From Saprospiraceae bacterium (GTDB lineage: Bacteria; Bacteroidota; Bacteroidia; Chitinophagales; Saprospiraceae), in the NCBI GenBank assembly GCA_020629515.1, contig JAHDDE010000002.1, positions 16,594-80,593 on the forward strand: 64,000 nucleotides of DNA, written 5' to 3'. This document shows, one piece after another, positions 1-64,000 of this stretch. Every line of letters starts with the position of its first letter. Positions within the stretch are counted from its first letter, which is position 1. The position numbers and the translations under genes are program-made. The notes beneath the pieces are model-generated. The model was not told the origin of the DNA, made no database searches, and was given only the letters and a program-made list of their open reading frames with translations.

Positions 1-581
1 TAGGTTATGATCTAAGATTCTATCTAAAAAAGTTTGAACTGAACTCTAATGGAGACTTATTCTATCAGGGCTCTGCTTTTTTTACAGAACAAAAGGGAAA
101 GAAAAAACAAAAGGCACGCCATAAAAAGAATCGAAAAAAGACATTTGCTAACACCTCGAGAGATTTCTTCACAAAATTAATCAATAATGAAATAGATCCT
201 GAGGAGTATATGATGGCCTATAGTTATGAGAATGCCCAAGGCGAATTTGTGGTTTTAAAACAGATCACATCAGATTCGATAGATATAAGATCCATTGAGC
301 AAGATAAATATGAAATTCCAATAAGAGGCTACCTTACAGTATTCTTAAAAAAGAAAAAAGATACAAGTCAGATGACCACTTCTACTGGTCTGCAAGGAGC
401 TATGCGAACCAATAGACAGGCTGCAATGGGGTTCGCTAAATCATTCATAAAATCCAGAATCAATACTATATATGTCAATAGCCAAGGCGCCATCCTTAAT
501 CCACTGGATCTCGAAGAATATGGCTATTGGACGGATCAACGACTTGGTACTTTACTACCTTTTGATTATTCGAGTGATTAA
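1..581 (+). CDS. C-terminal part of an unrecognised protein (5' end outside window)
   Basis: The frame is open from base 3 to a TAA at 579-581, so the first visible ATG (210) is very probably internal. About 192 residues are visible. A basic stretch at roughly residues 33-50 (QKGKKKQKARHKKNRKK) is followed by a mixed segment and an acidic tail ending in DYSSD. No signal peptide or membrane segment is seen in this part. The C-terminal segment with NPLDLEEYGYW and LLPFDY resembles tails of Bacteroidota carboxypeptidase-regulatory-domain surface proteins, but that is a memory-based impression and the domain itself would lie outside the window. Function unknown. Confidence 0.75.
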   Translation, partial: GYDLRFYLKKFELNSNGDLFYQGSAFFTEQKGKKKQKARHKKNRKKTFANTSRDFFTKLINNEIDPEEYMMAYSYENAQGEFVVLKQITSDSIDIRSIEQDKYEIPIRGYLTVFLKKKKDTSQMTTSTGLQGAMRTNRQAAMGFAKSFIKSRINTIYVNSQGAILNPLDLEEYGYWTDQRLGTLLPFDYSSD

Positions 582-709
582 TAATTGTCCTTCTTACTTT
601 TTAAGGTTTCAATATTTGGTCTAAATGTATTTTACCAAAATTCAGGGATAGAGTTCTCCTCTAAATTCTTCTATGTTTATGGTCTCTTTAATCATTAAAT
701 CAAATTACT

Positions 710-1081
710 ATGAGACATTTAATTATGTTGTTATTTGCGTGTTCTTTTTTGATGGTATCCTGCTTTGGAGAAGATCCATCTGAATGTAACGATGCCTGCG
801 AAGTATTCAAGGACATTGATGATGCTACTGGACAGACTTTATTCTCTAACTATGGTGACTGTGTATCACTTTGTGCTACCTGCGCAGATTTTCAAGATGC
901 TCCTGCAGGAAAGCGAGCGAATTGCTTTTGTGAGGGCTTAGAAACTTTTGTTTCTGCAGTTACTGGAGATCAAGTTTCTGGATGGGAACTCTTGGGCGTT
1001 AAAAACAAGGGTCAATGTATTAAACTCGTAAAGGATGGTTTATCTGGTAATCCTATCAACCCGATAGGTATCAGTAATTAA
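710..1081 (+). CDS. small Cys-rich putative lipoprotein
   Basis: 123 residues. The start gives a short basic n-region, a hydrophobic stretch and a lipobox LMVSC with Cys18 as the predicted lipidation site, so the protein is probably exported and membrane-anchored. The mature part has eight further cysteines, several in close pairs (CNDAC, CVSLCATC, CFC), suggesting disulphides or metal binding. I do not recognise the family. It stands alone, 128 bp after the previous gene, and is followed at once by a strong bidirectional terminator, so it is probably a one-gene transcript. Confidence 0.75.
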   Translation: MRHLIMLLFACSFLMVSCFGEDPSECNDACEVFKDIDDATGQTLFSNYGDCVSLCATCADFQDAPAGKRANCFCEGLETFVSAVTGDQVSGWELLGVKNKGQCIKLVKDGLSGNPINPIGISN

Positions 1082-1090
1082 TCTATTGAC

Positions 1091-1120
1091 AAAAAAGGGG
1101 TGATTAGTCACCCCTTTTTT
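1091..1120. terminator. bidirectional Rho-independent terminator
   Basis: Perfect 13-bp inverted repeat (1091-1103 and 1108-1120) with a 4-nt TTAG loop. The stem holds GGGGTGA and is flanked by six A on the left and six T on the right, so it works for the plus-strand lipoprotein gene and for minus-strand thrA, whose stop codon lies 2 bp away. Confidence 0.9.
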
Positions 1121-1121
1121 A

Positions 1122-3587
1122 TTATTCTTTTATGGATCCTAGTTGAATTATCTCTGCGAATACCCCTGCTGCCGTCACATCTGCACCAGCTCCTGGTCCT
1201 TGTACGACCAGAGGTCTTTCTTTGTATCGCTCCGTATGAAATACGATCATATTATCAGTACTGGCCAAATTATAAAATGGGCTCTCATGAGTAACCATCT
1301 CTAGATTAATCGAAGCCTTTCCTCCTTTTAATGATGCCAAATATCTCAATTTAGCATTCTTGGCATGTGCTTCTTCGATCAATCCTCTGAAGTGTGCATC
1401 ATGTTTTTCTAATTCTAAGAAGAAATCATCTATCGTCTCTGCATCCATGCAAGATTGTGGCAAAATGGCCTCTACGTCCACTTCTTCTGGCTCTATAGGA
1501 TATCCTGCCACTCTGCTCAGTATTATAATCTTTCGCTTGATATCTTGACCCGATAGGTCATCTCGAGGATCTGGTTCTGTATATCCTTTTTCTCTTGCTT
1601 CGAGTATTAACTTTTTGAAGTTTTTATCCGGTGCATAATTATTAAAGATATAAGAGAGAGAACCCGATATCACAGCGTCTATGCTTTCTATCTTGTCTCC
1701 ACTTCTCACTAAGCCTTCTAATGTAGAAAGTACTGGTAGTCCCGCTCCGACATTAGTTTCGAACAAGAAGTGCGCATTTTTATTTAGTGCGGTCTCTTGT
1801 AATTTCTGGTAATCAGCATATGATGCCGAAGCGGCTACTTTATTAGCTGTAGATATTGATATACTGGCATCGAGGATTTCTTCATAGTATTCCTTGATAG
1901 CATGATTAGCCGTGCAATCTATGAAAATGGAATTAGCAAAATTATATCCTTTCATTTTGGATACAAATCCCTCGAAGCTTGACGGCTCTCCTTGATCACT
2001 CAGAAGGTTTTTCCATTGACCTAGATCTATACCGTCGTCATCGAAATACATTTTTTTAGAATTGGCAATCCCAATTACTTGTATATCCAGATTCTTTTCT
2101 TTCTTAAGGCGATCATGCTGCTCATGTATTTGCTTAAGTAGTGTTGATCCAATAAGCCCTACTCCCACTAAAAAGACATTTAGACCTTTGCTTTCAGATA
2201 AGAAGAAGGCATCATGAACCAAATTAAGCGCTTTCTTTTCATCTTCTTTTTTTATGGCAAAGGAAATGTTGAGTTCTGATGACCCTTGAGCTATTGCGAC
2301 TATATTAATACCATTGTTGCCCAGAGATTTAAAGAGACTTCCCGCCAAACCAGGTACACTTTTCATTTTCTCCCCAATTACGGCTACCATCGAGAGGTCT
2401 TCTTCAACTTTTAGTTTCTTTACAAGCTGACTCTTTATTTCTTTCTTAAATTCTTCATTGATAACTTCTTGCGCATTACTCGAATCTTTGGCGTTCACTG
2501 CAAAACATATAGAATGTTCCGATGAGGCTTGGGTGATCATGACTATATTGATCTTTTCACGACCTAAACAACTGAATAATCGAGCAGCGGTTCCAGGTAT
2601 TCCCATTAGACCACTTCCTTCAAGAGTTAATAAGGATATATCAGAAATAGAGGTTACCCCTGTGATTTTTTTTCTTTGATCTTGAGAAGTCTCCTTACTT
2701 ATTCGAGTCCCTTCAAATTTTGGGTTAAATGTATTCTTTATATAAATTGGAATCTCCTTGGAAAGTGCTGGTTGTATCGTTGGAGGGTAAATTACCTTTG
2801 CACCAAAGTGCGATAGTTCCATCGCCTCATCATAGCTTAGTTGTGGAATAGTATAGGCGTTTTCAACCACTTTCGGATTAGATGTCAATACCCCATCCAC
2901 ATCAGTCCATATTTCTAATACATCAGCATCTAACGAACTGGCTAAAATGGCAGCAGTATAGTCCGAACCCCCTCGGCCTAGTGTCGTTGTAAGTCCTCCT
3001 TTATCGGAAGCAATGAAACCCGTAACGATATGGATAACATCTGGCCTTTGATCGTAATAAGTCTTGATCAAATCATCGGTATCTTCAACTAATACCTTTG
3101 CAGACCCAAATTCTTTATTCGTTTTAATAATCTGTCGAGCATCTACGTAATTAGATTTAAGACCTATAGAATTGAAATATTGGGTGATAATATAATTCGA
3201 ATTTCGCTCTCCAAAACTAAGTACATAATCCATTGTCCGCAGAGAAGCTTCTCTAACTAAGAAAACACCCTTTAATAAATCTCCTAGAACATCAAAATTA
3301 CTATTAATGCTTTCTGTTGTCTCTTGGTTTAATCTTTTATCCGTTATCAGAAAATCAACAGAATCTAAATGTCTTTGGTGGATTTCTTTTAATTCAGATA
3401 GGTACTTTTTGTCTCCTTTGGATGCCAATGTAGCCGCTTTAATCAACTGGTCAGTTACACCTCCAAAAGCAGAAAATACTATGGTCATTTTACCACTGGT
3501 TCCAATTCTATCTTTTATCAGTGTACCAATTGATTCTATGCGTTCTGGCTTAGCAACAGAACTACCTCCGAATTTTAGAACCTTCAT
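1122..3587 (-). CDS. thrA: bifunctional aspartokinase / homoserine dehydrogenase
   Basis: 821 residues, the normal length of the fused ThrA/MetL enzyme. It catalyses the first step (aspartate to aspartyl phosphate) and the third step (aspartate semialdehyde to homoserine) of threonine and methionine synthesis. The N-terminal kinase begins with the KFGGSS motif at residues 5-10 and has GRGGSDYTA near residue 205. Two ACT-type regulatory regions follow at about 310-460 (for example LMGIPGTAARLF). The dehydrogenase starts near residue 475 with the Rossmann motif VGVGLIGSTLL and ends with GPGAGADVTAAGVFAEI. AAGGAAC, 8-9 nt before ATG, is a possible ribosome site. No thrB or thrC follows, because the gene ends at a bidirectional terminator. 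The ACT pair suggests feedback inhibition by an end-product amino acid; which one cannot be told. Confidence 0.97.
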   Translation of the reverse strand: MKVLKFGGSSVAKPERIESIGTLIKDRIGTSGKMTIVFSAFGGVTDQLIKAATLASKGDKKYLSELKEIHQRHLDSVDFLITDKRLNQETTESINSNFDVLGDLLKGVFLVREASLRTMDYVLSFGERNSNYIITQYFNSIGLKSNYVDARQIIKTNKEFGSAKVLVEDTDDLIKTYYDQRPDVIHIVTGFIASDKGGLTTTLGRGGSDYTAAILASSLDADVLEIWTDVDGVLTSNPKVVENAYTIPQLSYDEAMELSHFGAKVIYPPTIQPALSKEIPIYIKNTFNPKFEGTRISKETSQDQRKKITGVTSISDISLLTLEGSGLMGIPGTAARLFSCLGREKINIVMITQASSEHSICFAVNAKDSSNAQEVINEEFKKEIKSQLVKKLKVEEDLSMVAVIGEKMKSVPGLAGSLFKSLGNNGINIVAIAQGSSELNISFAIKKEDEKKALNLVHDAFFLSESKGLNVFLVGVGLIGSTLLKQIHEQHDRLKKEKNLDIQVIGIANSKKMYFDDDGIDLGQWKNLLSDQGEPSSFEGFVSKMKGYNFANSIFIDCTANHAIKEYYEEILDASISISTANKVAASASYADYQKLQETALNKNAHFLFETNVGAGLPVLSTLEGLVRSGDKIESIDAVISGSLSYIFNNYAPDKNFKKLILEAREKGYTEPDPRDDLSGQDIKRKIIILSRVAGYPIEPEEVDVEAILPQSCMDAETIDDFFLELEKHDAHFRGLIEEAHAKNAKLRYLASLKGGKASINLEMVTHESPFYNLASTDNMIVFHTERYKERPLVVQGPGAGADVTAAGVFAEIIQLGSIKE

Positions 3588-4208
3588 AATTGAGTTCCTT
3601 TTTCAATGATTGACAATATTGACATATCATGTATTTTGCTAGTTACACGACATTTCATTTCAGATAACTAATGCGAAATTAGTACAGTCTTATCGAATTA
3701 GAGAATAATTTACTCTTTTAAACAAATCATAGAGAATAGAACTAAAAACTTGTTAGAGTTGAACTTAATCATTTGTTTTTCACAAGTTTATATATCATGA
3801 AAAATGATGTAACATTGAATTCAAGTCAACTCTGACAATTTTATCAACCCCCCATTTACAGCTACCTTATAATAGATATAATACATATAGCTAAATATTG
3901 ATATCTAACAAAACAATTATAATGTGACATATCAATTATACTAATACTTATTCATTTGGCCGATTAAAGTATTGTTAGATTCATATGATGCCTAATGATA
4001 TTCTAAACATGTCATGTTCCTACAAATAATCACTAATGATCAAATAAGCATTTATTTGATGATATATCAATATAGACTCAAAAGATTCTGGCCTTTTTTT
4101 ATTTATCTAATTGATACACAATATGTTAGGGTCCAATAACATATTTATATTTTAAAATTGATGTATCACTCAATATTGAACCAGCTTATATCTGCTCAGT
4201 AAATCGTG
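3588..4208. other. gene-free AT-rich gap between thrA and xylA
   Basis: 621 bp with stops in all frames and no tRNA or rRNA signature. It must hold the thrA promoter and the xylA 3' end (both minus strand), but I found no clear TAnnTTTG element. Two AT-rich hairpins are visible: 4039-4060 (9-bp stem, loop GCAT) and 4187-4217 (8-bp stem overlapping the xylA stop). Neither is followed by a T-run on the minus strand. Confidence 0.6.
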
Positions 4209-5543
4209 TCAGATATATTGGTTGATTAAGTTTTCAAACAACTCTTGTTTACCACTTTTTTGTTCGGGCTCTCCAAGCTTATGAGCCAAATCATGTAAAT
4301 TTTGGAGAGAAAGTTTAGCTGCACTATACTCTTCCCCTTTTCCTATTTTAAAAGATTGGTACCTTTCTTCTTTTAACTTTAGATAGTCAGATTCATTCAT
4401 GATATTATTGGCAATCAAAAGTGATCTTGCAAAAGCATCCATACCTCCTATGTGCGCATAAAATAGATCTTCTAAATCTGTAGAGTTCCTTCGTGTCTTG
4501 GCATCAAAATTGATTCCTCCCCCTCCTTGGAAGCCACCAGTATCTAAGAAAATCATCATCATCTCTGTTAATTCATATAAGTCCACTGGAAACTGATCTG
4601 TATCCCAACCATTTTGATAATCACCTCTATTGGCATCCATGCTTCCTAAAGCATTTGCATTAGCAGCAACTTGCATCTCATGTGCCATAGTATGATTAGC
4701 CAGGGTTGCATGATTCACCTCCAAATTTAATTTGAAGTCTTCCATGAGATCGTATTCTCTCAAGAAGTTTAATACAGTGGCACTGTCAAAATCATATTGA
4801 TGTTTAGACGGTTCCATTGGTTTGGGCTCAATAAAAAAATCTCCTCTAAATCCTTGGCTACGAGCATAGTCTCTTGCCATATGTAAAAATCGAGCCATGT
4901 TATCGAGCTCTTTTTTCATATCCGTATTGAGCAGAGACATATATCCTTCTCTTCCTCCCCAAAAAACATAATTTTCTCCTCCTAACTTAATAGTAGCGTC
5001 TATGGCATTCTTGACTTGTGCCCCTGCATAAGCTACCGTATGAAAATCAGGGTTAGTCGATGCACCATTCATATACCGTGGGTTGCTAAATAAATTAGCA
5101 GTACCCCATAGAACCTTAATATCAGATCCTTTCATTTTTTGAAGGGCGTAATCCGTTATTATTTCTAATCGCTTCTCAAATTCTACCAGATTTGGCCCTT
5201 CATCTATAAGATCTACATCATGAAAACAGAAATATTCTACACCAATTTTTGATATAAACTCAAAGGCTGCATCCATCTTATCCTTAGCATTTTGGATAGG
5301 ATCTGAAGACTTATTCCATGGATAGAATTTAGTCCCCACACCAAAAGGATCACCTCCATCATTGCAGAAGCTATGCCAATAGGCTATTGCAAATCTGAAA
5401 TGCTCAGACATGGTCTTTCCTGCCACTTCTTGAGTAGGATTATAATATTTGAATGCCAATGGGTTTTTAGATTGATTACCCTCAAAAGAAATTTTTCCAA
5501 TTCCTTTAAAATATTCTCTATCTCCTATAATTAGACCTGACAT
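4209..5543 (-). CDS. xylA: xylose isomerase
   Basis: 444 residues, the length of the long (class II) enzymes. It interconverts D-xylose and D-xylulose and uses divalent metal ions. Visible motifs are FCFHDVDL with the catalytic His near residue 108, the metal-site segment EPKPMEPSKHQYD near 238-250, LEVNHATLANHTMAHE, and MDANRGD followed by WDTDQFP. The TIM-barrel order is intact. It is a single gene: no xylulokinase, xylose transporter or regulator lies next to it, so the rest of the pathway must be elsewhere or the gene may be kept for another aldose. Confidence 0.97.
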   Translation of the reverse strand: MSGLIIGDREYFKGIGKISFEGNQSKNPLAFKYYNPTQEVAGKTMSEHFRFAIAYWHSFCNDGGDPFGVGTKFYPWNKSSDPIQNAKDKMDAAFEFISKIGVEYFCFHDVDLIDEGPNLVEFEKRLEIITDYALQKMKGSDIKVLWGTANLFSNPRYMNGASTNPDFHTVAYAGAQVKNAIDATIKLGGENYVFWGGREGYMSLLNTDMKKELDNMARFLHMARDYARSQGFRGDFFIEPKPMEPSKHQYDFDSATVLNFLREYDLMEDFKLNLEVNHATLANHTMAHEMQVAANANALGSMDANRGDYQNGWDTDQFPVDLYELTEMMMIFLDTGGFQGGGGINFDAKTRRNSTDLEDLFYAHIGGMDAFARSLLIANNIMNESDYLKLKEERYQSFKIGKGEEYSAAKLSLQNLHDLAHKLGEPEQKSGKQELFENLINQYI

Positions 5544-5797
5544 ATGATATCGATTTATATTTTAATAAAGTGTATGATATTCCAACTCTAAATTAACTTA
5601 AGCATATAGATATTACTACAAGACATTTAGCCTATATTGATGCAATATTGTCTCAACTTATACTATTCAAAAACATTCCAGGTTAATTGAGAGGAAAATG
5701 ACTGGACCTTTAATAATTTCAAGAGATATGTATAAGTACTCAGTGTCACCTTCACATCTGGGAGAATAACCTTGAATTTCTATTAACGGTTCTTTTT

Positions 5798-6196
5798 TTA
5801 AAATCTGACATAATATACATCCGTTTCATTCCTCTCTATGCCTGTCAATTCAAATCCATTTGATTCTGGAATTTCTTCTATCAAATCAAAACTGGAAACA
5901 GTTTTGGGGAGTCCTGAAAAAAATAGGGTGAAAAATGTAGTCTTTCCAGCCTCGATAAATTGCCAATTGGGGTAAGGCGAGATATTCTCAAAATGTACGA
6001 GCTCACTTCTATGGTCACTATTGTTATCATATAAATACGTAGTAGGCCAAATTCTGATACCTAATTCGCTATACCAAGGAGCAGAGATAATACAATGTAC
6101 GATCACCTGACTTTCTTCTTGAACCATGGTTTTAGTGAGCTCCAATAATTCGGGAGCAATATCAACCTTTGGTTTTTTGATTATTGTAGGTGACAT
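5798..6196 (-). CDS. conserved hypothetical protein
   Basis: About 132 residues. The frame is open from a TTG at 6217, but that TTG lies inside a perfect TAnnTTTG promoter element (6215-6222), so I prefer the ATG at 6196 (MSPTIIKKP). There is no signal peptide or membrane span, so it is probably cytoplasmic. The sequence is rich in aromatic residues and Pro (APWYSELGIRIWP, SPYPNWQF, FFTLFFSGLPK). I do not recognise a named domain. It sits 70 bp downstream of gldH on the same strand but has its own likely promoter. Confidence 0.7.
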   Translation of the reverse strand: MSPTIIKKPKVDIAPELLELTKTMVQEESQVIVHCIISAPWYSELGIRIWPTTYLYDNNSDHRSELVHFENISPYPNWQFIEAGKTTFFTLFFSGLPKTVSSFDLIEEIPESNGFELTGIERNETDVYYVRF

Positions 6197-6214
6197 CTCT
6201 TTTTTGATTATAGA

Positions 6215-6222
6215 CAAAATTA
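6215..6222 (-). promoter_or_regulatory. -7 promoter element (TAATTTTG)
   Basis: An exact match on the minus strand to the Bacteroidota -7 consensus TAnnTTTG. The predicted transcription start is near 6211, 15 nt before ATG 6196. No good -33 TTG is seen at the usual spacing. The position argues against the TTG at 6217 being the start codon. Confidence 0.5.
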
Positions 6223-6266
6223 ATTTATTCGTCCAATCAAATAAATAAGAAACTTTATTAGTGGAC

Positions 6267-6674
6267 TTAATATACTATATCTATAGACCTAATATGCTGT
6301 AAAGTCTTCTCCCGAGAATATTGATGTAATCTAATACTCTCAGAATTTGCCTCAATTAGTCCTTCTAACGAAAGTTTACAATTGGTAGTGCTACAATCGC
6401 CTTTCCAATAACCCAACTCATCTGCCAATTGTAAACTTACAGTATCTATTTTGTCTTGACTACCTAGCTTTTGTTCTATGAGGAGATATAGATTTTCATA
6501 TTGGTAATCTGGGGTATGATTAATCACTAAACTTGGATTATTGGGAACATTGAGTTGGTATTCTAATATATCTCCATAGTTCCAACCACTGCTCAAATCT
6601 TTTCCTTTCAATTTTTGAGAAGACTGACATGCAATACAAAACCCCAATATGGCAATTAAATAAAAATACTTCAC
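6267..6674 (-). CDS. gldH: gliding motility lipoprotein GldH
   Basis: 135 residues with a signal peptide and lipobox CIAC (Cys16 lipidated). The body has the NLYLLIEQ and DTVSLQLADELGYWKG segments that I associate with GldH, a lipoprotein required for gliding in Flavobacterium. Its exact task in the T9SS/gliding machinery is not known. The start is GTG: the last base of the dnaJ stop is the first base of the start (TAGTG), so translation is probably coupled to dnaJ. The family call rests on pattern memory and is moderately sure. Confidence 0.75.
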   Translation of the reverse strand: MKYFYLIAILGFCIACQSSQKLKGKDLSSGWNYGDILEYQLNVPNNPSLVINHTPDYQYENLYLLIEQKLGSQDKIDTVSLQLADELGYWKGDCSTTNCKLSLEGLIEANSESIRLHQYSREKTLQHIRSIDIVY

Positions 6675-7828
6675 TACTCGAAAAAGTCTTTCATTCTTTC
6701 AAAAAAGCCCTTCTCTGACTTATCTGGTGCTGGTTGAAAGTTAGGTAAACTCCTCATACGCTCCATAATCTCTTTTTCTTCGGCATTAAGTTGTTTAGGT
6801 GTCCAAATGTTTACATTGACTAATTGGTCACCTTTGCCATAACCTTGAACTTCAGGAAATCCTTTACCCTTAAGTCTGAATATTTTCCCTGCTGGGGTTC
6901 CAGCAGGTATCTTGATTTTTACTGGATTCTCAAGTGTAGGAATCTGAACTGATGTGCCCAGAGCTGCATCCGCAAAGTTCAAAAAGAGATCGTAGATAAC
7001 ATTATTGCCATCTCTTACAAAATTCTCGTGTTCTATCTCATCAATTACTATCAACAGGTCACCTGTTGGACCACCAGCTTTTCCGGCATTTCCCTTTCCT
7101 CTCATAGAGAGCTGCATTCCAGCTCCAACTCCTGCAGGGATTTCGATTTCTATCATTTCCTCAGCATACATGCGACCATCGCCTTTACACTTTCCACAGA
7201 AAGATGTTATGCTTTGACCTGTTCCTCTGCACGTTGGACATCCTGTTGTGGTTTGCATCTGTCCTAAGAAAGTATTCTTCACCTGACGCACGTATCCAGA
7301 ACCTTTACAGGTTGAACATGTACTGACCGAATTAGAATCCTTAGCTCCCGAACCATTGCAGCCATCACAAGCTATTTGTTTTTTAACTTTTATCTTTTTT
7401 TGGATTCCTTTTGCTGCTTCCTCCATCGTCAGACTAACCTTGATCCTCAGGTTAGATCCTCTCTGGCCACGGCTTCTGGTTCCTCTACTACGACCTCCGC
7501 CGAAAAAGCTTTCAAAAGGGCTACCTCCATCTCCAAAAATATCTCCGAAGTGTTCAAAAATATCTTCCATGTTCATAGAGCCTCCGCTGAATCCACCCTG
7601 ATTGTTGACACCAGCATGACCATAGCGATCATATCTAGCTTTTTTATCAGGATCACTTAGCACTTCATAAGCCTCAGCAGCTTCCTTGAATTTTTCTTCC
7701 GCCTCTTTATTATCAGGATTTCGGTCAGGATGATATTTTAATGCCACCTTTCTATAGGCCTTCTTAATTGCATCTGCCTCTGCATTCTTTGGCACTCCTA
7801 ATACATCATAAAAATCACGTTTAGCCAT
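6674..7828 (-). CDS. dnaJ: chaperone DnaJ
   Basis: 384 residues, full length. It stimulates DnaK ATPase activity and delivers unfolded clients. The J domain (1-70) carries the HPD triad in YHPDRNPD. A Gly/Phe-rich linker (about 75-110) follows, then four zinc-binding CxxCxGxG-type repeats ([32 protein letters not shown]) and the C-terminal substrate domain. It is 9 bp downstream of grpE and overlaps gldH by one base, so grpE-dnaJ-gldH is one operon. dnaK is not in the window. No CIRCE repeat is seen upstream. Confidence 0.98.
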
Positions 7829-7837
7829 TCACTTTTC

Positions 7838-8401
7838 TTATTTGCCGACGACTACTTTAGCATGTCGGATTATTTTATCATTCAGTAGATATCCTTTCTC
7901 TATAGTATCTATGATTTTTCCTTTCATATCTTCCGTTGGTGCCGGTATCTCTGTTATTGCCTCGTGCAACTCTGGATCAAAAACCTCACCTGTACTTTCC
8001 ATTGCTTTAACACCTTTTGATTCTAACAAACCCTTTAGTTTATTATACACTAAACTAACTCCTTCGGTAAAGACCTCATTGCTGCTATCATCGTCTGCGC
8101 TTTTTTTGGCTCGATCAAAATCATCAATTACAGGAAGAAGAGCTGAGATAGTCTCACGCCCCGCTGTATTGATTAGATCCAATCTTTCTTTTACTGTGCG
8201 CTTTTTATAATTGTCAAATTCAGCATAGAGTCTTAGATATTTATCTTTTGACTCTCCAACTTCAGTTTCTAATTCTTCTATTCTACTCTCTAATTCAGCC
8301 GTTTTTGACTTTCTTTTAGGAGATTTTTTTTTCTTGTCTTCCTTTTCTTCGCTTTCTTTTTTGCTCATAAATTTCACTTTATCAACTTTCTTTATGGACA
8401 T
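7838..8401 (-). CDS. grpE: nucleotide exchange factor GrpE
   Basis: About 187 residues. GrpE releases ADP from DnaK. The N-terminus is highly charged (many KE repeats) and a long coiled coil covers roughly residues 45-85. The conserved core has YKKRTVKERLDL, LLPVIDDFDRA, and the C-terminal beta domain ending in GYLLNDKIIRHAKVVV. Three starts are possible: TTG 8404, ATG 8401 and ATG 8368 (MSKKESEEKE). The last would also give a normal GrpE, and the sequence does not decide between them. It is first in the grpE-dnaJ-gldH operon. Confidence 0.95.
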   Translation of the reverse strand: MSIKKVDKVKFMSKKESEEKEDKKKKSPKRKSKTAELESRIEELETEVGESKDKYLRLYAEFDNYKKRTVKERLDLINTAGRETISALLPVIDDFDRAKKSADDDSSNEVFTEGVSLVYNKLKGLLESKGVKAMESTGEVFDPELHEAITEIPAPTEDMKGKIIDTIEKGYLLNDKIIRHAKVVVGK

Positions 8402-8469
8402 CAATATCTAAGCCATATGCTTAATACAGACATTTTGTCAGAGATTTGAGTTTTTCTTGTGTCATGTGT

Positions 8470-9573
8470 TCAGCTAATAAATATTTTGTCATGTAATTCT
8501 TTTATCCTCTTATTCCATGACAATTGTTGAGACGCATATTGTTGCATCCTTTGCTCCAATTTTTCCTCTTGACCCACCTGAAAGAAAAATCGTTCTATTC
8601 TATCAAAACTGATTTCATCTTCACTCTCGTCAACCTGCATGATGAATTCTAAACTATTTGGAAAATCGGAATCTACTCCAGAATAAATAAACGGTAGCCC
8701 ATTTAGACAATAATGACGATGTTTAAGTGAGCTATTATAACGGACTTTTTTGCGATGAATCCCCAAAGTCCCAATTCCTATATCGCACCTTTGGTATAAA
8801 TCTGTAAGCATATCATCATCGAGAGAACCATAAAAAACAACTACTTTTTCTAAACCTCTCTTAGCTACCATGCGTCTTAGTGTACTACTATATGGGCCTT
8901 CTCCCACAACATGTAGGACCATATTATGTTCCGCAGACATTCCCATAATTACTCTATCTAATCCATGCCACTTTTGCCATTTACCTATCGCCAGTAGATC
9001 AATCGTTGAGTGGTCTCTTTTATCTTTTACTATATCCTTTTTAATATGATTTATCCCATTGGTCATATAGTAAGTCTGAATATCAAAAATCTTTCTCTCT
9101 GGTCCACTATGAAGTATGAGCGTTACCAATTTAGAGAGTTTGCGCCTATTTTTCCTGTCCATGTACATTACAACCTTTCCCTTGATTCCTCGCCACTCTT
9201 TATGATAAGGATAAGTGGGCATATCAATTATAATGGTCACATCCGGATATTTCTGCTTGTAGTCATTCAAAAAGCGGATGAAGCTGGGAGTACTTAGTCC
9301 ATACCTTATCCAGAGAAGATCATATTTTTTACTGATTACTGCAGGAGTTATAAACTGATACCATCTTAAAGCAAAAAGAAATGTAGGAGTACCCGATTTA
9401 TCTACGATCTGATGATTGTTAAAAAATATTCTCTGTGAGCGATTGGCGATTCTATCAGTTGACCAGTTTAATTTTTCGTGGGCAATAGATTGTCCTTTTA
9501 TTTTTTGGATGATCCCCTTATTATTAATATCAGATTCATCTACACGAGCGATGAACAGTGCCTTCCTATTCAT
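8470..9573 (-). CDS. glycosyltransferase, GT4-like
   Basis: 367 residues. The C-terminal half has the GT-B layout: a nucleotide-sugar domain starting at LLAIGKWQKWHGLDRVI, then HVVGEGPYSSTLRRM, then a segment (DIGIGTLGIHRKK) where retaining GT4 enzymes carry their acidic motif. The usual Ex7E motif is not obvious. Donor and acceptor are unknown. It overlaps the upstream acetyltransferase-like gene by 8 bp, so the two are co-translated and probably modify the same glycan or surface product. Confidence 0.75.
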   Translation of the reverse strand: MNRKALFIARVDESDINNKGIIQKIKGQSIAHEKLNWSTDRIANRSQRIFFNNHQIVDKSGTPTFLFALRWYQFITPAVISKKYDLLWIRYGLSTPSFIRFLNDYKQKYPDVTIIIDMPTYPYHKEWRGIKGKVVMYMDRKNRRKLSKLVTLILHSGPERKIFDIQTYYMTNGINHIKKDIVKDKRDHSTIDLLAIGKWQKWHGLDRVIMGMSAEHNMVLHVVGEGPYSSTLRRMVAKRGLEKVVVFYGSLDDDMLTDLYQRCDIGIGTLGIHRKKVRYNSSLKHRHYCLNGLPFIYSGVDSDFPNSLEFIMQVDESEDEISFDRIERFFFQVGQEEKLEQRMQQYASQQLSWNKRIKELHDKIFIS

Positions 9574-10525
9574 ATTTTCTCATGAGTTTTAACAGTATTG
9601 ATATTGGTGTATTAGCTGTTCTTATTAGCCTACTATATGAAGTTAATTCTCCTCCAAATGATCTAAAAAAAGATTCTATAGATGGAATACTGCTACCTTC
9701 AAAATCAAATACTTTTTGCCTTCCTATTGCTCCAACAATTGCTGACCAAATTAATAATGGGATACTTCCTTGATTCCTAAAATTCGGATCACTTCCTATG
9801 CCTATCAAATAGATGGTATTATGATCTAAAAAAAGGTAAATAGACCCATGAACATTTCCTTGTTCATCTTGGGCAATAAGTATTTTTCTGTGCCCACGTG
9901 AACTGATTATACTGTCAAGGTTCTCAATATGTCTATTACTATAAGGGACGGACATATCTTGTCTATCATAAGTTTTTTTGTTCAAGTGATTAAACAATTT
10001 TATGTCGTCTGATTCAAGAACTGATAGTGCTTTTTGCGCATTTGATATTATGTTTCTCTGTTTAGCATCTATACTCTCCCAAACTTCATTTTTAGAAGTT
10101 AATTTGATGAGATAAGTATATCGTTTATGTTCTTGATATCCTTTCCATTTAAGTGGAAGTAATTCACTTATAAATGGTACACAATGGATACAGGATAAAA
10201 TAGTTTGGGGCATCTGATCCGCCAATTCTAATAGGATTCTTTTCTGTCTGGTTATACGTGTTACGTGTTTTACTTCAGAATCATGAATCCAAAGTGGACC
10301 CATATATGGTGTAAGTGGTGGCATGGTGATATACTTAAGGCCATATTTATACTTTATATAATAAGGCCAAACAGCTGTAACCTCACCAAGTTTATTTTGA
10401 TATATAGCCGCATCCCATCCAGATATGCCGCATGCCGCATCTAAATACCAATATTGAAAAAATATTGGAAGTATATCTTGATGTTGATCGCAGAACTTTT
10501 GATATTCTACTCTTGTATTATTGAT
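9566..10525 (-). CDS. GNAT/FemAB-like acyltransferase, start codon not canonical
   Basis: The region from ATG 10324 encodes 252 residues with a GNAT/BioF2-type fold: VHGSIYLFLDHNTIYLIGIG and a carboxy-terminal NQGSIPLLIWSAI. Coding clearly continues upstream: the same frame reads PIFFQYWYLDAACGISGWD and then VWPYYIKYKYGLKYI directly before MPPLTPYMGPLW, which is the usual N-terminal pattern of this family. The frame is open to a TAA at 10553-10555 and contains no ATG, GTG or TTG upstream of 10324. The start is therefore probably an ATC (10525) or an ATA (10552, 10546 or 10540), unless a base is wrong. Substrate unknown. It overlaps the next gene, a glycosyltransferase, by 8 bp, which suggests a role in glycan modification. 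Confidence 0.7.
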   Translation of the reverse strand: MNNTRVEYQKFCDQHQDILPIFFQYWYLDAACGISGWDAAIYQNKLGEVTAVWPYYIKYKYGLKYITMPPLTPYMGPLWIHDSEVKHVTRITRQKRILLELADQMPQTILSCIHCVPFISELLPLKWKGYQEHKRYTYLIKLTSKNEVWESIDAKQRNIISNAQKALSVLESDDIKLFNHLNKKTYDRQDMSVPYSNRHIENLDSIISSRGHRKILIAQDEQGNVHGSIYLFLDHNTIYLIGIGSDPNFRNQGSIPLLIWSAIVGAIGRQKVFDFEGSSIPSIESFFRSFGGELTSYSRLIRTANTPISILLKLMRKYE

Positions 10526-10588
10526 GTCGAAGGGATTTATACTTATAAATATTTAATTCCTTTACAGGTCCAAAATAAACAGAAATAT

Positions 10589-11299
10589 ATGCCTCGATGG
10601 AATAACGCTAAAGTAATAGATGTCCAAGATTGGACTAAGGAACATCGACGAATATTTTTAGAAGTTGATCCTAATATTGATTTGGCATTTGTTCCAGGAC
10701 AGTTCATTACATTTGACCTTCCCATCGGTGAAAAGCGTCTTGAGCGTTGGCGTAGTTACTCAATAGCCAATCAATTAGAAAATAATATTATTGAACTTTG
10801 TATAGTAAAAGTTCCTAACGGTCGAGCAAGTAAATATCTGTTCGAACACATAAACATCGGTGAGGAGTTGGTTTTTAAAGGGCCTTCGGGCACGTTTATA
10901 TTACCTCAAGACCATTCTCTCAATTTAGTGCTGATCTGCACAGGTACTGGAGTTGCTCCCTTTAGGAGTATGATTAATCATATCTTTTCCACTCAAATAC
11001 CTTTTCCTAAAATTGATTTAATTTTTGGTACCAAGTATAAAAAGTCCATTTTATACAAAGAAGAGTTTGATGCTCTTTGTTCTATTCATGACAATTTTAA
11101 CTATCATGTAGCTTTGTCGAGAGAACCATACTTGGGATATCAAGGATATGTTCATGAACTTTATGAAAAACTTCCTACTATTGAAAACACTCTATATATG
11201 TTATGTGGATGGCAATATATGATAGATGAAGCTGTGCAGAACTTAACACAAAACCAGGGGATCGATCGTTCTAAAGTGGTATATGAGTTATATGGATAA
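10589..11299 (+). CDS. ferredoxin-NADP reductase-like flavoprotein
   Basis: 236 residues from ATG 10589 (MPRWNNAKVID). The frame is open further back, but that part is antisense to the acyltransferase and not family-like. The FAD domain has RWRSYSIAN (the RxYS motif), the NAD(P) domain has CTGTGVAPFRSM, and the C-terminus has LCGWQYMIDEAV. It should move electrons between NAD(P)H and ferredoxin, flavodoxin or a similar carrier. It lies 3 bp before the LptF/G-type permease gene; the link is only by position. Confidence 0.85.
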   Translation: MPRWNNAKVIDVQDWTKEHRRIFLEVDPNIDLAFVPGQFITFDLPIGEKRLERWRSYSIANQLENNIIELCIVKVPNGRASKYLFEHINIGEELVFKGPSGTFILPQDHSLNLVLICTGTGVAPFRSMINHIFSTQIPFPKIDLIFGTKYKKSILYKEEFDALCSIHDNFNYHVALSREPYLGYQGYVHELYEKLPTIENTLYMLCGWQYMIDEAVQNLTQNQGIDRSKVVYELYG

Positions 11300-11302
11300 T
11301 CA

Positions 11303-12391
11303 ATGAAGGAGCTCGATAAATATATCATCAAAAAATATTTGATCACATTCTTGTATACCATTGTCCTCATCACCATGGTATCCATTGCGATGGATGTCAG
11401 TGAAAGAATTGGAAAATTTATTGCCAGTGATCTTAGCTTTAAGCAAGTGGCGATGGAATATTACATATACTTTATTCCTTGGCTCAATGGTGAATTATGG
11501 CCACTATTCGCTTTTCTATCTGTTATCTTTTTCACCTCTCGATTAGCTAGGGACTCTGAGATTATTGCGATGCTTTCTGCAGGTATGGACTATGCTCGTA
11601 TACTTAGGCCCATGATGATAGGTGCCATCCTCGTAGCTAGTCTACATTGGATAGGAGAAAACTATATAATCCCTAAAAGCACCTATGAGCTCAATGAGTT
11701 TAAAAGCAAATACATTAAGAAGTCCATCAAGAAGGTTTTAAGTAATGACGTTCAGTTTTATATCAATCCCAATCAGAAAATCTACTGCCGGTATTTCCAA
11801 CCAAGGGATTCTTCTCTAAGCAAATTTAGGTTAGAAACATTTGACAAGAATGGAGAACTCTTATCATTTATGAAGGCAGCTCGATTAAAATATATACAAA
11901 GCGAAAATGTTTGGAGAGCTACAGATTATGAATACCGAAGTTTTCAAAAGTTGCATGAAAATCTCGATATAGGTCATGGAGAAAGCGTTGATACTATGCT
12001 AAACATGCTACCCACCGACTTTGTCAAACATAGCCAACAAATGGAAATCATGAGTACTCCAGATCTAAAAGAGTTCATCAAAAAGGAACAATCTCGTGGT
12101 CTTGACAATACTAATAGATTTCAGATCGAAGTATATAAAAGAACTGCTGGACCATTCACAATATTGATATTAACATTGATCGGTGCTTGTATAGGCACAA
12201 AGAAGGTAAGGGGTGGCCTTGGTGTTCATCTTGCTGTGGGTGTTGCTCTTGGAGCAACCTATGTTGTATTATCTAAATTTTCAGAAACCTTCGCAAGTAA
12301 TCTTAATATACCTGCCCTTATTGGTGTTTGGGTTCCCAATATCACCTTCTTACTCATTAGTATTTATCTTTTTAGCAAGGCTCAAAAATAA
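11303..12391 (+). CDS. LptF/LptG family permease
   Basis: 362 residues of the YjgP/YjgQ family. These inner-membrane proteins form the channel part of the ABC machine that extracts lipopolysaccharide and passes it to the periplasmic bridge. The layout fits: N-terminal helix ending at YLITFLYTIVLITMV, a second and third helix to about residue 115, a periplasmic domain of about 170 residues, and three C-terminal helices. LptF and LptG cannot be told apart here. Its stop codon lies inside a 30-bp perfect palindrome. Confidence 0.88.
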   Translation: MKELDKYIIKKYLITFLYTIVLITMVSIAMDVSERIGKFIASDLSFKQVAMEYYIYFIPWLNGELWPLFAFLSVIFFTSRLARDSEIIAMLSAGMDYARILRPMMIGAILVASLHWIGENYIIPKSTYELNEFKSKYIKKSIKKVLSNDVQFYINPNQKIYCRYFQPRDSSLSKFRLETFDKNGELLSFMKAARLKYIQSENVWRATDYEYRSFQKLHENLDIGHGESVDTMLNMLPTDFVKHSQQMEIMSTPDLKEFIKKEQSRGLDNTNRFQIEVYKRTAGPFTILILTLIGACIGTKKVRGGLGVHLAVGVALGATYVVLSKFSETFASNLNIPALIGVWVPNITFLLISIYLFSKAQK

Positions 12392-12417
12392 ATTTTCAAA
12401 AATTTTTGAAAATTTAT
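12388..12417. repeat. 30-bp perfect palindrome over the permease stop codon
   Basis: Two exact 15-nt arms, 12388-12402 (ATAAATTTTCAAAAA) and its reverse complement at 12403-12417, with no spacer. The TAA stop of the permease gene is inside the left arm. It is all A/T except one C and one G, so as RNA it is a weak hairpin. It may act as a terminator-like structure or a protein-binding site. Confidence 0.8.
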
Positions 12418-12513
12418 CTAATCTATTATTTGAATACATCTCTGATTATCAATTGTTTATGCAATTAAAATTAGCGTTATCACAATGATGTTTAAACATT
12501 GTTCAAGTCTGTG

Positions 12514-12544
12514 TTTGGTTTTGTTAAACAAAACAGTACCTTTA
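12514..12544 (+). promoter_or_regulatory. candidate promoter with operator-like palindrome, upstream of the ECF sigma gene
   Basis: TTTG at 12514-12517, 19 bp of spacer, then TACCTTTA at 12537-12544 (one base off TAnnTTTG); this is the Bacteroidota -33/-7 spacing. The spacer contains GTTTTGTT (12518-12525), one A, and its exact complement AACAAAAC (12527-12534). A 17-bp inverted repeat between -33 and -7 is where a repressor would sit. The predicted start is near 12548, about 18 nt before the ATG. Confidence 0.55.
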
Positions 12545-12565
12545 TGTAAACAAAAGCATTGAATC

Positions 12566-13114
12566 ATGGATACGATGAATAAATTAGATTTTAATAATAA
12601 GTTCAATGGTCTGACTCCATCTCTTAAGTCCTTCGCATACAATCTCACTAAAGATAATGAAGAAGCAAAAGACTTATACCAGGAAACGGCATTCAGAGCA
12701 ATGACCAATCGTGACAAATTCAAAGCGGGAACCAACTTAAAAGCATGGCTTTTTACGATTATGAAAAATATTTTCATTAATAACTATCGTAAAAAAACCA
12801 AAGCAAATACGATTGTCGATAGTACTGACAATATGTATTTTATTAACTCGAGTAGTACGATCGTAAGCAATGGTGCTGGCACCAATATCCAAATGGAAGA
12901 ATTGAACACCATGATCAAAAATCTGGAAGATTCTATTAGAATACCCTTTGAGATGCACTATGTAGGATATAAATACCAAGAAATTGCTGATGAACTCGAA
13001 TTGCCACTCGGAACAGTGAAGAGTAGAATTTTCTTTGCGCGCAAAGAATTGAAAAAAACGATTAAAAAACAATACGGCAATTATAATACTATAAGAAGCA
13101 AATTGTCTGCATAA
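12566..13114 (+). CDS. RNA polymerase sigma factor, ECF type
   Basis: 182 residues with the two domains of a group 4 sigma factor. Region 2 (about 20-85) has KDLYQETAFRAM and AWLFTIMKNIFINNYRK, which bind core polymerase and the -10 region. Region 4 (about 110-170) has EIADELELPLGTVKSRIFFARKEL, the helix-turn-helix. No anti-sigma gene lies next to it, which is common for this type in Bacteroidota. A palindrome sits in its likely promoter. The regulon is unknown. Confidence 0.93.
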   Translation: MDTMNKLDFNNKFNGLTPSLKSFAYNLTKDNEEAKDLYQETAFRAMTNRDKFKAGTNLKAWLFTIMKNIFINNYRKKTKANTIVDSTDNMYFINSSSTIVSNGAGTNIQMEELNTMIKNLEDSIRIPFEMHYVGYKYQEIADELELPLGTVKSRIFFARKELKKTIKKQYGNYNTIRSKLSA

Positions 13115-13148
13115 GAATTTAGGATTCCAATAGTTAGTAAAAGTGTAC

Positions 13149-13177
13149 ATGGCCATAGAATTTTAATCTATGGCCAT
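13149..13177 (+). terminator. Rho-independent terminator after the sigma gene
   Basis: Perfect 11-bp stem (ATGGCCATAGA at 13149-13159 with its complement at 13167-13177), a 7-nt loop, then TTGTATTTTT. It separates the sigma gene from mutY. Confidence 0.75.
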
Positions 13178-13180
13178 TTG

Positions 13181-13188
13181 TATTTTTG
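13181..13188 (+). promoter_or_regulatory. -7 element (TATTTTTG) abutting mutY
   Basis: An exact TAnnTTTG match that ends 6 nt before ATG 13195. With the usual distance to the transcription start (about 4 nt), the mRNA would have a leader of only about 3 nt. A TTG at 13186 lies inside the element and so is unlikely to be the start. The downstream arm of the preceding hairpin lies where a -33 box would be. Confidence 0.45.
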
Positions 13189-13194
13189 GAAGAT

Positions 13195-14259
13195 ATGAAG
13201 AAGCACCCATTTACCAACAAATTGTTACAATGGCATAAAACAATAGATCGAGAGCTTCCCTGGAAATCAACTTCTGATCCCTATAAAATTTGGATTTCTG
13301 AAATTGTTCTTCAACAAACAAGGGTTTCCCAAGGGACCTCATATTACCTCAAACTGATTAAAAATTACCCTACCGTACAAGACCTTGCTAATAGTTCAGA
13401 AGATGAACTCTTTAGCCATTGGCAAGGCCTTGGGTACTATAGCCGTGCAAGGAATCTTCATAAAGCGGCAAAAATCATCGCTACAGAATATAATGGCACC
13501 TTTCCTAAATTATATAGTCAAATATTACAGCTACCTGGTATCGGACCATACACAGCTGCAGCTATAAGCAGCTTTGCCTACAATTTGCCACATGCGGTTG
13601 TCGACGGTAACGTATACAGGGTACTAAGTAGATATTTTGACAGTCATGAACCCATAGACACTTCTACAGGTAAAAAGAAATACCAACAGATAGCAGATCA
13701 ACTCATTGATAGAGACAAGGCCGCATTATATAATCAAGCTATAATGGATTTTGGAGCATTAATATGTACTCCAAGTCAACCTCACTGTGACACATGTCCT
13801 ATGCAATATGATTGTAAGGCTCTGGCTGAAGCCACTGCACATATGTTGCCCGTTAAAACAAGAAAAATCAAAAGAAAAACTCGCAAATTTGTGTTTTTTG
13901 TCATTCAAAATGGTGATGCTGTAATTATCGAAAAACGACAAAATAATGACATTTGGAAAGCCTTGTATCAATTTCCTATGTTAGAGTCTACTTCTACTAT
14001 AACTGAAGAGAGCATCATAAAACTTATGCTACCCAGGGTAATGAATATCAAACATTTTAATATCCGATCTTATAATAGCCACCAACAGAAACTTACGCAT
14101 CAAGATATTTTTGCTCACATCATTCACCTCACTACAACTGAACAAATAACAGATCACACTTTTACTCCAATTAATAAATTGGCCTACTATGCTTTTCCGA
14201 AAGTTCTACAACAATGGATAGAGACTCATCTTCTTTCCTCACAAAAAGTTATAAATTAG
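13195..14259 (+). CDS. mutY: A/G-specific adenine glycosylase
   Basis: 354 residues from ATG 13195. It removes adenine mispaired with 8-oxoguanine. Present are the helix-hairpin-helix LQLPGIGPYTAAAISS, the catalytic Asp in VVDGNVYRVLSR, and the Fe-S loop with Cys spacing 6-2-5 (CTPSQPHC, CPMQYDC). The C-terminal NUDIX-like domain is present from about residue 225. It heads the mutY-ssb-gldE-gldD block that is conserved in many Bacteroidota. An upstream TTG (13186) is rejected because it falls in the -7 element. Confidence 0.96.
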   Translation: MKKHPFTNKLLQWHKTIDRELPWKSTSDPYKIWISEIVLQQTRVSQGTSYYLKLIKNYPTVQDLANSSEDELFSHWQGLGYYSRARNLHKAAKIIATEYNGTFPKLYSQILQLPGIGPYTAAAISSFAYNLPHAVVDGNVYRVLSRYFDSHEPIDTSTGKKKYQQIADQLIDRDKAALYNQAIMDFGALICTPSQPHCDTCPMQYDCKALAEATAHMLPVKTRKIKRKTRKFVFFVIQNGDAVIIEKRQNNDIWKALYQFPMLESTSTITEESIIKLMLPRVMNIKHFNIRSYNSHQQKLTHQDIFAHIIHLTTTEQITDHTFTPINKLAYYAFPKVLQQWIETHLLSSQKVIN

Positions 14260-14285
14260 ATATCTTTGAAGACTAACATGATAGC

Positions 14286-14735
14286 ATGATAAATAAAGTA
14301 ACCTTATTAGGAAATTTAGGTAACGATCCAGAGATAAGACATTTTGAAGGTGGTGGTAAAGTGACTAAATTTTCTCTCGCTACTAATGAAAATTACCAAG
14401 ATAAAATGGGCCAGTGGCAAACCCGAACAGAATGGCATAATGTTGTTTGCTGGGGTAATCAGGCAGAACGAGCTGAACGGACGTTAAAAAAGGGGAACTT
14501 AGTCTATGTTGAGGGAAAAATATCAACAAGAAAATGGCAAGATAAAGATGGAAATGATCGATATAACACGGATATAGTATCAAGTTACTTCAGATCATTA
14601 GAGCGTCGAGAATCTGGAGCCCCTGCTCTGAACGATGGCAATTTTCCTGCTATAGAAGAACAGTTTCAGACTACATCTACCCCTAAAAATGATGCTGCTC
14701 CAAGCGTACCTGAAGAAGACGACTTGCCATTCTAA
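14286..14735 (+). CDS. ssb: single-stranded DNA-binding protein
   Basis: 149 residues. The OB fold (1-105) begins MINKVTLLGNLGNDPEIR, with the conserved WHNVVCWG and LVYVEGKISTRKW. A flexible linker leads to the acidic tip EEDDLPF, which recruits replication and repair proteins. It follows mutY by 26 bp and precedes gldE, as in related genomes. Confidence 0.98.
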   Translation: MINKVTLLGNLGNDPEIRHFEGGGKVTKFSLATNENYQDKMGQWQTRTEWHNVVCWGNQAERAERTLKKGNLVYVEGKISTRKWQDKDGNDRYNTDIVSSYFRSLERRESGAPALNDGNFPAIEEQFQTTSTPKNDAAPSVPEEDDLPF

Positions 14736-14775
14736 GCATGTAACTGACGGACATTTTTTCATAAAAAGCTAAACT

Positions 14776-16173
14776 TTGGATCCAGATCCCTCCGAATTAA
14801 TATTATTTGATCAAATGTGTTTTCTCACAAGTTTTGTAGAGATAAGTGGGATGATATTATTACTTCTTGGATTGTTACTTTGCTCTGCTCTAATTTCTGC
14901 TTCTGAAGTAGCTTTCTTCTCCTTGTCACCCCAAGATATGGACGCTTTGAATAAAGAAGGCGGCAAATCGAATGATAATATAAATAAACTCAAAGAGCAT
15001 CCACGAAACCTCTTAGCAACGATATTAATTAGCAATAACTTCATTAATATCGCAATAGTTATTCTATCAGACTATGTGTTGCGCAAAACCATTTCTGAAT
15101 CGACATTTTTATCTTGGGCAGAACAAGTGATACAATCGACTGGTATCTCTTTTCTTTCAACAGGTCTTCTATCATCTATCATAAGTATTTCAATCACAAT
15201 AGTAGGAGTGACATTTTTATTGGTCCTTTTTGGAGAAGTAGCCCCTAAAATATATGCTAACCTAAATAATGTAAGACATGCAAAGTTTATGGCATTGCCC
15301 CTGATCATCCTCTCTAAAATATTCGCTCCCCTCAATGGCCTGTTAGTAAGCTTTTCTGCTAAAATTGAAGAAAGAGTATATCGCCAAAGACTTACCACCC
15401 CGAGTACCACAGATAAAAAAGAAATCGATAAAGCTATAGATCTTGCGGTTGCAGAAGAAGAAGATCGCGAAGATGTGGATATCCTAAAAGGCATCATCAA
15501 ATTTGGAGATGTCACAACAAAGCAAATTATGCGCTCTCGAGTCGATGTAACAGCACTTGATATTGAGGAAAACTTCAAGAGTGTTATGAAAACTATCAAA
15601 GACTCAGGATTCTCCAGATTACCCGTTTATCAAGAAGATTTTGACAATATAAAAGGCATACTATATGTCAAAGATTTGCTTGGGTACACTCATAAAGAGG
15701 CTGACTTTAACTGGACTCAACTCATTAGGACTAATACTCTCTATATCCCTGAAGCAAAAAAAATTGATGAATTGCTAAAAGAGTTTCAGCAGAAAAGAAC
15801 TCATATGGCAATAGTTGTTGATGAATATGGTGGAACACAAGGCTTAGTAACGCTCGAAGATATCATGGAAGAGGTAATTGGAGATATAAGGGATGAGTTC
15901 GATGATGAGGAGAATGTTGACTACACCAAAATCGACAACTTTAACTACGTATTTGACGGCAAAACACTTATCAATGATGTCGCTAGGATCATCGATGTTG
16001 ACAACGACTTGTTTAATGAGGGTAGAGGTAGTGCTGATTCGTTAGCAGGATTGATACTCGAACTCGAGGGTCAGATTCCTAAAAAAGATAAAATAATCGA
16101 CTACGGAGATTTTAAATTCAAAATAATTTCCGTGAATAAAAGAAGAATTGAGAAAATAAAAATAACTCTGTGA
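14776..16173 (+). CDS. gldE: gliding motility-associated protein GldE (CorC/HlyC family)
   Basis: 465 residues. A DUF21 membrane region (about 1-190, with SALISASEVAFFSL and NFINIAIVIL) is followed by a CBS pair (about 210-335, IMRSRVDVTALD and HMAIVVDEYGGTQGLVTLEDIMEEVIGDI) and a C-terminal CorC/HlyC transporter-associated domain. The family resembles Mg/Co efflux proteins. GldE is required for gliding in Flavobacterium and usually lies directly before gldD, as here. The start is a TTG giving DPDPSE; the next option is ATG 14815, which would cut the N-terminus before the first helix. Confidence 0.93.
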   Translation: MDPDPSELILFDQMCFLTSFVEISGMILLLLGLLLCSALISASEVAFFSLSPQDMDALNKEGGKSNDNINKLKEHPRNLLATILISNNFINIAIVILSDYVLRKTISESTFLSWAEQVIQSTGISFLSTGLLSSIISISITIVGVTFLLVLFGEVAPKIYANLNNVRHAKFMALPLIILSKIFAPLNGLLVSFSAKIEERVYRQRLTTPSTTDKKEIDKAIDLAVAEEEDREDVDILKGIIKFGDVTTKQIMRSRVDVTALDIEENFKSVMKTIKDSGFSRLPVYQEDFDNIKGILYVKDLLGYTHKEADFNWTQLIRTNTLYIPEAKKIDELLKEFQQKRTHMAIVVDEYGGTQGLVTLEDIMEEVIGDIRDEFDDEENVDYTKIDNFNYVFDGKTLINDVARIIDVDNDLFNEGRGSADSLAGLILELEGQIPKKDKIIDYGDFKFKIISVNKRRIEKIKITL

Positions 16174-16760
16174 GGGTATATATCATTGTTCTAACCACAC
16201 TCTTATGTTGGATCTCATGCCACGAAGAAAAGGTCGCTAAGCCTAGGCCGCATCAATATCCAAAAATCAACTTTCCAATAAAGAATTTATCAACACTTAA
16301 CCCAGAAGGGTGTCCTTTTAGCATCTCTATCCCAGATTATGCACATATCATTAAGAAGCAAGAAGTGCATGATCAAAAAGTGATTCACCCTTGTTGGATT
16401 GATATTAAGATGCCAACATTCGGAGCGACTATACATTGCAGTTATTATCCTATTGACCAAACTAATACATACGAAGCGCTTGTAGAAGATGCCTTTACTT
16501 TAGCGAGTAAGCATAACGTTAAAGCTAGCTTTCGAGAAGAGTATGCGATCGAGACAATAGAAGGTTCTAAAGGCCTTCTTTTTAAAATAGATGGCCCTGT
16601 GGCCACACCTTATCAATTCTATTTATCAGACGAAAACGAACACTTTTTTAGAGGGTCTCTATATTTTGATCAAAAAATACAGCTTGATAGTATGGCGCCG
16701 ATAATCAGCTACATCCAAGGCGATATCAATGAGATGGTAGGATCAATTCGATGGAAGTAG
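16170..16760 (+). CDS. gldD: gliding motility lipoprotein GldD
   Basis: 196 residues starting at GTG 16170, which overlaps the gldE TGA (GTGA), so translation is coupled. Signal peptide with lipobox WISC (Cys17). The mature part has the GldD pattern: PKPRxY-like PRPHQYPKINFP, CPFSISIPDYA, and a C-terminal SLYFDQKIQLDSMAP. The role in gliding is genetically known in Flavobacterium but biochemically unclear. The gene position right after gldE supports the call. Confidence 0.9.
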   Translation: MRVYIIVLTTLLCWISCHEEKVAKPRPHQYPKINFPIKNLSTLNPEGCPFSISIPDYAHIIKKQEVHDQKVIHPCWIDIKMPTFGATIHCSYYPIDQTNTYEALVEDAFTLASKHNVKASFREEYAIETIEGSKGLLFKIDGPVATPYQFYLSDENEHFFRGSLYFDQKIQLDSMAPIISYIQGDINEMVGSIRWK

Positions 16761-16841
16761 ATAGTTATCGTTCCCTTGACAAAATGAATTATTTGAATTC
16801 ACAAGTCATTAAGTAAAGAGACCATTAACAATAAATATTTG

Positions 16842-17045
16842 CTAACTTATATCTCTTTCAAAGTACAGATAGATGTATACAGCTGCTCCAAAGGATGTTG
16901 CATCCGTTGAAGCCAATTGCCAACCATCAGCCACATAATCATCTATTATATTCTGTATTTCAACTGTAGATGACTTAATAATGTGATTTTTGTCTAATGT
17001 TATTTTTGAGTAATATGTTCTTGCTTCTACTTTATACTGTTTCAT
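16842..17045 (-). CDS. DUF4177-like small protein
   Basis: 67 residues beginning MKQYKVEART. The pattern (Y-V, then IQNIIDDYVADGWQLAS, then a beta-strand rich end) matches DUF4177, a small cytoplasmic beta-alpha domain of unknown function. It has no partner on its strand. TAAAATTG (one base off TAnnTTTG) lies 5 nt before the ATG. Confidence 0.7.
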   Translation of the reverse strand: MKQYKVEARTYYSKITLDKNHIIKSSTVEIQNIIDDYVADGWQLASTDATSFGAAVYIYLYFERDIS

Positions 17046-17127
17046 CTTGACAATTTTATATTAAGATATTAATTACGCCTGAAAATATTTTTAGTAGTTG
17101 CCTTTTTTCAAAAAGAAATAACGACAG

Positions 17128-17235
17128 ATAAGTCTTCGTATACTAATCTTAACCCTAAGGAACTTTATAACCTGTGCTATCATTGCTATAATTGGAATGA
17201 TATTTTTGATATATTTTTATCGACTGATTAAATAA
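17128..17235 (+). CDS. possible 35-residue membrane peptide with ATA start
   Basis: After an in-frame TAA, an open frame from ATA 17128 to TAA 17233 reads as a basic N-terminus (ISLRILILTLRNF), a hydrophobic span (AIIAIIGMIFLIYF) and a basic tail (YRLIK), i.e. one transmembrane helix with positive ends. It has no ATG, GTG or TTG near its beginning. It is short and AT-rich, so it may be chance; I list it because other genes here also lack a canonical start. It lies 21 bp before the metallopeptidase gene. Confidence 0.25.
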   Translation: MSLRILILTLRNFITCAIIAIIGMIFLIYFYRLIK

Positions 17236-17256
17236 AAACTAAACGAGATAACAACT

Positions 17257-18144
17257 ATGCGCTGGCAAGGAAGAAAACAAAGCAAAAACATAGAAGACAG
17301 AAGAGGACAAAGTGGCGGTGGTGGAATGGGTGGCAGAATGGGTGGAGGTATCGGATTAGGTACTATCTTATTACTAGGCTTAGCCCTCCTTTTTGGAGGT
17401 GATGCTTCTAGTATCTTAGGTTCACTCCTTAATAGTGGTATGCAACAGGCACCAGCACCAACTCAAACTAACCAACCCTATGTAGAAAGTGATCAAGAGG
17501 CTGCATTAGCAGATATTGTTGGAGTGACATTACGAGAGACAGAAGAAGTATGGCACAATATTTTTAGAAATCAGTTACAACGACCCTATCAAGAGGCCAC
17601 ATTAGTATTATTTACTAATGCTACTCAATCAGCCTGTGGTGTAGGTCGTGCAGCTACTGGTCCATTTTACTGTCCTGCCGATAGAAAAATTTATATCGAT
17701 TTATCCTTTTATGATCAGCTGAGTAAGCGGTTTGGTGCTGGTGGTGACTTCGCCATGGCATATGTTGTCGCACATGAAGTGGCACATCATGTCCAAAATT
17801 TATTGGGTATCACACAACAGGTTGATGCACAAAGAGGGCGTATTAGCAAGACGGCTCAAAATGATCTATCCGTAAGACTTGAATTACAAGCGGACTTCTT
17901 ATCCGGCGTTTGGGCTCATCATGCACACAATGCTAATAATATATTAGAACGAGGAGATATAGAGGAAGCCATGAGAGCAGCCGAAGCAATCGGAGATGAT
18001 AACATCCAAAAGAAGTCTCAAGGATATGTTGTGCCTGAATCATTCACACATGGTACTTCGGAACAAAGAATGAGATGGCTCAGAAAAGGATTAGAAACTG
18101 GAGATATTAATCAAGGAGATACTTTTTCGGCAAGAAACTTATAA
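17257..18144 (+). CDS. YpfJ-type neutral zinc metallopeptidase
   Basis: 295 residues. An N-terminal basic and Gly-rich stretch (GQSGGGGMGGRMGGG) is followed by one membrane span (GTILLLGLALLFGG), so the catalytic domain is probably outside the cytoplasm. The zinc motif is VVAHEVAHHVQ near residue 170, and a downstream LELQADFLSGVWAH supplies the third ligand. This is the family often called putative neutral zinc metallopeptidase. Substrates are not known. It is a single gene followed by a terminator. Confidence 0.92.
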   Translation: MRWQGRKQSKNIEDRRGQSGGGGMGGRMGGGIGLGTILLLGLALLFGGDASSILGSLLNSGMQQAPAPTQTNQPYVESDQEAALADIVGVTLRETEEVWHNIFRNQLQRPYQEATLVLFTNATQSACGVGRAATGPFYCPADRKIYIDLSFYDQLSKRFGAGGDFAMAYVVAHEVAHHVQNLLGITQQVDAQRGRISKTAQNDLSVRLELQADFLSGVWAHHAHNANNILERGDIEEAMRAAEAIGDDNIQKKSQGYVVPESFTHGTSEQRMRWLRKGLETGDINQGDTFSARNL

Positions 18145-18171
18145 TTAGTCATTCATTTACTAAAATCTCCT

Positions 18172-18204
18172 AAAAGAGGTATTCACGCTTAGAATACCTC
18201 TTTT
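18172..18204 (+). terminator. Rho-independent terminator after the metallopeptidase gene
   Basis: 12-bp perfect stem (AAAAGAGGTATT at 18172-18183 with its complement at 18193-18204), a 9-nt loop, and a T-run that continues to 18207. Confidence 0.9.
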
Positions 18205-18207
18205 TTT

Positions 18208-18520
18208 ATGCTGAGAGTCGCATAAGGTTTTGTATTTATATTATAAGCATTTAAGAATACAAAACATTGATTATCAATTGTTTAAATATATAATTAAATA
18301 AATTTATTGGCCTTGACAATTCAATAGAAAGATTAGGCCTGTATACTTGTACATTTCATTGTTTTCTCAAGGCACCATAATTACATATCAGCTCTTCTTT
18401 TTTAGTAAGACTTATTTCATTATAATGCGCTCTTCAGCCATTTCGTGCAGTCACAAATAGGCATTATCCACTTTGATCAGATCTTACAAATAAAAAATCC
18501 TGTTATAGACTTTACAAGTC
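18208..18520. other. gene-free AT-rich segment
   Basis: About 310 bp between two terminators. I see no reading frame worth listing. It holds one copy of TGATTATCAA (18268-18277) and an isolated TTATCCACT (18464-18472, one base off a DnaA box). Confidence 0.6.
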
Positions 18521-18527
18521 AAAAAAA

Positions 18528-18552
18528 GAGGAAGCCTATAATCAGCTTCCTC
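18528..18552 (-). terminator. minus-strand terminator with no annotated gene just upstream
   Basis: 8-bp stem GAGGAAGC (18528-18535) with GCTTCCTC (18545-18552); read on the minus strand it is followed by seven T. It lies about 150 bp beyond the terminator of the M1 peptidase gene and so should end a separate short transcript, perhaps that of the 23-residue frame at 18590-18661, or act as a backup terminator. Confidence 0.8.
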
Positions 18553-18589
18553 CAATTTTCTTGAATGATGGATTCAAAAAAATAAGGTT

Positions 18590-18661
18590 CTAAGATCCAT
18601 TCACCTCAGGTTGTTGATTTGATGAATCATGATTCAAATATATATCACTTCGTGCTATCAT
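18590..18661 (-). CDS. possible 23-residue peptide between two terminators
   Basis: ATG 18661 to TAG 18590 encodes MIARSDIYLNHDSSNQQ followed by PEVNGS. It has no membrane span or signal; it is polar, with two Asn and two Gln near the middle. It is followed after 37 bp by a strong terminator on the same strand, the spacing expected for a real gene. No clear promoter or ribosome site. It may instead be a small RNA or chance. Confidence 0.3.
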   Translation of the reverse strand: MIARSDIYLNHDSSNQQPEVNGS

Positions 18662-18702
18662 GCTGCACGATAATATGTATTAAGATTTTATTAGCAAAAA
18701 AA

Positions 18703-18730
18703 GAGGGCTCGTAACAGTTTACAAGCCCTC
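18703..18730 (-). terminator. minus-strand terminator after the M1 peptidase gene
   Basis: 12-bp stem with one mismatch (GAGGGCTCGTAA at 18703-18714 against 18719-18730), a 4-nt loop, and seven T following on the minus strand. It is 24 bp past the stop codon. Confidence 0.88.
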
Positions 18731-18754
18731 AATTTTATTTATCGCCGACTCAAC

Positions 18755-21088
18755 TTAAGGTTTTAATTCCTTTTTCTTTTTTGCTCTGTTAGCTCTTTGC
18801 ATTGCATTCTCTCTCGTTGCTCTTGGCTTTTTATTCTTGAATGCCTCAAACCTCGATGGCGTTCTCTCCCTAGGATAAGAATTATCATCAGTATTGACAT
18901 CTGCTATTTCGAGATATGGATCTAATACAATTTTTTCTACCTCTTGATCAGTTGGAAAGACTTTAGTAATTTTTTCTGGATTGAACCTCCATACCTCAGC
19001 TGGTATTCTGAAGTCCTCAGTTGTCCCATCAACATATGTAAATTGCAATATCACAGGCATCATTAATCCGCCACTATTTTCTATTGTCAATTCATAATAC
19101 TGTTTTCCATTATTTAAGAGTTCTTTTTCTCCAGGTGATAAATTATTCAAAAACTGCTGATACTCATCATCATCCAATACATCAGATTCTAATGGATCAT
19201 AAGTCGTATAAAAATCTCTTAGAGTTGTATCCATCTCATCATATGTCTGAGCTATATCTTTAGCTCTAAGTGTACTAATATTTTGAGGTCCTTCATCCCT
19301 CATTTTTTTAGCTCTTTCTTTTTCAGCTGCAGGATTTCCGCTGTTCATATTATAGTGATTGACCGAGGCCAACGTTTGATCAACATGATCATTAGTATAA
19401 AACCAGCCTCTCCAAAACCAATCAAGATCTACTCCGGAGGCATCTTCTATAGTTCTAAAGAAATCTGCAGGATATGGGTTTTTAAACTTCCATCTATTTG
19501 AATATTCTTTAAATGCATGATCAAATAGTTCTCTACCTACAACTGTTTCTCTCAAGATGTTTAAAGCAGTTGCTGGTTTACCGTAGGCATTATTACCAAA
19601 TTGCCATATACTTTCTGAGTTGGTCATTATAGGAGAAATTCTTGATTTATCTCCACCCATATAGTTTGTAATCTTGTCAGCTGGCCCACGTCTATGCGGG
19701 TAGTTACGCTCCCATTGTTGTTCTGTAAGATATTGAACATAAGTATTAAGACCTTCATCCATCCAGGTCCACTGTCTCTCATCAGAGTTAACAATCATAG
19801 GAAACCAGTTGTGGCCTACTTCATGTATGATCACTCCGATATGACCATACTTGATTCTTTTACTATAGGTATCATCAGATTGACATCTACCATAATTAAA
19901 ACATATCATGGGATACTCCATACCCATGCTTCCATCTATAGACCAAGCTACAGGATAAGGATAATCAAATGTATAATGAGAGAACCACTTAATGGTATGA
20001 GCTACTGCTTTAGTGCTGTACTTCTTCCATAGACAATCTCCTTCTGGTACCCACATAGATTGAGCCATCACTGTACTTCCATCACTCATCTTGACACCCA
20101 TGGCATCCCAGATAAACCTCCTTGATGTAGCAAATGCGAAATCTCTCACATTCTCAGCTTTGAATTTCCATGTTTTATATTTAGTCGAGACTTCTTTCGA
20201 ATTCTCTAATGATTCGTCAAGTGTGTTAATTGTAACTGGCTGCACATAGGATTTTTTAGCTTCAGAGAGGCGCCTTCTTTGTTCGGATGACAGAACGCTG
20301 CTTTCATTCTGCAGTGTTCCAGTAGCTGCTACAAGGTGATCTTCAGGCACAGAAAGCTCAAGCTCATAATCGCCAAACTCTAAGGTAAATTCGCCTCGCC
20401 CATAAAATTGTTTATTTTGCCAACCCTCGATGTCATTATATTTACAGAGTCTTGGATAAAATTGAGCAATACAATATACTCTTTGGCCATCACTAAATTC
20501 TTCGTATCCCGATCTACCGCCAATCTGACGTGTATTGTTGATATTATACCACCATTTAATGTTGAAAGTTATTTTTCCTCCTTTTGCTTTCAAAGTTGAA
20601 GGCAAATCAATTCTCATTATGGTGTTATTTATTACGTACTTCATTGCTCTACCACTGGCATCCTTGACATGATCTATTTTAAATCCACCATCAAAAGTTG
20701 GTATCAAACGACTCAAGGTTCTTGTAGAAGTAGAGTTTGGATCAATCTTAGAAGTTCCTATTAGATGAGCATCACTGTCTTTAGCTCTAACATTCTGATC
20801 TAATTGTAACCACAGATAACTTAGATCATCAGGAGAATTGTTAGTGTAAGTGATTGTTTCTTCCCCATAGATCTTTTTCTCTTCATCGTTCAAAGTGATC
20901 TTAAGTTTGTAGTCAGCCTGTTGCTGCCAGTATTCATGTCCTGGTGCTCCCGATGCTGTCCTATAAGTATTAGGAGAAGGTAATTCTTGTGCTAACTGTC
21001 TGAACAGATTGGTGTTAGTGTTGTCCTGTGCTATTAGACTTGTTGCTATTAGACATAGACAGAATACAATCAATTGTTTCATATTCAC
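18755..21088 (-). CDS. M1 family metallopeptidase
   Basis: 777 residues. A signal peptide (MKQLIVFCLCLIATSLIAQ) sends it across the inner membrane. The M1 zinc site is complete: HEVGHNWFP near residue 420 with the downstream Glu in WTWMDEGLNTYVQYL. The usual GAMEN exopeptidase motif appears as GSMGMEYP, as in many Bacteroidota members. The N-terminal beta domain (about 50-300) has the EETITYTNNSP and LWLQLDQN pattern. The C-terminal 250 residues are less conserved and end in a very basic tail (RANRAKKKKELKP). It probably degrades peptides in the periplasm or outside. Single gene with its own terminator. Confidence 0.93.
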   Translation of the reverse strand: MNMKQLIVFCLCLIATSLIAQDNTNTNLFRQLAQELPSPNTYRTASGAPGHEYWQQQADYKLKITLNDEEKKIYGEETITYTNNSPDDLSYLWLQLDQNVRAKDSDAHLIGTSKIDPNSTSTRTLSRLIPTFDGGFKIDHVKDASGRAMKYVINNTIMRIDLPSTLKAKGGKITFNIKWWYNINNTRQIGGRSGYEEFSDGQRVYCIAQFYPRLCKYNDIEGWQNKQFYGRGEFTLEFGDYELELSVPEDHLVAATGTLQNESSVLSSEQRRRLSEAKKSYVQPVTINTLDESLENSKEVSTKYKTWKFKAENVRDFAFATSRRFIWDAMGVKMSDGSTVMAQSMWVPEGDCLWKKYSTKAVAHTIKWFSHYTFDYPYPVAWSIDGSMGMEYPMICFNYGRCQSDDTYSKRIKYGHIGVIIHEVGHNWFPMIVNSDERQWTWMDEGLNTYVQYLTEQQWERNYPHRRGPADKITNYMGGDKSRISPIMTNSESIWQFGNNAYGKPATALNILRETVVGRELFDHAFKEYSNRWKFKNPYPADFFRTIEDASGVDLDWFWRGWFYTNDHVDQTLASVNHYNMNSGNPAAEKERAKKMRDEGPQNISTLRAKDIAQTYDEMDTTLRDFYTTYDPLESDVLDDDEYQQFLNNLSPGEKELLNNGKQYYELTIENSGGLMMPVILQFTYVDGTTEDFRIPAEVWRFNPEKITKVFPTDQEVEKIVLDPYLEIADVNTDDNSYPRERTPSRFEAFKNKKPRATRENAMQRANRAKKKKELKP

Positions 21089-21185
21089 TTTTCAATTGTT
21101 TATTTAATAAAATAGGGTTCAAGATAATATATTCTTATCAAGAGAGAACTGCTTTATATAAAGATATTTATGGGTCCTTTATGAT

Positions 21186-21201
21186 TGTTCCACGTGGAAC
21201 A
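21186..21201. other. parS-like centromere site 1
   Basis: TGTTCCACGTGGAACA is a perfect 16-bp palindrome that matches the general bacterial parS pattern TGTTnCACGTGnAACA bound by ParB. It lies in the gap between the M1 peptidase and hydrolase genes. parA and parB are not in the window. Confidence 0.85.
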
Positions 21202-21235
21202 GAGATTTGAAAATATGATATATTAATTGTAAAAA

Positions 21236-21251
21236 TGTTCTACGTGGAACA
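21236..21251. other. parS-like centromere site 2
   Basis: TGTTCTACGTGGAACA, one base off the perfect palindrome and exactly 50 bp (start to start) from site 1. A close pair in an intergenic gap, about 2 kb from a candidate origin, is what a ParB loading region looks like. Confidence 0.8.
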
Positions 21252-21309
21252 AATATGCGTATAAGAAAGCCCCAACATGTTGTGATCTAATACTACTATT
21301 ATGACAACT

Positions 21310-22089
21310 TTAATCCAAGCTGGTTAGAAATGTCTCAAGAATCTCATTAAACTCATTAGGAACCTCCATCATCGGTGCATGACCACACTTATCAATGAAA
21401 TGCAACTCAGCGTTTGGAATTAATTCTTTAAACTTCTCACCCACAAATGGAGGAGTAATTGTATCTTGATTTCCCCACACCAACAGAGTAGGACAATTGA
21501 TTTTAGTTATTTGATCTTCTATATTATGTTGTAAAGCCGAGCGAGCAGTCAGTACAATATTAAATGCTTTGTTGCGATCATTTACAGTTTCAAATACTTC
21601 ATCCACTAATTCTTTAGTGGCAATGGCCGGATTATAGAAAGTAACTTCAGTTTTGGCCCTTATATAATCGTAATCGCCTCTACGTGGGTACCCATCCCCC
21701 ATACCCGATTCAAATAATCCGCTACTACCTGTTAGACACAGACTCTTAACCTTATTCGGCACGTCCAAAGCATACAATTGCGCAATATGTCCACCTAAAG
21801 AATTACCTAATACATGCATTGATCTAAATTCTTTGAACTCTACAAATCGCTTTGTAAACTCTAATAGACCTCCTAATCCAGCCTCTTCTCTTGGTAGAGT
21901 ATAAATCGGTAAAATCGGAACCACTACATTATAACGCTTACTGAAATAGTCTATAAGATCAGTAAAGTTACTCAACGCCCCAAATAGACCGTGCAATAAC
22001 ATAAGTACTTCTCCATCACCTCCCGTTTCAATATATTGAAACATACCATCCGATTTCACTTTTTGATTCATATTTCTATTCTGTACCAC
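21310..22089 (-). CDS. alpha/beta-fold hydrolase
   Basis: 259 residues. Oxyanion segment LMLLHGLFG, nucleophile elbow GNSLGGH (Ser near residue 96), acid in LLVWGNQDTITPP, and catalytic His in IDKCGHAPMMEVP. No signal peptide, so cytoplasmic. The family covers esterases, C-C hydrolases and others, and the substrate cannot be inferred. A second ATG at 22071 (MNQKVKSDG) is also possible. It is 32 bp downstream of the heme A synthase gene on the same strand, probably in one transcript. Confidence 0.9.
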   Translation of the reverse strand: MVQNRNMNQKVKSDGMFQYIETGGDGEVLMLLHGLFGALSNFTDLIDYFSKRYNVVVPILPIYTLPREEAGLGGLLEFTKRFVEFKEFRSMHVLGNSLGGHIAQLYALDVPNKVKSLCLTGSSGLFESGMGDGYPRRGDYDYIRAKTEVTFYNPAIATKELVDEVFETVNDRNKAFNIVLTARSALQHNIEDQITKINCPTLLVWGNQDTITPPFVGEKFKELIPNAELHFIDKCGHAPMMEVPNEFNEILETFLTSLD

Positions 22090-22121
22090 AAAAATAGGAA
22101 AGTACAGGTCAAAGTACCTGA

Positions 22122-23204
22122 CTATATTATATTTCGGCTTTTCCGCACAAAGAAAAAATGAATAATAAAACTACCAAAAAGTAGCACTGCAACACCTTGA
22201 TGTAGCACTCCCCATAATACTGGAATATGACCAATACTATTGATCAAGGTTAATATCCCTAATAGAACTTGTAGTATTAATAGTCCAACAACGGCAAAGT
22301 AACTTTTTTTAACTAATCCTGAAGATACCCTGATTGCATACTTTAACCCGTATATAAGAATAATTATACTTATTAAGTATGCCAAACCCCGATGAATAAA
22401 ATGCATCAATGCAAAGGTGAAAGAACCTTTATCATAATCTATAAAACTTTCTAAACTCCAAAGTCTGCCTTCTGTTAGTATCATAGGAAACATCTCTCCT
22501 CCAATATCTGGCCAAGTAGGAAAAATCATAGATGCCTTCATACCACTCATAATACCGCCAAAGAAAATCTGCATGACCAATAAAACGAATATTGATTTAG
22601 TCCAAGACAGATTTATGAATTGACTATGTGAAACTTTTAAGTCATCGTATGCATACTTTAAAAAAGTCCATAACAAATATGAAAATACACTAATGCCGAT
22701 CGATAGATGAATACTCAATTTATAGGCATTAACCCACGGACGATCACTCAATCCGCTAGCTACCATAATCCAACCAAATATTGCCGCTAGTCCAGCCAAA
22801 GAAACCACAATTCCTAAATCGCGAGTAAGACTAGAAGGAATCCAACTTTTAGCTAGAAAGAATATAAAGGGAAACAAAAACACAAAACCCATAGATCTTG
22901 CCCAGAGGCGATGAAAGTATTCCCAGAAATAAATGAACTTAAAACTATCAGCTTGAAAAATAGAATTGCCTAGAGGCATACCATCATTAATTTTTTTATA
23001 CTGAGGTGTATCCTTGTATTTATCAAACTCTACTAGCCATTGAGCTTCTGTTGTAGGTGGAAAAGTGCCTGTTACTATTTCCCACTTCGTAATAGATAAT
23101 CCTGATCCTGTTAATCGCGTTATACCCCCAATTATAATTTGGAAGTACAACATTACCAGACCTATGACAAGCCAAATCAAAACGATTATTTTTTTCGATC
23201 TCAT
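22122..23204 (-). CDS. ctaA: heme A synthase
   Basis: 360 residues of the COX15/CtaA family with eight predicted membrane helices. It converts heme O to heme A for cytochrome c oxidase. Motifs present: GGITRLTGSGLSITKWEIV near the first helix, EYFHRLWARSMG, MHFIHRGLAYL and WGVLHQGVAVLLF, which supply the heme-ligand histidines. No other cytochrome oxidase gene is nearby. A perfect -7 element (23209-23216) ends 4 nt before the ATG. Confidence 0.95.
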   Translation of the reverse strand: MRSKKIIVLIWLVIGLVMLYFQIIIGGITRLTGSGLSITKWEIVTGTFPPTTEAQWLVEFDKYKDTPQYKKINDGMPLGNSIFQADSFKFIYFWEYFHRLWARSMGFVFLFPFIFFLAKSWIPSSLTRDLGIVVSLAGLAAIFGWIMVASGLSDRPWVNAYKLSIHLSIGISVFSYLLWTFLKYAYDDLKVSHSQFINLSWTKSIFVLLVMQIFFGGIMSGMKASMIFPTWPDIGGEMFPMILTEGRLWSLESFIDYDKGSFTFALMHFIHRGLAYLISIIILIYGLKYAIRVSSGLVKKSYFAVVGLLILQVLLGILTLINSIGHIPVLWGVLHQGVAVLLFGSFIIHFFFVRKSRNII

Positions 23205-23678
23205 ATCACAAATGTAAATCCAAATGAGTCCAATTGGTATACACCTATCTTACAGACATTGTTTTTACTTATTATTAATTATTCTTTAAAAGAGATCATT
23301 ATTATTAGCGCTGTTAATTCGTGGATAACTTATCAGAAAATCATTTTATATAGTTTAACTAACACAATTTCACATAATTGATATTATTTAAGCATTTGAT
23401 TATCAATTTATTATAATCATTATTAATATAATAAGTAAAGATTATTAACAATTCAATGTGAATAATGAATACTCTAAAAAATTATGAAAAAATGTGAATC
23501 AATTAAAGTAATGTGCATAAGTCAACAAAGCCTTAGCATAGCTCAACAATATGGTATGGAGTGCTGAGTACAATATGTTAAAAAGGTACAATAACTTAAG
23601 TCTGCAATTAATTGATATTATGTGATTTATGTATATGAAATAATACTATGTTAGTAATAAATATTTTACAACTAAAAG
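23205..23678. other. candidate chromosomal replication origin (oriC)
   Basis: 474 bp without genes between divergent ctaA and dtd, much richer in A/T than the surrounding genes. It contains three 9-mers in one orientation that read TTATnCAC on the minus strand: TTATCCACG (23320-23328, last base differs), TTATTCACA (23457-23465) and TTATGCACA (23512-23520); the consensus is TTATnCACA. A fourth, weaker site is at 23493-23501. Long AT-only runs (about 23405-23450) could be the unwinding element. Two parS-like sites lie 2 kb away. In Bacteroidota the origin often does not lie next to dnaA, so the missing dnaA is not an objection. Confidence 0.55.
23209..23216 (-). promoter_or_regulatory. -7 element (TACATTTG) abutting ctaA
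   Basis: Exact TAnnTTTG on the minus strand, 4 nt before the ctaA ATG, which predicts transcription starting almost at the start codon. The nearest TTG (23231-23233) is 14 bp away, too close for a normal -33 box. Confidence 0.45.
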
Positions 23679-24125
23679 ATGAAGGCTGTAATCCAGAGAG
23701 TTTCTGAAGCAAAAGTGACTATAGCAGGTAAAATAAACGGATCTATTGGTCAAGGTCTACTTATCCTATTGGGTATATGTGATCATGATACTTCAGAAGA
23801 TATAGAATGGTTAATCAGGAAAATTGTCAATATGAGAATTTTTGGTGATGACCAAGGTCATATGAATTTGGGCCTGAAAGATGTTCAAGGATCTATACTA
23901 CTTATTTCACAATTCACATTATATGCATCAACTAAGAAAGGAAATCGTCCGTCGTTTATGCAAGCGGCAAAATCAGATATAGCAATACCACTGTATGAAT
24001 CTTTTATAAAAGAGATCAGAAAGGAGGTCAAAACAGAAACAGGAATCTTTGGTGCAGATATGAAAGTATCCTTAGTGAATGATGGACCAGTAACTATAAT
24101 AATTGATTCTAAAAATAAGATGTAA
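23679..24125 (+). CDS. dtd: D-aminoacyl-tRNA deacylase
   Basis: 148 residues, full length. It hydrolyses D-aminoacyl-tRNA, and also Gly-tRNA-Ala, as a proofreading step. The N-terminus [15 protein letters not shown] and the two active-site signatures SQFTLYA and NDGPVTI are present. It is the first gene of a seven-gene plus-strand run; its TAA shares one base with the next ATG (TAATG). Confidence 0.97.
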
Positions 24126-24463
24126 TGAAGATCAGTGATTTACAAAATCTTATAGATAATTGGATAAGATCTTATGGAGTACGCTATTTTGACGAAAGGA
24201 CTAACATGTTAATTTTGATGGAGGAAGTTGGGGAATTAAGTCGGTTGATGTCAAGGGTTTATGGAGAACAATCTTTTAAGTCAAAGGAGAAAGAATTAAA
24301 TGCGAAAGAACATATAAAAGAAGAATTGGCTGATATTTTATTTGTATTGGTTTGTTTGTCAAATCAAATGGATATTGATCTAACAGACATTATGCGGCAA
24401 AACCTAGATAAAAAAACGAGAAGAGATAGCCAACGTCATAAGAACAATGATAAATTGAAATAG
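24125..24463 (+). CDS. MazG-like nucleotide pyrophosphohydrolase
   Basis: 112 residues. All-alpha NTP pyrophosphohydrolase of the MazG-like type with the metal-binding pairs EEVGEL and KEELADILF. These house-cleaning enzymes hydrolyse NTPs or dNTPs to monophosphates; which one is unknown. The tail (KKTRRDSQRHKNNDKLK) is basic and probably disordered. Its start overlaps the dtd stop by one base. Confidence 0.85.
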   Translation: MKISDLQNLIDNWIRSYGVRYFDERTNMLILMEEVGELSRLMSRVYGEQSFKSKEKELNAKEHIKEELADILFVLVCLSNQMDIDLTDIMRQNLDKKTRRDSQRHKNNDKLK

Positions 24464-24478
24464 GAGAAGACAAATTAA

Positions 24479-25522
24479 ATGTCCAAAGCAATATTAAAAA
24501 GAATATTTCATAATAAAACCGCAATTATCACCAGTGCATCTTTGGTATTCCTATTCCTTCTTTCAGTATGTGCCTTTATCATAATCCCAGATAATACGAT
24601 TGATTCTAATAGGCAGATACCACAACTTGCATTATCCACGCCAGGCTCATCCCAAAAGATAATAATTATTCAAAATTCAGAAACGTCAAAAGCTGATTTT
24701 ACTAATCTGTGGAAGGGTAGAAGAGACTTAGATGAATATATACCTTATGATCGCATTATAGAAGGATCCGATAACATTGAAATATGGTATAAAGGAACGA
24801 TGAGAAATATTGTTTCACAGAAGTATAAACGATCTAGAGTATTTTATCTATTTGGTTCAGATAAATTTGGACGAGATGTATTGAGTAGGATTATTTTAGG
24901 ATTAAGAATTTCCTTAACAATTGGATTATTGGCAGTGTTAGTTTCTCTTACTATTGGGATAGTAATAGGAAGTCTGGGTGGTTTTTATGGTGGAAAGATT
25001 GATGCATTAGTAATGTTAATAATCAACACGAGTTGGTCGATACCCACTTTGTTATTAGCATTTGCGATCATACTTGCTTTTGGAAAAGGTTTGATGGTAA
25101 TTTTTTTAGCTGTTGGTCTTACTATGTGGGTAGATGTGGCACGTTTGGTGCGAGGACAAGTAATGCAAGAAAAATCAAAAAATTATGTGATCGCTTCACA
25201 AGTATTAGGACTTAGAGATATGACCACATTATTTAAACATATACTACCTAATATTATCGGTCCTATACTGGTCATGGCTGCAGCGAATTTCGCTACGGCG
25301 ATTTTGGTGGAAGCAGGTTTGAGCTATTTAGGATTTGGTATACAGCCACCAACTCCCTCATTGGGAAATATGCTTAAAGAAAATTATGCATATGCTACTG
25401 GAGGTTTTGTCTATCTAGCCTTCTTTCCTATCTTGGCAATAATGGTTTTGGTTTTATGTTTTAATCTATTAGGAACAGCACTAAGAGATGTATTTGATAC
25501 TAAGAGCAATCTAAATGAGTAG
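24479..25522 (+). CDS. ABC transporter permease, DppC/OppC type
   Basis: 347 residues. N-terminal helix, then an extracytoplasmic insertion of about 90 residues, then the standard binding-protein-dependent permease domain with the FGSDKFGRDVLSRII segment and the EAA loop (ASQVLGLRDMTTLFKHILPN). It belongs to peptide or nickel importers, but no DppA, DppB or ATPase gene is next to it. The orphan position is common in Bacteroidota, where the substrate is unclear. It overlaps the next gene by 8 bp. Confidence 0.88.
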   Translation: MSKAILKRIFHNKTAIITSASLVFLFLLSVCAFIIIPDNTIDSNRQIPQLALSTPGSSQKIIIIQNSETSKADFTNLWKGRRDLDEYIPYDRIIEGSDNIEIWYKGTMRNIVSQKYKRSRVFYLFGSDKFGRDVLSRIILGLRISLTIGLLAVLVSLTIGIVIGSLGGFYGGKIDALVMLIINTSWSIPTLLLAFAIILAFGKGLMVIFLAVGLTMWVDVARLVRGQVMQEKSKNYVIASQVLGLRDMTTLFKHILPNIIGPILVMAAANFATAILVEAGLSYLGFGIQPPTPSLGNMLKENYAYATGGFVYLAFFPILAIMVLVLCFNLLGTALRDVFDTKSNLNE

Positions 25523-26753
25523 GGAGTTAGCCGTATTAGAAAAGTTGGAAAAAGAACTGAGTTTAAAAGAACTACAGATCAAAAGTTTATTAACCATCAC
25601 TCAAGCTATCAATGATAATGTTTCTGCTGATGGTTTATTTAATATGTACAGATCCTTCTTAAGCTGGGAAATGGGTATTTCAAAAATGGGATTATTTATT
25701 CCTGATGAAGAGTCTTCAGAAAACTGGATGTGCGCCTCACAGATTAATCTGGAAGATAAGAAGATGGAGTATGACATCATTATCAAAAATATATTGAAGT
25801 TCAATAGACTTCATACGATCAAACCAGAAGATGATGCTTCCTTATGGGATTTTGATATTGTAATCCCAGTATTTCATAAAGAAAGACCCATTGCATATAG
25901 TTTAATTGGAGGCATTAAATCAAAAGATGATCTATATAACAAGATTCAGTTTATCACCACTATTACTAATATTATAGCTGTTGCGATAGAAAACAAAAAA
26001 TTGTTTAAGCAGAAGATCCAACAAGAGCGTCTCAAAAAAGAAATAGAGCTGGCAAGAAATGTGCAGCAGATGCTGATTCCCGATAATCTGCCAAAAAATG
26101 ACAAGTATGAGCTGTCATCTATCTATCAGCCACATTTTAATATTGGTGGTGATTATTTAGATTTTATTGATTTTAATAACGGAAGATTTATTTTTTGTAT
26201 CGCAGATATCTCTGGTAAGGGAGTTGCTGCTGCACTTCTTATGGCCAATTTTCAAGCTATGATACAGAGCTTGATTTTCCAATACCGAGATTTAGAAACC
26301 TTCATTTTTGCATTAAATCAGACTGTACTTCGTGTCACCAAGAGTGATAAGTTCATCACATTCTTTATTGGAGAGATAGATATCCATGCTAAAACGCTTA
26401 AATATATTAATGCAGGACATTATCCGCCCGCACTATATATGAATGGAAAGATTAAAAGGCTTACAGAAGGATGTACGGTTATAGGCATTTTTGATAAACT
26501 CCCAGAGATAAAAGAAGAAATTATTCCACTTGAAGGTGAATGTCTCATTATGAGTTTTACTGATGGTTTAGCAGATCTTAAAAATGAACGAGATGAATAC
26601 TTTGAAGATAAAGGTATAGAAGGCTTCGTAAGTAAGTTTGGTCATCTTGATGCCCAGACCTTTAACGATGAATTGATGAAGGAAATCGAAGAATATAAAG
26701 GGTCTGAAGATTTTACAGATGACATCGCCGTATTAACCTGCAAAGTATTTTGA
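25515..26753 (+). CDS. GAF-PP2C (SpoIIE/RsbU-type) serine phosphatase
   Basis: 412 residues. A short coiled coil (about 3-30), a GAF-like sensor domain (about 35-165), a second helix with LKKEIELARNVQQMLIP (the typical RsbU linker), and a C-terminal PP2C phosphatase with FNIGGDYLDFI, FCIADISGKGVAAALLMA, YINAGHYPPALY and SFTDGLADLKNE. The metal-binding Asp residues are all there. Such proteins dephosphorylate anti-anti-sigma or STAS proteins; none is encoded nearby. It overlaps the ABC permease gene by 8 bp. Confidence 0.92.
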   Translation: MSRELAVLEKLEKELSLKELQIKSLLTITQAINDNVSADGLFNMYRSFLSWEMGISKMGLFIPDEESSENWMCASQINLEDKKMEYDIIIKNILKFNRLHTIKPEDDASLWDFDIVIPVFHKERPIAYSLIGGIKSKDDLYNKIQFITTITNIIAVAIENKKLFKQKIQQERLKKEIELARNVQQMLIPDNLPKNDKYELSSIYQPHFNIGGDYLDFIDFNNGRFIFCIADISGKGVAAALLMANFQAMIQSLIFQYRDLETFIFALNQTVLRVTKSDKFITFFIGEIDIHAKTLKYINAGHYPPALYMNGKIKRLTEGCTVIGIFDKLPEIKEEIIPLEGECLIMSFTDGLADLKNERDEYFEDKGIEGFVSKFGHLDAQTFNDELMKEIEEYKGSEDFTDDIAVLTCKVF

Positions 26754-26789
26754 TATGTCTTATTTTGGTGCTTTTAAGAAAATATTTTA

Positions 26790-27557
26790 ATGAAAAATAA
26801 GTTTGTTGCTGCTCTACTAGCTTTCTTTTTAGGTTCTTTTGGGGCCCATAAATTTTATTTAAGAGATCCTGGAGCAGGCATCTTTTATATAATGCTATTT
26901 GCAATGACTTCACGATTTATGCCGATATCTAGCATTTTGGGCTTCATTGATGGATTACGTTATCTTATGATGTCACCGGAGGAGTTCGATAAGAAGTTTA
27001 ACTCTCGATATTATAAAACCCGACAAAGGAGAAAAACTCAAAGAAAGACGACTAATAGAAATAGGGACTATTATGAGGTCAAAAAACCACGAAAGAAGGC
27101 TACTATCAAGAGCAACCCTTTCAAAAAAAGTGGTATAAAAAAGTATAAAGAATATGAAATAGAAGAAGCACTCGAAGACTTTAAAAAAGGACTAAAAATA
27201 GAGCCCAATGATATATCATTGCTATTTAATATGGCTTGTGCTTACTCACTATTAGAAAACAAGAGCGAGGCATATAGACATTTGAGTCTAGCTGTAGTTA
27301 ATGGATTTAAGGATTTTGAAAAAATTCAAAATCACGATGATCTCGCTTTTGTAAGAATCCAGGAAGAGTACGATGATTTCAAAGCCAATGGTTTTATCTT
27401 AAAGACTAAATCAACTCAATCCAATTCACCAAGATCTGAAGAGCCAATGAACGATGTACTTTTATCACAGCTCAATCGATTGATGGAGCTTAGAAAAAAA
27501 GGTATTCTCACAGAGAATGAATACTTAGTAGAAAGAAAAAAGATATTAGTTCGATAA
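26790..27557 (+). CDS. TM2 domain protein with TPR-like and SHOCT-like regions
   Basis: 255 residues. The N-terminal TM2 domain has two membrane helices (VAALLAFFLGSFGAHKFYL and a second to about residue 60). A very basic linker follows (about 70-115), then a TPR-like segment (about 120-170, EEALEDFKKGLKIEPND), then a C-terminal SHOCT-like segment (LSQLNRLMELRKKGILTENEY). The combination suggests a membrane-anchored assembly protein with its main part in the cytoplasm. Function unknown. It is 36 bp after the phosphatase gene. Confidence 0.8.
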   Translation: MKNKFVAALLAFFLGSFGAHKFYLRDPGAGIFYIMLFAMTSRFMPISSILGFIDGLRYLMMSPEEFDKKFNSRYYKTRQRRKTQRKTTNRNRDYYEVKKPRKKATIKSNPFKKSGIKKYKEYEIEEALEDFKKGLKIEPNDISLLFNMACAYSLLENKSEAYRHLSLAVVNGFKDFEKIQNHDDLAFVRIQEEYDDFKANGFILKTKSTQSNSPRSEEPMNDVLLSQLNRLMELRKKGILTENEYLVERKKILVR

Positions 27558-27560
27558 TAG

Positions 27561-28250
27561 GTGCTTACATCAATACGCCATATTGCTAATGATCTAATAA
27601 CTATTCTTTTTCCTAATTTATGTGTGAACTGTTTAAAAAGCGAACCTTTCCAAGGGGAACAATTCTGTTTGTCTTGTCTTTCTAAAATTCCATTTATTGA
27701 AGATCAAAAGGCAGTTGAGGCATCTTTGATAGGCAAGAAATCTTTACCAAAAGACTTATCCTCTCAATTTGCTTTGATGTACTATTATAAAAAATCAATA
27801 AGTCAAAATATACTTCACGAAATTAAGTATAAAGATAATCCAAGATTGGCGCAGGCACTTGGAGAGGAACTTGCACGACGATATCTAAAACGTTGGCCTA
27901 AGGATGCAATATTAGTACCTGTGCCCCTACATCCTAAAAGAAGGTATAAGAGAGGATATAATCAAGCAAAAAAAATTGCAGAAGGAATTTCAAAGGTGAC
28001 TCAATTACCAATTGATGATAGAATAATTAAACGAGTCTTAAACAATACCTCGCAAACTCAAAAATCACTTGAAGAAAGAAAAGAGCTACTTAAGGATACG
28101 TATGCTATTAGAAAAAAAGTGAATTATGAAAAAGTCATTTTAGTAGATGATGTAGTTACTACTGGTGCGACTATATCAGCTTGCTATAATTTGTTGAAAT
28201 CCATTGATATTGGAGAAGTTTATTTAGCTACGGTCGCAATAACTGTATAG
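27561..28250 (+). CDS. comF: ComF family phosphoribosyltransferase-like protein
   Basis: 229 residues from a GTG start 3 bp after the previous stop. An N-terminal zinc-ribbon-like part with two CxxC pairs (CVNC and CLSC) is followed by a phosphoribosyltransferase domain with the PRPP motif VILVDDVVTTGAT near residue 195. ComF proteins take part in DNA uptake in naturally competent bacteria, probably with single-stranded DNA inside the cell; in many others the role is unknown. The tail of the domain (YKRGYNQAKKIAEGIS) is typical. Confidence 0.9.
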   Translation: MLTSIRHIANDLITILFPNLCVNCLKSEPFQGEQFCLSCLSKIPFIEDQKAVEASLIGKKSLPKDLSSQFALMYYYKKSISQNILHEIKYKDNPRLAQALGEELARRYLKRWPKDAILVPVPLHPKRRYKRGYNQAKKIAEGISKVTQLPIDDRIIKRVLNNTSQTQKSLEERKELLKDTYAIRKKVNYEKVILVDDVVTTGATISACYNLLKSIDIGEVYLATVAITV

Positions 28251-28251
28251 T

Positions 28252-28758
28252 ATGAAAATAGTTGATATAATTAGGGAGCAAGTTTTATTAAGAATCTTTG
28301 AGGAGAATGTAGAAAGAATTATCAAGGTTGTTAATCTTCTGTCTAAAGAAGAGTTGTGGTATTCTCCCAATGAAAACACTAATAGTATTGCTAATTTGAT
28401 CTTACATCTTTATGGTAATGTGAGACAATGGATAGGTTCAGGAGTCGGAGGCTTAGAAGATATAAGAGAAAGAGACATGGAATTTATTACTAAGCAAAAT
28501 TATAATTCACAAGAATTAATTAGCTTGATGCAGGAGTTAAAGCTTGAAATAGAACCAATAATTAATCAACTAACACATAAGGACTTAGTTAAAGAAATAA
28601 CAGTTCAAGGCTTTAATGAAACTGGACTTAGTGCTTTGATTCATGTGATAGAGCACTTTTCTTATCACACGGGCCAGATAGCTCAAATGTGTAAGCTCAT
28701 AAAAGATGTAGACCTAAAGTTTTATGATGGCTTGGATCTAAATATTCTTACTGACTAA
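28252..28758 (+). CDS. DinB/DUF1572-like four-helix protein
   Basis: 168 residues, all helical. His residues in [12 protein letters not shown] and in [14 protein letters not shown] are at the places where DinB-fold proteins bind a metal, some of which act as thiol-dependent transferases. It is 1 bp after comF and is the last gene of the run starting at dtd. Its stop overlaps the pyrH stop on the other strand by 4 bp, with no terminator between them. Confidence 0.8.
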
Positions 28759-29471
28759 TCATTACAAACCAGTGTACCAATTTTTTCTCCAAGGACAACT
28801 TTGAGTAAATTACCAGGAGTAGTTATGTCAAAAACGACAATAGGCATGTCATTTTCTCTGCACATCGTAAAGGCTGTCATATCCATAACTTTTAGGTTTT
28901 TACCTATGACATTATCATAACTAACTTTATCAAATTTTGATGCATTTGGATCTTTCTCAGGATCTGCACTATAAATTCCATCTACACGAGTTCCTTTTAA
29001 TATAGCATCAACATTCATTTCATTAGCTCGCAGAGCTCCTGCCGAATCAGTAGTAAAGTATGGGCTACCTGTTCCTGCACTAAAAATTACTATTCTTCTT
29101 TTTTCAAGATGTCTTCTCGCACGGCGTCTTATATATGGTTCTGCTATTTCTCTCATTTCAATAGCAGAAACTAAACGAGTGTACATTCCGTGTTTTTCTA
29201 GCATACTTTGTAGAGCTAAACCATTTATACAAGTAGCGAGCATACCCATGTAGTCCCCTTGAGCTCTATCTATACCTGTCTCATGAGCATCCATACCTCT
29301 AAAAATATTTCCGCCACCGATTACAATGGCAATCTCAAGTCCTAAGTCTACAACACTTTTAATTTCACGAGCATAATGTTCGAGCATATCTGGAGAGATG
29401 CCAAAGGCTTTTTCTCCTAATAAAGATTCTCCACTCAGCTTAAGTAATACCCTTTTATATTTTAAAGACAT
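28755..29471 (-). CDS. pyrH: UMP kinase
   Basis: 238 residues, full length. It phosphorylates UMP to UDP. N-terminal [15 protein letters not shown], nucleotide-site [11 protein letters not shown], the allosteric and UMP-site region [16 protein letters not shown], and the C-terminal [15 protein letters not shown] are all in place. It follows tsf, as in many bacteria, but a terminator and a -7 element lie in between, so it has its own promoter. frr, which often follows, is not here. Confidence 0.97.
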
Positions 29472-29476
29472 GTCAA

Positions 29477-29484
29477 CAAAAGTA
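29477..29484 (-). promoter_or_regulatory. -7 element (TACTTTTG) abutting pyrH
   Basis: Exact TAnnTTTG on the minus strand, ending 5 nt before the pyrH ATG, just downstream of the tsf terminator. It predicts a nearly leaderless pyrH mRNA. No TTG is found at -33. Confidence 0.5.
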
Positions 29485-29508
29485 ATTTTTTAAAATTAGA
29501 CATAAAAA

Positions 29509-29530
29509 AAGCGGCTCAATTGAGCCGCTT
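29509..29530 (-). terminator. Rho-independent terminator after tsf
   Basis: An 11-bp palindrome with no separate loop (AAGCGGCTCAA and its complement). On the minus strand it is followed by a T-run, and it lies 17 bp beyond the tsf stop codon. It ends the rplM-rpsI-rpsB-tsf transcript. Confidence 0.9.
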
Positions 29531-29547
29531 AATATTTTCCAACCTCC

Positions 29548-30390
29548 TTATGAAAGAGAGATATGTTTAAACTCAGTAACTGTTAAATCTGGATGCTTAG
29601 ACTTAAGGTACGACTCTACTGACTGCTTAGAGTCTTTTACAAAAGACTGATTGAGTAGTGTAGTTTCTTTAAAAAACTTATTCAATCTTCCTCTTGCAAT
29701 TTTTTCAAGCATTGCTTCAGGCTTACCTTCATTTCTGGCAAGTTCTTTACCTATTTCAAGCTCCTTGTCAATAACTTCTTGAGGGACATGATCACTATTT
29801 ACAGCGATTGGCTTCATAGCTGCGATCTGCATAGCAACATCCTTACCATAATCGATTAAATCTGGACCTTCCTGATTTAGGCCTACAATAACTCCAGCTT
29901 TATATCCCATGTGGATGTATGGAATTACTTGCCCTTGACCAGCTGCAGTTTCAATTTTTGCGTAGTCTTTTACTTCGATTTTTTCGCCTATTACACCAAC
30001 CTGCTCGATTATTTTGTCTCCAATATTTATAGTTGCATCAAAAGGCAAAACGAGCAAGTCTTCAAGAGAATTAGGTAAGTTTTTTAGTGCTATACCGGCA
30101 ATAGTATTTGCCAGTTCTATGAAACCCTCTCCTTTTGCAACGAAATCGGTTTCGCAACTCAATCGTACAACTACTCCATTATTTCTATTGCCAGAGGTAA
30201 GTGCAATTACCACACCTTCATTAGCTTCTCTTTCTGCTCTTTTAGCAGATAGTTTTTGACCTTTTTTTCTTAAGAACTCTATGGCACCTTCCACGTCTCC
30301 ATTAGATTCGACGAGTGCTTTTTTACAGTCCATCATTCCTGCTCCTGTAATATCGCGCAGGTGCTTTACATCTTTAGCTGAGATACTCAT
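29548..30390 (-). CDS. tsf: elongation factor Ts
   Basis: 280 residues. It exchanges GDP for GTP on EF-Tu. The N-terminal UBA-like part has LRDITGAGMMDCKKAL, followed by FLRKKGQKLSAKRA and the core contact motif RLSCETDFVAKGEGF. The C-terminal part ends with LLNQSFVKDSKQSVESYL. 40 bp downstream of rpsB. Confidence 0.98.
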   Translation of the reverse strand: MSISAKDVKHLRDITGAGMMDCKKALVESNGDVEGAIEFLRKKGQKLSAKRAEREANEGVVIALTSGNRNNGVVVRLSCETDFVAKGEGFIELANTIAGIALKNLPNSLEDLLVLPFDATINIGDKIIEQVGVIGEKIEVKDYAKIETAAGQGQVIPYIHMGYKAGVIVGLNQEGPDLIDYGKDVAMQIAAMKPIAVNSDHVPQEVIDKELEIGKELARNEGKPEAMLEKIARGRLNKFFKETTLLNQSFVKDSKQSVESYLKSKHPDLTVTEFKHISLS

Positions 30391-30430
30391 TATGAGATAT
30401 AATTTTAATTATCTAACTATTTTAAATTAA

Positions 30431-31147
30431 TTAAGCAGTTTCCAATGCTGCTTTTGCTTTTTGTCTTTCTTCCAATCCTGATTTGATTGCATCTACTAAA
30501 TAATCAGTTATGATTTTAATAGACTTTGATGCATCATCGTTAGCAGGTATAGGGAAGTCCACTAAATTAGGGTTACTATTGGTGTCTACCATTGCAATTG
30601 TTCTGATCCCTAATTTATGAGCCTCGGTAATAGCCAAATGCTCATTAGTAATGTCAACAACAAACATCGCAGAAGGAATACGATTCAACTTAGCAACTCC
30701 ACCGAGTACCTTCTCCAGTTTATTGCGCTCTCTGGTTAAGGTAAGTCTCTCTTTTTTAGTGATGCTTGTTAAACTTCCATCAGCTAACATTCTATCGATG
30801 TTTTCCATTTTTTTGACAGATCTACGGATTGTAGCGAAATTAGTCATCATACCTCCTAACCATCTATCAGTTACATAGGGCATGTTAACACTTTTAGCTG
30901 CTTCGGTGATGATATCACGAGCTTGCTTTTTAGTTGCTACAAATAAAATCTTTCTACCAGACTTAGCGATAGAGTGCATAGCTTTCGCTGCCATCTCTAG
31001 AGATTCGATAGTCCTGTTTAAATCGATTAAGTGTACACCTTTTCTTTCTGTAAAAATGTATTGACGCATTTTTGGATTCCACTTCTTCTTCATGTGTCCA
31101 AAGTGTACGCCAGCGTTTAATAAGTCTTGATATTCTACTTTTGCCAT
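30431..31147 (-). CDS. rpsB: 30S ribosomal protein S2
   Basis: 238 residues. N-terminal LLNAGVHFGHMKKKWNPKM, then GRKILFVATKKQA, VTDRWLGGMMTNF and FVVDITNEHLAITEAHKLGI, all standard for S2. A short Lys/Ala tail closes it. 11 bp after rpsI in the ribosomal operon. Confidence 0.99.
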   Translation of the reverse strand: MAKVEYQDLLNAGVHFGHMKKKWNPKMRQYIFTERKGVHLIDLNRTIESLEMAAKAMHSIAKSGRKILFVATKKQARDIITEAAKSVNMPYVTDRWLGGMMTNFATIRRSVKKMENIDRMLADGSLTSITKKERLTLTRERNKLEKVLGGVAKLNRIPSAMFVVDITNEHLAITEAHKLGIRTIAMVDTNSNPNLVDFPIPANDDASKSIKIITDYLVDAIKSGLEERQKAKAALETA

Positions 31148-31158
31148 TATAATCGATA

Positions 31159-31545
31159 TTAACGCTTAGAGAACTGGAAGCTCTTTCTTGCTTTAGGTTT
31201 ACCAAATTTTTTCCTTTCAACTACTCTCGCATCTCTCATTAAGTATTTGTGCTCTTTAAGAGTTGGCCGTGTTTCTGCATTTAATTCAACAAGTACCCTT
31301 GAGATACCAAGACGTATAGCTTCAGCTTGGCCTTTATAACCACCTCCACTTACATTTACTTTTATGTCGTAATCACTACCTACGCCAGCTAATTTGAGAG
31401 GATTCTCTATGTTGTACTGGGTATATGCCATAGGAAAATAATCCTTGTAGTCTTTACCATTGATCGTGATGTTGCCCGAACCTTTTCTAAAGTAGACTCT
31501 TGCTACAGACGCTTTTCTACGACCTATTTTATTAATAGTATCCAT
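31159..31545 (-). CDS. rpsI: 30S ribosomal protein S9
   Basis: 128 residues, normal length. Begins INKIGRRKASVARVY, has GGGYKGQAEAIRLGISRVL, and ends in the universal KARKSFQFSKR tail that reaches the P site. 5 bp after rplM. Confidence 0.99.
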   Translation of the reverse strand: MDTINKIGRRKASVARVYFRKGSGNITINGKDYKDYFPMAYTQYNIENPLKLAGVGSDYDIKVNVSGGGYKGQAEAIRLGISRVLVELNAETRPTLKEHKYLMRDARVVERKKFGKPKARKSFQFSKR

Positions 31546-31550
31546 TATGA

Positions 31551-31994
31551 TTATAGATTTAGTGATTTAGGCTGTTGAGCTCCATGTGGATGTTCTGCTC
31601 CAGCATAAACAAATAACTTTCTAAAAATTGCTCTCCCTAATCTATTTTTAGGAAGCATTCCTTTAACCGCTTTTTCAACAATGGCCTCAGGCTTCTTTGA
31701 CAACATCTCTTGTGCAGTTCTTCTTTTAAGTCCTCCCGGATATCCAGAATATCTTAAGTATTCTTTTGCTCTCCATTTGTCACCAGAGAATTTTACTTTG
31801 TCAGCATTGATCACAATTACGTAATCTCCACCATCCAAATGAGGACTATAAGATGGTTTATCTTTTCCTCTTAATTTGTTGGCTATAGCCGTACACATTC
31901 TACCTACGGTCTGTCCCTCCGCATCAACAATGATCCAGTCTCTTTGGATATCATCTTTACTAAGGTGTTGTGTTTTATAACTTAATGTATTCAC
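31551..31994 (-). CDS. rplM: 50S ribosomal protein L13
   Basis: 147 residues from GTG 31994, which gives the standard N-terminus NTLSYKTQHLSKDDI. The frame is open back to an ATG at 32093, but the predicted transcription start (near 32024) lies after that codon, so the longer form cannot be made from this promoter. Core motifs: DWIIVDAEGQTVGRM, GKDKPSYSPHLDGGD, and KGMLPKNRLGRAIFRKLFVY. First gene of the operon. Confidence 0.97.
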   Translation of the reverse strand: MNTLSYKTQHLSKDDIQRDWIIVDAEGQTVGRMCTAIANKLRGKDKPSYSPHLDGGDYVIVINADKVKFSGDKWRAKEYLRYSGYPGGLKRRTAQEMLSKKPEAIVEKAVKGMLPKNRLGRAIFRKLFVYAGAEHPHGAQQPKSLNL

Positions 31995-32027
31995 AATATG
32001 AAAATTGTATTTTTTATAAAAGAGGTG

Positions 32028-32058
32028 CAAAAGTACGCTACCACAATAGTTAACACAA
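32028..32058 (-). promoter_or_regulatory. promoter of the rplM-rpsI-rpsB-tsf operon
   Basis: On the minus strand: TTG at 32058-32056, a 20-bp spacer, then TACTTTTG at 32035-32028, an exact -7 consensus. The predicted start is near 32024, leaving a leader of about 30 nt before the GTG. A copy of TGATTATCAA lies 42 bp upstream of the -33 box (32100-32109). Confidence 0.75.
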
Positions 32059-32164
32059 GCTTTTAGGGTACTTATTTTGGACACCCTTTTCATAACTTAT
32101 TGATAATCAGTAAAAAAATCGCACAAAATTAAATTTTATGTGATTTTAGAGACTTGTTTTATTT

Positions 32165-33295
32165 CTATTTTTGCTGACATAGATAGGCAATATGATTGAA
32201 TGCTTCCTGATAACCTAGTTTTGCAGCTTGTCGCATATCATTGCATGCTACATCATTTTTCTTCATCCCCATAGAGGCATTAGCTCTATTATAGTAAGCG
32301 GTAGCCATATTAGGATCATTTTCGATGACGTAGCTAAAGTCTGCATATGCATTGTCATATTCATTAAGTTGTAGCAAGGATAGTCCTCTATTGACCCTCA
32401 AAGAAAGATCTTCGGGTTTAGAGGATATCAATTGGTTATAGCTCTCCTTGGCGGTGCCATAATCTTTTAATTTGAAACTTGTAAAGGCGAGATTTTGAAT
32501 TGTTGGGATGTGATCAACTTTTTTTGATGCCGCCATCTTAAATGAAGCATGAGCTGCTTCGATCAGATCTTGTTTTAAAAGACAATATCCCTTAAGATAA
32601 TATGCCTCATAATCATCAGGTTTTAATTCTGTTATTTCGGTTAAGCTTTCTATAGCCTCTTCATACTTTTCTACTTTGACATAGGACTTTGAAAGTTCCA
32701 TCATTGTTATATCCAGTTTGTATCCTTGTCCTACTAAGGTTTCAAAGTCAGAAGTAGCAAGAGCTGTATTTTTGAGTTTAGTATAACAAACAGCACGATT
32801 ATATATAGCTGAAGAATTTGTGGCATCCTTTTCTATAATTAAAGAATAATCTTTAATTGCCTGAGGTATTTTACCCTCCTTCATAAAGGCTAATGCTCTA
32901 TTTTTATAGACATCTGTAAGGTTGGGATCCTTACTAAGCGTTTTATTATAAAAAGAAATTGCTGCAGGATAATTCTTTAATTGCATATTGGCATAACCAA
33001 CATACATATAGGCCCTTGCATGATCTCTATCTTGAGTAATGACTTTTTTGAAGTCGCTGATGGCATTTTCGAATTTTTTTAATTTTAGCAAGCATTTTCC
33101 TCGATTGTAGTATGCTTTAGTATAGTCTTCTTGTATTGCGATGGCATTGCTATAAGAGTTGATAGCGTCTACCCAATTTTTTTCTTTGACAAATAGTACT
33201 GCTTCATTGTAGTGTTTAGCTGCCTCCCGACTAACTTGCGCATTAAGTTGAGTCGAACAAAATATCAGAATTAGAAGAAAAGGAATCGTTTTCAT
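32165..33295 (-). CDS. secreted tetratricopeptide repeat protein
   Basis: 376 residues from ATG 33295, which starts a clean signal peptide (MKTIPFLLILIFCSTQLNAQ). An earlier ATG at 33409 would bury that signal behind 38 residues, so I reject it. About ten TPR units follow (for example YNRGKCLLKLKKFENAISDF, YADFSYVIENDPNMATAYY). It is probably a periplasmic scaffold. It lies alone between the ribosomal operon and the divergent mevalonate genes. Confidence 0.85.
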   Translation of the reverse strand: MKTIPFLLILIFCSTQLNAQVSREAAKHYNEAVLFVKEKNWVDAINSYSNAIAIQEDYTKAYYNRGKCLLKLKKFENAISDFKKVITQDRDHARAYMYVGYANMQLKNYPAAISFYNKTLSKDPNLTDVYKNRALAFMKEGKIPQAIKDYSLIIEKDATNSSAIYNRAVCYTKLKNTALATSDFETLVGQGYKLDITMMELSKSYVKVEKYEEAIESLTEITELKPDDYEAYYLKGYCLLKQDLIEAAHASFKMAASKKVDHIPTIQNLAFTSFKLKDYGTAKESYNQLISSKPEDLSLRVNRGLSLLQLNEYDNAYADFSYVIENDPNMATAYYNRANASMGMKKNDVACNDMRQAAKLGYQEAFNHIAYLCQQK

Positions 33296-33372
33296 AAAAT
33301 GATTATTAAAAATTAACTTGGATTGAGGGCTATTCAGTGTCATGTCCAAAACGAGACAAAACTTAGGATTAT

Positions 33373-33380
33373 TATTTTTG
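33373..33380 (+). promoter_or_regulatory. -7 element (TATTTTTG) before fni
   Basis: Exact TAnnTTTG, predicting transcription from about 33384. That is past the ATG at 33342 and so supports TTG 33411 as the fni start. No -33 TTG is visible at the usual distance. Confidence 0.4.
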
Positions 33381-33410
33381 TTACAATTATCACAGCAAAT
33401 AACGGACATA

Positions 33411-34418
33411 TTGAGTCATCAGTCAGATAGAAAGAAGGATCACATAGATTTAGCAATAGCATCTAAAACATTAGCTCATGAGAAAGACGATCGTTTTAAT
33501 TATGAGCCCCTTTTTGCTGTACATCCATCAGAGCAGCAAGACATTCTTTCATTTTTTATAAACAAACAATTTGGAGCTCCAATTTGGGTTTCGTCGATGA
33601 CTGGAGGAACCGGAATCGCTAAAAACATTAATCAGAACTTAGCAAGAGCTTGTAAAGAGTACCAATTGGGGATGGGATTGGGTTCTTGTAGGAAGATTTT
33701 GTTTAGTGATGAATATTTGTCCGATTTTGCCATGCGACCCATTATTGGAGATCAGCCACTATATGCTAATTTAGGTATTGCTCAGATAAACGAGCTAATC
33801 GCAAATAAGCAGATACATGTGATTAGTGATCTAATAAATAAATTAGAGGCAGATGGATTAATAGTACATATCAATCCAGTACAGGAGTGGTTGCAACCAG
33901 AGGGAGATATCATAGAATGTTATACCCCTCTGCAAACCATACAAGAGCTTATTGACAAGTTAGATATTAGTATAATTGTAAAGGAAGTAGGTCAGGGTTT
34001 TGGACCTCAAAGTTTAGAAGAACTTATGAAATTACCCATTACAGCAATTGAATTTGGTGCTTTTGGAGGAACTAATTTTGCTAAGTTGGAAAATTTAAGA
34101 GATCCTAAAACTGATATTATTGATCCAATTTGTTTTGTTGGCCATGATTGCAGTGAGATGATAAGCTTGATCAATGATAAAATGTTAAATGCCAATGGCC
34201 AATATCAGTGTACGAATTTTATAATCTCTGGTGGAGTCAGAGATTATTTAGATGGTTTTTATTACAACAGTTTGCTAAAAAGTAATTCCGTTTATGGACA
34301 GGCTGCTGGATTCTTAAAGCATGCTCATCAAAACTATGATCAATTAGCTCATTATGTAGAACAACAAATTAGCGGATACAAATTCGCAATGAGGTATTTA
34401 ATTCCCAAAAGCAGATGA
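33411..34418 (+). CDS. fni: type 2 isopentenyl-diphosphate delta-isomerase
   Basis: 335 residues from TTG 33411 (SHQSDRKKDHIDLA), the usual N-terminus. An ATG at 33342 would add 23 residues unlike the family. This FMN enzyme interconverts IPP and DMAPP. Motifs: WVSSMTGGTG, GMGLGSCRKIL, HINPVQEWLQPEGD, KEVGQGFG, and IISGGVRD (FMN/phosphate site). It overlaps mvaA by 4 bp (ATGA) and belongs to the mevalonate-type isoprenoid cluster. Confidence 0.95.
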   Translation: MSHQSDRKKDHIDLAIASKTLAHEKDDRFNYEPLFAVHPSEQQDILSFFINKQFGAPIWVSSMTGGTGIAKNINQNLARACKEYQLGMGLGSCRKILFSDEYLSDFAMRPIIGDQPLYANLGIAQINELIANKQIHVISDLINKLEADGLIVHINPVQEWLQPEGDIIECYTPLQTIQELIDKLDISIIVKEVGQGFGPQSLEELMKLPITAIEFGAFGGTNFAKLENLRDPKTDIIDPICFVGHDCSEMISLINDKMLNANGQYQCTNFIISGGVRDYLDGFYYNSLLKSNSVYGQAAGFLKHAHQNYDQLAHYVEQQISGYKFAMRYLIPKSR

Positions 34419-35734
34419 AAAATCAGAAAACAATAAGTGGCTTTTCTAAACTCAATAAGAGAGGAAAAATAAAATGGTTGGTTGAGAATTTTTTTAAGGA
34501 CCCGGAAAATGTCATGAGAGAGCTATCCAGCTACTGGTTAAAAAATGAGGAGCAACAAAGGGTTTTGGATGGCTTTAGTGAGAATACTGTTTCTAATTTT
34601 CCTATGCCATTTAGTATAGCGCCCAATTTTGTCATCAATGACAAGACGTATTGTATTCCTATGGTTATTGAGGAAAGTTCTGTAGTGGCAGCGGCAAGCA
34701 GTGCAGCAAAGTTTTGGATGACGCGAGGAGGCTTTAAAGCGACTGTGATTGATATTCAAAAGATAGGGCAATATCACTTCAACTTTAGTGGACAAAAGGA
34801 TAGGTTACAATATGTTTTAGATGAGTACAAAACTTATTTCCTAAAAAAGCTGAAACCTTATACAGAAAGTATGCAAAAAAGAGGTGGAGGCATAATAGAA
34901 ATGAGCTTACGTGATTTTCCAGAAGAGCCAGGATACTTTCAAATTCAAATGACCTTTGACACTTGTGACTCTATGGGCGCGAATTTTATCAACACCATAC
35001 TTGAAGAATTTGCCGTTCTTTTTGAGGCCAAGGTCAATGCGGAGTACAGCGGATTATATGACATCAGTACAGTGATGTGTATACTTTCTAATTATACTCC
35101 TGATTGTCTTGTTGAGGCCTCAGTAAGTTGTAATGTTGCAGATTTAGGACCTATACCAGGAGGTATTAAGCCAGAAGAATTTGCTGAGAAATTTGCACAA
35201 GCTATAAGAATTGCAGAAATCGACCCATACAGAGCTACAACACACAATAAGGGCATTTTTAACGGAATTGATTCTGTGGTGATAGCAACAGGAAATGATT
35301 TTAGAGCAATCGAAGCAGGTGGACACACCTATGCTGCCAGAAATGGTTCTTACTCTAGTCTTTCTCATTGCGAATTGTTAGATGATCAGTTCAAATTTTA
35401 TATCAGGGTTCCACTGGCGCTAGGTACTGTAGGTGGCCTAACTAAACTGCATCCAGTAGCGAAAAGATCTCTTGAGATGCTCGGCAATCCTAATGCAAAA
35501 GAACTAATGAAAATAATCGCCTCAGTAGGCCTAGCACAAAATTTTGCCGCCGTCAAATCACTAGTGACAACTGGGATACAAAAAGGTCATATGAAAATGC
35601 ATTTATCCAATGTTTTGAACCAATTAAAAGCAACTGAAAATGAGTTCAAACTTGCCGTTGAGCATTTCAGCAATAAGATAATTTCTCACCGTTCTGTTCA
35701 AGAGTTTTTAGAATCAATTCGGTCAAGTAATTGA
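34415..35734 (+). CDS. mvaA: hydroxymethylglutaryl-CoA reductase, class II-like
   Basis: 439 residues. It reduces HMG-CoA to mevalonate (class II enzymes also work backwards). The catalytic Glu is in MVIEESSVVAAASSAAKFW, the substrate-binding segment is DTCDSMGANFINT, and GTVGGLTKLHP with a later MKMHLSN supply the remaining active-site parts. It overlaps fni by 4 bp. With fni and the next kinase it shows that isoprenoids come from mevalonate here. Confidence 0.94.
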   Translation: MKNQKTISGFSKLNKRGKIKWLVENFFKDPENVMRELSSYWLKNEEQQRVLDGFSENTVSNFPMPFSIAPNFVINDKTYCIPMVIEESSVVAAASSAAKFWMTRGGFKATVIDIQKIGQYHFNFSGQKDRLQYVLDEYKTYFLKKLKPYTESMQKRGGGIIEMSLRDFPEEPGYFQIQMTFDTCDSMGANFINTILEEFAVLFEAKVNAEYSGLYDISTVMCILSNYTPDCLVEASVSCNVADLGPIPGGIKPEEFAEKFAQAIRIAEIDPYRATTHNKGIFNGIDSVVIATGNDFRAIEAGGHTYAARNGSYSSLSHCELLDDQFKFYIRVPLALGTVGGLTKLHPVAKRSLEMLGNPNAKELMKIIASVGLAQNFAAVKSLVTTGIQKGHMKMHLSNVLNQLKATENEFKLAVEHFSNKIISHRSVQEFLESIRSSN

Positions 35735-35836
35735 CTTTGACAAAAAAACTAACCAAATATTTGAATTTTTCATATTGAAAATATTCTCATGTATTGATAT
35801 ATTTCTATCTTCGACCACTATTAATTAATATCTCTA

Positions 35837-36781
35837 GTGGCGCGTAAACATTATCAAAGTCATGGCAAACTGCTTCTCTTTGGGGAATATGCAGTAATCG
35901 ATGGGGCTAAAGCTCTTGCCATACCGTGTAAAAAAGGCCAGTCATTAGAAATAAAACCTCACAGAGGATCTGATCTTATTTGGGAGTGCTACGACCACAA
36001 TAACGAATTATGGTTTGAGTCTCAAATTTCATTGTATGATTTTTCTGCAGTGCGAACATCAGATGAAGGAACATCCAAGTTTATCCAAAAGCTTTTAAAA
36101 GGGGCCGTCCGATATAATACCGAATTTTTAAACAAATGGAATGGATTTAAGGCTATCAGTAGATTGGAATTTCCAATTAACTGGGGTTTAGGTTCGAGTT
36201 CTACATTGATCAATAATGTAGCCTCTTGGGCTGAAATAAATCCATTCCATTTACACTTTAACATCTCTTCTGGTAGCGGTTATGATATAGCATGCGCAGA
36301 TGCAGATGGGCCGATTACATATCAACTTAAAGATGATGAGTTAAATTTTCAAGAAATTGATTTTGACCCATCATTTCTTGATCACGTGTACTTCCTATAT
36401 CTTGGAAATAAACAAAGTAGTGAATCTGCAATATATCACTACTCTAAGAATGTAAAGAAGAGGAAGGAATTGGCTAAGAAAGTATCTGCATTAACAGATG
36501 AAGCTATTAACTCAAACTCTTTAATTGATTTTTCAAAAGTCATAGAGGAGCACGAAACTCTTTTGGCAAAAGAAATTGGAATGCAGAAAGTTAAAGAAGT
36601 AAGATTTCCCGACTTCGAAGGATCCATTAAGTCTTTAGGTGCATGGGGTGGAGATTTTGCTATGGTATTAAGTGATCTACCAAAAGAACAACTTGTCACT
36701 TATTTTGCTGACAAGGGTTATGAAACATTCATCTCTTATGAGGACATGTTATACACCTCACAAGTCAAGGTAACGGGTTAA
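35837..36781 (+). CDS. GHMP kinase, GYDIA family (mevalonate-pathway kinase candidate)
   Basis: 314 residues from GTG 35837 (ARKHYQSHGKLLLFGEYAV). GHMP kinase signatures are HGKLLLFGEYAVIDGAKAL, the ATP loop NWGLGSSSTLINN, and the C-terminal LGAWGGDFAMVL. The SGYDIACADADGP motif marks the GYDIA subfamily seen in Bacteroidota, thought to act as mevalonate or phosphomevalonate kinase. A -7-like TATCTTCG (35806-35813) precedes it, so it may have its own promoter 102 bp after mvaA. Its stop overlaps the next, convergent gene by 4 bp. Confidence 0.85.
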   Translation: MARKHYQSHGKLLLFGEYAVIDGAKALAIPCKKGQSLEIKPHRGSDLIWECYDHNNELWFESQISLYDFSAVRTSDEGTSKFIQKLLKGAVRYNTEFLNKWNGFKAISRLEFPINWGLGSSSTLINNVASWAEINPFHLHFNISSGSGYDIACADADGPITYQLKDDELNFQEIDFDPSFLDHVYFLYLGNKQSSESAIYHYSKNVKKRKELAKKVSALTDEAINSNSLIDFSKVIEEHETLLAKEIGMQKVKEVRFPDFEGSIKSLGAWGGDFAMVLSDLPKEQLVTYFADKGYETFISYEDMLYTSQVKVTG

Positions 36782-37605
36782 AGTCCACGGTAATAGATCC
36801 ATTTAATTTGCCAAGTCAACAAGTACAGTCTAAGTTTTTGAGAGAGAGGTATATTTCTCAGACCTCTGTAGTCTAATGCATCCATAAATGTGGATAAACG
36901 CAATGGCAAAAAAGCATTGATCTTAGACCTTGGTGTATTATGATAATGATATCTTGACCCCATACCATATTTTTTTACTTTTTCTTTGAGCGAATCCCAC
37001 TTATGCCCAGGATAATCAACTATACAGTTAGGGTCATAGATGTGCTTTGTTCCTATGTCTATTGCCATTTTCGTCCATATAATATCGTTACCCGAAATTT
37101 GGTCATCAGGGAATAAGCCTATTTGATCAAATAGATTTTTTTGTACAATTAAGTTGCCAGCAGGAAATCCAAATTTTTTCTTATAATTTTTTCTGTTATT
37201 AAGATATAACAATGGATGAACCAAGCTTCTAAGAGAGGAGTCAAAAGGTTGGACTTTAAAATGTCCTGCTATCAGTCGATAATTTTGATCAATTAAATTG
37301 TCTATGACTTTTAGCCAGTTCGGATCTACTTTACAGCATGCGTCCAAAAAGCACAAGACCTTTCCTTTTGCTTGTTTTATTCCGACATTTCGAGAAGTGT
37401 AAGGATTTTTATTATTGGTATTATAGATCCATATAGTCCAAGTAAAAATTTCTTGAAGCTTTTTACTTTGCGGGTTGTCTAACTCGTTTTCGACTATGAT
37501 TAACTCTATTTGGTTTTTATCAAAATTGATTTCATTTATTGATGTTAGACATTTTTCCAGACAGCCATGTTGTCTATAGTGCGGTATGATGATTGAATAT
37601 TGGAT
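36778..37605 (-). CDS. glycosyltransferase family 2, start codon not canonical
   Basis: About 276 residues. The first ATG/GTG/TTG in frame is a TTG at 37356, in the middle of the GT-A domain (just before CFLDACCKVDP). Upstream, the same frame continues with the standard family-2 beginning: YSIIIPHYRQHGCLEKCLTSI, then ELIIVENELDNP, then NPYTSRNVGIKQAKGKV. It stays open to a TGA at 37663-37665 with no ATG, GTG or TTG. Possible starts are ATC 37605 (directly before QYSIIIP), ATC 37608, ATA 37614 or ATT 37620. The carboxy-terminal half has FPAGNLIVQKNLFDQIGLF. It is probably an inverting sugar transferase for a surface glycan; the sugar is unknown. Confidence 0.75.
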   Translation of the reverse strand: MQYSIIIPHYRQHGCLEKCLTSINEINFDKNQIELIIVENELDNPQSKKLQEIFTWTIWIYNTNNKNPYTSRNVGIKQAKGKVLCFLDACCKVDPNWLKVIDNLIDQNYRLIAGHFKVQPFDSSLRSLVHPLLYLNNRKNYKKKFGFPAGNLIVQKNLFDQIGLFPDDQISGNDIIWTKMAIDIGTKHIYDPNCIVDYPGHKWDSLKEKVKKYGMGSRYHYHNTPRSKINAFLPLRLSTFMDALDYRGLRNIPLSQKLRLYLLTWQIKWIYYRGL

Positions 37606-37671
37606 GATTCTTATAAAAATGGTTAAGAGACAACAAACTATGTAATTCTCATTATATCTTGCTCATAAAAA

Positions 37672-38793
37672 ATAGAAGCCTTTACTAAAATATTATTAGT
37701 TGCTGGATGGTATCCTTCGAGAAGGTCTCCATATAATGGGGACTTTATTAAAAATCAAGCTCATTTACTTAGAGCACAAGGGTTGAATATAGATGTGATC
37801 CATGCAGACATCAGTGTTTTGAATTGGAGGAATATTTTTAAGAGTAATCAGATTGAACATGGTTTTGAATTCTTATCTAATCATTGGTCAATACCGAGGA
37901 ACTCAAAGTTAGGGATGCAGAGATGGTTGATTATCTTTCAAAAACAAATCGATCGTTATCTATTAACACACCCAAAACCTTCTGTTATACATGCTCATAC
38001 ATATTTGGGTGCATGGGCGGCCATTAAGGCTAGTAAAGATCATGATATTCCATTAGTTGTTACGGAACACTTCACGGGTCTTTTATCTGGCAATATATCA
38101 GACTTACATGATGAAATTGCTAAAAGAGCATACAAAGAGTGCAACAAGATTTATGCTGTAAGCCATGCATTGGCACAATCAGTTCGAGGGCGTTATAATG
38201 TAAGAGTCGATGTTGTTCCGAATTTTATTGATGTCACTAAATTTTCATTAGTTAAGTCAATTGTAGAGACAGATGTCTATCGATTATTAGCAGTTGGAGA
38301 TTTGATAAAACGAAAGAGTTTTGACTTATTAATTGAGGCAATGAGTCTTTGTTCTAATGTGAAGTTAACTTTGGTTGGATCAGGTCCAGAAGAAAAGAAA
38401 CTAAAGAACCTGAGAGACAAAAAATGCGTAGAAGTTGAATTTGTCGGTCAGCAGAACCAAAGTCAGTTAGCACATTGGTACCAAAATAGTGATCTTCTGG
38501 TACATCCTAGTACAACAGAGACATTTGGGCTTGTTCTAATTGAAGCTATAGCTTGTGGCCTGCCTGTTGTTGCTTTTGAAAATGGAGGAGCATCAGATAT
38601 TATCAATGAAAGCAATGGTATAATTGTAAAAAATCGAAGTGTCCAAAACTTAGCACACGCTATACAGGAGCTTATTAGAAATAGAAAGCAGTTCAATCAA
38701 CAATCCATAAGAGGAACGATCATAAATAAATATTCTCCAAAAGTTGTTGCTAAAAGATTGAAAGAAGAATATGCCGAACTATTATCGGATTAG
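37672..38793 (+). CDS. glycosyltransferase family 4, start codon not canonical
   Basis: About 373 residues. The first canonical codon is TTG 37783, but the frame carries the classic GT4 beginning upstream: TKILLVAGWYPSRRSPYNGD then FIKNQAHLLRAQG. It is open to a TAA at 37666-37668 with no ATG, GTG or TTG; ATA 37672 is the best candidate start. The donor domain has VGDLIKRKSFDLLIEAM, VGSGPEEKKL and the EX7E motif in TETFGLVLIEAIACGLPVV. It is divergent from the family-2 gene, about 66 bp apart, which also lacks a canonical start. Substrate unknown. Confidence 0.82.
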   Translation: MEAFTKILLVAGWYPSRRSPYNGDFIKNQAHLLRAQGLNIDVIHADISVLNWRNIFKSNQIEHGFEFLSNHWSIPRNSKLGMQRWLIIFQKQIDRYLLTHPKPSVIHAHTYLGAWAAIKASKDHDIPLVVTEHFTGLLSGNISDLHDEIAKRAYKECNKIYAVSHALAQSVRGRYNVRVDVVPNFIDVTKFSLVKSIVETDVYRLLAVGDLIKRKSFDLLIEAMSLCSNVKLTLVGSGPEEKKLKNLRDKKCVEVEFVGQQNQSQLAHWYQNSDLLVHPSTTETFGLVLIEAIACGLPVVAFENGGASDIINESNGIIVKNRSVQNLAHAIQELIRNRKQFNQQSIRGTIINKYSPKVVAKRLKEEYAELLSD

Positions 38794-39603
38794 ATAGCTA
38801 AGCTTTTTCCAAAGTAACCAGATATAATTGTCTTTTCTAGGATGATAACTTATATAAGCATTGTAAATGCGCCTATAAGCTGGCTGACTTAGAAGGTTTT
38901 TTCGTTTTAACCATTTAGAATAAAAAAGGAATCGGAATTGATGCTGATCTTGAGGGGAAAAGTGTGAATTATTAGCATGGATGCGTCGTTGAGCGATGGG
39001 AACTTCAATGTTTTGATGCGTTAGAGAAAACCTGTAGGCTAATCTCCAAATAAAATCCGTGTCTTCTCCAATTGATAAGTTTTCATCAAATCCTCCAATA
39101 TTTAAGACAGCCGATCTTTTAACCGTCAAGGTAATGATAGAAAATCTTTCTGATGAATGGGTTGTGAGATAATCAAATAGAGCATCTGAATTGATACCAA
39201 TCGGGAGTCCTGTAACTTCTTCATAGCCAAGAGAAGGGTTCTCAAATACACTTTCAGTAATTCCGTAATAACCGTCTATATCTTCACGTAAACGAATACC
39301 ATCAAAGCGATTTTTTAAATAGAGATCATCACTATCTAAAAATGCGATCCACTCACACTGAGCATTTGATATAGCAAGATTACGACTAGCGCTTCTTCCT
39401 CTATTTTGATTTTCATGATGTTTAAATATTTTGATTTGAGAGTATTCTAAAGATAAACGGGTTATAATTGTTAAGGAGTCGTCCTTAGAGCCGTCATCAA
39501 CAACAAGTATTTCTTTGATAGAATCATGTTCTACGGCAGATAGAATACTTGACTCGATCCACTTTGCAGCATTATAAACAGGTATAATTAAGCTTACATC
39601 CAT
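38782..39603 (-). CDS. glycosyltransferase family 2
   Basis: 273 residues from ATG 39603. GT-A fold: VSLIIPVYNAAKWIESSI, EILVVDDGSKDDS, the DxD-type WIAFLDSDDLYL, and the later GGFDENLSIGEDTDFIWRL. Inverting transferase, probably at the inner face of the membrane. Its 3' end overlaps the convergent GT4 gene by 12 bp. Its start is 35 bp from the divergent family-2 gene, with a perfect inverted repeat between them. Confidence 0.9.
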   Translation of the reverse strand: MDVSLIIPVYNAAKWIESSILSAVEHDSIKEILVVDDGSKDDSLTIITRLSLEYSQIKIFKHHENQNRGRSASRNLAISNAQCEWIAFLDSDDLYLKNRFDGIRLREDIDGYYGITESVFENPSLGYEEVTGLPIGINSDALFDYLTTHSSERFSIITLTVKRSAVLNIGGFDENLSIGEDTDFIWRLAYRFSLTHQNIEVPIAQRRIHANNSHFSPQDQHQFRFLFYSKWLKRKNLLSQPAYRRIYNAYISYHPRKDNYIWLLWKKLSYLIR

Positions 39604-39609
39604 GTACCT

Positions 39610-39632
39610 CTAAAATAGACTTTCTATTTTAG
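39610..39632. promoter_or_regulatory. symmetric inverted repeat / divergent -7 elements
   Basis: CTAAAATAGA (39610-39619), a 3-nt centre, and its exact complement (39623-39632). Each arm, read outward, contains TATTTTAG (one base off TAnnTTTG) ending exactly 6 nt before each start codon. The whole 35-bp gap between the two glycosyltransferase genes is therefore either two back-to-back promoters for nearly leaderless mRNAs or one operator shared by both. Confidence 0.5.
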
Positions 39633-39638
39633 CCTTCA

Positions 39639-40538
39639 ATGAATCAAGATTTTGAACTTTCAATATTAGTATGCACATATAATCGCTTAGACATCTTAGG
39701 AGATTGTTTAAGATCAATCCAAAAGCAAGATTATGAGGAAAGAAAAGTAGAGGTTATCGTTGTCAATAATTATCCTTCAGATAATCAAAGAATAGAGGTT
39801 CTTTTAAAAGAATTTCCTTCTTTTAGATTAATATATCAACCCTCTCCTGGTCTCAGTAAAGCTAGAAATATAGGTATAGCGAATTCACTCGGAAGATGGA
39901 TAGGATTTATTGATGATGATGCCATTTTGCCAGCGGGTTTTATCGAAAAAGCATTGGAGATAATTGAAGAAGATAAATTTGATTGTTTTGGAGGAGGTAT
40001 AGCGTCTTGGTGGAGATATGGTCGACCGAGGTGGTTGTCAGAAGATTATGGATCCAAGCCAAAAATATTAACCCATCGTGGCCAGTTGATCAATCAACAA
40101 TTCAATTGGGGGAGTAATATATTTATAAGAAAAGTTGCTCTCGACGATGTTGGAGGTTTTCCTGAAAACATAGGTATGAAAGGAAATAAAATTGGATATG
40201 CTGCAGAAAATTTGGTTCAAATTAAGCTAAGAGCAAAAGGATATATATTAGGTTTTGATCCTACCCTTGAAGTCGATCACTTAGTTAATAAGCATAAATT
40301 AAGGTTGAAATGGCATATTAAATCAGCCTATGCGACAGCAAGAGATGGTCGTGATGTATATCCAATCGACTATACTTTGTCAGGTTATTGTAAAACATTA
40401 AGACGATTAATAGCTGCCCCCATAAAAGGAATATTCCAATTAGCCTCCACAAATTACTATTGGGAGAATTGGATATTAGATACATGTATTCCTTGGGCCC
40501 AGTTGCTGGGCAAATTGAGATCCGCAGTTAAGTCTTAG
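39639..40538 (+). CDS. glycosyltransferase family 2
   Basis: 299 residues. GT-A fold with LSILVCTYNRLDILGDCL, the long donor site LSKARNIGIANSLGRWIGFI followed by DDDA, and a C-terminal part with GYAAENLVQIKLRAKGY. It lacks membrane helices. Its stop overlaps the end of the convergent PorU-like gene by 4 bp. Probably part of the same glycan pathway as its divergent neighbour. Confidence 0.9.
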   Translation: MNQDFELSILVCTYNRLDILGDCLRSIQKQDYEERKVEVIVVNNYPSDNQRIEVLLKEFPSFRLIYQPSPGLSKARNIGIANSLGRWIGFIDDDAILPAGFIEKALEIIEEDKFDCFGGGIASWWRYGRPRWLSEDYGSKPKILTHRGQLINQQFNWGSNIFIRKVALDDVGGFPENIGMKGNKIGYAAENLVQIKLRAKGYILGFDPTLEVDHLVNKHKLRLKWHIKSAYATARDGRDVYPIDYTLSGYCKTLRRLIAAPIKGIFQLASTNYYWENWILDTCIPWAQLLGKLRSAVKS

Positions 40539-43500
40539 TTTATTTTAAAGATTCTACCTTTTTTCTTGTCTTGACGACTGTCTAGATTGTTTATTATTTC
40601 ATAAAAGTAAATTCCAGTTGGCAGAATATTACCAGAGTCATCTAAGCCATCCCAGAGGTATCTATTTACGCCATAAAATAAACCACCAAAATCCTCTTTA
40701 TCGACTCGTTTAACCTGCTTACCATCTGCAGTGAAAATGCGGAGATAAAAGATCTCTGGGATCATGTCGTCTATATAAAATTCAAAGGTCAGATCATCTT
40801 TAAAAGGGTTCGGCCAAATATTAAAAGGATCTTCAGTAATCCTTTCTTCTACATTGAATGTTACTTGATAATTATACAACCCAGCAGGATTACCAGCGGG
40901 GTCTTTTGCATTAACATTTAGTATATACTCTCCATAAACACTTAGATTAGGATTGATGAAGAATGTAGCCGTATTATCATCGATATTATTTGCAGGCATA
41001 AACGTTACATCGGGATCTGATTCTGAAATATCTCGCACGAATACTTCAGGGTAGTAAAGAGTAATCTTGAAGTCGTCAGGATTGTCCAACAATACGTATG
41101 ATTCAGGGTCCGACAAGCTTATTTTGATTTCTGGGTTAGGGCCAGTTATATGTCCATTTTGTATGACTTGATTATTGAATGTTACATTTAAAAACGGTTG
41201 CTTATTATCAGGACGAACATAAAGCTGTGACTGTCCAAAATTATTATCTAAAGTTAATTCAGGTTGATCTTCGTTTGGATTTAATTCAACGCTTATGATG
41301 TATTTTCCTCCCAATCCATCAGTCTGAAGATATTCAGTAAACTGAATCTTGCTATGGGCAGGGACTTTTTCGGCCCTTTTCACAAAAATATTTTGTTTTC
41401 CAGACTCATCGGTCATGCGATATCTCACCAAAATTGGTTCCAAGTCTGAATTGCCAAGGTTCATTATATCAAAACTTATTTCGATTTCTTCACCTGCATT
41501 AACGGTATCTTCTAGCATGAAAGAATTTTCAATATTTGAGTATAGGGCAGCATCCGGTAAAGCATCGTATAGTACCCTCCAATAATCTAATGTGGAGCTG
41601 GTCCTATCAGGATCTGATATGTCATACTCAATTGCGATATACGGATAGACTGCTGAATTAATTTCACTTAAGTCAATGCTATATTCATCTGTTGTCCGTA
41701 TCAATAAATCCTTTGTACCATTTCTTTTCTTTAATCCATAAACATTTATAAAGCTGATATCGTCACCTTCTTTTTGTTCTGTCCAGATAAGTTGTTTCCA
41801 CGACTTGGCTGGCCCCACTGGTACACTTATAATTGTTCCTTCATTCCAAGTACTTGTAGCTTTTGAAGAAAGATCAATGGTAGATTCAATATTTTCACCC
41901 ACATCTTCTACAACTAGACCCTGACCTTTATCAAATATCATGGTAAACGGAACGGCTCCTTTTTCTTCGAGTTCTCTCACACGTATTGATCCATAGTTTT
42001 CCAATATTTCAAAAAGATCGTATCCCAATACTTCTTTATCATTTTGCCAATCTTCAATATTGAGTGTTGTTTTTTCATCCTCTATTAGGGTATGCAAAAA
42101 GACTCGCGCTCCTTCTGGTATCGACTCCAAAAGCTTCACGATATTTTCTCTGTCTGTAGTAGTTTTAGGATTATAAATGAACCCGTCTGGAGAATAAGGA
42201 ATACTTCCATAGTCGGATCCAGAGTTAGAGATAATGACCTCTTCTTTGTGCCATGCGAAAATGCCTATACCAGGAGCTAATTCTTTAGGATTGAGAGACC
42301 TCCATGGTGAGTTGTTTACAAAAACCCAAAAGTCATTAGGATCTTTTTTACGATTTTTTATCCTGATATCCCATTGTCTTTCTGCATATTGGACTCTGCG
42401 TGATGTTGTATCCAAAATCGTTTTAAAAAAATCGTCTGACAACCATTGATAATAATGACTTTGGTTCCAACCAGTGGGGCTATCCGGTAGATATACAAAA
42501 GATCGACTTTTCCAGGTATTAGATTTTAAACCAAATTCTGTGGGTTGTGGCGCAATTCTCCAGTAGTATACTCTCCCAGCTTCATAATCGATATCAGGAG
42601 ACCATTTAATTAAACTACTAGTGTTTTGTATTATAGTTTCTTTTTTCCATGGGCTCTCAAAAGTCTGAGAGGTATCTATCTCAAGAATGAATTCACCTCC
42701 AGGGTCAAACGCATTGTTAATCGATGCAATCAGCTCAAAATTTGCAGTATTATTTATTATTCCAAAATCTTCAGGAAAAACAGGAGAAGCGGTATTGTCA
42801 AGAATGAAAAACTCGTGACCTTCTTCTCCTGTTTCTTTTATTAGGCGATTATTTTTTTCTGCTTTAGGATCAGGATGCTCCATGATTTGATTCTCTGGAT
42901 CCAATATGATTTGTATTTGATTTTTTCCGACAGCATCAAAACCAGGATTAGGAATATCTACACTTATGGTTTGCGAATATGCCGGAGAAGGTATAGTTAC
43001 GTGGGTAGTATCTTTTTGATCATCACCAAACTCATGTATTATTACTAAATCCAACTCATTGTCTATGGTTTTTCCAATATTAACTACTTCAGCCTCTACA
43101 GTAATATCTCTTGTTGTAGAATTTATAATATCAGGTAATACTCTAACAGATTCATGATCAATTATATAATCAGGCCCATCAAATATCTTGAATCGATAAG
43201 CAGGATCTCCATGAAGAGTAAATTGTTGCAAAAGTGTCTGAATAGAAATACTCCCTTCATTAGCTCTCTTTTTCAGAGCTTCTTTGACTACCATTCCTAT
43301 CGTTGACCCATACAAGTCTTCTCCTAACAACTGATAAAGATTGAGTCCCATGTTGTATTGAGGATTGATATATGCAGTACCAGATGAAGCTAAGAATACT
43401 GTAGCCCCCATGTCCTTATGTAGCACAAACTGCTCACTTATTCCTCTATTTCCCGAAAAAATATTCCCAGAATGGCATCCTAAAGAAAGTAATATTGGGT

Positions 43501-45439
43501 TTTTACCCGCATTATTGTATTTACTGGGATCTTCTAAGCTAAAGTCAAAAGTACCTACAGCCGAGTGCCCAAAAAATGTTAATAGAGAAATGCCATCATT
43601 TATAGTGCTAATTATTTCTTCTGAGGCGACGGTTTGAATAGGATCAGATGAAGTTTTTCTAAATGTGAATACATCCCCACCGAAGGTGTTATTAGATATT
43701 ACATCACCCATATCATTGAGATAATTAAATAGGAGATTTTGTATATCTGAAGAACCACCGCTAAGGTGTGCTATACTCTTTTTCCACTTTTGTGATTCTA
43801 TTGTTTGATCCCCATTATCTGGTGATTCATGCAATCGGATTTTTTGTAGATAATTGCGTATTTCTTCTCCTGATTGTACTGCAATCCTACCGATAGGTAT
43901 AGACGGATAGTTTTCACCTTCAGGAGCCACAAACATATTGTCAGAACCAGGTATTCCCCAAGTAGTCACTATATTCTGATCTTTATAGCGTTCATCTCTC
44001 AGCTCAGTATATTCTAAACCTTTACCTATGATGAATAAATATTCAGGCATTTCATTTAGTGATCTGAGATTTTGAATAAAATACTTTAAGGATGTAGGAT
44101 GTCCTTCGACCCCATATGAATATCGATTAGTCAAATCGTTTATATCCACTACTGCCACCTTATAATTTCCACCTTGCTCAGATCGACGGTATGACGCATA
44201 TTCAGCTACTTCTTCAGCAAATTTATTATCACTTACGATCAGATATTGAGCAGACTTTATAGTATCGAATTCAGTTCTCTGGAAGTTTTCAATTGAAGCG
44301 ATATTAGTAGCTCCGTTGATTAAATACCACTCTGTCTGTGTAAAAGCAGACGGACTAATGAATTGTATCTCATCATCTGTGATTTCTGGATAAATGATCT
44401 CTCCTTGGGTAAGATTAAAGAGGATCGGATTGTTTGAGCCGTTGGAGAAATTATTGATTTCTACTAGTCTTGGAATTATTGAGGCTTGTTGCACAAAATG
44501 ATACTCCGTCTCATTATTAAAAGTGTATAAACGAGGATATGACAAATCATAATAACCAACAGTGCTTTTTTCTTTTTCTGAGCCTAGTGGCTGCACAGTA
44601 ATGATTAATGTATCGCTTGCTAAAAAGCTCCGATCCAAGGTTTCTTCAAATTCTACTACATCATATCCCTGTACAGAAAGATTTTTAATGATTCGATCAT
44701 TTGCAAGAATCTGGAGAGATCTGCTGTGCACATTTGTTCCTATTCTCATTTTTAATACAGGATCTATTCCAAAAGGGGCTAAATCACTGATAGGGATTTT
44801 AATGTCATACTTGTGCTCAAGTTTACGTCCGAAACCTTCACCACTATCATAATCTGAATAGCGGATAAAGTCCCTGCCATTATAGCTTGGTTTATTAAAG
44901 AACTCGTGATACACTTTCTTTTCGTGATGTAAGTAGTATTCTTCTTTAGGTGGAATTCCTGGTTGATCAAATCCATTTGAGGTCACCCTGAATCTCAAGT
45001 TGTTAGGATTGGGTATTTGACTCCACGTCAGAAAATAAGGTCTGCGGTTAGTATATAGACTGAATTCGGGGTTTAGTTGTTGGCGTTCAGGATTGTTATA
45101 AAGCTGTTCGTCTAAACTTCCATCGTTAGCTTTTCCATAAAAGTAGATAAAGTCGTCATCAGTTAATGCTTCTTCTGATGAAACGAATATTCTAACCAAT
45201 TGGCCATATGACCATAATTCTATTTGGTTAGGATTGATTTGATCAATAGGAAGTCCTACTTCTCTGAGTGTTTTAAGGTCAATCTTATAAACCCCTGATC
45301 GGTCAATTTCAAATTTTAAGTATTGCTTATCATGGCTCCACCAGTCATTGTTGAGTGCTTGAGCATATATAATAGGACATGGGATACATGTCAACACCAA
45401 CAAAAAAGAAATGATGTAACGCAACAATACCCGACTCAT
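40535..45439 (-). CDS. porU: PorU-like type IX secretion sortase (C25 peptidase family)
   Basis: 1634 residues, longer than the about 1160-1300 usual for PorU. Signal peptide (LLRYIISFLLVLTCIPCPII), then the PorU-type N-terminal beta region (NDWWSHDKQYLKFEIDRSG). A gingipain-like C25 domain at about 400-760 has the His in FFGHSAVGTFDF (about 624) and the Cys in LLSLGCHSGNIF (about 655). Several Ig/FN3-like and CARDB-like beta domains follow (for example NAGEEIEISFDIMNLGNSD). The end has the T9SS C-terminal pattern: NPFKDDLTFEFYI and PTGIYFYEI. PorU cleaves the sorting signal of T9SS cargo at the cell surface. porV, its usual partner, is not here, and a large secreted C25 protease is an alternative. 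Confidence 0.82.
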   Translation of the reverse strand: MSRVLLRYIISFLLVLTCIPCPIIYAQALNNDWWSHDKQYLKFEIDRSGVYKIDLKTLREVGLPIDQINPNQIELWSYGQLVRIFVSSEEALTDDDFIYFYGKANDGSLDEQLYNNPERQQLNPEFSLYTNRRPYFLTWSQIPNPNNLRFRVTSNGFDQPGIPPKEEYYLHHEKKVYHEFFNKPSYNGRDFIRYSDYDSGEGFGRKLEHKYDIKIPISDLAPFGIDPVLKMRIGTNVHSRSLQILANDRIIKNLSVQGYDVVEFEETLDRSFLASDTLIITVQPLGSEKEKSTVGYYDLSYPRLYTFNNETEYHFVQQASIIPRLVEINNFSNGSNNPILFNLTQGEIIYPEITDDEIQFISPSAFTQTEWYLINGATNIASIENFQRTEFDTIKSAQYLIVSDNKFAEEVAEYASYRRSEQGGNYKVAVVDINDLTNRYSYGVEGHPTSLKYFIQNLRSLNEMPEYLFIIGKGLEYTELRDERYKDQNIVTTWGIPGSDNMFVAPEGENYPSIPIGRIAVQSGEEIRNYLQKIRLHESPDNGDQTIESQKWKKSIAHLSGGSSDIQNLLFNYLNDMGDVISNNTFGGDVFTFRKTSSDPIQTVASEEIISTINDGISLLTFFGHSAVGTFDFSLEDPSKYNNAGKNPILLSLGCHSGNIFSGNRGISEQFVLHKDMGATVFLASSGTAYINPQYNMGLNLYQLLGEDLYGSTIGMVVKEALKKRANEGSISIQTLLQQFTLHGDPAYRFKIFDGPDYIIDHESVRVLPDIINSTTRDITVEAEVVNIGKTIDNELDLVIIHEFGDDQKDTTHVTIPSPAYSQTISVDIPNPGFDAVGKNQIQIILDPENQIMEHPDPKAEKNNRLIKETGEEGHEFFILDNTASPVFPEDFGIINNTANFELIASINNAFDPGGEFILEIDTSQTFESPWKKETIIQNTSSLIKWSPDIDYEAGRVYYWRIAPQPTEFGLKSNTWKSRSFVYLPDSPTGWNQSHYYQWLSDDFFKTILDTTSRRVQYAERQWDIRIKNRKKDPNDFWVFVNNSPWRSLNPKELAPGIGIFAWHKEEVIISNSGSDYGSIPYSPDGFIYNPKTTTDRENIVKLLESIPEGARVFLHTLIEDEKTTLNIEDWQNDKEVLGYDLFEILENYGSIRVRELEEKGAVPFTMIFDKGQGLVVEDVGENIESTIDLSSKATSTWNEGTIISVPVGPAKSWKQLIWTEQKEGDDISFINVYGLKKRNGTKDLLIRTTDEYSIDLSEINSAVYPYIAIEYDISDPDRTSSTLDYWRVLYDALPDAALYSNIENSFMLEDTVNAGEEIEISFDIMNLGNSDLEPILVRYRMTDESGKQNIFVKRAEKVPAHSKIQFTEYLQTDGLGGKYIISVELNPNEDQPELTLDNNFGQSQLYVRPDNKQPFLNVTFNNQVIQNGHITGPNPEIKISLSDPESYVLLDNPDDFKITLYYPEVFVRDISESDPDVTFMPANNIDDNTATFFINPNLSVYGEYILNVNAKDPAGNPAGLYNYQVTFNVEERITEDPFNIWPNPFKDDLTFEFYIDDMIPEIFYLRIFTADGKQVKRVDKEDFGGLFYGVNRYLWDGLDDSGNILPTGIYFYEIINNLDSRQDKKKGRIFKIN

Positions 45440-45602
45440 ATGGTCATGTCAATTTTAAGAAATTAAACAAGTGAAGGTTTGTTATCAATCGCTTCAGAAT
45501 GAAGCCAGACAGTATTAACAGTTATTACAACGTAGGATACTACAAATATATGTGCATATTGTGTCTTTTTCTATCAGTTAAGCGACAATTATCTGGTTTA
45601 AC

Positions 45603-46688
45603 ATGCTTGGCTCTATTATAATTACGATTCTTTGGTTTTGCTTTATCACACAATTACTACTATGGTGGATATTGAGTGGGCTTAGGCAAGATAAGTCCAG
45701 CGTTAAAAATTCCGAAAAGGAATTACCCTCAATAAGTATTGTAATGTCAATCAAAAATGAAGAAAAGTTTCTGAAGTCTTTTCTTCCTAAAATCATTGCC
45801 CAAGATTATCCTAGCTTCGAACTAATTATTATTAATGATCACTCTACTGATCGCAGTGAGGATATTCTAAAGAAGTTTTCGGATAAATATGATCATGTCA
45901 AATACTTCAACCAATCAGTTGGTAAAAAAGGGAAAAAAGCAGCGTTAACTTTGGCTATCAATAAAGCTAAAGCTGAATGGATCGGGCAAACGGATGCAGA
46001 CTGTTATCCAGAGAATGATCAATGGATCAAAAATGTAATGTTAAAAAGGAAAGATGCTTCATTCATTCTTTTGTATGGTCCCTATGAGACACAAAAAGGA
46101 ATATTGAATAAATTCATCAGATATGAAACCTGGTTTATCGCAGTTCAATATTTGAGATTTATTGATTTTGGGATGAGATATATGGCTGTAGGCAGAAACC
46201 TATTTTATAAAAAAGAACTTTTTGTTAGTATTAAGGGATATACGTCACACGAACATTTAGAAAGTGGAGATGATGATCTTTTTATCTCCTCATTGCCTAA
46301 ATCTACGAAAGTTGGAATCAACCTTAATGAGCTAATGTATTCTATACCTAAAAAGACCTTCGGTGAGTTGCTCTCTCAAAAGTCTAGACATATTACAACC
46401 TCTGCTCGATACTCCATGGCTAATAAATTTGTCTTATCCTTAATCTTTTTCACACATCTTGGATTTTATACGAGCATTATTTTATTAATAGTTTTGGGGC
46501 ATTATCACTTTCTCTGGATGGTGTTAGTAAGGGCATTTATTATTCTTGTCCTATCTCGTAGATTAATGAGGGTTCTAAGGGAACCAAATCTTTGGTACTT
46601 TTCTCCAATTTTGGACTTAATTTTACCTTACTATTACTTATTACTAGCTTTCATTTTTCCATTTAAATCAAACCGTTGGCAGAAATAA
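45603..46688 (+). CDS. membrane-anchored glycosyltransferase family 2
   Basis: 361 residues. One N-terminal membrane helix (MLGSIIITILWFCFITQLLL), a GT-A domain (PSISIVMSIKNEEKFLKSFL, WIGQTDADCYPENDQWI), and two or three C-terminal helices. This topology is typical of polymerising or lipid-linked transferases. It overlaps rsmG by 13 bp. The product is unknown. Confidence 0.88.
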   Translation: MLGSIIITILWFCFITQLLLWWILSGLRQDKSSVKNSEKELPSISIVMSIKNEEKFLKSFLPKIIAQDYPSFELIIINDHSTDRSEDILKKFSDKYDHVKYFNQSVGKKGKKAALTLAINKAKAEWIGQTDADCYPENDQWIKNVMLKRKDASFILLYGPYETQKGILNKFIRYETWFIAVQYLRFIDFGMRYMAVGRNLFYKKELFVSIKGYTSHEHLESGDDDLFISSLPKSTKVGINLNELMYSIPKKTFGELLSQKSRHITTSARYSMANKFVLSLIFFTHLGFYTSIILLIVLGHYHFLWMVLVRAFIILVLSRRLMRVLREPNLWYFSPILDLILPYYYLLLAFIFPFKSNRWQK

Positions 46689-47308
46689 TATTCAAATATT
46701 TTCCAAGACTAACAGAACTGCAGAAACATCAGCTCACACAACTATATGGATTGTACAAAGATTGGAATTCGAAGATAAACGTAATATCAAGAAAAGATAT
46801 AGATAACTTATATGAGCGTCATGTACTTCATTCCTTAGCAATAGGCAAATGGATCAAATTTAAGCCGGGCACAAAAGTCATGGATATAGGGTGTGGCGGA
46901 GGATTTCCAAGTATTCCATTAGCGATTATGTTCCCTGAAGTTTCTTTTGACTGCGTGGATAGCATCAACAAAAAGCTCAAAGTGGTTTTGGCAATTAGTG
47001 AAGAAATTGGTTTAAAAAATATCACAACTTATCACAGTCGTGTAGAAGAAATAAAAACTAAATATGATTTTGTAGTTTGTCGAGCAGTTGCACAACAAGT
47101 AAAATTGGTATCGTGGGTAAAAAAGAATATATCTTCTCATCATAACAATGTATTTCCTAATGGACTTGTAGCTCTTAAGGGCGGAAACATAAAAGAAGAA
47201 CTTAGGCCATTAAATAAAAGAGAATATTCAGAGATTATTCCAATTTCAGATTTTTTTTCAGAAGATTTTTTTGAAGAAAAATTTATAGTGTATACGCAAT
47301 TAGGATGA
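46676..47308 (+). CDS. rsmG: 16S rRNA (guanine-N7)-methyltransferase RsmG
   Basis: 210 residues from TTG 46676, the only candidate that keeps the family start (EIIFKYFPRLTELQ). It methylates G527 of 16S rRNA (E. coli numbering) with SAM. Motifs: WNSKINVISRKDIDNLYERH, the SAM loop MDIGCGGGFPSIPLAI, and FVVCRAVAQ. Formerly gidB. It overlaps both neighbours (13 bp and 4 bp), so all three are co-translated. Confidence 0.95.
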   Translation: MAEIIFKYFPRLTELQKHQLTQLYGLYKDWNSKINVISRKDIDNLYERHVLHSLAIGKWIKFKPGTKVMDIGCGGGFPSIPLAIMFPEVSFDCVDSINKKLKVVLAISEEIGLKNITTYHSRVEEIKTKYDFVVCRAVAQQVKLVSWVKKNISSHHNNVFPNGLVALKGGNIKEELRPLNKREYSEIIPISDFFSEDFFEEKFIVYTQLG

Positions 47309-48615
47309 CCGAATTTTTAGATACTAATTTGTTAGACTATGGGATTGTCAGTTTCGATGTAAGAGCTGGCATTTTGGCCATATGTATCTGTCTGATAGGA
47401 TTGGTTTTATATTTATTAATATCTAAGTATATCCAACAATATAGCATCAAACATAAGTTTTCTGACGATGATATAAAGAGTAATAAAAGGCTACTAAAGT
47501 GGGTCATATCCATTGCTACAGTTGTCATTCTTTTGGTCATTCTTAATATTAATCTTAGATATGAGCAGTACGGTTTAACCCTAAACAGAATTTTATTGGT
47601 CGCCATGATAGCTTTAATAGCCAAGCTATTGCATGGAATTGTTGTCAACCGATTAGATGAAGAAATAGGGGAAAGAAAAGTTTCTAAAGATTATTTTAAT
47701 GATGATAAAGGTGCTACTATAACACAAAATATTTTCGTTACACTTTTCGTCTACTTTGTCCTGAAGAATTTCGAGGTTATTAATCTAACTTTTAGATCTA
47801 TAGACGTTCAGGGACACCAGATAGATATAAGACTTAGCAATATTGTCATTGCTTTAGTGGTCATCTTATTAGCCCGGCTATTTGTCTGGATTCTAACTAA
47901 TTTTTTCTTTGATCGAATCTACAAGAGGAGATCCATAGACCTTGGAAAACGTTATGCTTACAATCAGTTGTTTAGCTACCTGATTTATTTTTTCAGTGTC
48001 ATTTTCGCTCTCCAATATTTAGGTATTAATATGACCCTAATATGGACAGGGGCTGCAGCATTATTGGTAGGTATTGGTATTGCTTTACAACAAAGTATTA
48101 GTGATTTTTTTAGTGGTATAGTTTTATTGTTTGAGCGATCAGTCCAAGTTGGTGATTTTTTGGAAGTGGCAGAACACAAGGGCAGAGTAATTAGTATCGG
48201 ACTAAGGGCCTCAACTATCGAGACTCGAGAGAACAAAATGGTCATTTTGCCCAACTCTAAATTAGTAAATGAGAATGTCATAAATTGGTCTCAGATAGAA
48301 GAGTTAACGCGATTTGATCTACAGATAGGGGTCGCTTATGGAAGTGATACAAGACTAGTAGAAAAGCTCTTAATTGATCTTGCAACTTCGAATAATAAAG
48401 TCAGATTAACTCCAAAGCCTTTTGTCAGATTTTTGGATTTTGGGGATAGCTCATTATTATTTGCGTTATATTTTTATTCAAAGGATTTCGCCGATGTTGA
48501 AGACGTAAAAAGCGAAATGAGATTTGAGCTCAATCGTATACTACAAGAACAAGGAATTGAGATTCCTTTTCCTCAAAGAGATGTTTGGATTAAAGACTCA
48601 GGCAAAAATGTATGA
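47305..48615 (+). CDS. mechanosensitive channel, MscS family
   Basis: 436 residues with about five membrane helices before the conserved MscS core. The pore helix is WTGAAALLVGIGIALQQSIS, followed by the beta domain (DFFSGIVLLFERSVQVGDFL, NKMVILPNSKLVNENVINWS) and a C-terminal alpha/beta cap ending EIPFPQRDVWI. It opens when the membrane is stretched and protects against osmotic downshock. It overlaps rsmG by 4 bp. Confidence 0.94.
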   Translation: MTEFLDTNLLDYGIVSFDVRAGILAICICLIGLVLYLLISKYIQQYSIKHKFSDDDIKSNKRLLKWVISIATVVILLVILNINLRYEQYGLTLNRILLVAMIALIAKLLHGIVVNRLDEEIGERKVSKDYFNDDKGATITQNIFVTLFVYFVLKNFEVINLTFRSIDVQGHQIDIRLSNIVIALVVILLARLFVWILTNFFFDRIYKRRSIDLGKRYAYNQLFSYLIYFFSVIFALQYLGINMTLIWTGAAALLVGIGIALQQSISDFFSGIVLLFERSVQVGDFLEVAEHKGRVISIGLRASTIETRENKMVILPNSKLVNENVINWSQIEELTRFDLQIGVAYGSDTRLVEKLLIDLATSNNKVRLTPKPFVRFLDFGDSSLLFALYFYSKDFADVEDVKSEMRFELNRILQEQGIEIPFPQRDVWIKDSGKNV

Positions 48616-48677
48616 AAAGTAGCATCTTTGTGAACTAATTTATTCAATCCTATATTATCTACTAAAAGATTAGAATT

Positions 48678-49289
48678 ATGAGCACGGCAACACAAAGTCC
48701 TATCATGCTTTATACGGAACAAACACCAAATCCAGAATCATTGAAGTTTGTTACTAATAAAATTCTCTATAAAGGCACTGCTGACTTTAGAGAAGAAGAG
48801 CTTGCTCAAGAATGGTCTCCTTTGGCGAAGAGCTTATTTGAGTTCAGTTATGTTAAGGGAGTATACGTATGTAATAATTTCGTAACAGTAACTAAAGAAT
48901 TCAATTACTCTTGGGAAGACATTATGTTAAAACTCAAGGAATTCATTAAGACTTATGTTTCTGAAGGTAAGACTATAGTCAACGATGGATTTGAAGAGGC
49001 CATGAAGGCAAAAGAAGAAGAATCAGGGGTTGGTTATGAGTACACAGGAGATGAGGTTGAATTGGTGAAAAAAATAAAAGAATTAATTGATACCTATGTC
49101 AAGCCAGCTGTTGAAATGGATGGAGGTAATATAGAATTCAAGTCTTTTGATAAGGGAGTGGTTACAGTTATATTACAAGGTTCATGTAGTGGATGCCCGT
49201 CTTCTACTGTAACCCTTAAGTCCGGAATAGAAGGAATGTTGAAGAGAATGGTCCCGGAAGTAACAGAAGTTGTTTCGGAGATGGGATAA
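48678..49289 (+). CDS. nfu: NifU-family Fe-S scaffold protein (Nfu)
   Basis: 203 residues. N-terminal Nfu domain (YTEQTPNPESLKFVTNK) and C-terminal NifU domain with the Fe-S binding CxxC in GSCSGCPSSTVTLKSGIEGM. It carries and delivers [4Fe-4S] clusters. A -7-like CATCTTTG lies at 48623-48630. Confidence 0.94.
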   Translation: MSTATQSPIMLYTEQTPNPESLKFVTNKILYKGTADFREEELAQEWSPLAKSLFEFSYVKGVYVCNNFVTVTKEFNYSWEDIMLKLKEFIKTYVSEGKTIVNDGFEEAMKAKEEESGVGYEYTGDEVELVKKIKELIDTYVKPAVEMDGGNIEFKSFDKGVVTVILQGSCSGCPSSTVTLKSGIEGMLKRMVPEVTEVVSEMG

Positions 49290-49380
49290 TGGTCTATTCC
49301 TAATATGACCTTTAACTTTATTGTTTTGTTAAAGGGTGTATTACACAATAGGGTCACTCTTAGAAATTAAAATAAGCGTC

Positions 49381-49388
49381 TATCTTTG
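49381..49388 (+). promoter_or_regulatory. -7 element (TATCTTTG) for the beta-barrel gene
   Basis: Exact TAnnTTTG, 20 nt before the ATG at 49409. The -33 position has no clear TTG. A hairpin at 49309-49335 (8-bp stem CCTTTAAC, no T-run) lies upstream after the nfu stop. Confidence 0.5.
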
Positions 49389-49408
49389 ACCGCTCATTAC
49401 AGCCATTT

Positions 49409-50329
49409 ATGAAGAAGAATAGCATTGTTTATCTTTTAGCACTATTTTCAATATTAAGCTATAATTCAAAAGCACAAGGATATAATATTGGAATAAGGGC
49501 TGGGATCAGTCAGACTAAGTTTATGGGTCCCTCAGAGACAAATGCGATTGAAAATTTTAGTTTGACAGGTGGATTTCACTTTGGGATCAATTTTCAATGG
49601 AATTTTAATGACGTCGTTGGGTTAAGATCAGAGATATTATACAACCAGAATGGTTCTGGTTATTCATTTGATTCAGATGATGCTTATTATTTATATAGAC
49701 CTTTGATTACAGGGTTAAGTGTCTTAGATCCATCATCGCCGAGAGATGAGTGGGCATTACTTAGAGATAAAACGAATATTGAGTTAAATCATTCTTTTGC
49801 TTATCTAGAGCTTCCGCAAACTGTACATTTAAGAATTAGCGATCGATTTGAAGTATACGGTGGAGGATATGTTGGGTTCTTACTTAATCCATTAGCCGTT
49901 GGTACCATGGAATTTGGAGAAGGAGACCTCTTCGAGAATCCCCATATTTTCGTCCAAGGCTTGGATTTTGATTATGATACCGATCTGCCTGGAGAGTTTA
50001 ACAACTTTAGTTCTTCTCAACTTTTACTTATTGTAAATGACCAAGACGTAGATATTCCTAGAACTATTGGGGCATATTACTTTTTTGAAAATGAAGAACA
50101 GTATGATCAAAAATTTAAATCGATAGACTACGGTTTAATAGGAGGTGTATCCTACTATCTAAATAGAGGATTTTATACCTCTCTACGTGTACAATATGGA
50201 CTTAATGATCTAACCCGACAATCTGGAGATGTTTCATATCAAGAACTCAATGCAGATAGAACCTATGTTTTCAATGATGATGACGATCGTTCTTTTGGGT
50301 TTTATCTTTCACTGGGTTTCAAATTTTAG
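49409..50329 (+). CDS. outer-membrane beta-barrel protein, PorT-like
   Basis: 306 residues. Signal peptide (KKNSIVYLLALFSILSYNSK with AQG cleavage region), then alternating strands ending in a C-terminal GFYLSLGFKF, the usual barrel end with a terminal Phe. NIGIRAGISQTKF and YLELPQTVHLRI are PorT/DUF-type barrel pieces. Whether it is the T9SS PorT itself is not decidable. It overlaps the convergent SIMPL gene by 4 bp. Confidence 0.8.
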   Translation: MKKNSIVYLLALFSILSYNSKAQGYNIGIRAGISQTKFMGPSETNAIENFSLTGGFHFGINFQWNFNDVVGLRSEILYNQNGSGYSFDSDDAYYLYRPLITGLSVLDPSSPRDEWALLRDKTNIELNHSFAYLELPQTVHLRISDRFEVYGGGYVGFLLNPLAVGTMEFGEGDLFENPHIFVQGLDFDYDTDLPGEFNNFSSSQLLLIVNDQDVDIPRTIGAYYFFENEEQYDQKFKSIDYGLIGGVSYYLNRGFYTSLRVQYGLNDLTRQSGDVSYQELNADRTYVFNDDDDRSFGFYLSLGFKF

Positions 50330-51042
50330 AGTATTTCAAATGATACCCGCATTGATGCGGTCAGAGTAATCTGTCTAAAATTTTCATATTGTACCCCTGT
50401 ATTCATACTTGATTCTGCACTCATTTTATAAGCTCTTGATTGAGCTTGAACCATGGGACGAACGTTCATGTTTTTGTCCATTTCAACAACTGATATAGGA
50501 GAGCCTAAATCTTGTTCATAGACTCCAGCGAGTTGTTCTGCTTTATTTTTAGCATTTTTCAAGGCTTCTTTTTTAACTTTTATTTTGAGAAGTTCCATAT
50601 CACTATGGTCTAATCTGGAGACATTCATACTTTTAATTCCTCTGGTTTTAAGAGTATTTGAAATGGTATTAACCATTTCAAATGAGCTAAGTCTCAGCTC
50701 CAAATTTTTATTGATAAGAAAGTCTTTTCCTCTTGATCTCCAATAATTTCCAGCTTGCTTAAGGGTTATTTGGTCCATTCCTATACCAAGTGTATTTAGT
50801 TCACTAATGAGATCATTCTCTATTGTTTCTATTTCTATTTTAGTTTTATAATCCTCCCATTTTTTTCCTTCGAATTCTTCTGCCCAATACTCTTCAATAT
50901 TAATATTGAAATAAATCATCTCAGGATCAATCTTTAACTCATGTGTACCGGTCACTTCTATTGTCCTCAAGATAGAACTCCGGTCTTGTGAAAAAACCGT
51001 ACCAGCCATTGTAACTAAAAGGGTCATAAATATCGTTTTCAT
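50326..51042 (-). CDS. SIMPL domain (DUF541) protein
   Basis: 238 residues with a signal peptide (KTIFMTLLVTMAGTVFSQ). The SIMPL pattern is clear: IEVTGTHELKIDPEMIYFNI, SRLDHSDMELLKIKVKKEAL and KNAKNKAEQLAGV. Periplasmic; function not firmly known. No partner on its strand. Confidence 0.88.
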   Translation of the reverse strand: MKTIFMTLLVTMAGTVFSQDRSSILRTIEVTGTHELKIDPEMIYFNINIEEYWAEEFEGKKWEDYKTKIEIETIENDLISELNTLGIGMDQITLKQAGNYWRSRGKDFLINKNLELRLSSFEMVNTISNTLKTRGIKSMNVSRLDHSDMELLKIKVKKEALKNAKNKAEQLAGVYEQDLGSPISVVEMDKNMNVRPMVQAQSRAYKMSAESSMNTGVQYENFRQITLTASMRVSFEIL

Positions 51043-51171
51043 GTTATTGGATTTAATGCTTTCTTAAAACGTGCTTCTTCTTTATAGAGATGAAAGAACG
51101 AATTGAATTGCATAAAGTATTTTTGAAGATGCAAAAAATGTGGTCATAATAGGCTGAAGTAAATAATAATT

Positions 51172-52464
51172 ATGAAATATTTTCTAATTGCTCTTTTTTC
51201 TTTAGGGTTCTTTTTTAGCACATATCAAGCGATCAAGCTATACAAGCAAGTGATGCATCGCAAAACCATGAAAGAAGATTTGGCTGAAATTAATAGGGTC
51301 AATTATGAATTATTCAATGTAGAGTTATGGAAAACAGAAGCCTTAGATATATTCCAAAAGCGTATAAAGGAATTTGAAATTTCGCAACAGATGTATTCTT
51401 TTTTGGATGTACAGGTTCAGGCCTATCTGAATAGTATGTATGATAGATATTTTGAATCAGGAGAGTTGATCAACATGATATCCGACCAATTGGAACAGGG
51501 AGGTAAAATCAATAAAATGTTTTTATCCATGATTAAGAAAAATGTGGTAGAACAATTGGATAATCTTGATTTAAGATCTCAGATACCTGGTTTATCCAAT
51601 CAGATAATGACAGAAATTAGATCTAATGAGCCACTGATTAAAAGCTATATGCAGAAAGAGTTGTTGAGGCTAGTACTGGATGAGGGGTCAAATAAGTTGC
51701 ACGATAGAAGAGAATTAATCTATACTAAGTATAATAAAGGGAATCTATCCGATACTGAATTTATCCTAACTAATGAAATAGGCCTTCAGGATAAAGAGAT
51801 ATTATCTATTTCAAAAATTCTGATTGGTTCTTTTTTCTTCCTAATAGTCGTTTCTATTATGCTATATAAATATTCATTCGAGATATCGGTTGGATTATTA
51901 ACATTGTCGTCTATTTTATTACTGGCGTTGGGTATTTCTCTTCCCATGATTGATATAGATGCTCGATTGAATTCTTTTGTTTTTGAATTATTAGGGGAAC
52001 CAATTTCATTTGATGAACAAGTGATTTATTTCCAAAGCAAATCGATAATTGAGGTAACGAAAACACTTTGGCAAAGTGGTGGCGCTGATTTGAAAGCAGT
52101 AGGAGCCTTAGTTTTACTATTCAGTATAATCTTTCCTTTTTTCAAGCTACTGTTATCAGCTTCCTATCTCTTTAATGATCGCATACGGAAAAGTTCTTTA
52201 GCGCAGAATGTTATATTTCATCTCGGCAAATGGAGTATGGCTGATGTTTTTGTCGTGGCCATTTTTATGGCTTACATAGGTATGTATGGCGTTATTACAT
52301 CACAACTAAGTGCAATTGATCAAAACCAAGGAGGGTTTGCCATAGAAACACTCAACTATTCTAAGCTTTCACCTGGAGCATTTTATTTTACTGCATATAC
52401 CATACTTTCTGTGGTGATAGGAATACTAATTAATAAAAAAAGTAATAGCCTGAAGGATACATAA
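51172..52464 (+). CDS. PqiA-like membrane protein with long N-terminal extracytoplasmic part
   Basis: 430 residues. One N-terminal helix (KYFLIALFSLGFFFSTYQ), about 190 residues of helical soluble domain, then four helices. The C-terminal part matches the paraquat-inducible protein A (PqiA) domain: KSIIEVTKTLW, AVGALVLLFSIIFPFFKLLL and LGKWSMADVFVVAIFMAYIG. PqiA proteins are linked to membrane lipid transport, but the soluble N-terminal domain is not part of the usual family. No PqiB/MCE gene is nearby. Confidence 0.75.
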   Translation: MKYFLIALFSLGFFFSTYQAIKLYKQVMHRKTMKEDLAEINRVNYELFNVELWKTEALDIFQKRIKEFEISQQMYSFLDVQVQAYLNSMYDRYFESGELINMISDQLEQGGKINKMFLSMIKKNVVEQLDNLDLRSQIPGLSNQIMTEIRSNEPLIKSYMQKELLRLVLDEGSNKLHDRRELIYTKYNKGNLSDTEFILTNEIGLQDKEILSISKILIGSFFFLIVVSIMLYKYSFEISVGLLTLSSILLLALGISLPMIDIDARLNSFVFELLGEPISFDEQVIYFQSKSIIEVTKTLWQSGGADLKAVGALVLLFSIIFPFFKLLLSASYLFNDRIRKSSLAQNVIFHLGKWSMADVFVVAIFMAYIGMYGVITSQLSAIDQNQGGFAIETLNYSKLSPGAFYFTAYTILSVVIGILINKKSNSLKDT

Positions 52465-52534
52465 GGAAAAAGAAAATGTGAAAAATCAATTGAATCTAAA
52501 GTCTTTAGTCTCGTTCTATTGTGGTGTTTCGCTC

Positions 52535-52542
52535 TATCTTTG
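52535..52542 (+). promoter_or_regulatory. -7 element (TATCTTTG) for the TPR gene
   Basis: Exact TAnnTTTG, about 62 nt before ATG 52605. The -33 region has GTTC instead of TTG. A small hairpin (ATACT TTTT AGTAT) follows in the leader. Confidence 0.5.
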
Positions 52543-52604
52543 TTATAATACTTTTTAGTATCAACCAATGAACTTTAGGTTGAGCATAGCCATTCAAATT
52601 ATAT

Positions 52605-53615
52605 ATGTTTTACAAAACAATCATTCAAGGAAGACTATCATTTAATAATGAAAAGAGTTTTGCAAAAGTCTTTAAGATGTTTGAATATCGAACGGAGACC
52701 TATTACAAAAACGACGTTTTAGTTGCTCAGGAGGATATATTCAATGAAGAGCTTTTAACTCTTACAATCCCAAGATTTGTTGGAAATGCTTCAGATAAGT
52801 CTTTTAGAAATACAGTTAGCCTTCTGGATTATTGTGCACAATTTGCTGTTTCGGGAGAAATTAACGCTTGGATGATTAATGAAGGTAAAGTACTAAACTA
52901 TAAAAACATTCAACCGGAAAGTGATAAGGCCGTTGTGATGCAATTCAAGAAGGGAGATGATTTTTTTAAAGAAGGGCAAGATGATGAAGCACTTGAAGCA
53001 TTCAGCAAAACAATAGAAAAGTATGATGCGCATGCTCAAGCATATGAGAGAAGAGGTTGGACGAACATGCGTTTAAAAAACTATAGTGATGCCTTGTATG
53101 ACTTTAATAAAGCTGTAAAAATAGATGACTCAATAGCGTTTGCCTATTACGGAAAGGCTTTTATAGCTCGCAATGAAAATAACTTGAAAGAGGCAATTGC
53201 CAACTTTGAGTTAACATTGAAAAAATCCATAGCTCTCGAGGAACTATACTGGAAAGCTCGAATCAAAAAAGCTGAATGTCACATAGAGTTGGAAGAGTGG
53301 GACAAAGCCTCATTTGATCTTAAATTTTTCACTAAAAGAAAATTCAAAGAAGGAGATAAGAACTTGAAGAAGAAAGCTTATGCCCATATGATATATAGTT
53401 TTGTTTTACTACAAGAAGGGGAGCCAAAAGAAGCTTTGCAAGAAATTGAGAAGGCTTTTGAACATCATGATAAAAACTCAAGGATGTTTTCAGAGGCAGA
53501 AGGCTTTTACTATAAAGGATTAATAAAAAAAGAGTTAGGCAAAAGGGATTATAAAGCCGATCTGAAGAAAGCCATAGAGCTGGGTTCTAAAAAGGCAGAA
53601 GCTCTTTTAGGATAG
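52605..53615 (+). CDS. tetratricopeptide repeat protein, cytoplasmic
   Basis: 336 residues, no signal peptide. An N-terminal part of about 110 residues (FYKTIIQGRLSFNNEKSF) of unknown fold is followed by TPR units: AFSKTIEKYDAHAQAYERRG, DFNKAVKIDDSIAFAYYGKA and others, and a basic C-terminal end. Likely a protein-binding scaffold. Its partner is unknown. It is 37 bp before the PorE-like gene. Confidence 0.85.
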   Translation: MFYKTIIQGRLSFNNEKSFAKVFKMFEYRTETYYKNDVLVAQEDIFNEELLTLTIPRFVGNASDKSFRNTVSLLDYCAQFAVSGEINAWMINEGKVLNYKNIQPESDKAVVMQFKKGDDFFKEGQDDEALEAFSKTIEKYDAHAQAYERRGWTNMRLKNYSDALYDFNKAVKIDDSIAFAYYGKAFIARNENNLKEAIANFELTLKKSIALEELYWKARIKKAECHIELEEWDKASFDLKFFTKRKFKEGDKNLKKKAYAHMIYSFVLLQEGEPKEALQEIEKAFEHHDKNSRMFSEAEGFYYKGLIKKELGKRDYKADLKKAIELGSKKAEALLG

Positions 53616-53652
53616 TTGTAATTTTTGGCCCTCTAATTGTGTTAGATAATGT

Positions 53653-55524
53653 ATGTATAGAATTATCTTCATTTTAGCAATATTCTCATCTTCTTGTTCC
53701 TCTTCAAAGATTGTTGATAGTACATCTGATATAGATAGAGCAGAATACTTAGTTAAAAGAGGACAGTACGAACAAGCAGAAAATATTTTTTTGAGCTTAA
53801 TTGATAAGAATGAAAAATATCAAAAAGCAATTAGGGGAATAGTAGAGGTATATCAAATTACCAATAGACCCACGGACCTCATAAATTTACTTAAACACGA
53901 ATATGATAAAACGAGCAATGTATTTTTGCTAAGTGCACTTGCAGCTACCTATAGGAATCAAGGAGAATTTCATAAATCACAAGAGCTTTATGAAAGCTAT
54001 AAAGATCAAATAGGCCCTGATCATAGAAATGTAGCTAAGGTAGATGAGACAATTGAAGAGTTAAATTTCATAGTACAATTATTAGATAATCCTAAGGATA
54101 TAAATCTTATTAAGCTCGACAATGGCATAAATTCTGAATATCCAGAATATTCACCAAATTTTTCTTTGAATGCAAATAGTGTAGTATTTACAAGAAAAAT
54201 TAGAGGACAAGAAGATTTGTTTGAAGCAACATGGGATGGATCAGGTTACAATGTACTCCCCATTGAAGCAATCAATACAAAGTATAATGAAGGCGCACAA
54301 ACCATATCAGGTAAAGGCGACTTACTCATCTTTACGCATTGCAATGAGGATTTTGGTTTTGGGAGTTGTGATTTATACCAGACTTCAAGAATAGATGGCA
54401 AATGGCAAAAGCCGAGTAATTTGGGGAAGACAATCAATTCTGCAGGATGGGAATCACACCCATCAATAAGTCCTGATGGCAATGTCCTATATTTTGCAAG
54501 TAATCGAAAAGGAGGTTTTGGCAAAAGTGATATCTGGAGATCTGAAAAGATAAATGGTGAATGGCAACCTCCTACTAATCTTGGACCAAAAATTAACACT
54601 ATTGATCATGATGACTCTCCATTTATTCATGCAGATGGTCGCACAATCTATTTTAGATCCAAAGGACATCTCGGAATTGGGGGTTATGACATATTTGTCA
54701 GCAGATATTCCGAAAATCTCTGGAATACCCCTATTAATGTAGGCGCCCCTATAAATACTTTAGGAAATGAGGGAAATCTGGTGGTAAGTTTAGACGGTAG
54801 GTATGGGTATTATTCCTCGGATATGTCCAACAATGATATGGATATTTATCGATTTGAGCTTCCTTTAGAGTTTCGACCTGAACCTATGACATACGTTGAG
54901 GGGATAGTTTTATCACATATGGATAAAAAACCTATTCCGGCGAAGATTGAAGTTACTGATATAGAAAAAAATGTTGATCTGGTGTCTATAAATGTTGATG
55001 CTGGAGGCAAATTTTTATTTGCTGTTCCAGTAAAGAAGATGCTATCAATGCATATAGAACAAGAGGGTTATGTATTTCACTCAAGTCACATTGCATATGA
55101 TGAGGTACGCTCTGGACAAGATCCCTATGAAGAAATTATTTCTTTATTTCCGATCAAAACCATACAAGAAGAGAAAGCCATTAAACCTGTTATTTTAAAA
55201 AATATCTTTTTTGCAAGTAATAGTGCTGTTTTACTACCCCAGTCAAAAGTTGAGGTGGATTATCTGTCCCAATTATTGTTAGATAAGAAAGAATTGAAAA
55301 TTACTATTATTGGTCATACTGATAATGTTGGAAATGATAAGGATAACTTATACCTCTCTTTGGAAAGAGCTAAAGCAGTTAGGGCAGCCATTTTGTTAAA
55401 TGGAATTTCACCCGAAAGAATTAAATATGATGGTAAAGGAGAAATGGATCCTATAGCGTCTAATGAGACCGAGGAAGGGCGGGCGATAAACCGTCGTACT
55501 GAGTTTATAATAAATGGAGAATAA
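53653..55524 (+). CDS. PorE-like OmpA-family lipoprotein (TPR, propeller, regulatory domain, OmpA)
   Basis: 623 residues. Signal peptide and lipobox SSSC (Cys15). Then TPR units (about 25-150), a PD40 beta-propeller (about 160-415, with repeats such as WESHPSISPDGNVLYFAS and GYDIFVSR), a carboxypeptidase-regulatory domain (about 420-490, EGIVLSHMDKKPIPAKI), and a C-terminal OmpA domain (NIFFASNSAVLLPQSKVEVD, TIIGHTDNVG, LSLERAKAVRAAI) that binds peptidoglycan. This domain order is that of PorE of the T9SS, which links the secretion machine to the cell wall. The same order is also seen in related OmpA proteins, so the exact role is inferred. It overlaps rlmD by one base. Confidence 0.85.
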   Translation: MYRIIFILAIFSSSCSSSKIVDSTSDIDRAEYLVKRGQYEQAENIFLSLIDKNEKYQKAIRGIVEVYQITNRPTDLINLLKHEYDKTSNVFLLSALAATYRNQGEFHKSQELYESYKDQIGPDHRNVAKVDETIEELNFIVQLLDNPKDINLIKLDNGINSEYPEYSPNFSLNANSVVFTRKIRGQEDLFEATWDGSGYNVLPIEAINTKYNEGAQTISGKGDLLIFTHCNEDFGFGSCDLYQTSRIDGKWQKPSNLGKTINSAGWESHPSISPDGNVLYFASNRKGGFGKSDIWRSEKINGEWQPPTNLGPKINTIDHDDSPFIHADGRTIYFRSKGHLGIGGYDIFVSRYSENLWNTPINVGAPINTLGNEGNLVVSLDGRYGYYSSDMSNNDMDIYRFELPLEFRPEPMTYVEGIVLSHMDKKPIPAKIEVTDIEKNVDLVSINVDAGGKFLFAVPVKKMLSMHIEQEGYVFHSSHIAYDEVRSGQDPYEEIISLFPIKTIQEEKAIKPVILKNIFFASNSAVLLPQSKVEVDYLSQLLLDKKELKITIIGHTDNVGNDKDNLYLSLERAKAVRAAILLNGISPERIKYDGKGEMDPIASNETEEGRAINRRTEFIINGE

Positions 55525-56930
55525 TGGCTCGTAAAAAAAGAGTAATTCCAGATGTTTTGGCCATAGATATAGGTGATAAAGGCCAAACAATTGGGAGAAC
55601 CAAAGAAGGAGAAATAGTAATAATAAATGGAGGATGTGTGCCAGGGGATACTATTGACTTTTTGTATCTCCGTAAAAAGAAAGGATTAAAATTTGGCCAA
55701 GTAAAAGAGATCAAGTCTTTTTCGACAGATCGAGTTAATCCTCAATGTCAGCATTTTGGAATTTGTGGAGGATGTAAATGGCAAAACTTATCGTACAAGG
55801 CACAATTAAAATTTAAACAAACGGCTGTTGAGCAAGCAATTAAAAGAATTGCAAAAGACGAAGAACAAAAAGTTGAGACAATTGTGGCTTGCAAGGAAAC
55901 ATATGAATACAGAAACAAGTTGGAATATTCATTTTCCTCCAAGAGATGGCTGACGCTTGAAGAGATCAAATCAAACGCTGACTTTAGTAAGAGTAATGGT
56001 TTGGGGTTCCATATTTCTGGGGCATTTGACAAGGTGTTACAAATAGAAAAATGTCATTTACAAAATGACCTATCTAATCAAATAAGAAAAGAGGTTGCTC
56101 AGATAGCAGAAAAGCATCAATTAACCTATTATAATATAAGAGAGCACAAAGGATTTTTTAGAAATATAATTATTAGGAATTCTACTATTGGAGAATGGAT
56201 GGTAACGCTTGTGGTTGGAGAAGAAAATATAGATGACATTCAATTAGTATTGAATGAGCTAATTGGTGTATTTCCAAATGTTAATTCGTGGAATTACATT
56301 ATAAATCAAAAAATGAATTCGAGCTTATTTGACCTGCCATCAATCAACTATTCAGGAAAAGATCATATAATCGAAAGATTAGGAGAAATAAAATATAGAA
56401 TCAGTCCAAAGTCATTTTTTCAAACCAATAGTCGCCAGGCTGAAAGGCTTTATAACAAAGCGAGAGAACTGGCAAATCTGAAGAAGGACGATATTCTATA
56501 TGATTTGTATACTGGTACGGGAAGTATCGCCTTATATATGGCACAGGACTGTTTAAAAGTAGTAGGAATTGAGGAAGTCCCAGAAGCAATCCAAGATGCT
56601 AAACAAAATGCCAAAGAAAATGAAATTGGCAATGCTGAATTTTTAGTTGGAGATGTCAAAGAGGTATTAAAAGTAAGTTTTAAAGAGAAATATGGATCTC
56701 CAGATGTTGTAATAACAGATCCACCAAGAGCAGGAATGCATGCTGATGTGGTAGAAACCTTATTACAATTAGAATCGCCAAAAATAGTATATATAAGTTG
56801 CAACCCTTCTACCCAAGCTCGTGACATATTATTGTTAAAAGAAAAATATCGAATTGAACGAATTGTACCTGTTGATATGTTTCCTCATACGAGCCATATT
56901 GAATCAATTGCTCAGCTAATATTAAAATAA
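55524..56930 (+). CDS. rlmD: 23S rRNA (uracil-C5)-methyltransferase RlmD
   Basis: 468 residues. TRAM domain (about 10-65), a [4Fe-4S] site formed by PQCQHFGICGGCKW and a later Cys, the SAM-binding ILYDLYTGTGSIALYMAQ, and the catalytic region YISCNPSTQARDIL with its nucleophilic Cys. It methylates U1939 or an equivalent uracil in 23S rRNA. It overlaps the PorE-like gene by one base. Confidence 0.92.
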   Translation: MARKKRVIPDVLAIDIGDKGQTIGRTKEGEIVIINGGCVPGDTIDFLYLRKKKGLKFGQVKEIKSFSTDRVNPQCQHFGICGGCKWQNLSYKAQLKFKQTAVEQAIKRIAKDEEQKVETIVACKETYEYRNKLEYSFSSKRWLTLEEIKSNADFSKSNGLGFHISGAFDKVLQIEKCHLQNDLSNQIRKEVAQIAEKHQLTYYNIREHKGFFRNIIIRNSTIGEWMVTLVVGEENIDDIQLVLNELIGVFPNVNSWNYIINQKMNSSLFDLPSINYSGKDHIIERLGEIKYRISPKSFFQTNSRQAERLYNKARELANLKKDDILYDLYTGTGSIALYMAQDCLKVVGIEEVPEAIQDAKQNAKENEIGNAEFLVGDVKEVLKVSFKEKYGSPDVVITDPPRAGMHADVVETLLQLESPKIVYISCNPSTQARDILLLKEKYRIERIVPVDMFPHTSHIESIAQLILK

Positions 56931-57305
56931 ATGTCCACGACAAAGTTTATACAACTTGAAGAAGAGCTTAGAGACTTTACACTCACTATGAGCAAAGCTC
57001 AAGATGCAATCTTAGATCAAGAAGTATCAAAGTATCCTATTTTTGTTGTTCACCAACACGAAGTTGAAATTGGAGTACAACTTGTTGATGGAGCAAAAAT
57101 GGGTTTAACATGGTCTATACATGCATCTAGTTTAGAAGAGTTTGTGTCCAAGCAGATTATAGAGGAGCATAAGGTGGACTCCTTTAAAACTATCTATAAA
57201 TCCACTGATCATTTTTTTTGTTGCTTTGTATTAAGTGAACTTGGAGCGAATTTTATTTTTCTACCTAAATCAAACGTTACAAAAAGAAAAGACAACAGAG
57301 TATGA
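56931..57305 (+). CDS. conserved hypothetical protein
   Basis: 124 residues starting directly after the rlmD stop, and overlapping rmlA by 4 bp (ATGA). No signal or membrane span. It is mixed alpha/beta with [17 protein letters not shown] and [16 protein letters not shown]. Family not recognised by me. Its coupling to rmlA suggests co-expression, but gives no function. Confidence 0.8.
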
Positions 57306-58165
57306 AAGGAATAATACTAGCAGGAGGGTTAGGGACTAGACTATATCCTCTCACTCTTGCTATGAGTAAGCAGATGATGCCAGTATATGATAAACCAATG
57401 ATATATTATCCATTATCTACTTTGATGTTGGCAGGTATTAGAGATATTTTGATTATCTCTTCACCAGATCATCTACCACTTTTTGAGCAATTATTAGGTG
57501 ATGGGAAAAACCTTGGATGTAATTTTTCATACGTAGCACAATACGAGCCTAATGGTTTGGCTCAAGCATTTGTATTAGGGGAGGAGTTTATAGATGGCGA
57601 TGCTGCGGCTTTGATCTTAGGGGATAATATATTTTATGGTAATGGATTGGCTGATAGTCTTCAGTCATGCATTAACCCTAATGGAGGTTATGTTTTTGCT
57701 TATCAAGTCAAGGATCCAGAGAGGTATGGAGTAGTCGAGTTTGATGATAATAATAGAGTTATATCTATCGAGGAAAAACCAGATCAGCCAAAGTCAAACT
57801 TTGCTGTTCCTGGATTATACTTTTATGATAAGAATGTGGTAGATATAGCTAAAAATCTTAAACCAAGTCCTCGAGGAGAATATGAGATCACAGATGTAAA
57901 TAAGGAATATCTTAAGAGAGGTAAGCTAAAGGTTGAAGTGTTTAATAGAGGCATGGCCTGGTTAGATACTGGTACTCATGAGTCTCTCCTTCAAGCAGGA
58001 CAGTTCATCCAAGTGATCGAAGAAAGACAAGGTCTTAAGATAGGATGTATCGAAGAAATAGCCTACAAGATGGGATATATTGAAGAAGAAGGATTAGAAA
58101 AATTGGCTAACAAATTGATAAAAAGCGGATATGGAAGTTATCTATTTGATCTGCTTAATGAATAA
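57302..58165 (+). CDS. rmlA: glucose-1-phosphate thymidylyltransferase
   Basis: 287 residues, full length. It makes dTDP-glucose, the first step to dTDP-rhamnose and other deoxysugars. Nucleotide site [13 protein letters not shown], then [43 protein letters not shown] and [13 protein letters not shown]. rmlB, C and D are not next to it. It closes the plus-strand block. Confidence 0.97.
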
Positions 58166-58262
58166 TTAACCGAATTGTCGCTGTTACTGCGTTTTAACTA
58201 TAATCAGTAGTATATCTTGATCTTAATAAAATCTAATGTGTTAATACTATAAAGTTGAATTT

Positions 58263-58796
58263 ATGCAAAAAGTGTTTATTGGGATTTTAACTCTAATTTT
58301 AGCGCTTGGTGCGTATAACTTTTTTCTTAAGCCACCTTCATTTGTTAATGGTTCTATCGCACCTGAAATCAATGCAAATCTTATTGATGGAAAACCTTTT
58401 TCACTTAAAGATTTAGAAGGAAAATATGTTTTAATTGACTTTTGGGGTTCATGGTGTGGTCCATGTATCAAAGAAATTCCTGACCTTAAGAATTTAAATA
58501 ATCGATATAAAAATAAGAGGGGTAAGAATGGCGAGTCTTTTGAAATTTTAAGTATAGCACTTGAGAAGTCAGATAAGTACACAAAACAAATAATAAATCA
58601 AAGTGGATTAAATTGGCCTTATCACATAATTGACGTATCAAAAATTGTGATGATGTCATCTATTGCTCAAGATTATAGCGTAAAAGAATTACCAACAAAA
58701 TTTTTACTTAATCCCCAGAATGAAATAATTGGGACAAATCAATCTTTTGAGGAGATCATGACATTGTTGGATGCTCGATTAACCGAATCGATTTGA
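58263..58796 (+). CDS. TlpA/ResA-like thioredoxin, membrane-anchored
   Basis: 177 residues. One uncleaved N-terminal helix (QKVFIGILTLILALGAYNFF) tethers it outside the inner membrane. The thioredoxin-like domain has the active site FWGSWCGPCIKEIPDL and the cis-Pro in KELPTKFLLN. It probably reduces or shuffles disulphides, e.g. in cytochrome maturation or secreted proteins. Its last 58 bp are overlapped by the convergent glycosyltransferase. Confidence 0.92.
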   Translation: MQKVFIGILTLILALGAYNFFLKPPSFVNGSIAPEINANLIDGKPFSLKDLEGKYVLIDFWGSWCGPCIKEIPDLKNLNNRYKNKRGKNGESFEILSIALEKSDKYTKQIINQSGLNWPYHIIDVSKIVMMSSIAQDYSVKELPTKFLLNPQNEIIGTNQSFEEIMTLLDARLTESI

Positions 58797-59923
58797 GATA
58801 TACTATCTAAGGATCGATAATAAATACTTATAATTTTGTTGATGTCAAATTGGGTTTTAATATAATCCCGACCATTCTGACCCATTTTAAGGCGTTCAAT
58901 GCTATCCAAATCCAAAAACTTTTGAATAGCTAATATTAAAGAGCTGGTAGATTTCTTAGCACATATAAAGCCAGTAATATTATTTATTACAAGTTCTTTA
59001 CATCCTGTATTATCAGTAGTGATCAAAGGAGTTGACATACTTGCAGCCTCAAGCAATACCCTTGAAATACCCTCTTTATAAAAAGAAGGTAAAATCACAC
59101 AATCTGCTCTATCAATAAAAGGTCTTACATCTTCCGTACTACCTAAATATTTAATTATTCCAAGATTTTGCCAATTCTTAATCTGGGTATAACTTACCGA
59201 GTCAGGATTTTTAGGATCTATAAAACCTAAGATTTCAAATCTAACATTCTTATTCAAACGTTTTATTTGTTTAGCGGCTTCAACGAAATGAACAATCCCT
59301 TTTTGTCCTAATAACCTTCCTGCGAATAAAAAACGTGTTATTGGTGTTTTTCTTTTTTTATAGAGTGCTCTAAATTTCGAAGTATTAATACCTTCCGATG
59401 GCAAAATTCTAACAGTAGAATGAGTGTTAATAATCTTGTTATCGATGAATTTTTGATAATCATCCGTATTCAGAAACCAAGTTTCTGTGGAAAGTTTACA
59501 GGCAACTCTATATAACAGATTAACTATCTTTGAAACGATCATACTTTTAAAAGAAAAAAGTTGTCCCTGCCCAGTGGTAATGGCTACAGTTTTTTCAATT
59601 CTGGCAAAGAAAGAAGCAAAGCTTCCATAAATGTTGGGTTTTGTGGTATAATGGTAAACAACAGTGAATTGGTTTGTGCTGTAGATTCTAATTAACTGAA
59701 ATAATAGTTTTAAATCATAATATGGGTTGTAGCTATAGTTGTTAAGACTGAGAGGAATAAAGGAGATTCCTTCTGCGATCAACTTAGTAGAGTATGTATC
59801 CTCTGGAGCTATAGCATATATGTCATATCCAGAAGATTTCAGTGATCTTAAGACATCTATTCTAAAGTTATAGATACTCCAAGAAGTATTAGAAACGAAT
59901 GCTATTTTCTTCTTATTCTTCAG
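58739..59923 (-). CDS. glycosyltransferase family 4, probable CTG start
   Basis: About 394 residues from CTG 59923. The first ATG/GTG/TTG is TTG 59782, but the frame upstream carries the family start: KNKKKIAFVSNTSWSIYNF then DVLRSLKSSGYDIYAIAPED. It is open to a TAA just upstream of the CTG (59933-59935). CTG lies 2 nt past the manC stop codon, a typical coupled start. The rest has HYTTKPNIYGSFASFFARIE, AGRLLGQKGIVHFVEAAKQ and SFYKEGISRVLLEAASMSTP. Probably part of the surface polysaccharide cluster. Confidence 0.85.
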   Translation of the reverse strand: MKNKKKIAFVSNTSWSIYNFRIDVLRSLKSSGYDIYAIAPEDTYSTKLIAEGISFIPLSLNNYSYNPYYDLKLLFQLIRIYSTNQFTVVYHYTTKPNIYGSFASFFARIEKTVAITTGQGQLFSFKSMIVSKIVNLLYRVACKLSTETWFLNTDDYQKFIDNKIINTHSTVRILPSEGINTSKFRALYKKRKTPITRFLFAGRLLGQKGIVHFVEAAKQIKRLNKNVRFEILGFIDPKNPDSVSYTQIKNWQNLGIIKYLGSTEDVRPFIDRADCVILPSFYKEGISRVLLEAASMSTPLITTDNTGCKELVINNITGFICAKKSTSSLILAIQKFLDLDSIERLKMGQNGRDYIKTQFDINKIISIYYRSLDSISQIDSVNRASNNVMISSKD

Positions 59924-59925
59924 AT

Positions 59926-60990
59926 TTAAACATAGTTACTATCCTTAAAGGTAGCTCTTAATTGTTTTATGTTCTGTTCTTCTTTTCTAGGATATATAAG
60001 TAACACGTCGTTATCATCTATAATGATATAATCCTCTATGCCTTTTATAACAATAAGTTTTTTATTAGTAGAGGTTCTGATCAAATTTCCTTTTGATTCA
60101 ATAATGGAGCTATGTGATGTTAAGTCTACATTACCATGCTCATCTTTTTCAGAAAAATCATACAGAGAGTTCCAAGTTCCTAAATCCGACCAACCGATGT
60201 CAGAGGGTATAGTATATACATTCTTAGCATGCTCTAGTATTGCAAAGTCTACAGAGATGTTCTTTGTTTTAGGATAGGTTTGGTTGATGTAATGCTGCTC
60301 GTTAGGCGTGTTAAATTGTTTTTCATCTACGCAAAGAACATCTAAAATTTCTGAGCAAGAATTGTTGAATTCGCCTAAAATGGTTGAAACAGACCAAACA
60401 AAAATTCCTGCATTCCATAGATAATTTCCACTTTCTAAGTAAGATTGGGCTACTTCTTTATTAGGTTTTTCTTTAAAATCGAGCACTTTATTAATCTTAT
60501 CTCCCTTAGTATAATTGATATACCCATATCCTGTATCTGGTCTTGTAGGCTCAATTCCTAAAGTAACTATTGCTTCATTAGACGCAGCATAATTAAAAGC
60601 TAAATCGAGGTTTGCTTTAAATGTATTTTCTTTTAATATCACGTGATCTGAGGGCAGCATAGCGAATACAGCTTTCGGATTTTTAGCTTTAAGATGTAGA
60701 GCTGTATAGGCTACACATGGAGCCGTATTATTTCTTGATGGTTCTAATAATAATTGTTCTTCACTAATCTCAGGAAGTTGTTCTAATATTAGGTCTTTAT
60801 ACATCCCATTAGAAACAATCATTATGTTTTGAGAAGGAACAATTTTTGAAGCACGATCAAAAGTTGATTGGATTAGTGATCGCCCTGTTCCTAAAATATC
60901 TAAAAATTGTTTTGGGAAATTTTCTCTACTAGAAGGCCAAAATCTTGAACCTACACCCCCAGCCATTATTGCTATGTAATTATTCTTCAT
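59926..60990 (-). CDS. manC: mannose-1-phosphate guanylyltransferase
   Basis: 354 residues, the length of the single-domain enzyme without the isomerase part. It makes GDP-mannose. Nucleotide loop MAGGVGSRFWPSSREN with FPKQF, LPSDHVILK, and a sugar-binding WNAGIFVWS. Between GT4 genes on both sides, 11 bp after the upstream one. Supplies the mannose or fucose donor for the polymer. Confidence 0.95.
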   Translation of the reverse strand: MKNNYIAIMAGGVGSRFWPSSRENFPKQFLDILGTGRSLIQSTFDRASKIVPSQNIMIVSNGMYKDLILEQLPEISEEQLLLEPSRNNTAPCVAYTALHLKAKNPKAVFAMLPSDHVILKENTFKANLDLAFNYAASNEAIVTLGIEPTRPDTGYGYINYTKGDKINKVLDFKEKPNKEVAQSYLESGNYLWNAGIFVWSVSTILGEFNNSCSEILDVLCVDEKQFNTPNEQHYINQTYPKTKNISVDFAILEHAKNVYTIPSDIGWSDLGTWNSLYDFSEKDEHGNVDLTSHSSIIESKGNLIRTSTNKKLIVIKGIEDYIIIDDNDVLLIYPRKEEQNIKQLRATFKDSNYV

Positions 60991-61001
60991 TTTAATTTTA
61001 T

Positions 61002-62156
61002 TTAATTGATTTTCTCAGAATTCAAAAGGGATATTATAATCTGCAGTCCTCGGTCATACTCGGATTGCAACTTTTCAAAAACTTCTAAAGTCTTTTTCTT
61101 TTTATTAAAGACAACTTTTTTGTCTATACTATCTATTAACTCTTTGACTTTTTGACTTTTATTTTTTGAAGGTTCGATTATCCAGGAGCACTCTTCCACA
61201 TAATGCCAAGTATCACTCTCTTTCTTTCCACCAAATAGAATGCAACTTCCATATTGTGTGGAGGTAATAGCTTTTGATGGTACGCAGATATGCGTCCAAT
61301 CAGGGAGTAGAGTGACAATTTGAATGTCCAAATATTTTAGATCATTCCAACTCAGATGATCTTTGATTATTACATTGTCGCACTGTTGATCTTTTAACCA
61401 TTCATAAAATTCTGAAGATTTAGAGCCTTTACAGCTAAATATAAAATGGTACTTGGCCTGATCACAATTTTGGATGATTAATTGTAAGAAATTGATGTCA
61501 TGGGCTTCACCCAAGTTGCCGGAATAAGAGATATAGATTTTGTCACCATCGTTATACCAGTATGGAGGAGCATTGTCTAATGGTTTTTTATTATTAATTA
61601 TCCCTATTGGTAAGCTAATAAATTGTGATTGAGGAAAATACTTTTTTAAATAGTTGGTTTGGTGAGCACCTAATGTTATTAGAGCATATGGTTTATAATT
61701 CTTTAATCTTGATTGAAAGAATCTATAAAGCACATTTTTTGGCTTGACTAGGCCATTAGCCTCAAAAGCATCAGGATAAATATCCATCATCCAAAAAATG
61801 GTTTTATCAGACCTTAAAAGAAAAGTTGCCCAAAACTGAATAAATGGAGGATCACTTAGGACAATATAGACATCTTGATTGCTGTACTTAGCGCGCCAGA
61901 CTAACCTAAAACTATCGATAAAATTGAAGAAAAGTCTAAGAGTCTTTCTTTTTCCTGAGTAAGAAATTCTATGAAGGGACCATTTAAATCGCTTATCATT
62001 ATCTTGTTTAAGAGTCTGTTTTGTTGTTGTTCCCCAAAAAGAAATGGTAGGATTTAGGTCATTAGTATTATAGATAGCTTTAGCCATCTCGAATGCATGG
62101 TATCCTGTTGCTGATGATATTGGAGGAAAAGACTTATTTATAAATCCGATTTTCAT
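61002..62156 (-). CDS. glycosyltransferase family 4
   Basis: 384 residues from ATG 62156. N-terminal acceptor domain (KIGFINKSFPPISSATGYH, with the WbuB-like DVYIVLSDPPFIQFWATFLL), then a donor domain starting at KIYISYSGNLGEAHDINFLQ. The EX7E motif is weak (CVPSKAITSTQYGSCILFGG instead). It overlaps the upstream transferase by 4 bp. Confidence 0.88.
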   Translation of the reverse strand: MKIGFINKSFPPISSATGYHAFEMAKAIYNTNDLNPTISFWGTTTKQTLKQDNDKRFKWSLHRISYSGKRKTLRLFFNFIDSFRLVWRAKYSNQDVYIVLSDPPFIQFWATFLLRSDKTIFWMMDIYPDAFEANGLVKPKNVLYRFFQSRLKNYKPYALITLGAHQTNYLKKYFPQSQFISLPIGIINNKKPLDNAPPYWYNDGDKIYISYSGNLGEAHDINFLQLIIQNCDQAKYHFIFSCKGSKSSEFYEWLKDQQCDNVIIKDHLSWNDLKYLDIQIVTLLPDWTHICVPSKAITSTQYGSCILFGGKKESDTWHYVEECSWIIEPSKNKSQKVKELIDSIDKKVVFNKKKKTLEVFEKLQSEYDRGLQIIISLLNSEKIN

Positions 62157-63307
62157 AATTCCTCTGTGTCAAATATGGACTGGTAAAAGCTTATGTGTTC
62201 TTGTATTCTTTCAGAGGGATGAAACTCCGATTTTGCTACTTGCAGAGCGTTCTTTTTAACGGTTGATTGGTCATTTGATAATATATTCATTATATCAACA
62301 CATATTTCTTTTATCTCTTTTTTATTATCAATTATATAACCACAATTGTATTTTTCAAAGAACTTACTTACATCACCTACATCAGTACTTATTGTCAGCT
62401 GTCCAGATGCAAGTGATTCCCATATAGCTATAGGACTGGCTTCATAAATAGAAGTTGATAAATAGGCATCTGCACTTTTAATGTAATCAAGAGGTTCTTC
62501 AGAGTATCCTAAGAAATGAATATTTTGAACGTTTTTTATCTGGATTCTTTTTTTCAGTGTTGAGAAATAGTGGTTTCTGGTTGGCAGAATTGGACCAATA
62601 ATAAAAAAATGAACCACATGGTCTGTATTAGTTTCGAAGTGGTGTGATATATCTATTAATAATTCTAAACCTTTCCATTTGTTGATATAGCATACCGAGA
62701 CTAACTTAAGGCCAGACCATTCCATTAATTTTGGAGTATAGCTACCATTGAACCGGGATGTGCTCACTGTAGATTGCAAAACTGTATTAATTCGTTTTTT
62801 AAGTGGAGGAAAAGATTTTTCATAATAAAGTTTGGAGCGCTCAGATACATATATAAAGTGTTTGCAAAAGGGATAAACACATCGAAAAAGAAATAAGACT
62901 GAAGGAGGTTGCTGACTGTCATGAATTACCCAGACACTTTTTATGCCAATCAGATAGCTTGCTATTACTGCTTTAACTTGAACTGTTCCATGACAAATGG
63001 CAAGATCTGTATTCATATGTTTTAGGTGGAACCTAATTGATAATACATCTGGTATAAAGTATATCACATATAATAAAACGGCCTTCAAATTGAATTGAAA
63101 TATCTTTAATGATAAGATTTTATGTTCAATATTCTTTTCTTGAACATTTTGCAAAAAGGATTCATTAGCTTGTGACACTATAAGGGATAAGTCATAAGAG
63201 TATAATTGCGGCTCTAAGACATCAAGAACATAGTTAAGTTGTCCTCCTCCCCGCGCATCTTCCAATATGTGTGTAATTTTTGTCAATTCTTGGCAGACTT
63301 TATCCAA
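62153..63307 (-). CDS. glycosyltransferase family 4
   Basis: 384 residues from ATG 63307, overlapping the sulfotransferase by 25 bp; a TTG at 63286 that forms TTGA with the sulfotransferase stop is an equally good start and gives TKITHILEDARGGGQLNYV. The donor domain has LKLVSVCYINKWKGLELLI, FIIGPILPTRNHY and the EX7E motif in YEASPIAIWESLASGQLTI. Acts at the inner membrane surface in the polysaccharide pathway. Confidence 0.9.
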   Translation of the reverse strand: MDKVCQELTKITHILEDARGGGQLNYVLDVLEPQLYSYDLSLIVSQANESFLQNVQEKNIEHKILSLKIFQFNLKAVLLYVIYFIPDVLSIRFHLKHMNTDLAICHGTVQVKAVIASYLIGIKSVWVIHDSQQPPSVLFLFRCVYPFCKHFIYVSERSKLYYEKSFPPLKKRINTVLQSTVSTSRFNGSYTPKLMEWSGLKLVSVCYINKWKGLELLIDISHHFETNTDHVVHFFIIGPILPTRNHYFSTLKKRIQIKNVQNIHFLGYSEEPLDYIKSADAYLSTSIYEASPIAIWESLASGQLTISTDVGDVSKFFEKYNCGYIIDNKKEIKEICVDIMNILSNDQSTVKKNALQVAKSEFHPSERIQEHISFYQSIFDTEEL

Positions 63308-64000
63308 TGTCGATTGTTTTCATACCCCAATTTAATCAATGTATCTCCAGCGATTTGATCAAAAGCAATACGAGTTTTTTGGTTAAAATAGTTTTTCCAA
63401 TCACCGGCAAGGCCCTTCCTTAGGAAGGTGGGATTTTTTTTCTTCTGATTTTTAAACGAATATTTTTCAATTGCTGCTGAAATTTGATTCTCCACATAAT
63501 CAATTGATAGATGTTGACAAGCCTTTATAAGAACAGTAAGGGGTTCTGTAAGAAGATCTTCGTATTTGATGATCAACACATTATCATGTTTTAAGCTTTT
63601 TTCTACGTGTTCTTTCCAAGTTATTTGATTTAGTCCCACGGAGTATGTAGAATGAAAAACTTGCAAAAATGAATCAATATTTTTGGCGCAGTTGTCAAAA
63701 TCACTAAAATCCATGCGATTTCTCCATTTTTCTCTTTCATTGGGAGGGCAGTGATTATTTTCTACTAAGAAGTGAAAGTAGGAAGAGATGATGACGTCTC
63801 TTCCGTCTCTTACTACATAAATCGGTTTTTTTTGTCTATGAGTCGGAAGTAGATGACTATGTAATATAGCGGACCTACTCAGTACCGGCGAATTTCTGGG
63901 AAAACTATGACCTGTGATAAAACACAGCATTTGACACAGCCAAGTGCCTCCTGATTTTGGAAATTCTGAGACATAAATATTATTCTGAAAAGGGATTCTT
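63283..64000 (-). CDS. sulfotransferase, N-terminus cut by window edge
   Basis: The frame is open to the right edge (last full codon ends at 63999), so the ATG at 63930 is internal. Upstream of it the PAPS 5'-phosphosulfate loop is visible: VSEFPKSGGTWLCQ. Further on, IYVVRDGRDVIISSYFHF is the 3'-phosphate loop, and the C-terminus has RKGLAGDWKNYFNQ, all standard for sulfotransferases of the Sulfotransfer_1 type. It transfers sulfate from PAPS to a sugar or lipid; in this cluster a sulfated surface polysaccharide is likely. Confidence 0.9.
   Translation of the reverse strand, partial: RIPFQNNIYVSEFPKSGGTWLCQMLCFITGHSFPRNSPVLSRSAILHSHLLPTHRQKKPIYVVRDGRDVIISSYFHFLVENNHCPPNEREKWRNRMDFSDFDNCAKNIDSFLQVFHSTYSVGLNQITWKEHVEKSLKHDNVLIIKYEDLLTEPLTVLIKACQHLSIDYVENQISAAIEKYSFKNQKKKNPTFLRKGLAGDWKNYFNQKTRIAFDQIAGDTLIKLGYENNRHWIKSAKN

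Follow-up and report, generated by a model that had tools for sequence, protein, structure and literature searches.

Chromosomal parS sites are 16-bp palindromes near the consensus TGTTYCACGTGRAACA, with TGTTTCACGTGAAACA as the consensus of the Caulobacter/Bacillus type. In Pseudomonas aeruginosa, parS2 and parS3 are exactly TGTTCCACGTGGAACA, and the ParB of that species prefers perfect palindromes, followed by sites with one end mismatch (PMC4368675). A further paper gives TGTTCCACGTGGAACA as the parS of Pseudomonas putida and TGTTCCACGTGGAACG as that of Myxococcus xanthus (PMC7022226). A paper on the second chromosome of Flammeovirga names parS and ParB (PMC8653839), and the matches listed in our literature search included no title on parS in Saprospiraceae.

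The window analyzed here, a stretch of 64,000 nucleotides of Saprospiraceae DNA, contains two putative parS sites, neither of which is assigned a strand. Site 1 (21186..21201) is the perfect 16-bp palindrome TGTTCCACGTGGAACA, with 0 mismatches, and is identical to P. aeruginosa parS2 and parS3. Site 2 (21236..21251) is TGTTCTACGTGGAACA, in which 1 mismatch, at position 6, departs from the perfect palindrome. We conclude that the two palindromes are, with a probability of about 0.96 on the sequence evidence, a canonical chromosomal parS pair, i.e., a bacterial centromere. The motif, its copy number and clustering, and the ParB, ParA and SMC proteins of the genome all favor this reading, as do the presence of the motif in relatives and a candidate oriC close by; it had been proposed in an earlier note on this DNA. 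Against it stand the mixed halves of site 2, the separation of parS from parAB in an assembly of 98 contigs, a candidate oriC with no perfect DnaA box and incompletely repeated in relatives, the wide parS-dtd distances of some genomes, the altered contact residues of ParB, and five genomes of the order with no motif match. The features expected of a chromosomal ParABS system of the ParB-CTPase type are found together, namely a 16-bp palindrome, few and clustered copies, a ParB with parS-type residues, an adjoining ParA, and a position near the replication origin, here about 2 kb from the skew minimum of the contig, where oriC is predicted.

Comparison with described parS sites

Site 1 shares the 16-bp palindrome frame and the central CACGTG with the Caulobacter/Bacillus sites, which differ in having T/A at positions 5 and 12, where site 1 has C/G. 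In the PAO1 strain of P. aeruginosa, the sites likewise cluster near oriC; ten are listed in PMC4368675, four of them close to oriC, in contrast to two in the genome studied here. The copy number also differs from the 22 sites of M. xanthus and the 3 of P. putida, as given in PMC7022226. The single-mismatch sites tested in P. aeruginosa, parS1 and parS4, are off at the last base rather than at position 6, and therefore say little about the change in site 2. That position-6 change does occur in P. aeruginosa parS5, together with another change.

Genomic setting and uniqueness of the pair

The start-to-start distance from site 1 to site 2 is 50 bp. At ≤3 mismatches to TGTTCCACGTGGAACA, the window has 2 matches, which are just these two sites, and 100 dinucleotide shuffles of the window gave a mean of 0.10 matches at the same threshold, with 2 reached in 0/100. 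The genome assembly (G000; 3,906,150 bases in 98 contigs, 97.79% complete), scanned over all of its bases, has 13 places at ≤3 mismatches: sites 1 and 2 at 0 and 1, respectively, and the other 11 all at 3, leaving the pair as the sole matches at ≤2 mismatches. A reversed-pattern control produced 9 matches at ≤3 mismatches and 0 at ≤1 in the same genome; at ≤1 mismatch it produced 2 matches in relative G022, 3 in G028, 1 in G047 and 1 in G056. Chance palindromes were rejected on the window shuffles, assembly scan and reversed-pattern control. The earlier note had described two 16-mers 50 bp apart, the first perfect and the second one base off, with no other CACGTG in the window resembling the pattern; both the coordinates and the mismatches are confirmed. 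It had further expected a small genomic cluster and considered that copies scattered over the chromosome would speak against parS; the assembly holds the two copies 50 bp apart and none elsewhere at ≤2 mismatches.

The pair sits in a short gap between two minus-strand genes. On the left, the start of an M1-family peptidase gene (18755..21088) faces the pair, and on the right the gap is bounded by the 3' end of an alpha/beta-hydrolase gene (21310..22089). These open reading frame bounds, together with the start of the candidate oriC at 23205, agree with the earlier placement of the pair in a short intergenic gap about 2 kb from an oriC candidate.

Partition proteins of the genome

A single match to the ParB_N profile was found in the genome at E ≤ 0.001 (E = 2.4e-37). 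The corresponding ParB (L014:1003-1890, minus strand) is 295 aa long and has ParB_N, HTH_ParB and ParB_C domains, an architecture of N-terminal, HTH and C-terminal dimerisation parts, as well as a GERR motif. Directly upstream of parB lies the gene for a 261-aa ParA-type ATPase with a KGGVGKTT motif (L014:1903-2688, minus strand), and downstream is a DUF5683 protein. An SMC frame of 1193 aa is found on contig C45 and the single DnaA match of the genome on contig C49. A genome with no parB would, in the earlier note, have argued against parS; the search for parA and parB instead yielded one three-domain ParB with the ParA gene adjoining.

The residues that determine DNA specificity were read from alignments of this ParB to chain 6t1f and within a set of 21 ParBs, chosen from 55 genomes with a match and comprising 20 of the window's family (its own included) and that of G055. 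We take chain 6t1f to be Caulobacter ParB, with an offset of 10 to the numbering of the specificity study discussed next, and this agrees with the residues that study names. There, R173 and G201 (Caulobacter numbering) are described as absolutely conserved in extant ParB orthologues, the Noc set is Q173, K179, K184 and R201, and many residues are tolerated at positions 179 and 184 (PMC7383237). By alignment, the present ParB has R/H/K/G at positions 173/179/184/201; it carries the parS-type pair R173 and G201, and agrees with the Noc set at position 184 only. R173 is kept in 21/21 of the aligned ParBs and G201 in 20/21, with A in G004. Three parS-contact residues described as conserved in PMC7383237 are altered in this ParB (Q162 to H, S172 to K and R204 to K). 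The first of these, Q162, is reported there to contact parS and to be conserved between ParB and Noc; of the 21 aligned ParBs of the order, 16 carry H at position 162, 3 carry D and 2 retain Q. Position 162 speaks against a wholly ordinary ParB, and we regard the altered contact residues as a minor point.

Candidate replication origin

The candidate oriC (23205..23678, no strand assigned) is the 474-bp gap between ctaA and dtd, marked by a GC-skew minimum, A+T richness and DnaA-box-like 9-mers. Its left border is ctaA (22122..23204, minus strand), assigned to the COX15/CtaA haem A synthase family by a Pfam match above cut-off and an NCBIfam match below its cut-off, and its right border is dtd (23679..24125, plus strand), encoding D-aminoacyl-tRNA deacylase. 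The candidate starts about 2.0 kb from parS site 2. Cumulative GC skew along contig C17, of 198 kb, is lowest at position 23373 of the window, inside the gap and 2.1 kb from the parS pair. The gap is 77.2% A+T, and the most A+T-rich 474-bp stretch of the window, taken in 20-base steps, starts at 23201. DnaA-box-like 9-mers, each with 1 mismatch, are located at 23320, 23457 and 23512, and no perfect DnaA box was found in the ctaA-dtd gap of the window. These three boxes make the gap the densest place on the contig when 400-bp windows are counted; with 500-bp windows, it ties with one other place (C17:192601).

The signs are partly repeated in the contigs of three relatives. The skew minimum of G006 coincides with an edge of the ctaA-dtd gap, which holds two DnaA-like boxes, one of them perfect; a place with three such boxes exists elsewhere on that contig. 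In G019, the DnaA boxes of the contig cluster most densely in the gap (4 boxes, one perfect), and the skew minimum lies 12.5 kb away. G036 has no clear skew V, with the minimum close to an end of the 80 kb covered, and no DnaA-like box within 700 bp upstream of dtd. Because the signs in these relatives are mixed, an oriC at the ctaA-dtd gap is a sequence-based prediction that is likely, not proven. The suggestion in the earlier note that parS pair and oriC candidate support each other is favored by the skew minimum and the A+T-rich gap of the window, though the three relatives repeat these signs incompletely.

Conservation of the motif and its neighborhood

Among 60 genomes of the order, 45 carry the 16-mer at ≤1 mismatch and 55 a match to the degenerate 14-mer GTTYYACGTRRAAC, the genome of the window being included in both counts; GTTYYACGTRRAAC has no match in the remaining 5/60 (G024, G029, G038, G042 and G051). 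The 55 genomes hold 111 sites. At least two sites are present in 47 genomes, and in 45 of these all sites fall inside one 5-kb cluster, the exceptions being G003 and G050. Several genomes without a match at ≤1 mismatch carry recognizable variants. G002, of the same genus as the genome studied here, has two copies of TGTTCTACGTAGAACA, the symmetric version of the second site, the nearer of them 4.9 kb from dtd; relatives G004, G019 and G027 have the exact Caulobacter/Bacillus variant TGTTTCACGTGAAACA twice each; and G035 has mixed half-sites. In the phylum as a whole, the motif occurs in 274/296 genomes of ≥90% completeness, with two as the commonest site count (table read by eye).

The inner half-sites are matched in 94/111 sites (CC/GG in 64, TC/GA in 27, CT/AG in 2 and TT/AA in 1) and mixed in 17/111, site 2 of the window among them. 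When half-sites were re-dealt in 10,000 shuffles, a mean of 57 and a maximum of 74 were matched, compared with the 94 observed; the genomes are related, and since the shuffle ignores this relatedness we treat the result as support and not as a probability. Half-sites that co-vary would be the expected trace of a symmetric ParB dimer recognizing the motif.

From the relatives, 30 loci were picked by hand and fetched, of which 29 were usable since the contig of G009 ends too early. A parS site at ≤2 mismatches is present in 29/29. Sites and dtd share a contig in 21 genomes of the order; in 13/21 they are ≤12 kb apart, and all 13 genomes belong to the window's family, while in the other 8/21 the distance is 25-290 kb (about 60 kb in G040). 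Recurrence of the motif in the same neighborhood in many family relatives strengthens the parS reading. A general dtd-parS link across the phylum is unsupported, as a parS-like 14-mer was found in 3/80 named dtd loci (the best 80 of 584, 23/80 being shorter than full flanks) and a control motif in 0. The three loci are L073, L098 and L113, the last apparently the contig of relative G019. L073 (Bacteroidaceae) carries one copy of GTTCCACGTGAAAC at 8130, 1.9 kb upstream of dtd, and L098 (Prevotellaceae) one copy at 7497, 2.5 kb upstream; parS near dtd therefore occurs outside Saprospiraceae too.

Alternative explanations

The location of the pair about 100 bp upstream of the M1 peptidase start could suggest a transcription factor operator for that gene, resembling parS by chance, and indeed parS lies ≤1 kb upstream of a peptidase homologue in 20/29 of the relatives' loci (manual count). 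The other 9/29 loci (G005, G007, G013, G016, G025, G026, G027, G028 and G055), however, keep the sites without an adjoining start of a detected peptidase homologue, so that the sites appear independent of the peptidase gene; a peptidase operator as the main function was rejected on these nine loci. Other bacteria, moreover, have ParB sites of this motif, which is found in most genomes of the phylum (274/296) and has no further copy at ≤2 mismatches in the present genome. We consider an operator very improbable. It is a different matter whether the pair is parS and the loaded ParB also represses the peptidase promoter, which would add to the main explanation and not compete with it. The title of PMC5521831 reports repression of promoters adjacent to P. 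aeruginosa parS3 and parS4, PMC7022226 devotes a section to ParB and gene expression, and the pair occupies the expected position of the peptidase promoter. A promoter scan of 21000-21400, on the other hand, gave a single hit, which was weak, on the minus strand and distant from the start of the peptidase gene; Bacteroidota promoters differ from sigma-70. Such repression is possible, if on balance unlikely.

The palindromes could also be a Noc-type site, or a plasmid or phage partition site, instead of a chromosome centromere. Among the NCBIfam models, Noc gives this ParB its highest score, yet one below cut-off (222 vs 315 bits), whereas the ParB/RepB/Spo0J domain model is above its own (183 vs 58 bits). 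Although K at position 184 is as in Noc, Noc has Q173/R201 where this ParB has R/G, and a Noc-type site was rejected on these two residues. A plasmid or phage origin is difficult to reconcile with the one ParB of the genome and with the core chromosomal neighborhood (thrA, dnaJ, ctaA and dtd). Both versions are extremely improbable.

A chromosomal parS pair would be expected to act as in the well-studied ParABS systems, from which the following steps are drawn. A ParB dimer would bind each 16-mer with one HTH domain per half-site, and CTP would make ParB close as a sliding clamp, which then moves onto the DNA on either side. ParA would then move the ParB-DNA complex, the complex would load SMC, and newly copied origin regions would separate first. 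The two closely spaced sites may provide two ParB entry points at one place. The pair is a sound and useful annotation of a known type; it holds no surprise and leaves knowledge of segregation unchanged. For a Saprospiraceae-type genome of a poorly studied kind, it marks the likely centromere and lends support to the predicted origin, and clustered parS sites, often near ctaA-dtd, offer a simple marker for orienting the contigs of relatives.

Distance to parAB and spacing of the sites

In this genome parAB lies on contig C93 and parS on C17, at least about 50 kb apart as judged from the contig ends. A larger distance is seen on the 2.85-Mb contig C2 of G055, with parS at 1,347,049 and parB at 2,080,447, about 733 kb between them. 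In many well-known systems parAB is close to parS and oriC, and the separation here is thus a small departure. Adjacent sites in the order gave 54 spacings, of which 13, from seven families (f1, f2, f4, f5, f8, f9 and f13), are 38-52 bp; similar spacings occur in other families of the phylum among the matches listed. No clear 10.5-bp helical step was apparent when the list of doublet spacings was inspected by eye. One might propose that the Bacteroidota doublet is a functional unit, in which two ParB sites about 40-50 bp apart would load clamps together, forming a centromere without nearby parAB. We find this proposal improbable, and regard doublet spacing and parAB distance as minor points.

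Other features of the window

Two neighboring plus-strand open reading frames near the start of the window (210-581 and 710-1081), of 123 aa each, have no Pfam match at E ≤ 0.001 and no likeness to each other by BLASTP. A 1634-aa protein encoded at 40535-45439 (minus strand) combines a domain of peptidase family C25 with a weak match to FlgD_ig, below cut-off, close to the C-terminus. At 16170-16760 (plus strand) lies a gene for a gliding motility lipoprotein of the GldD type, which fits a Bacteroidota host.
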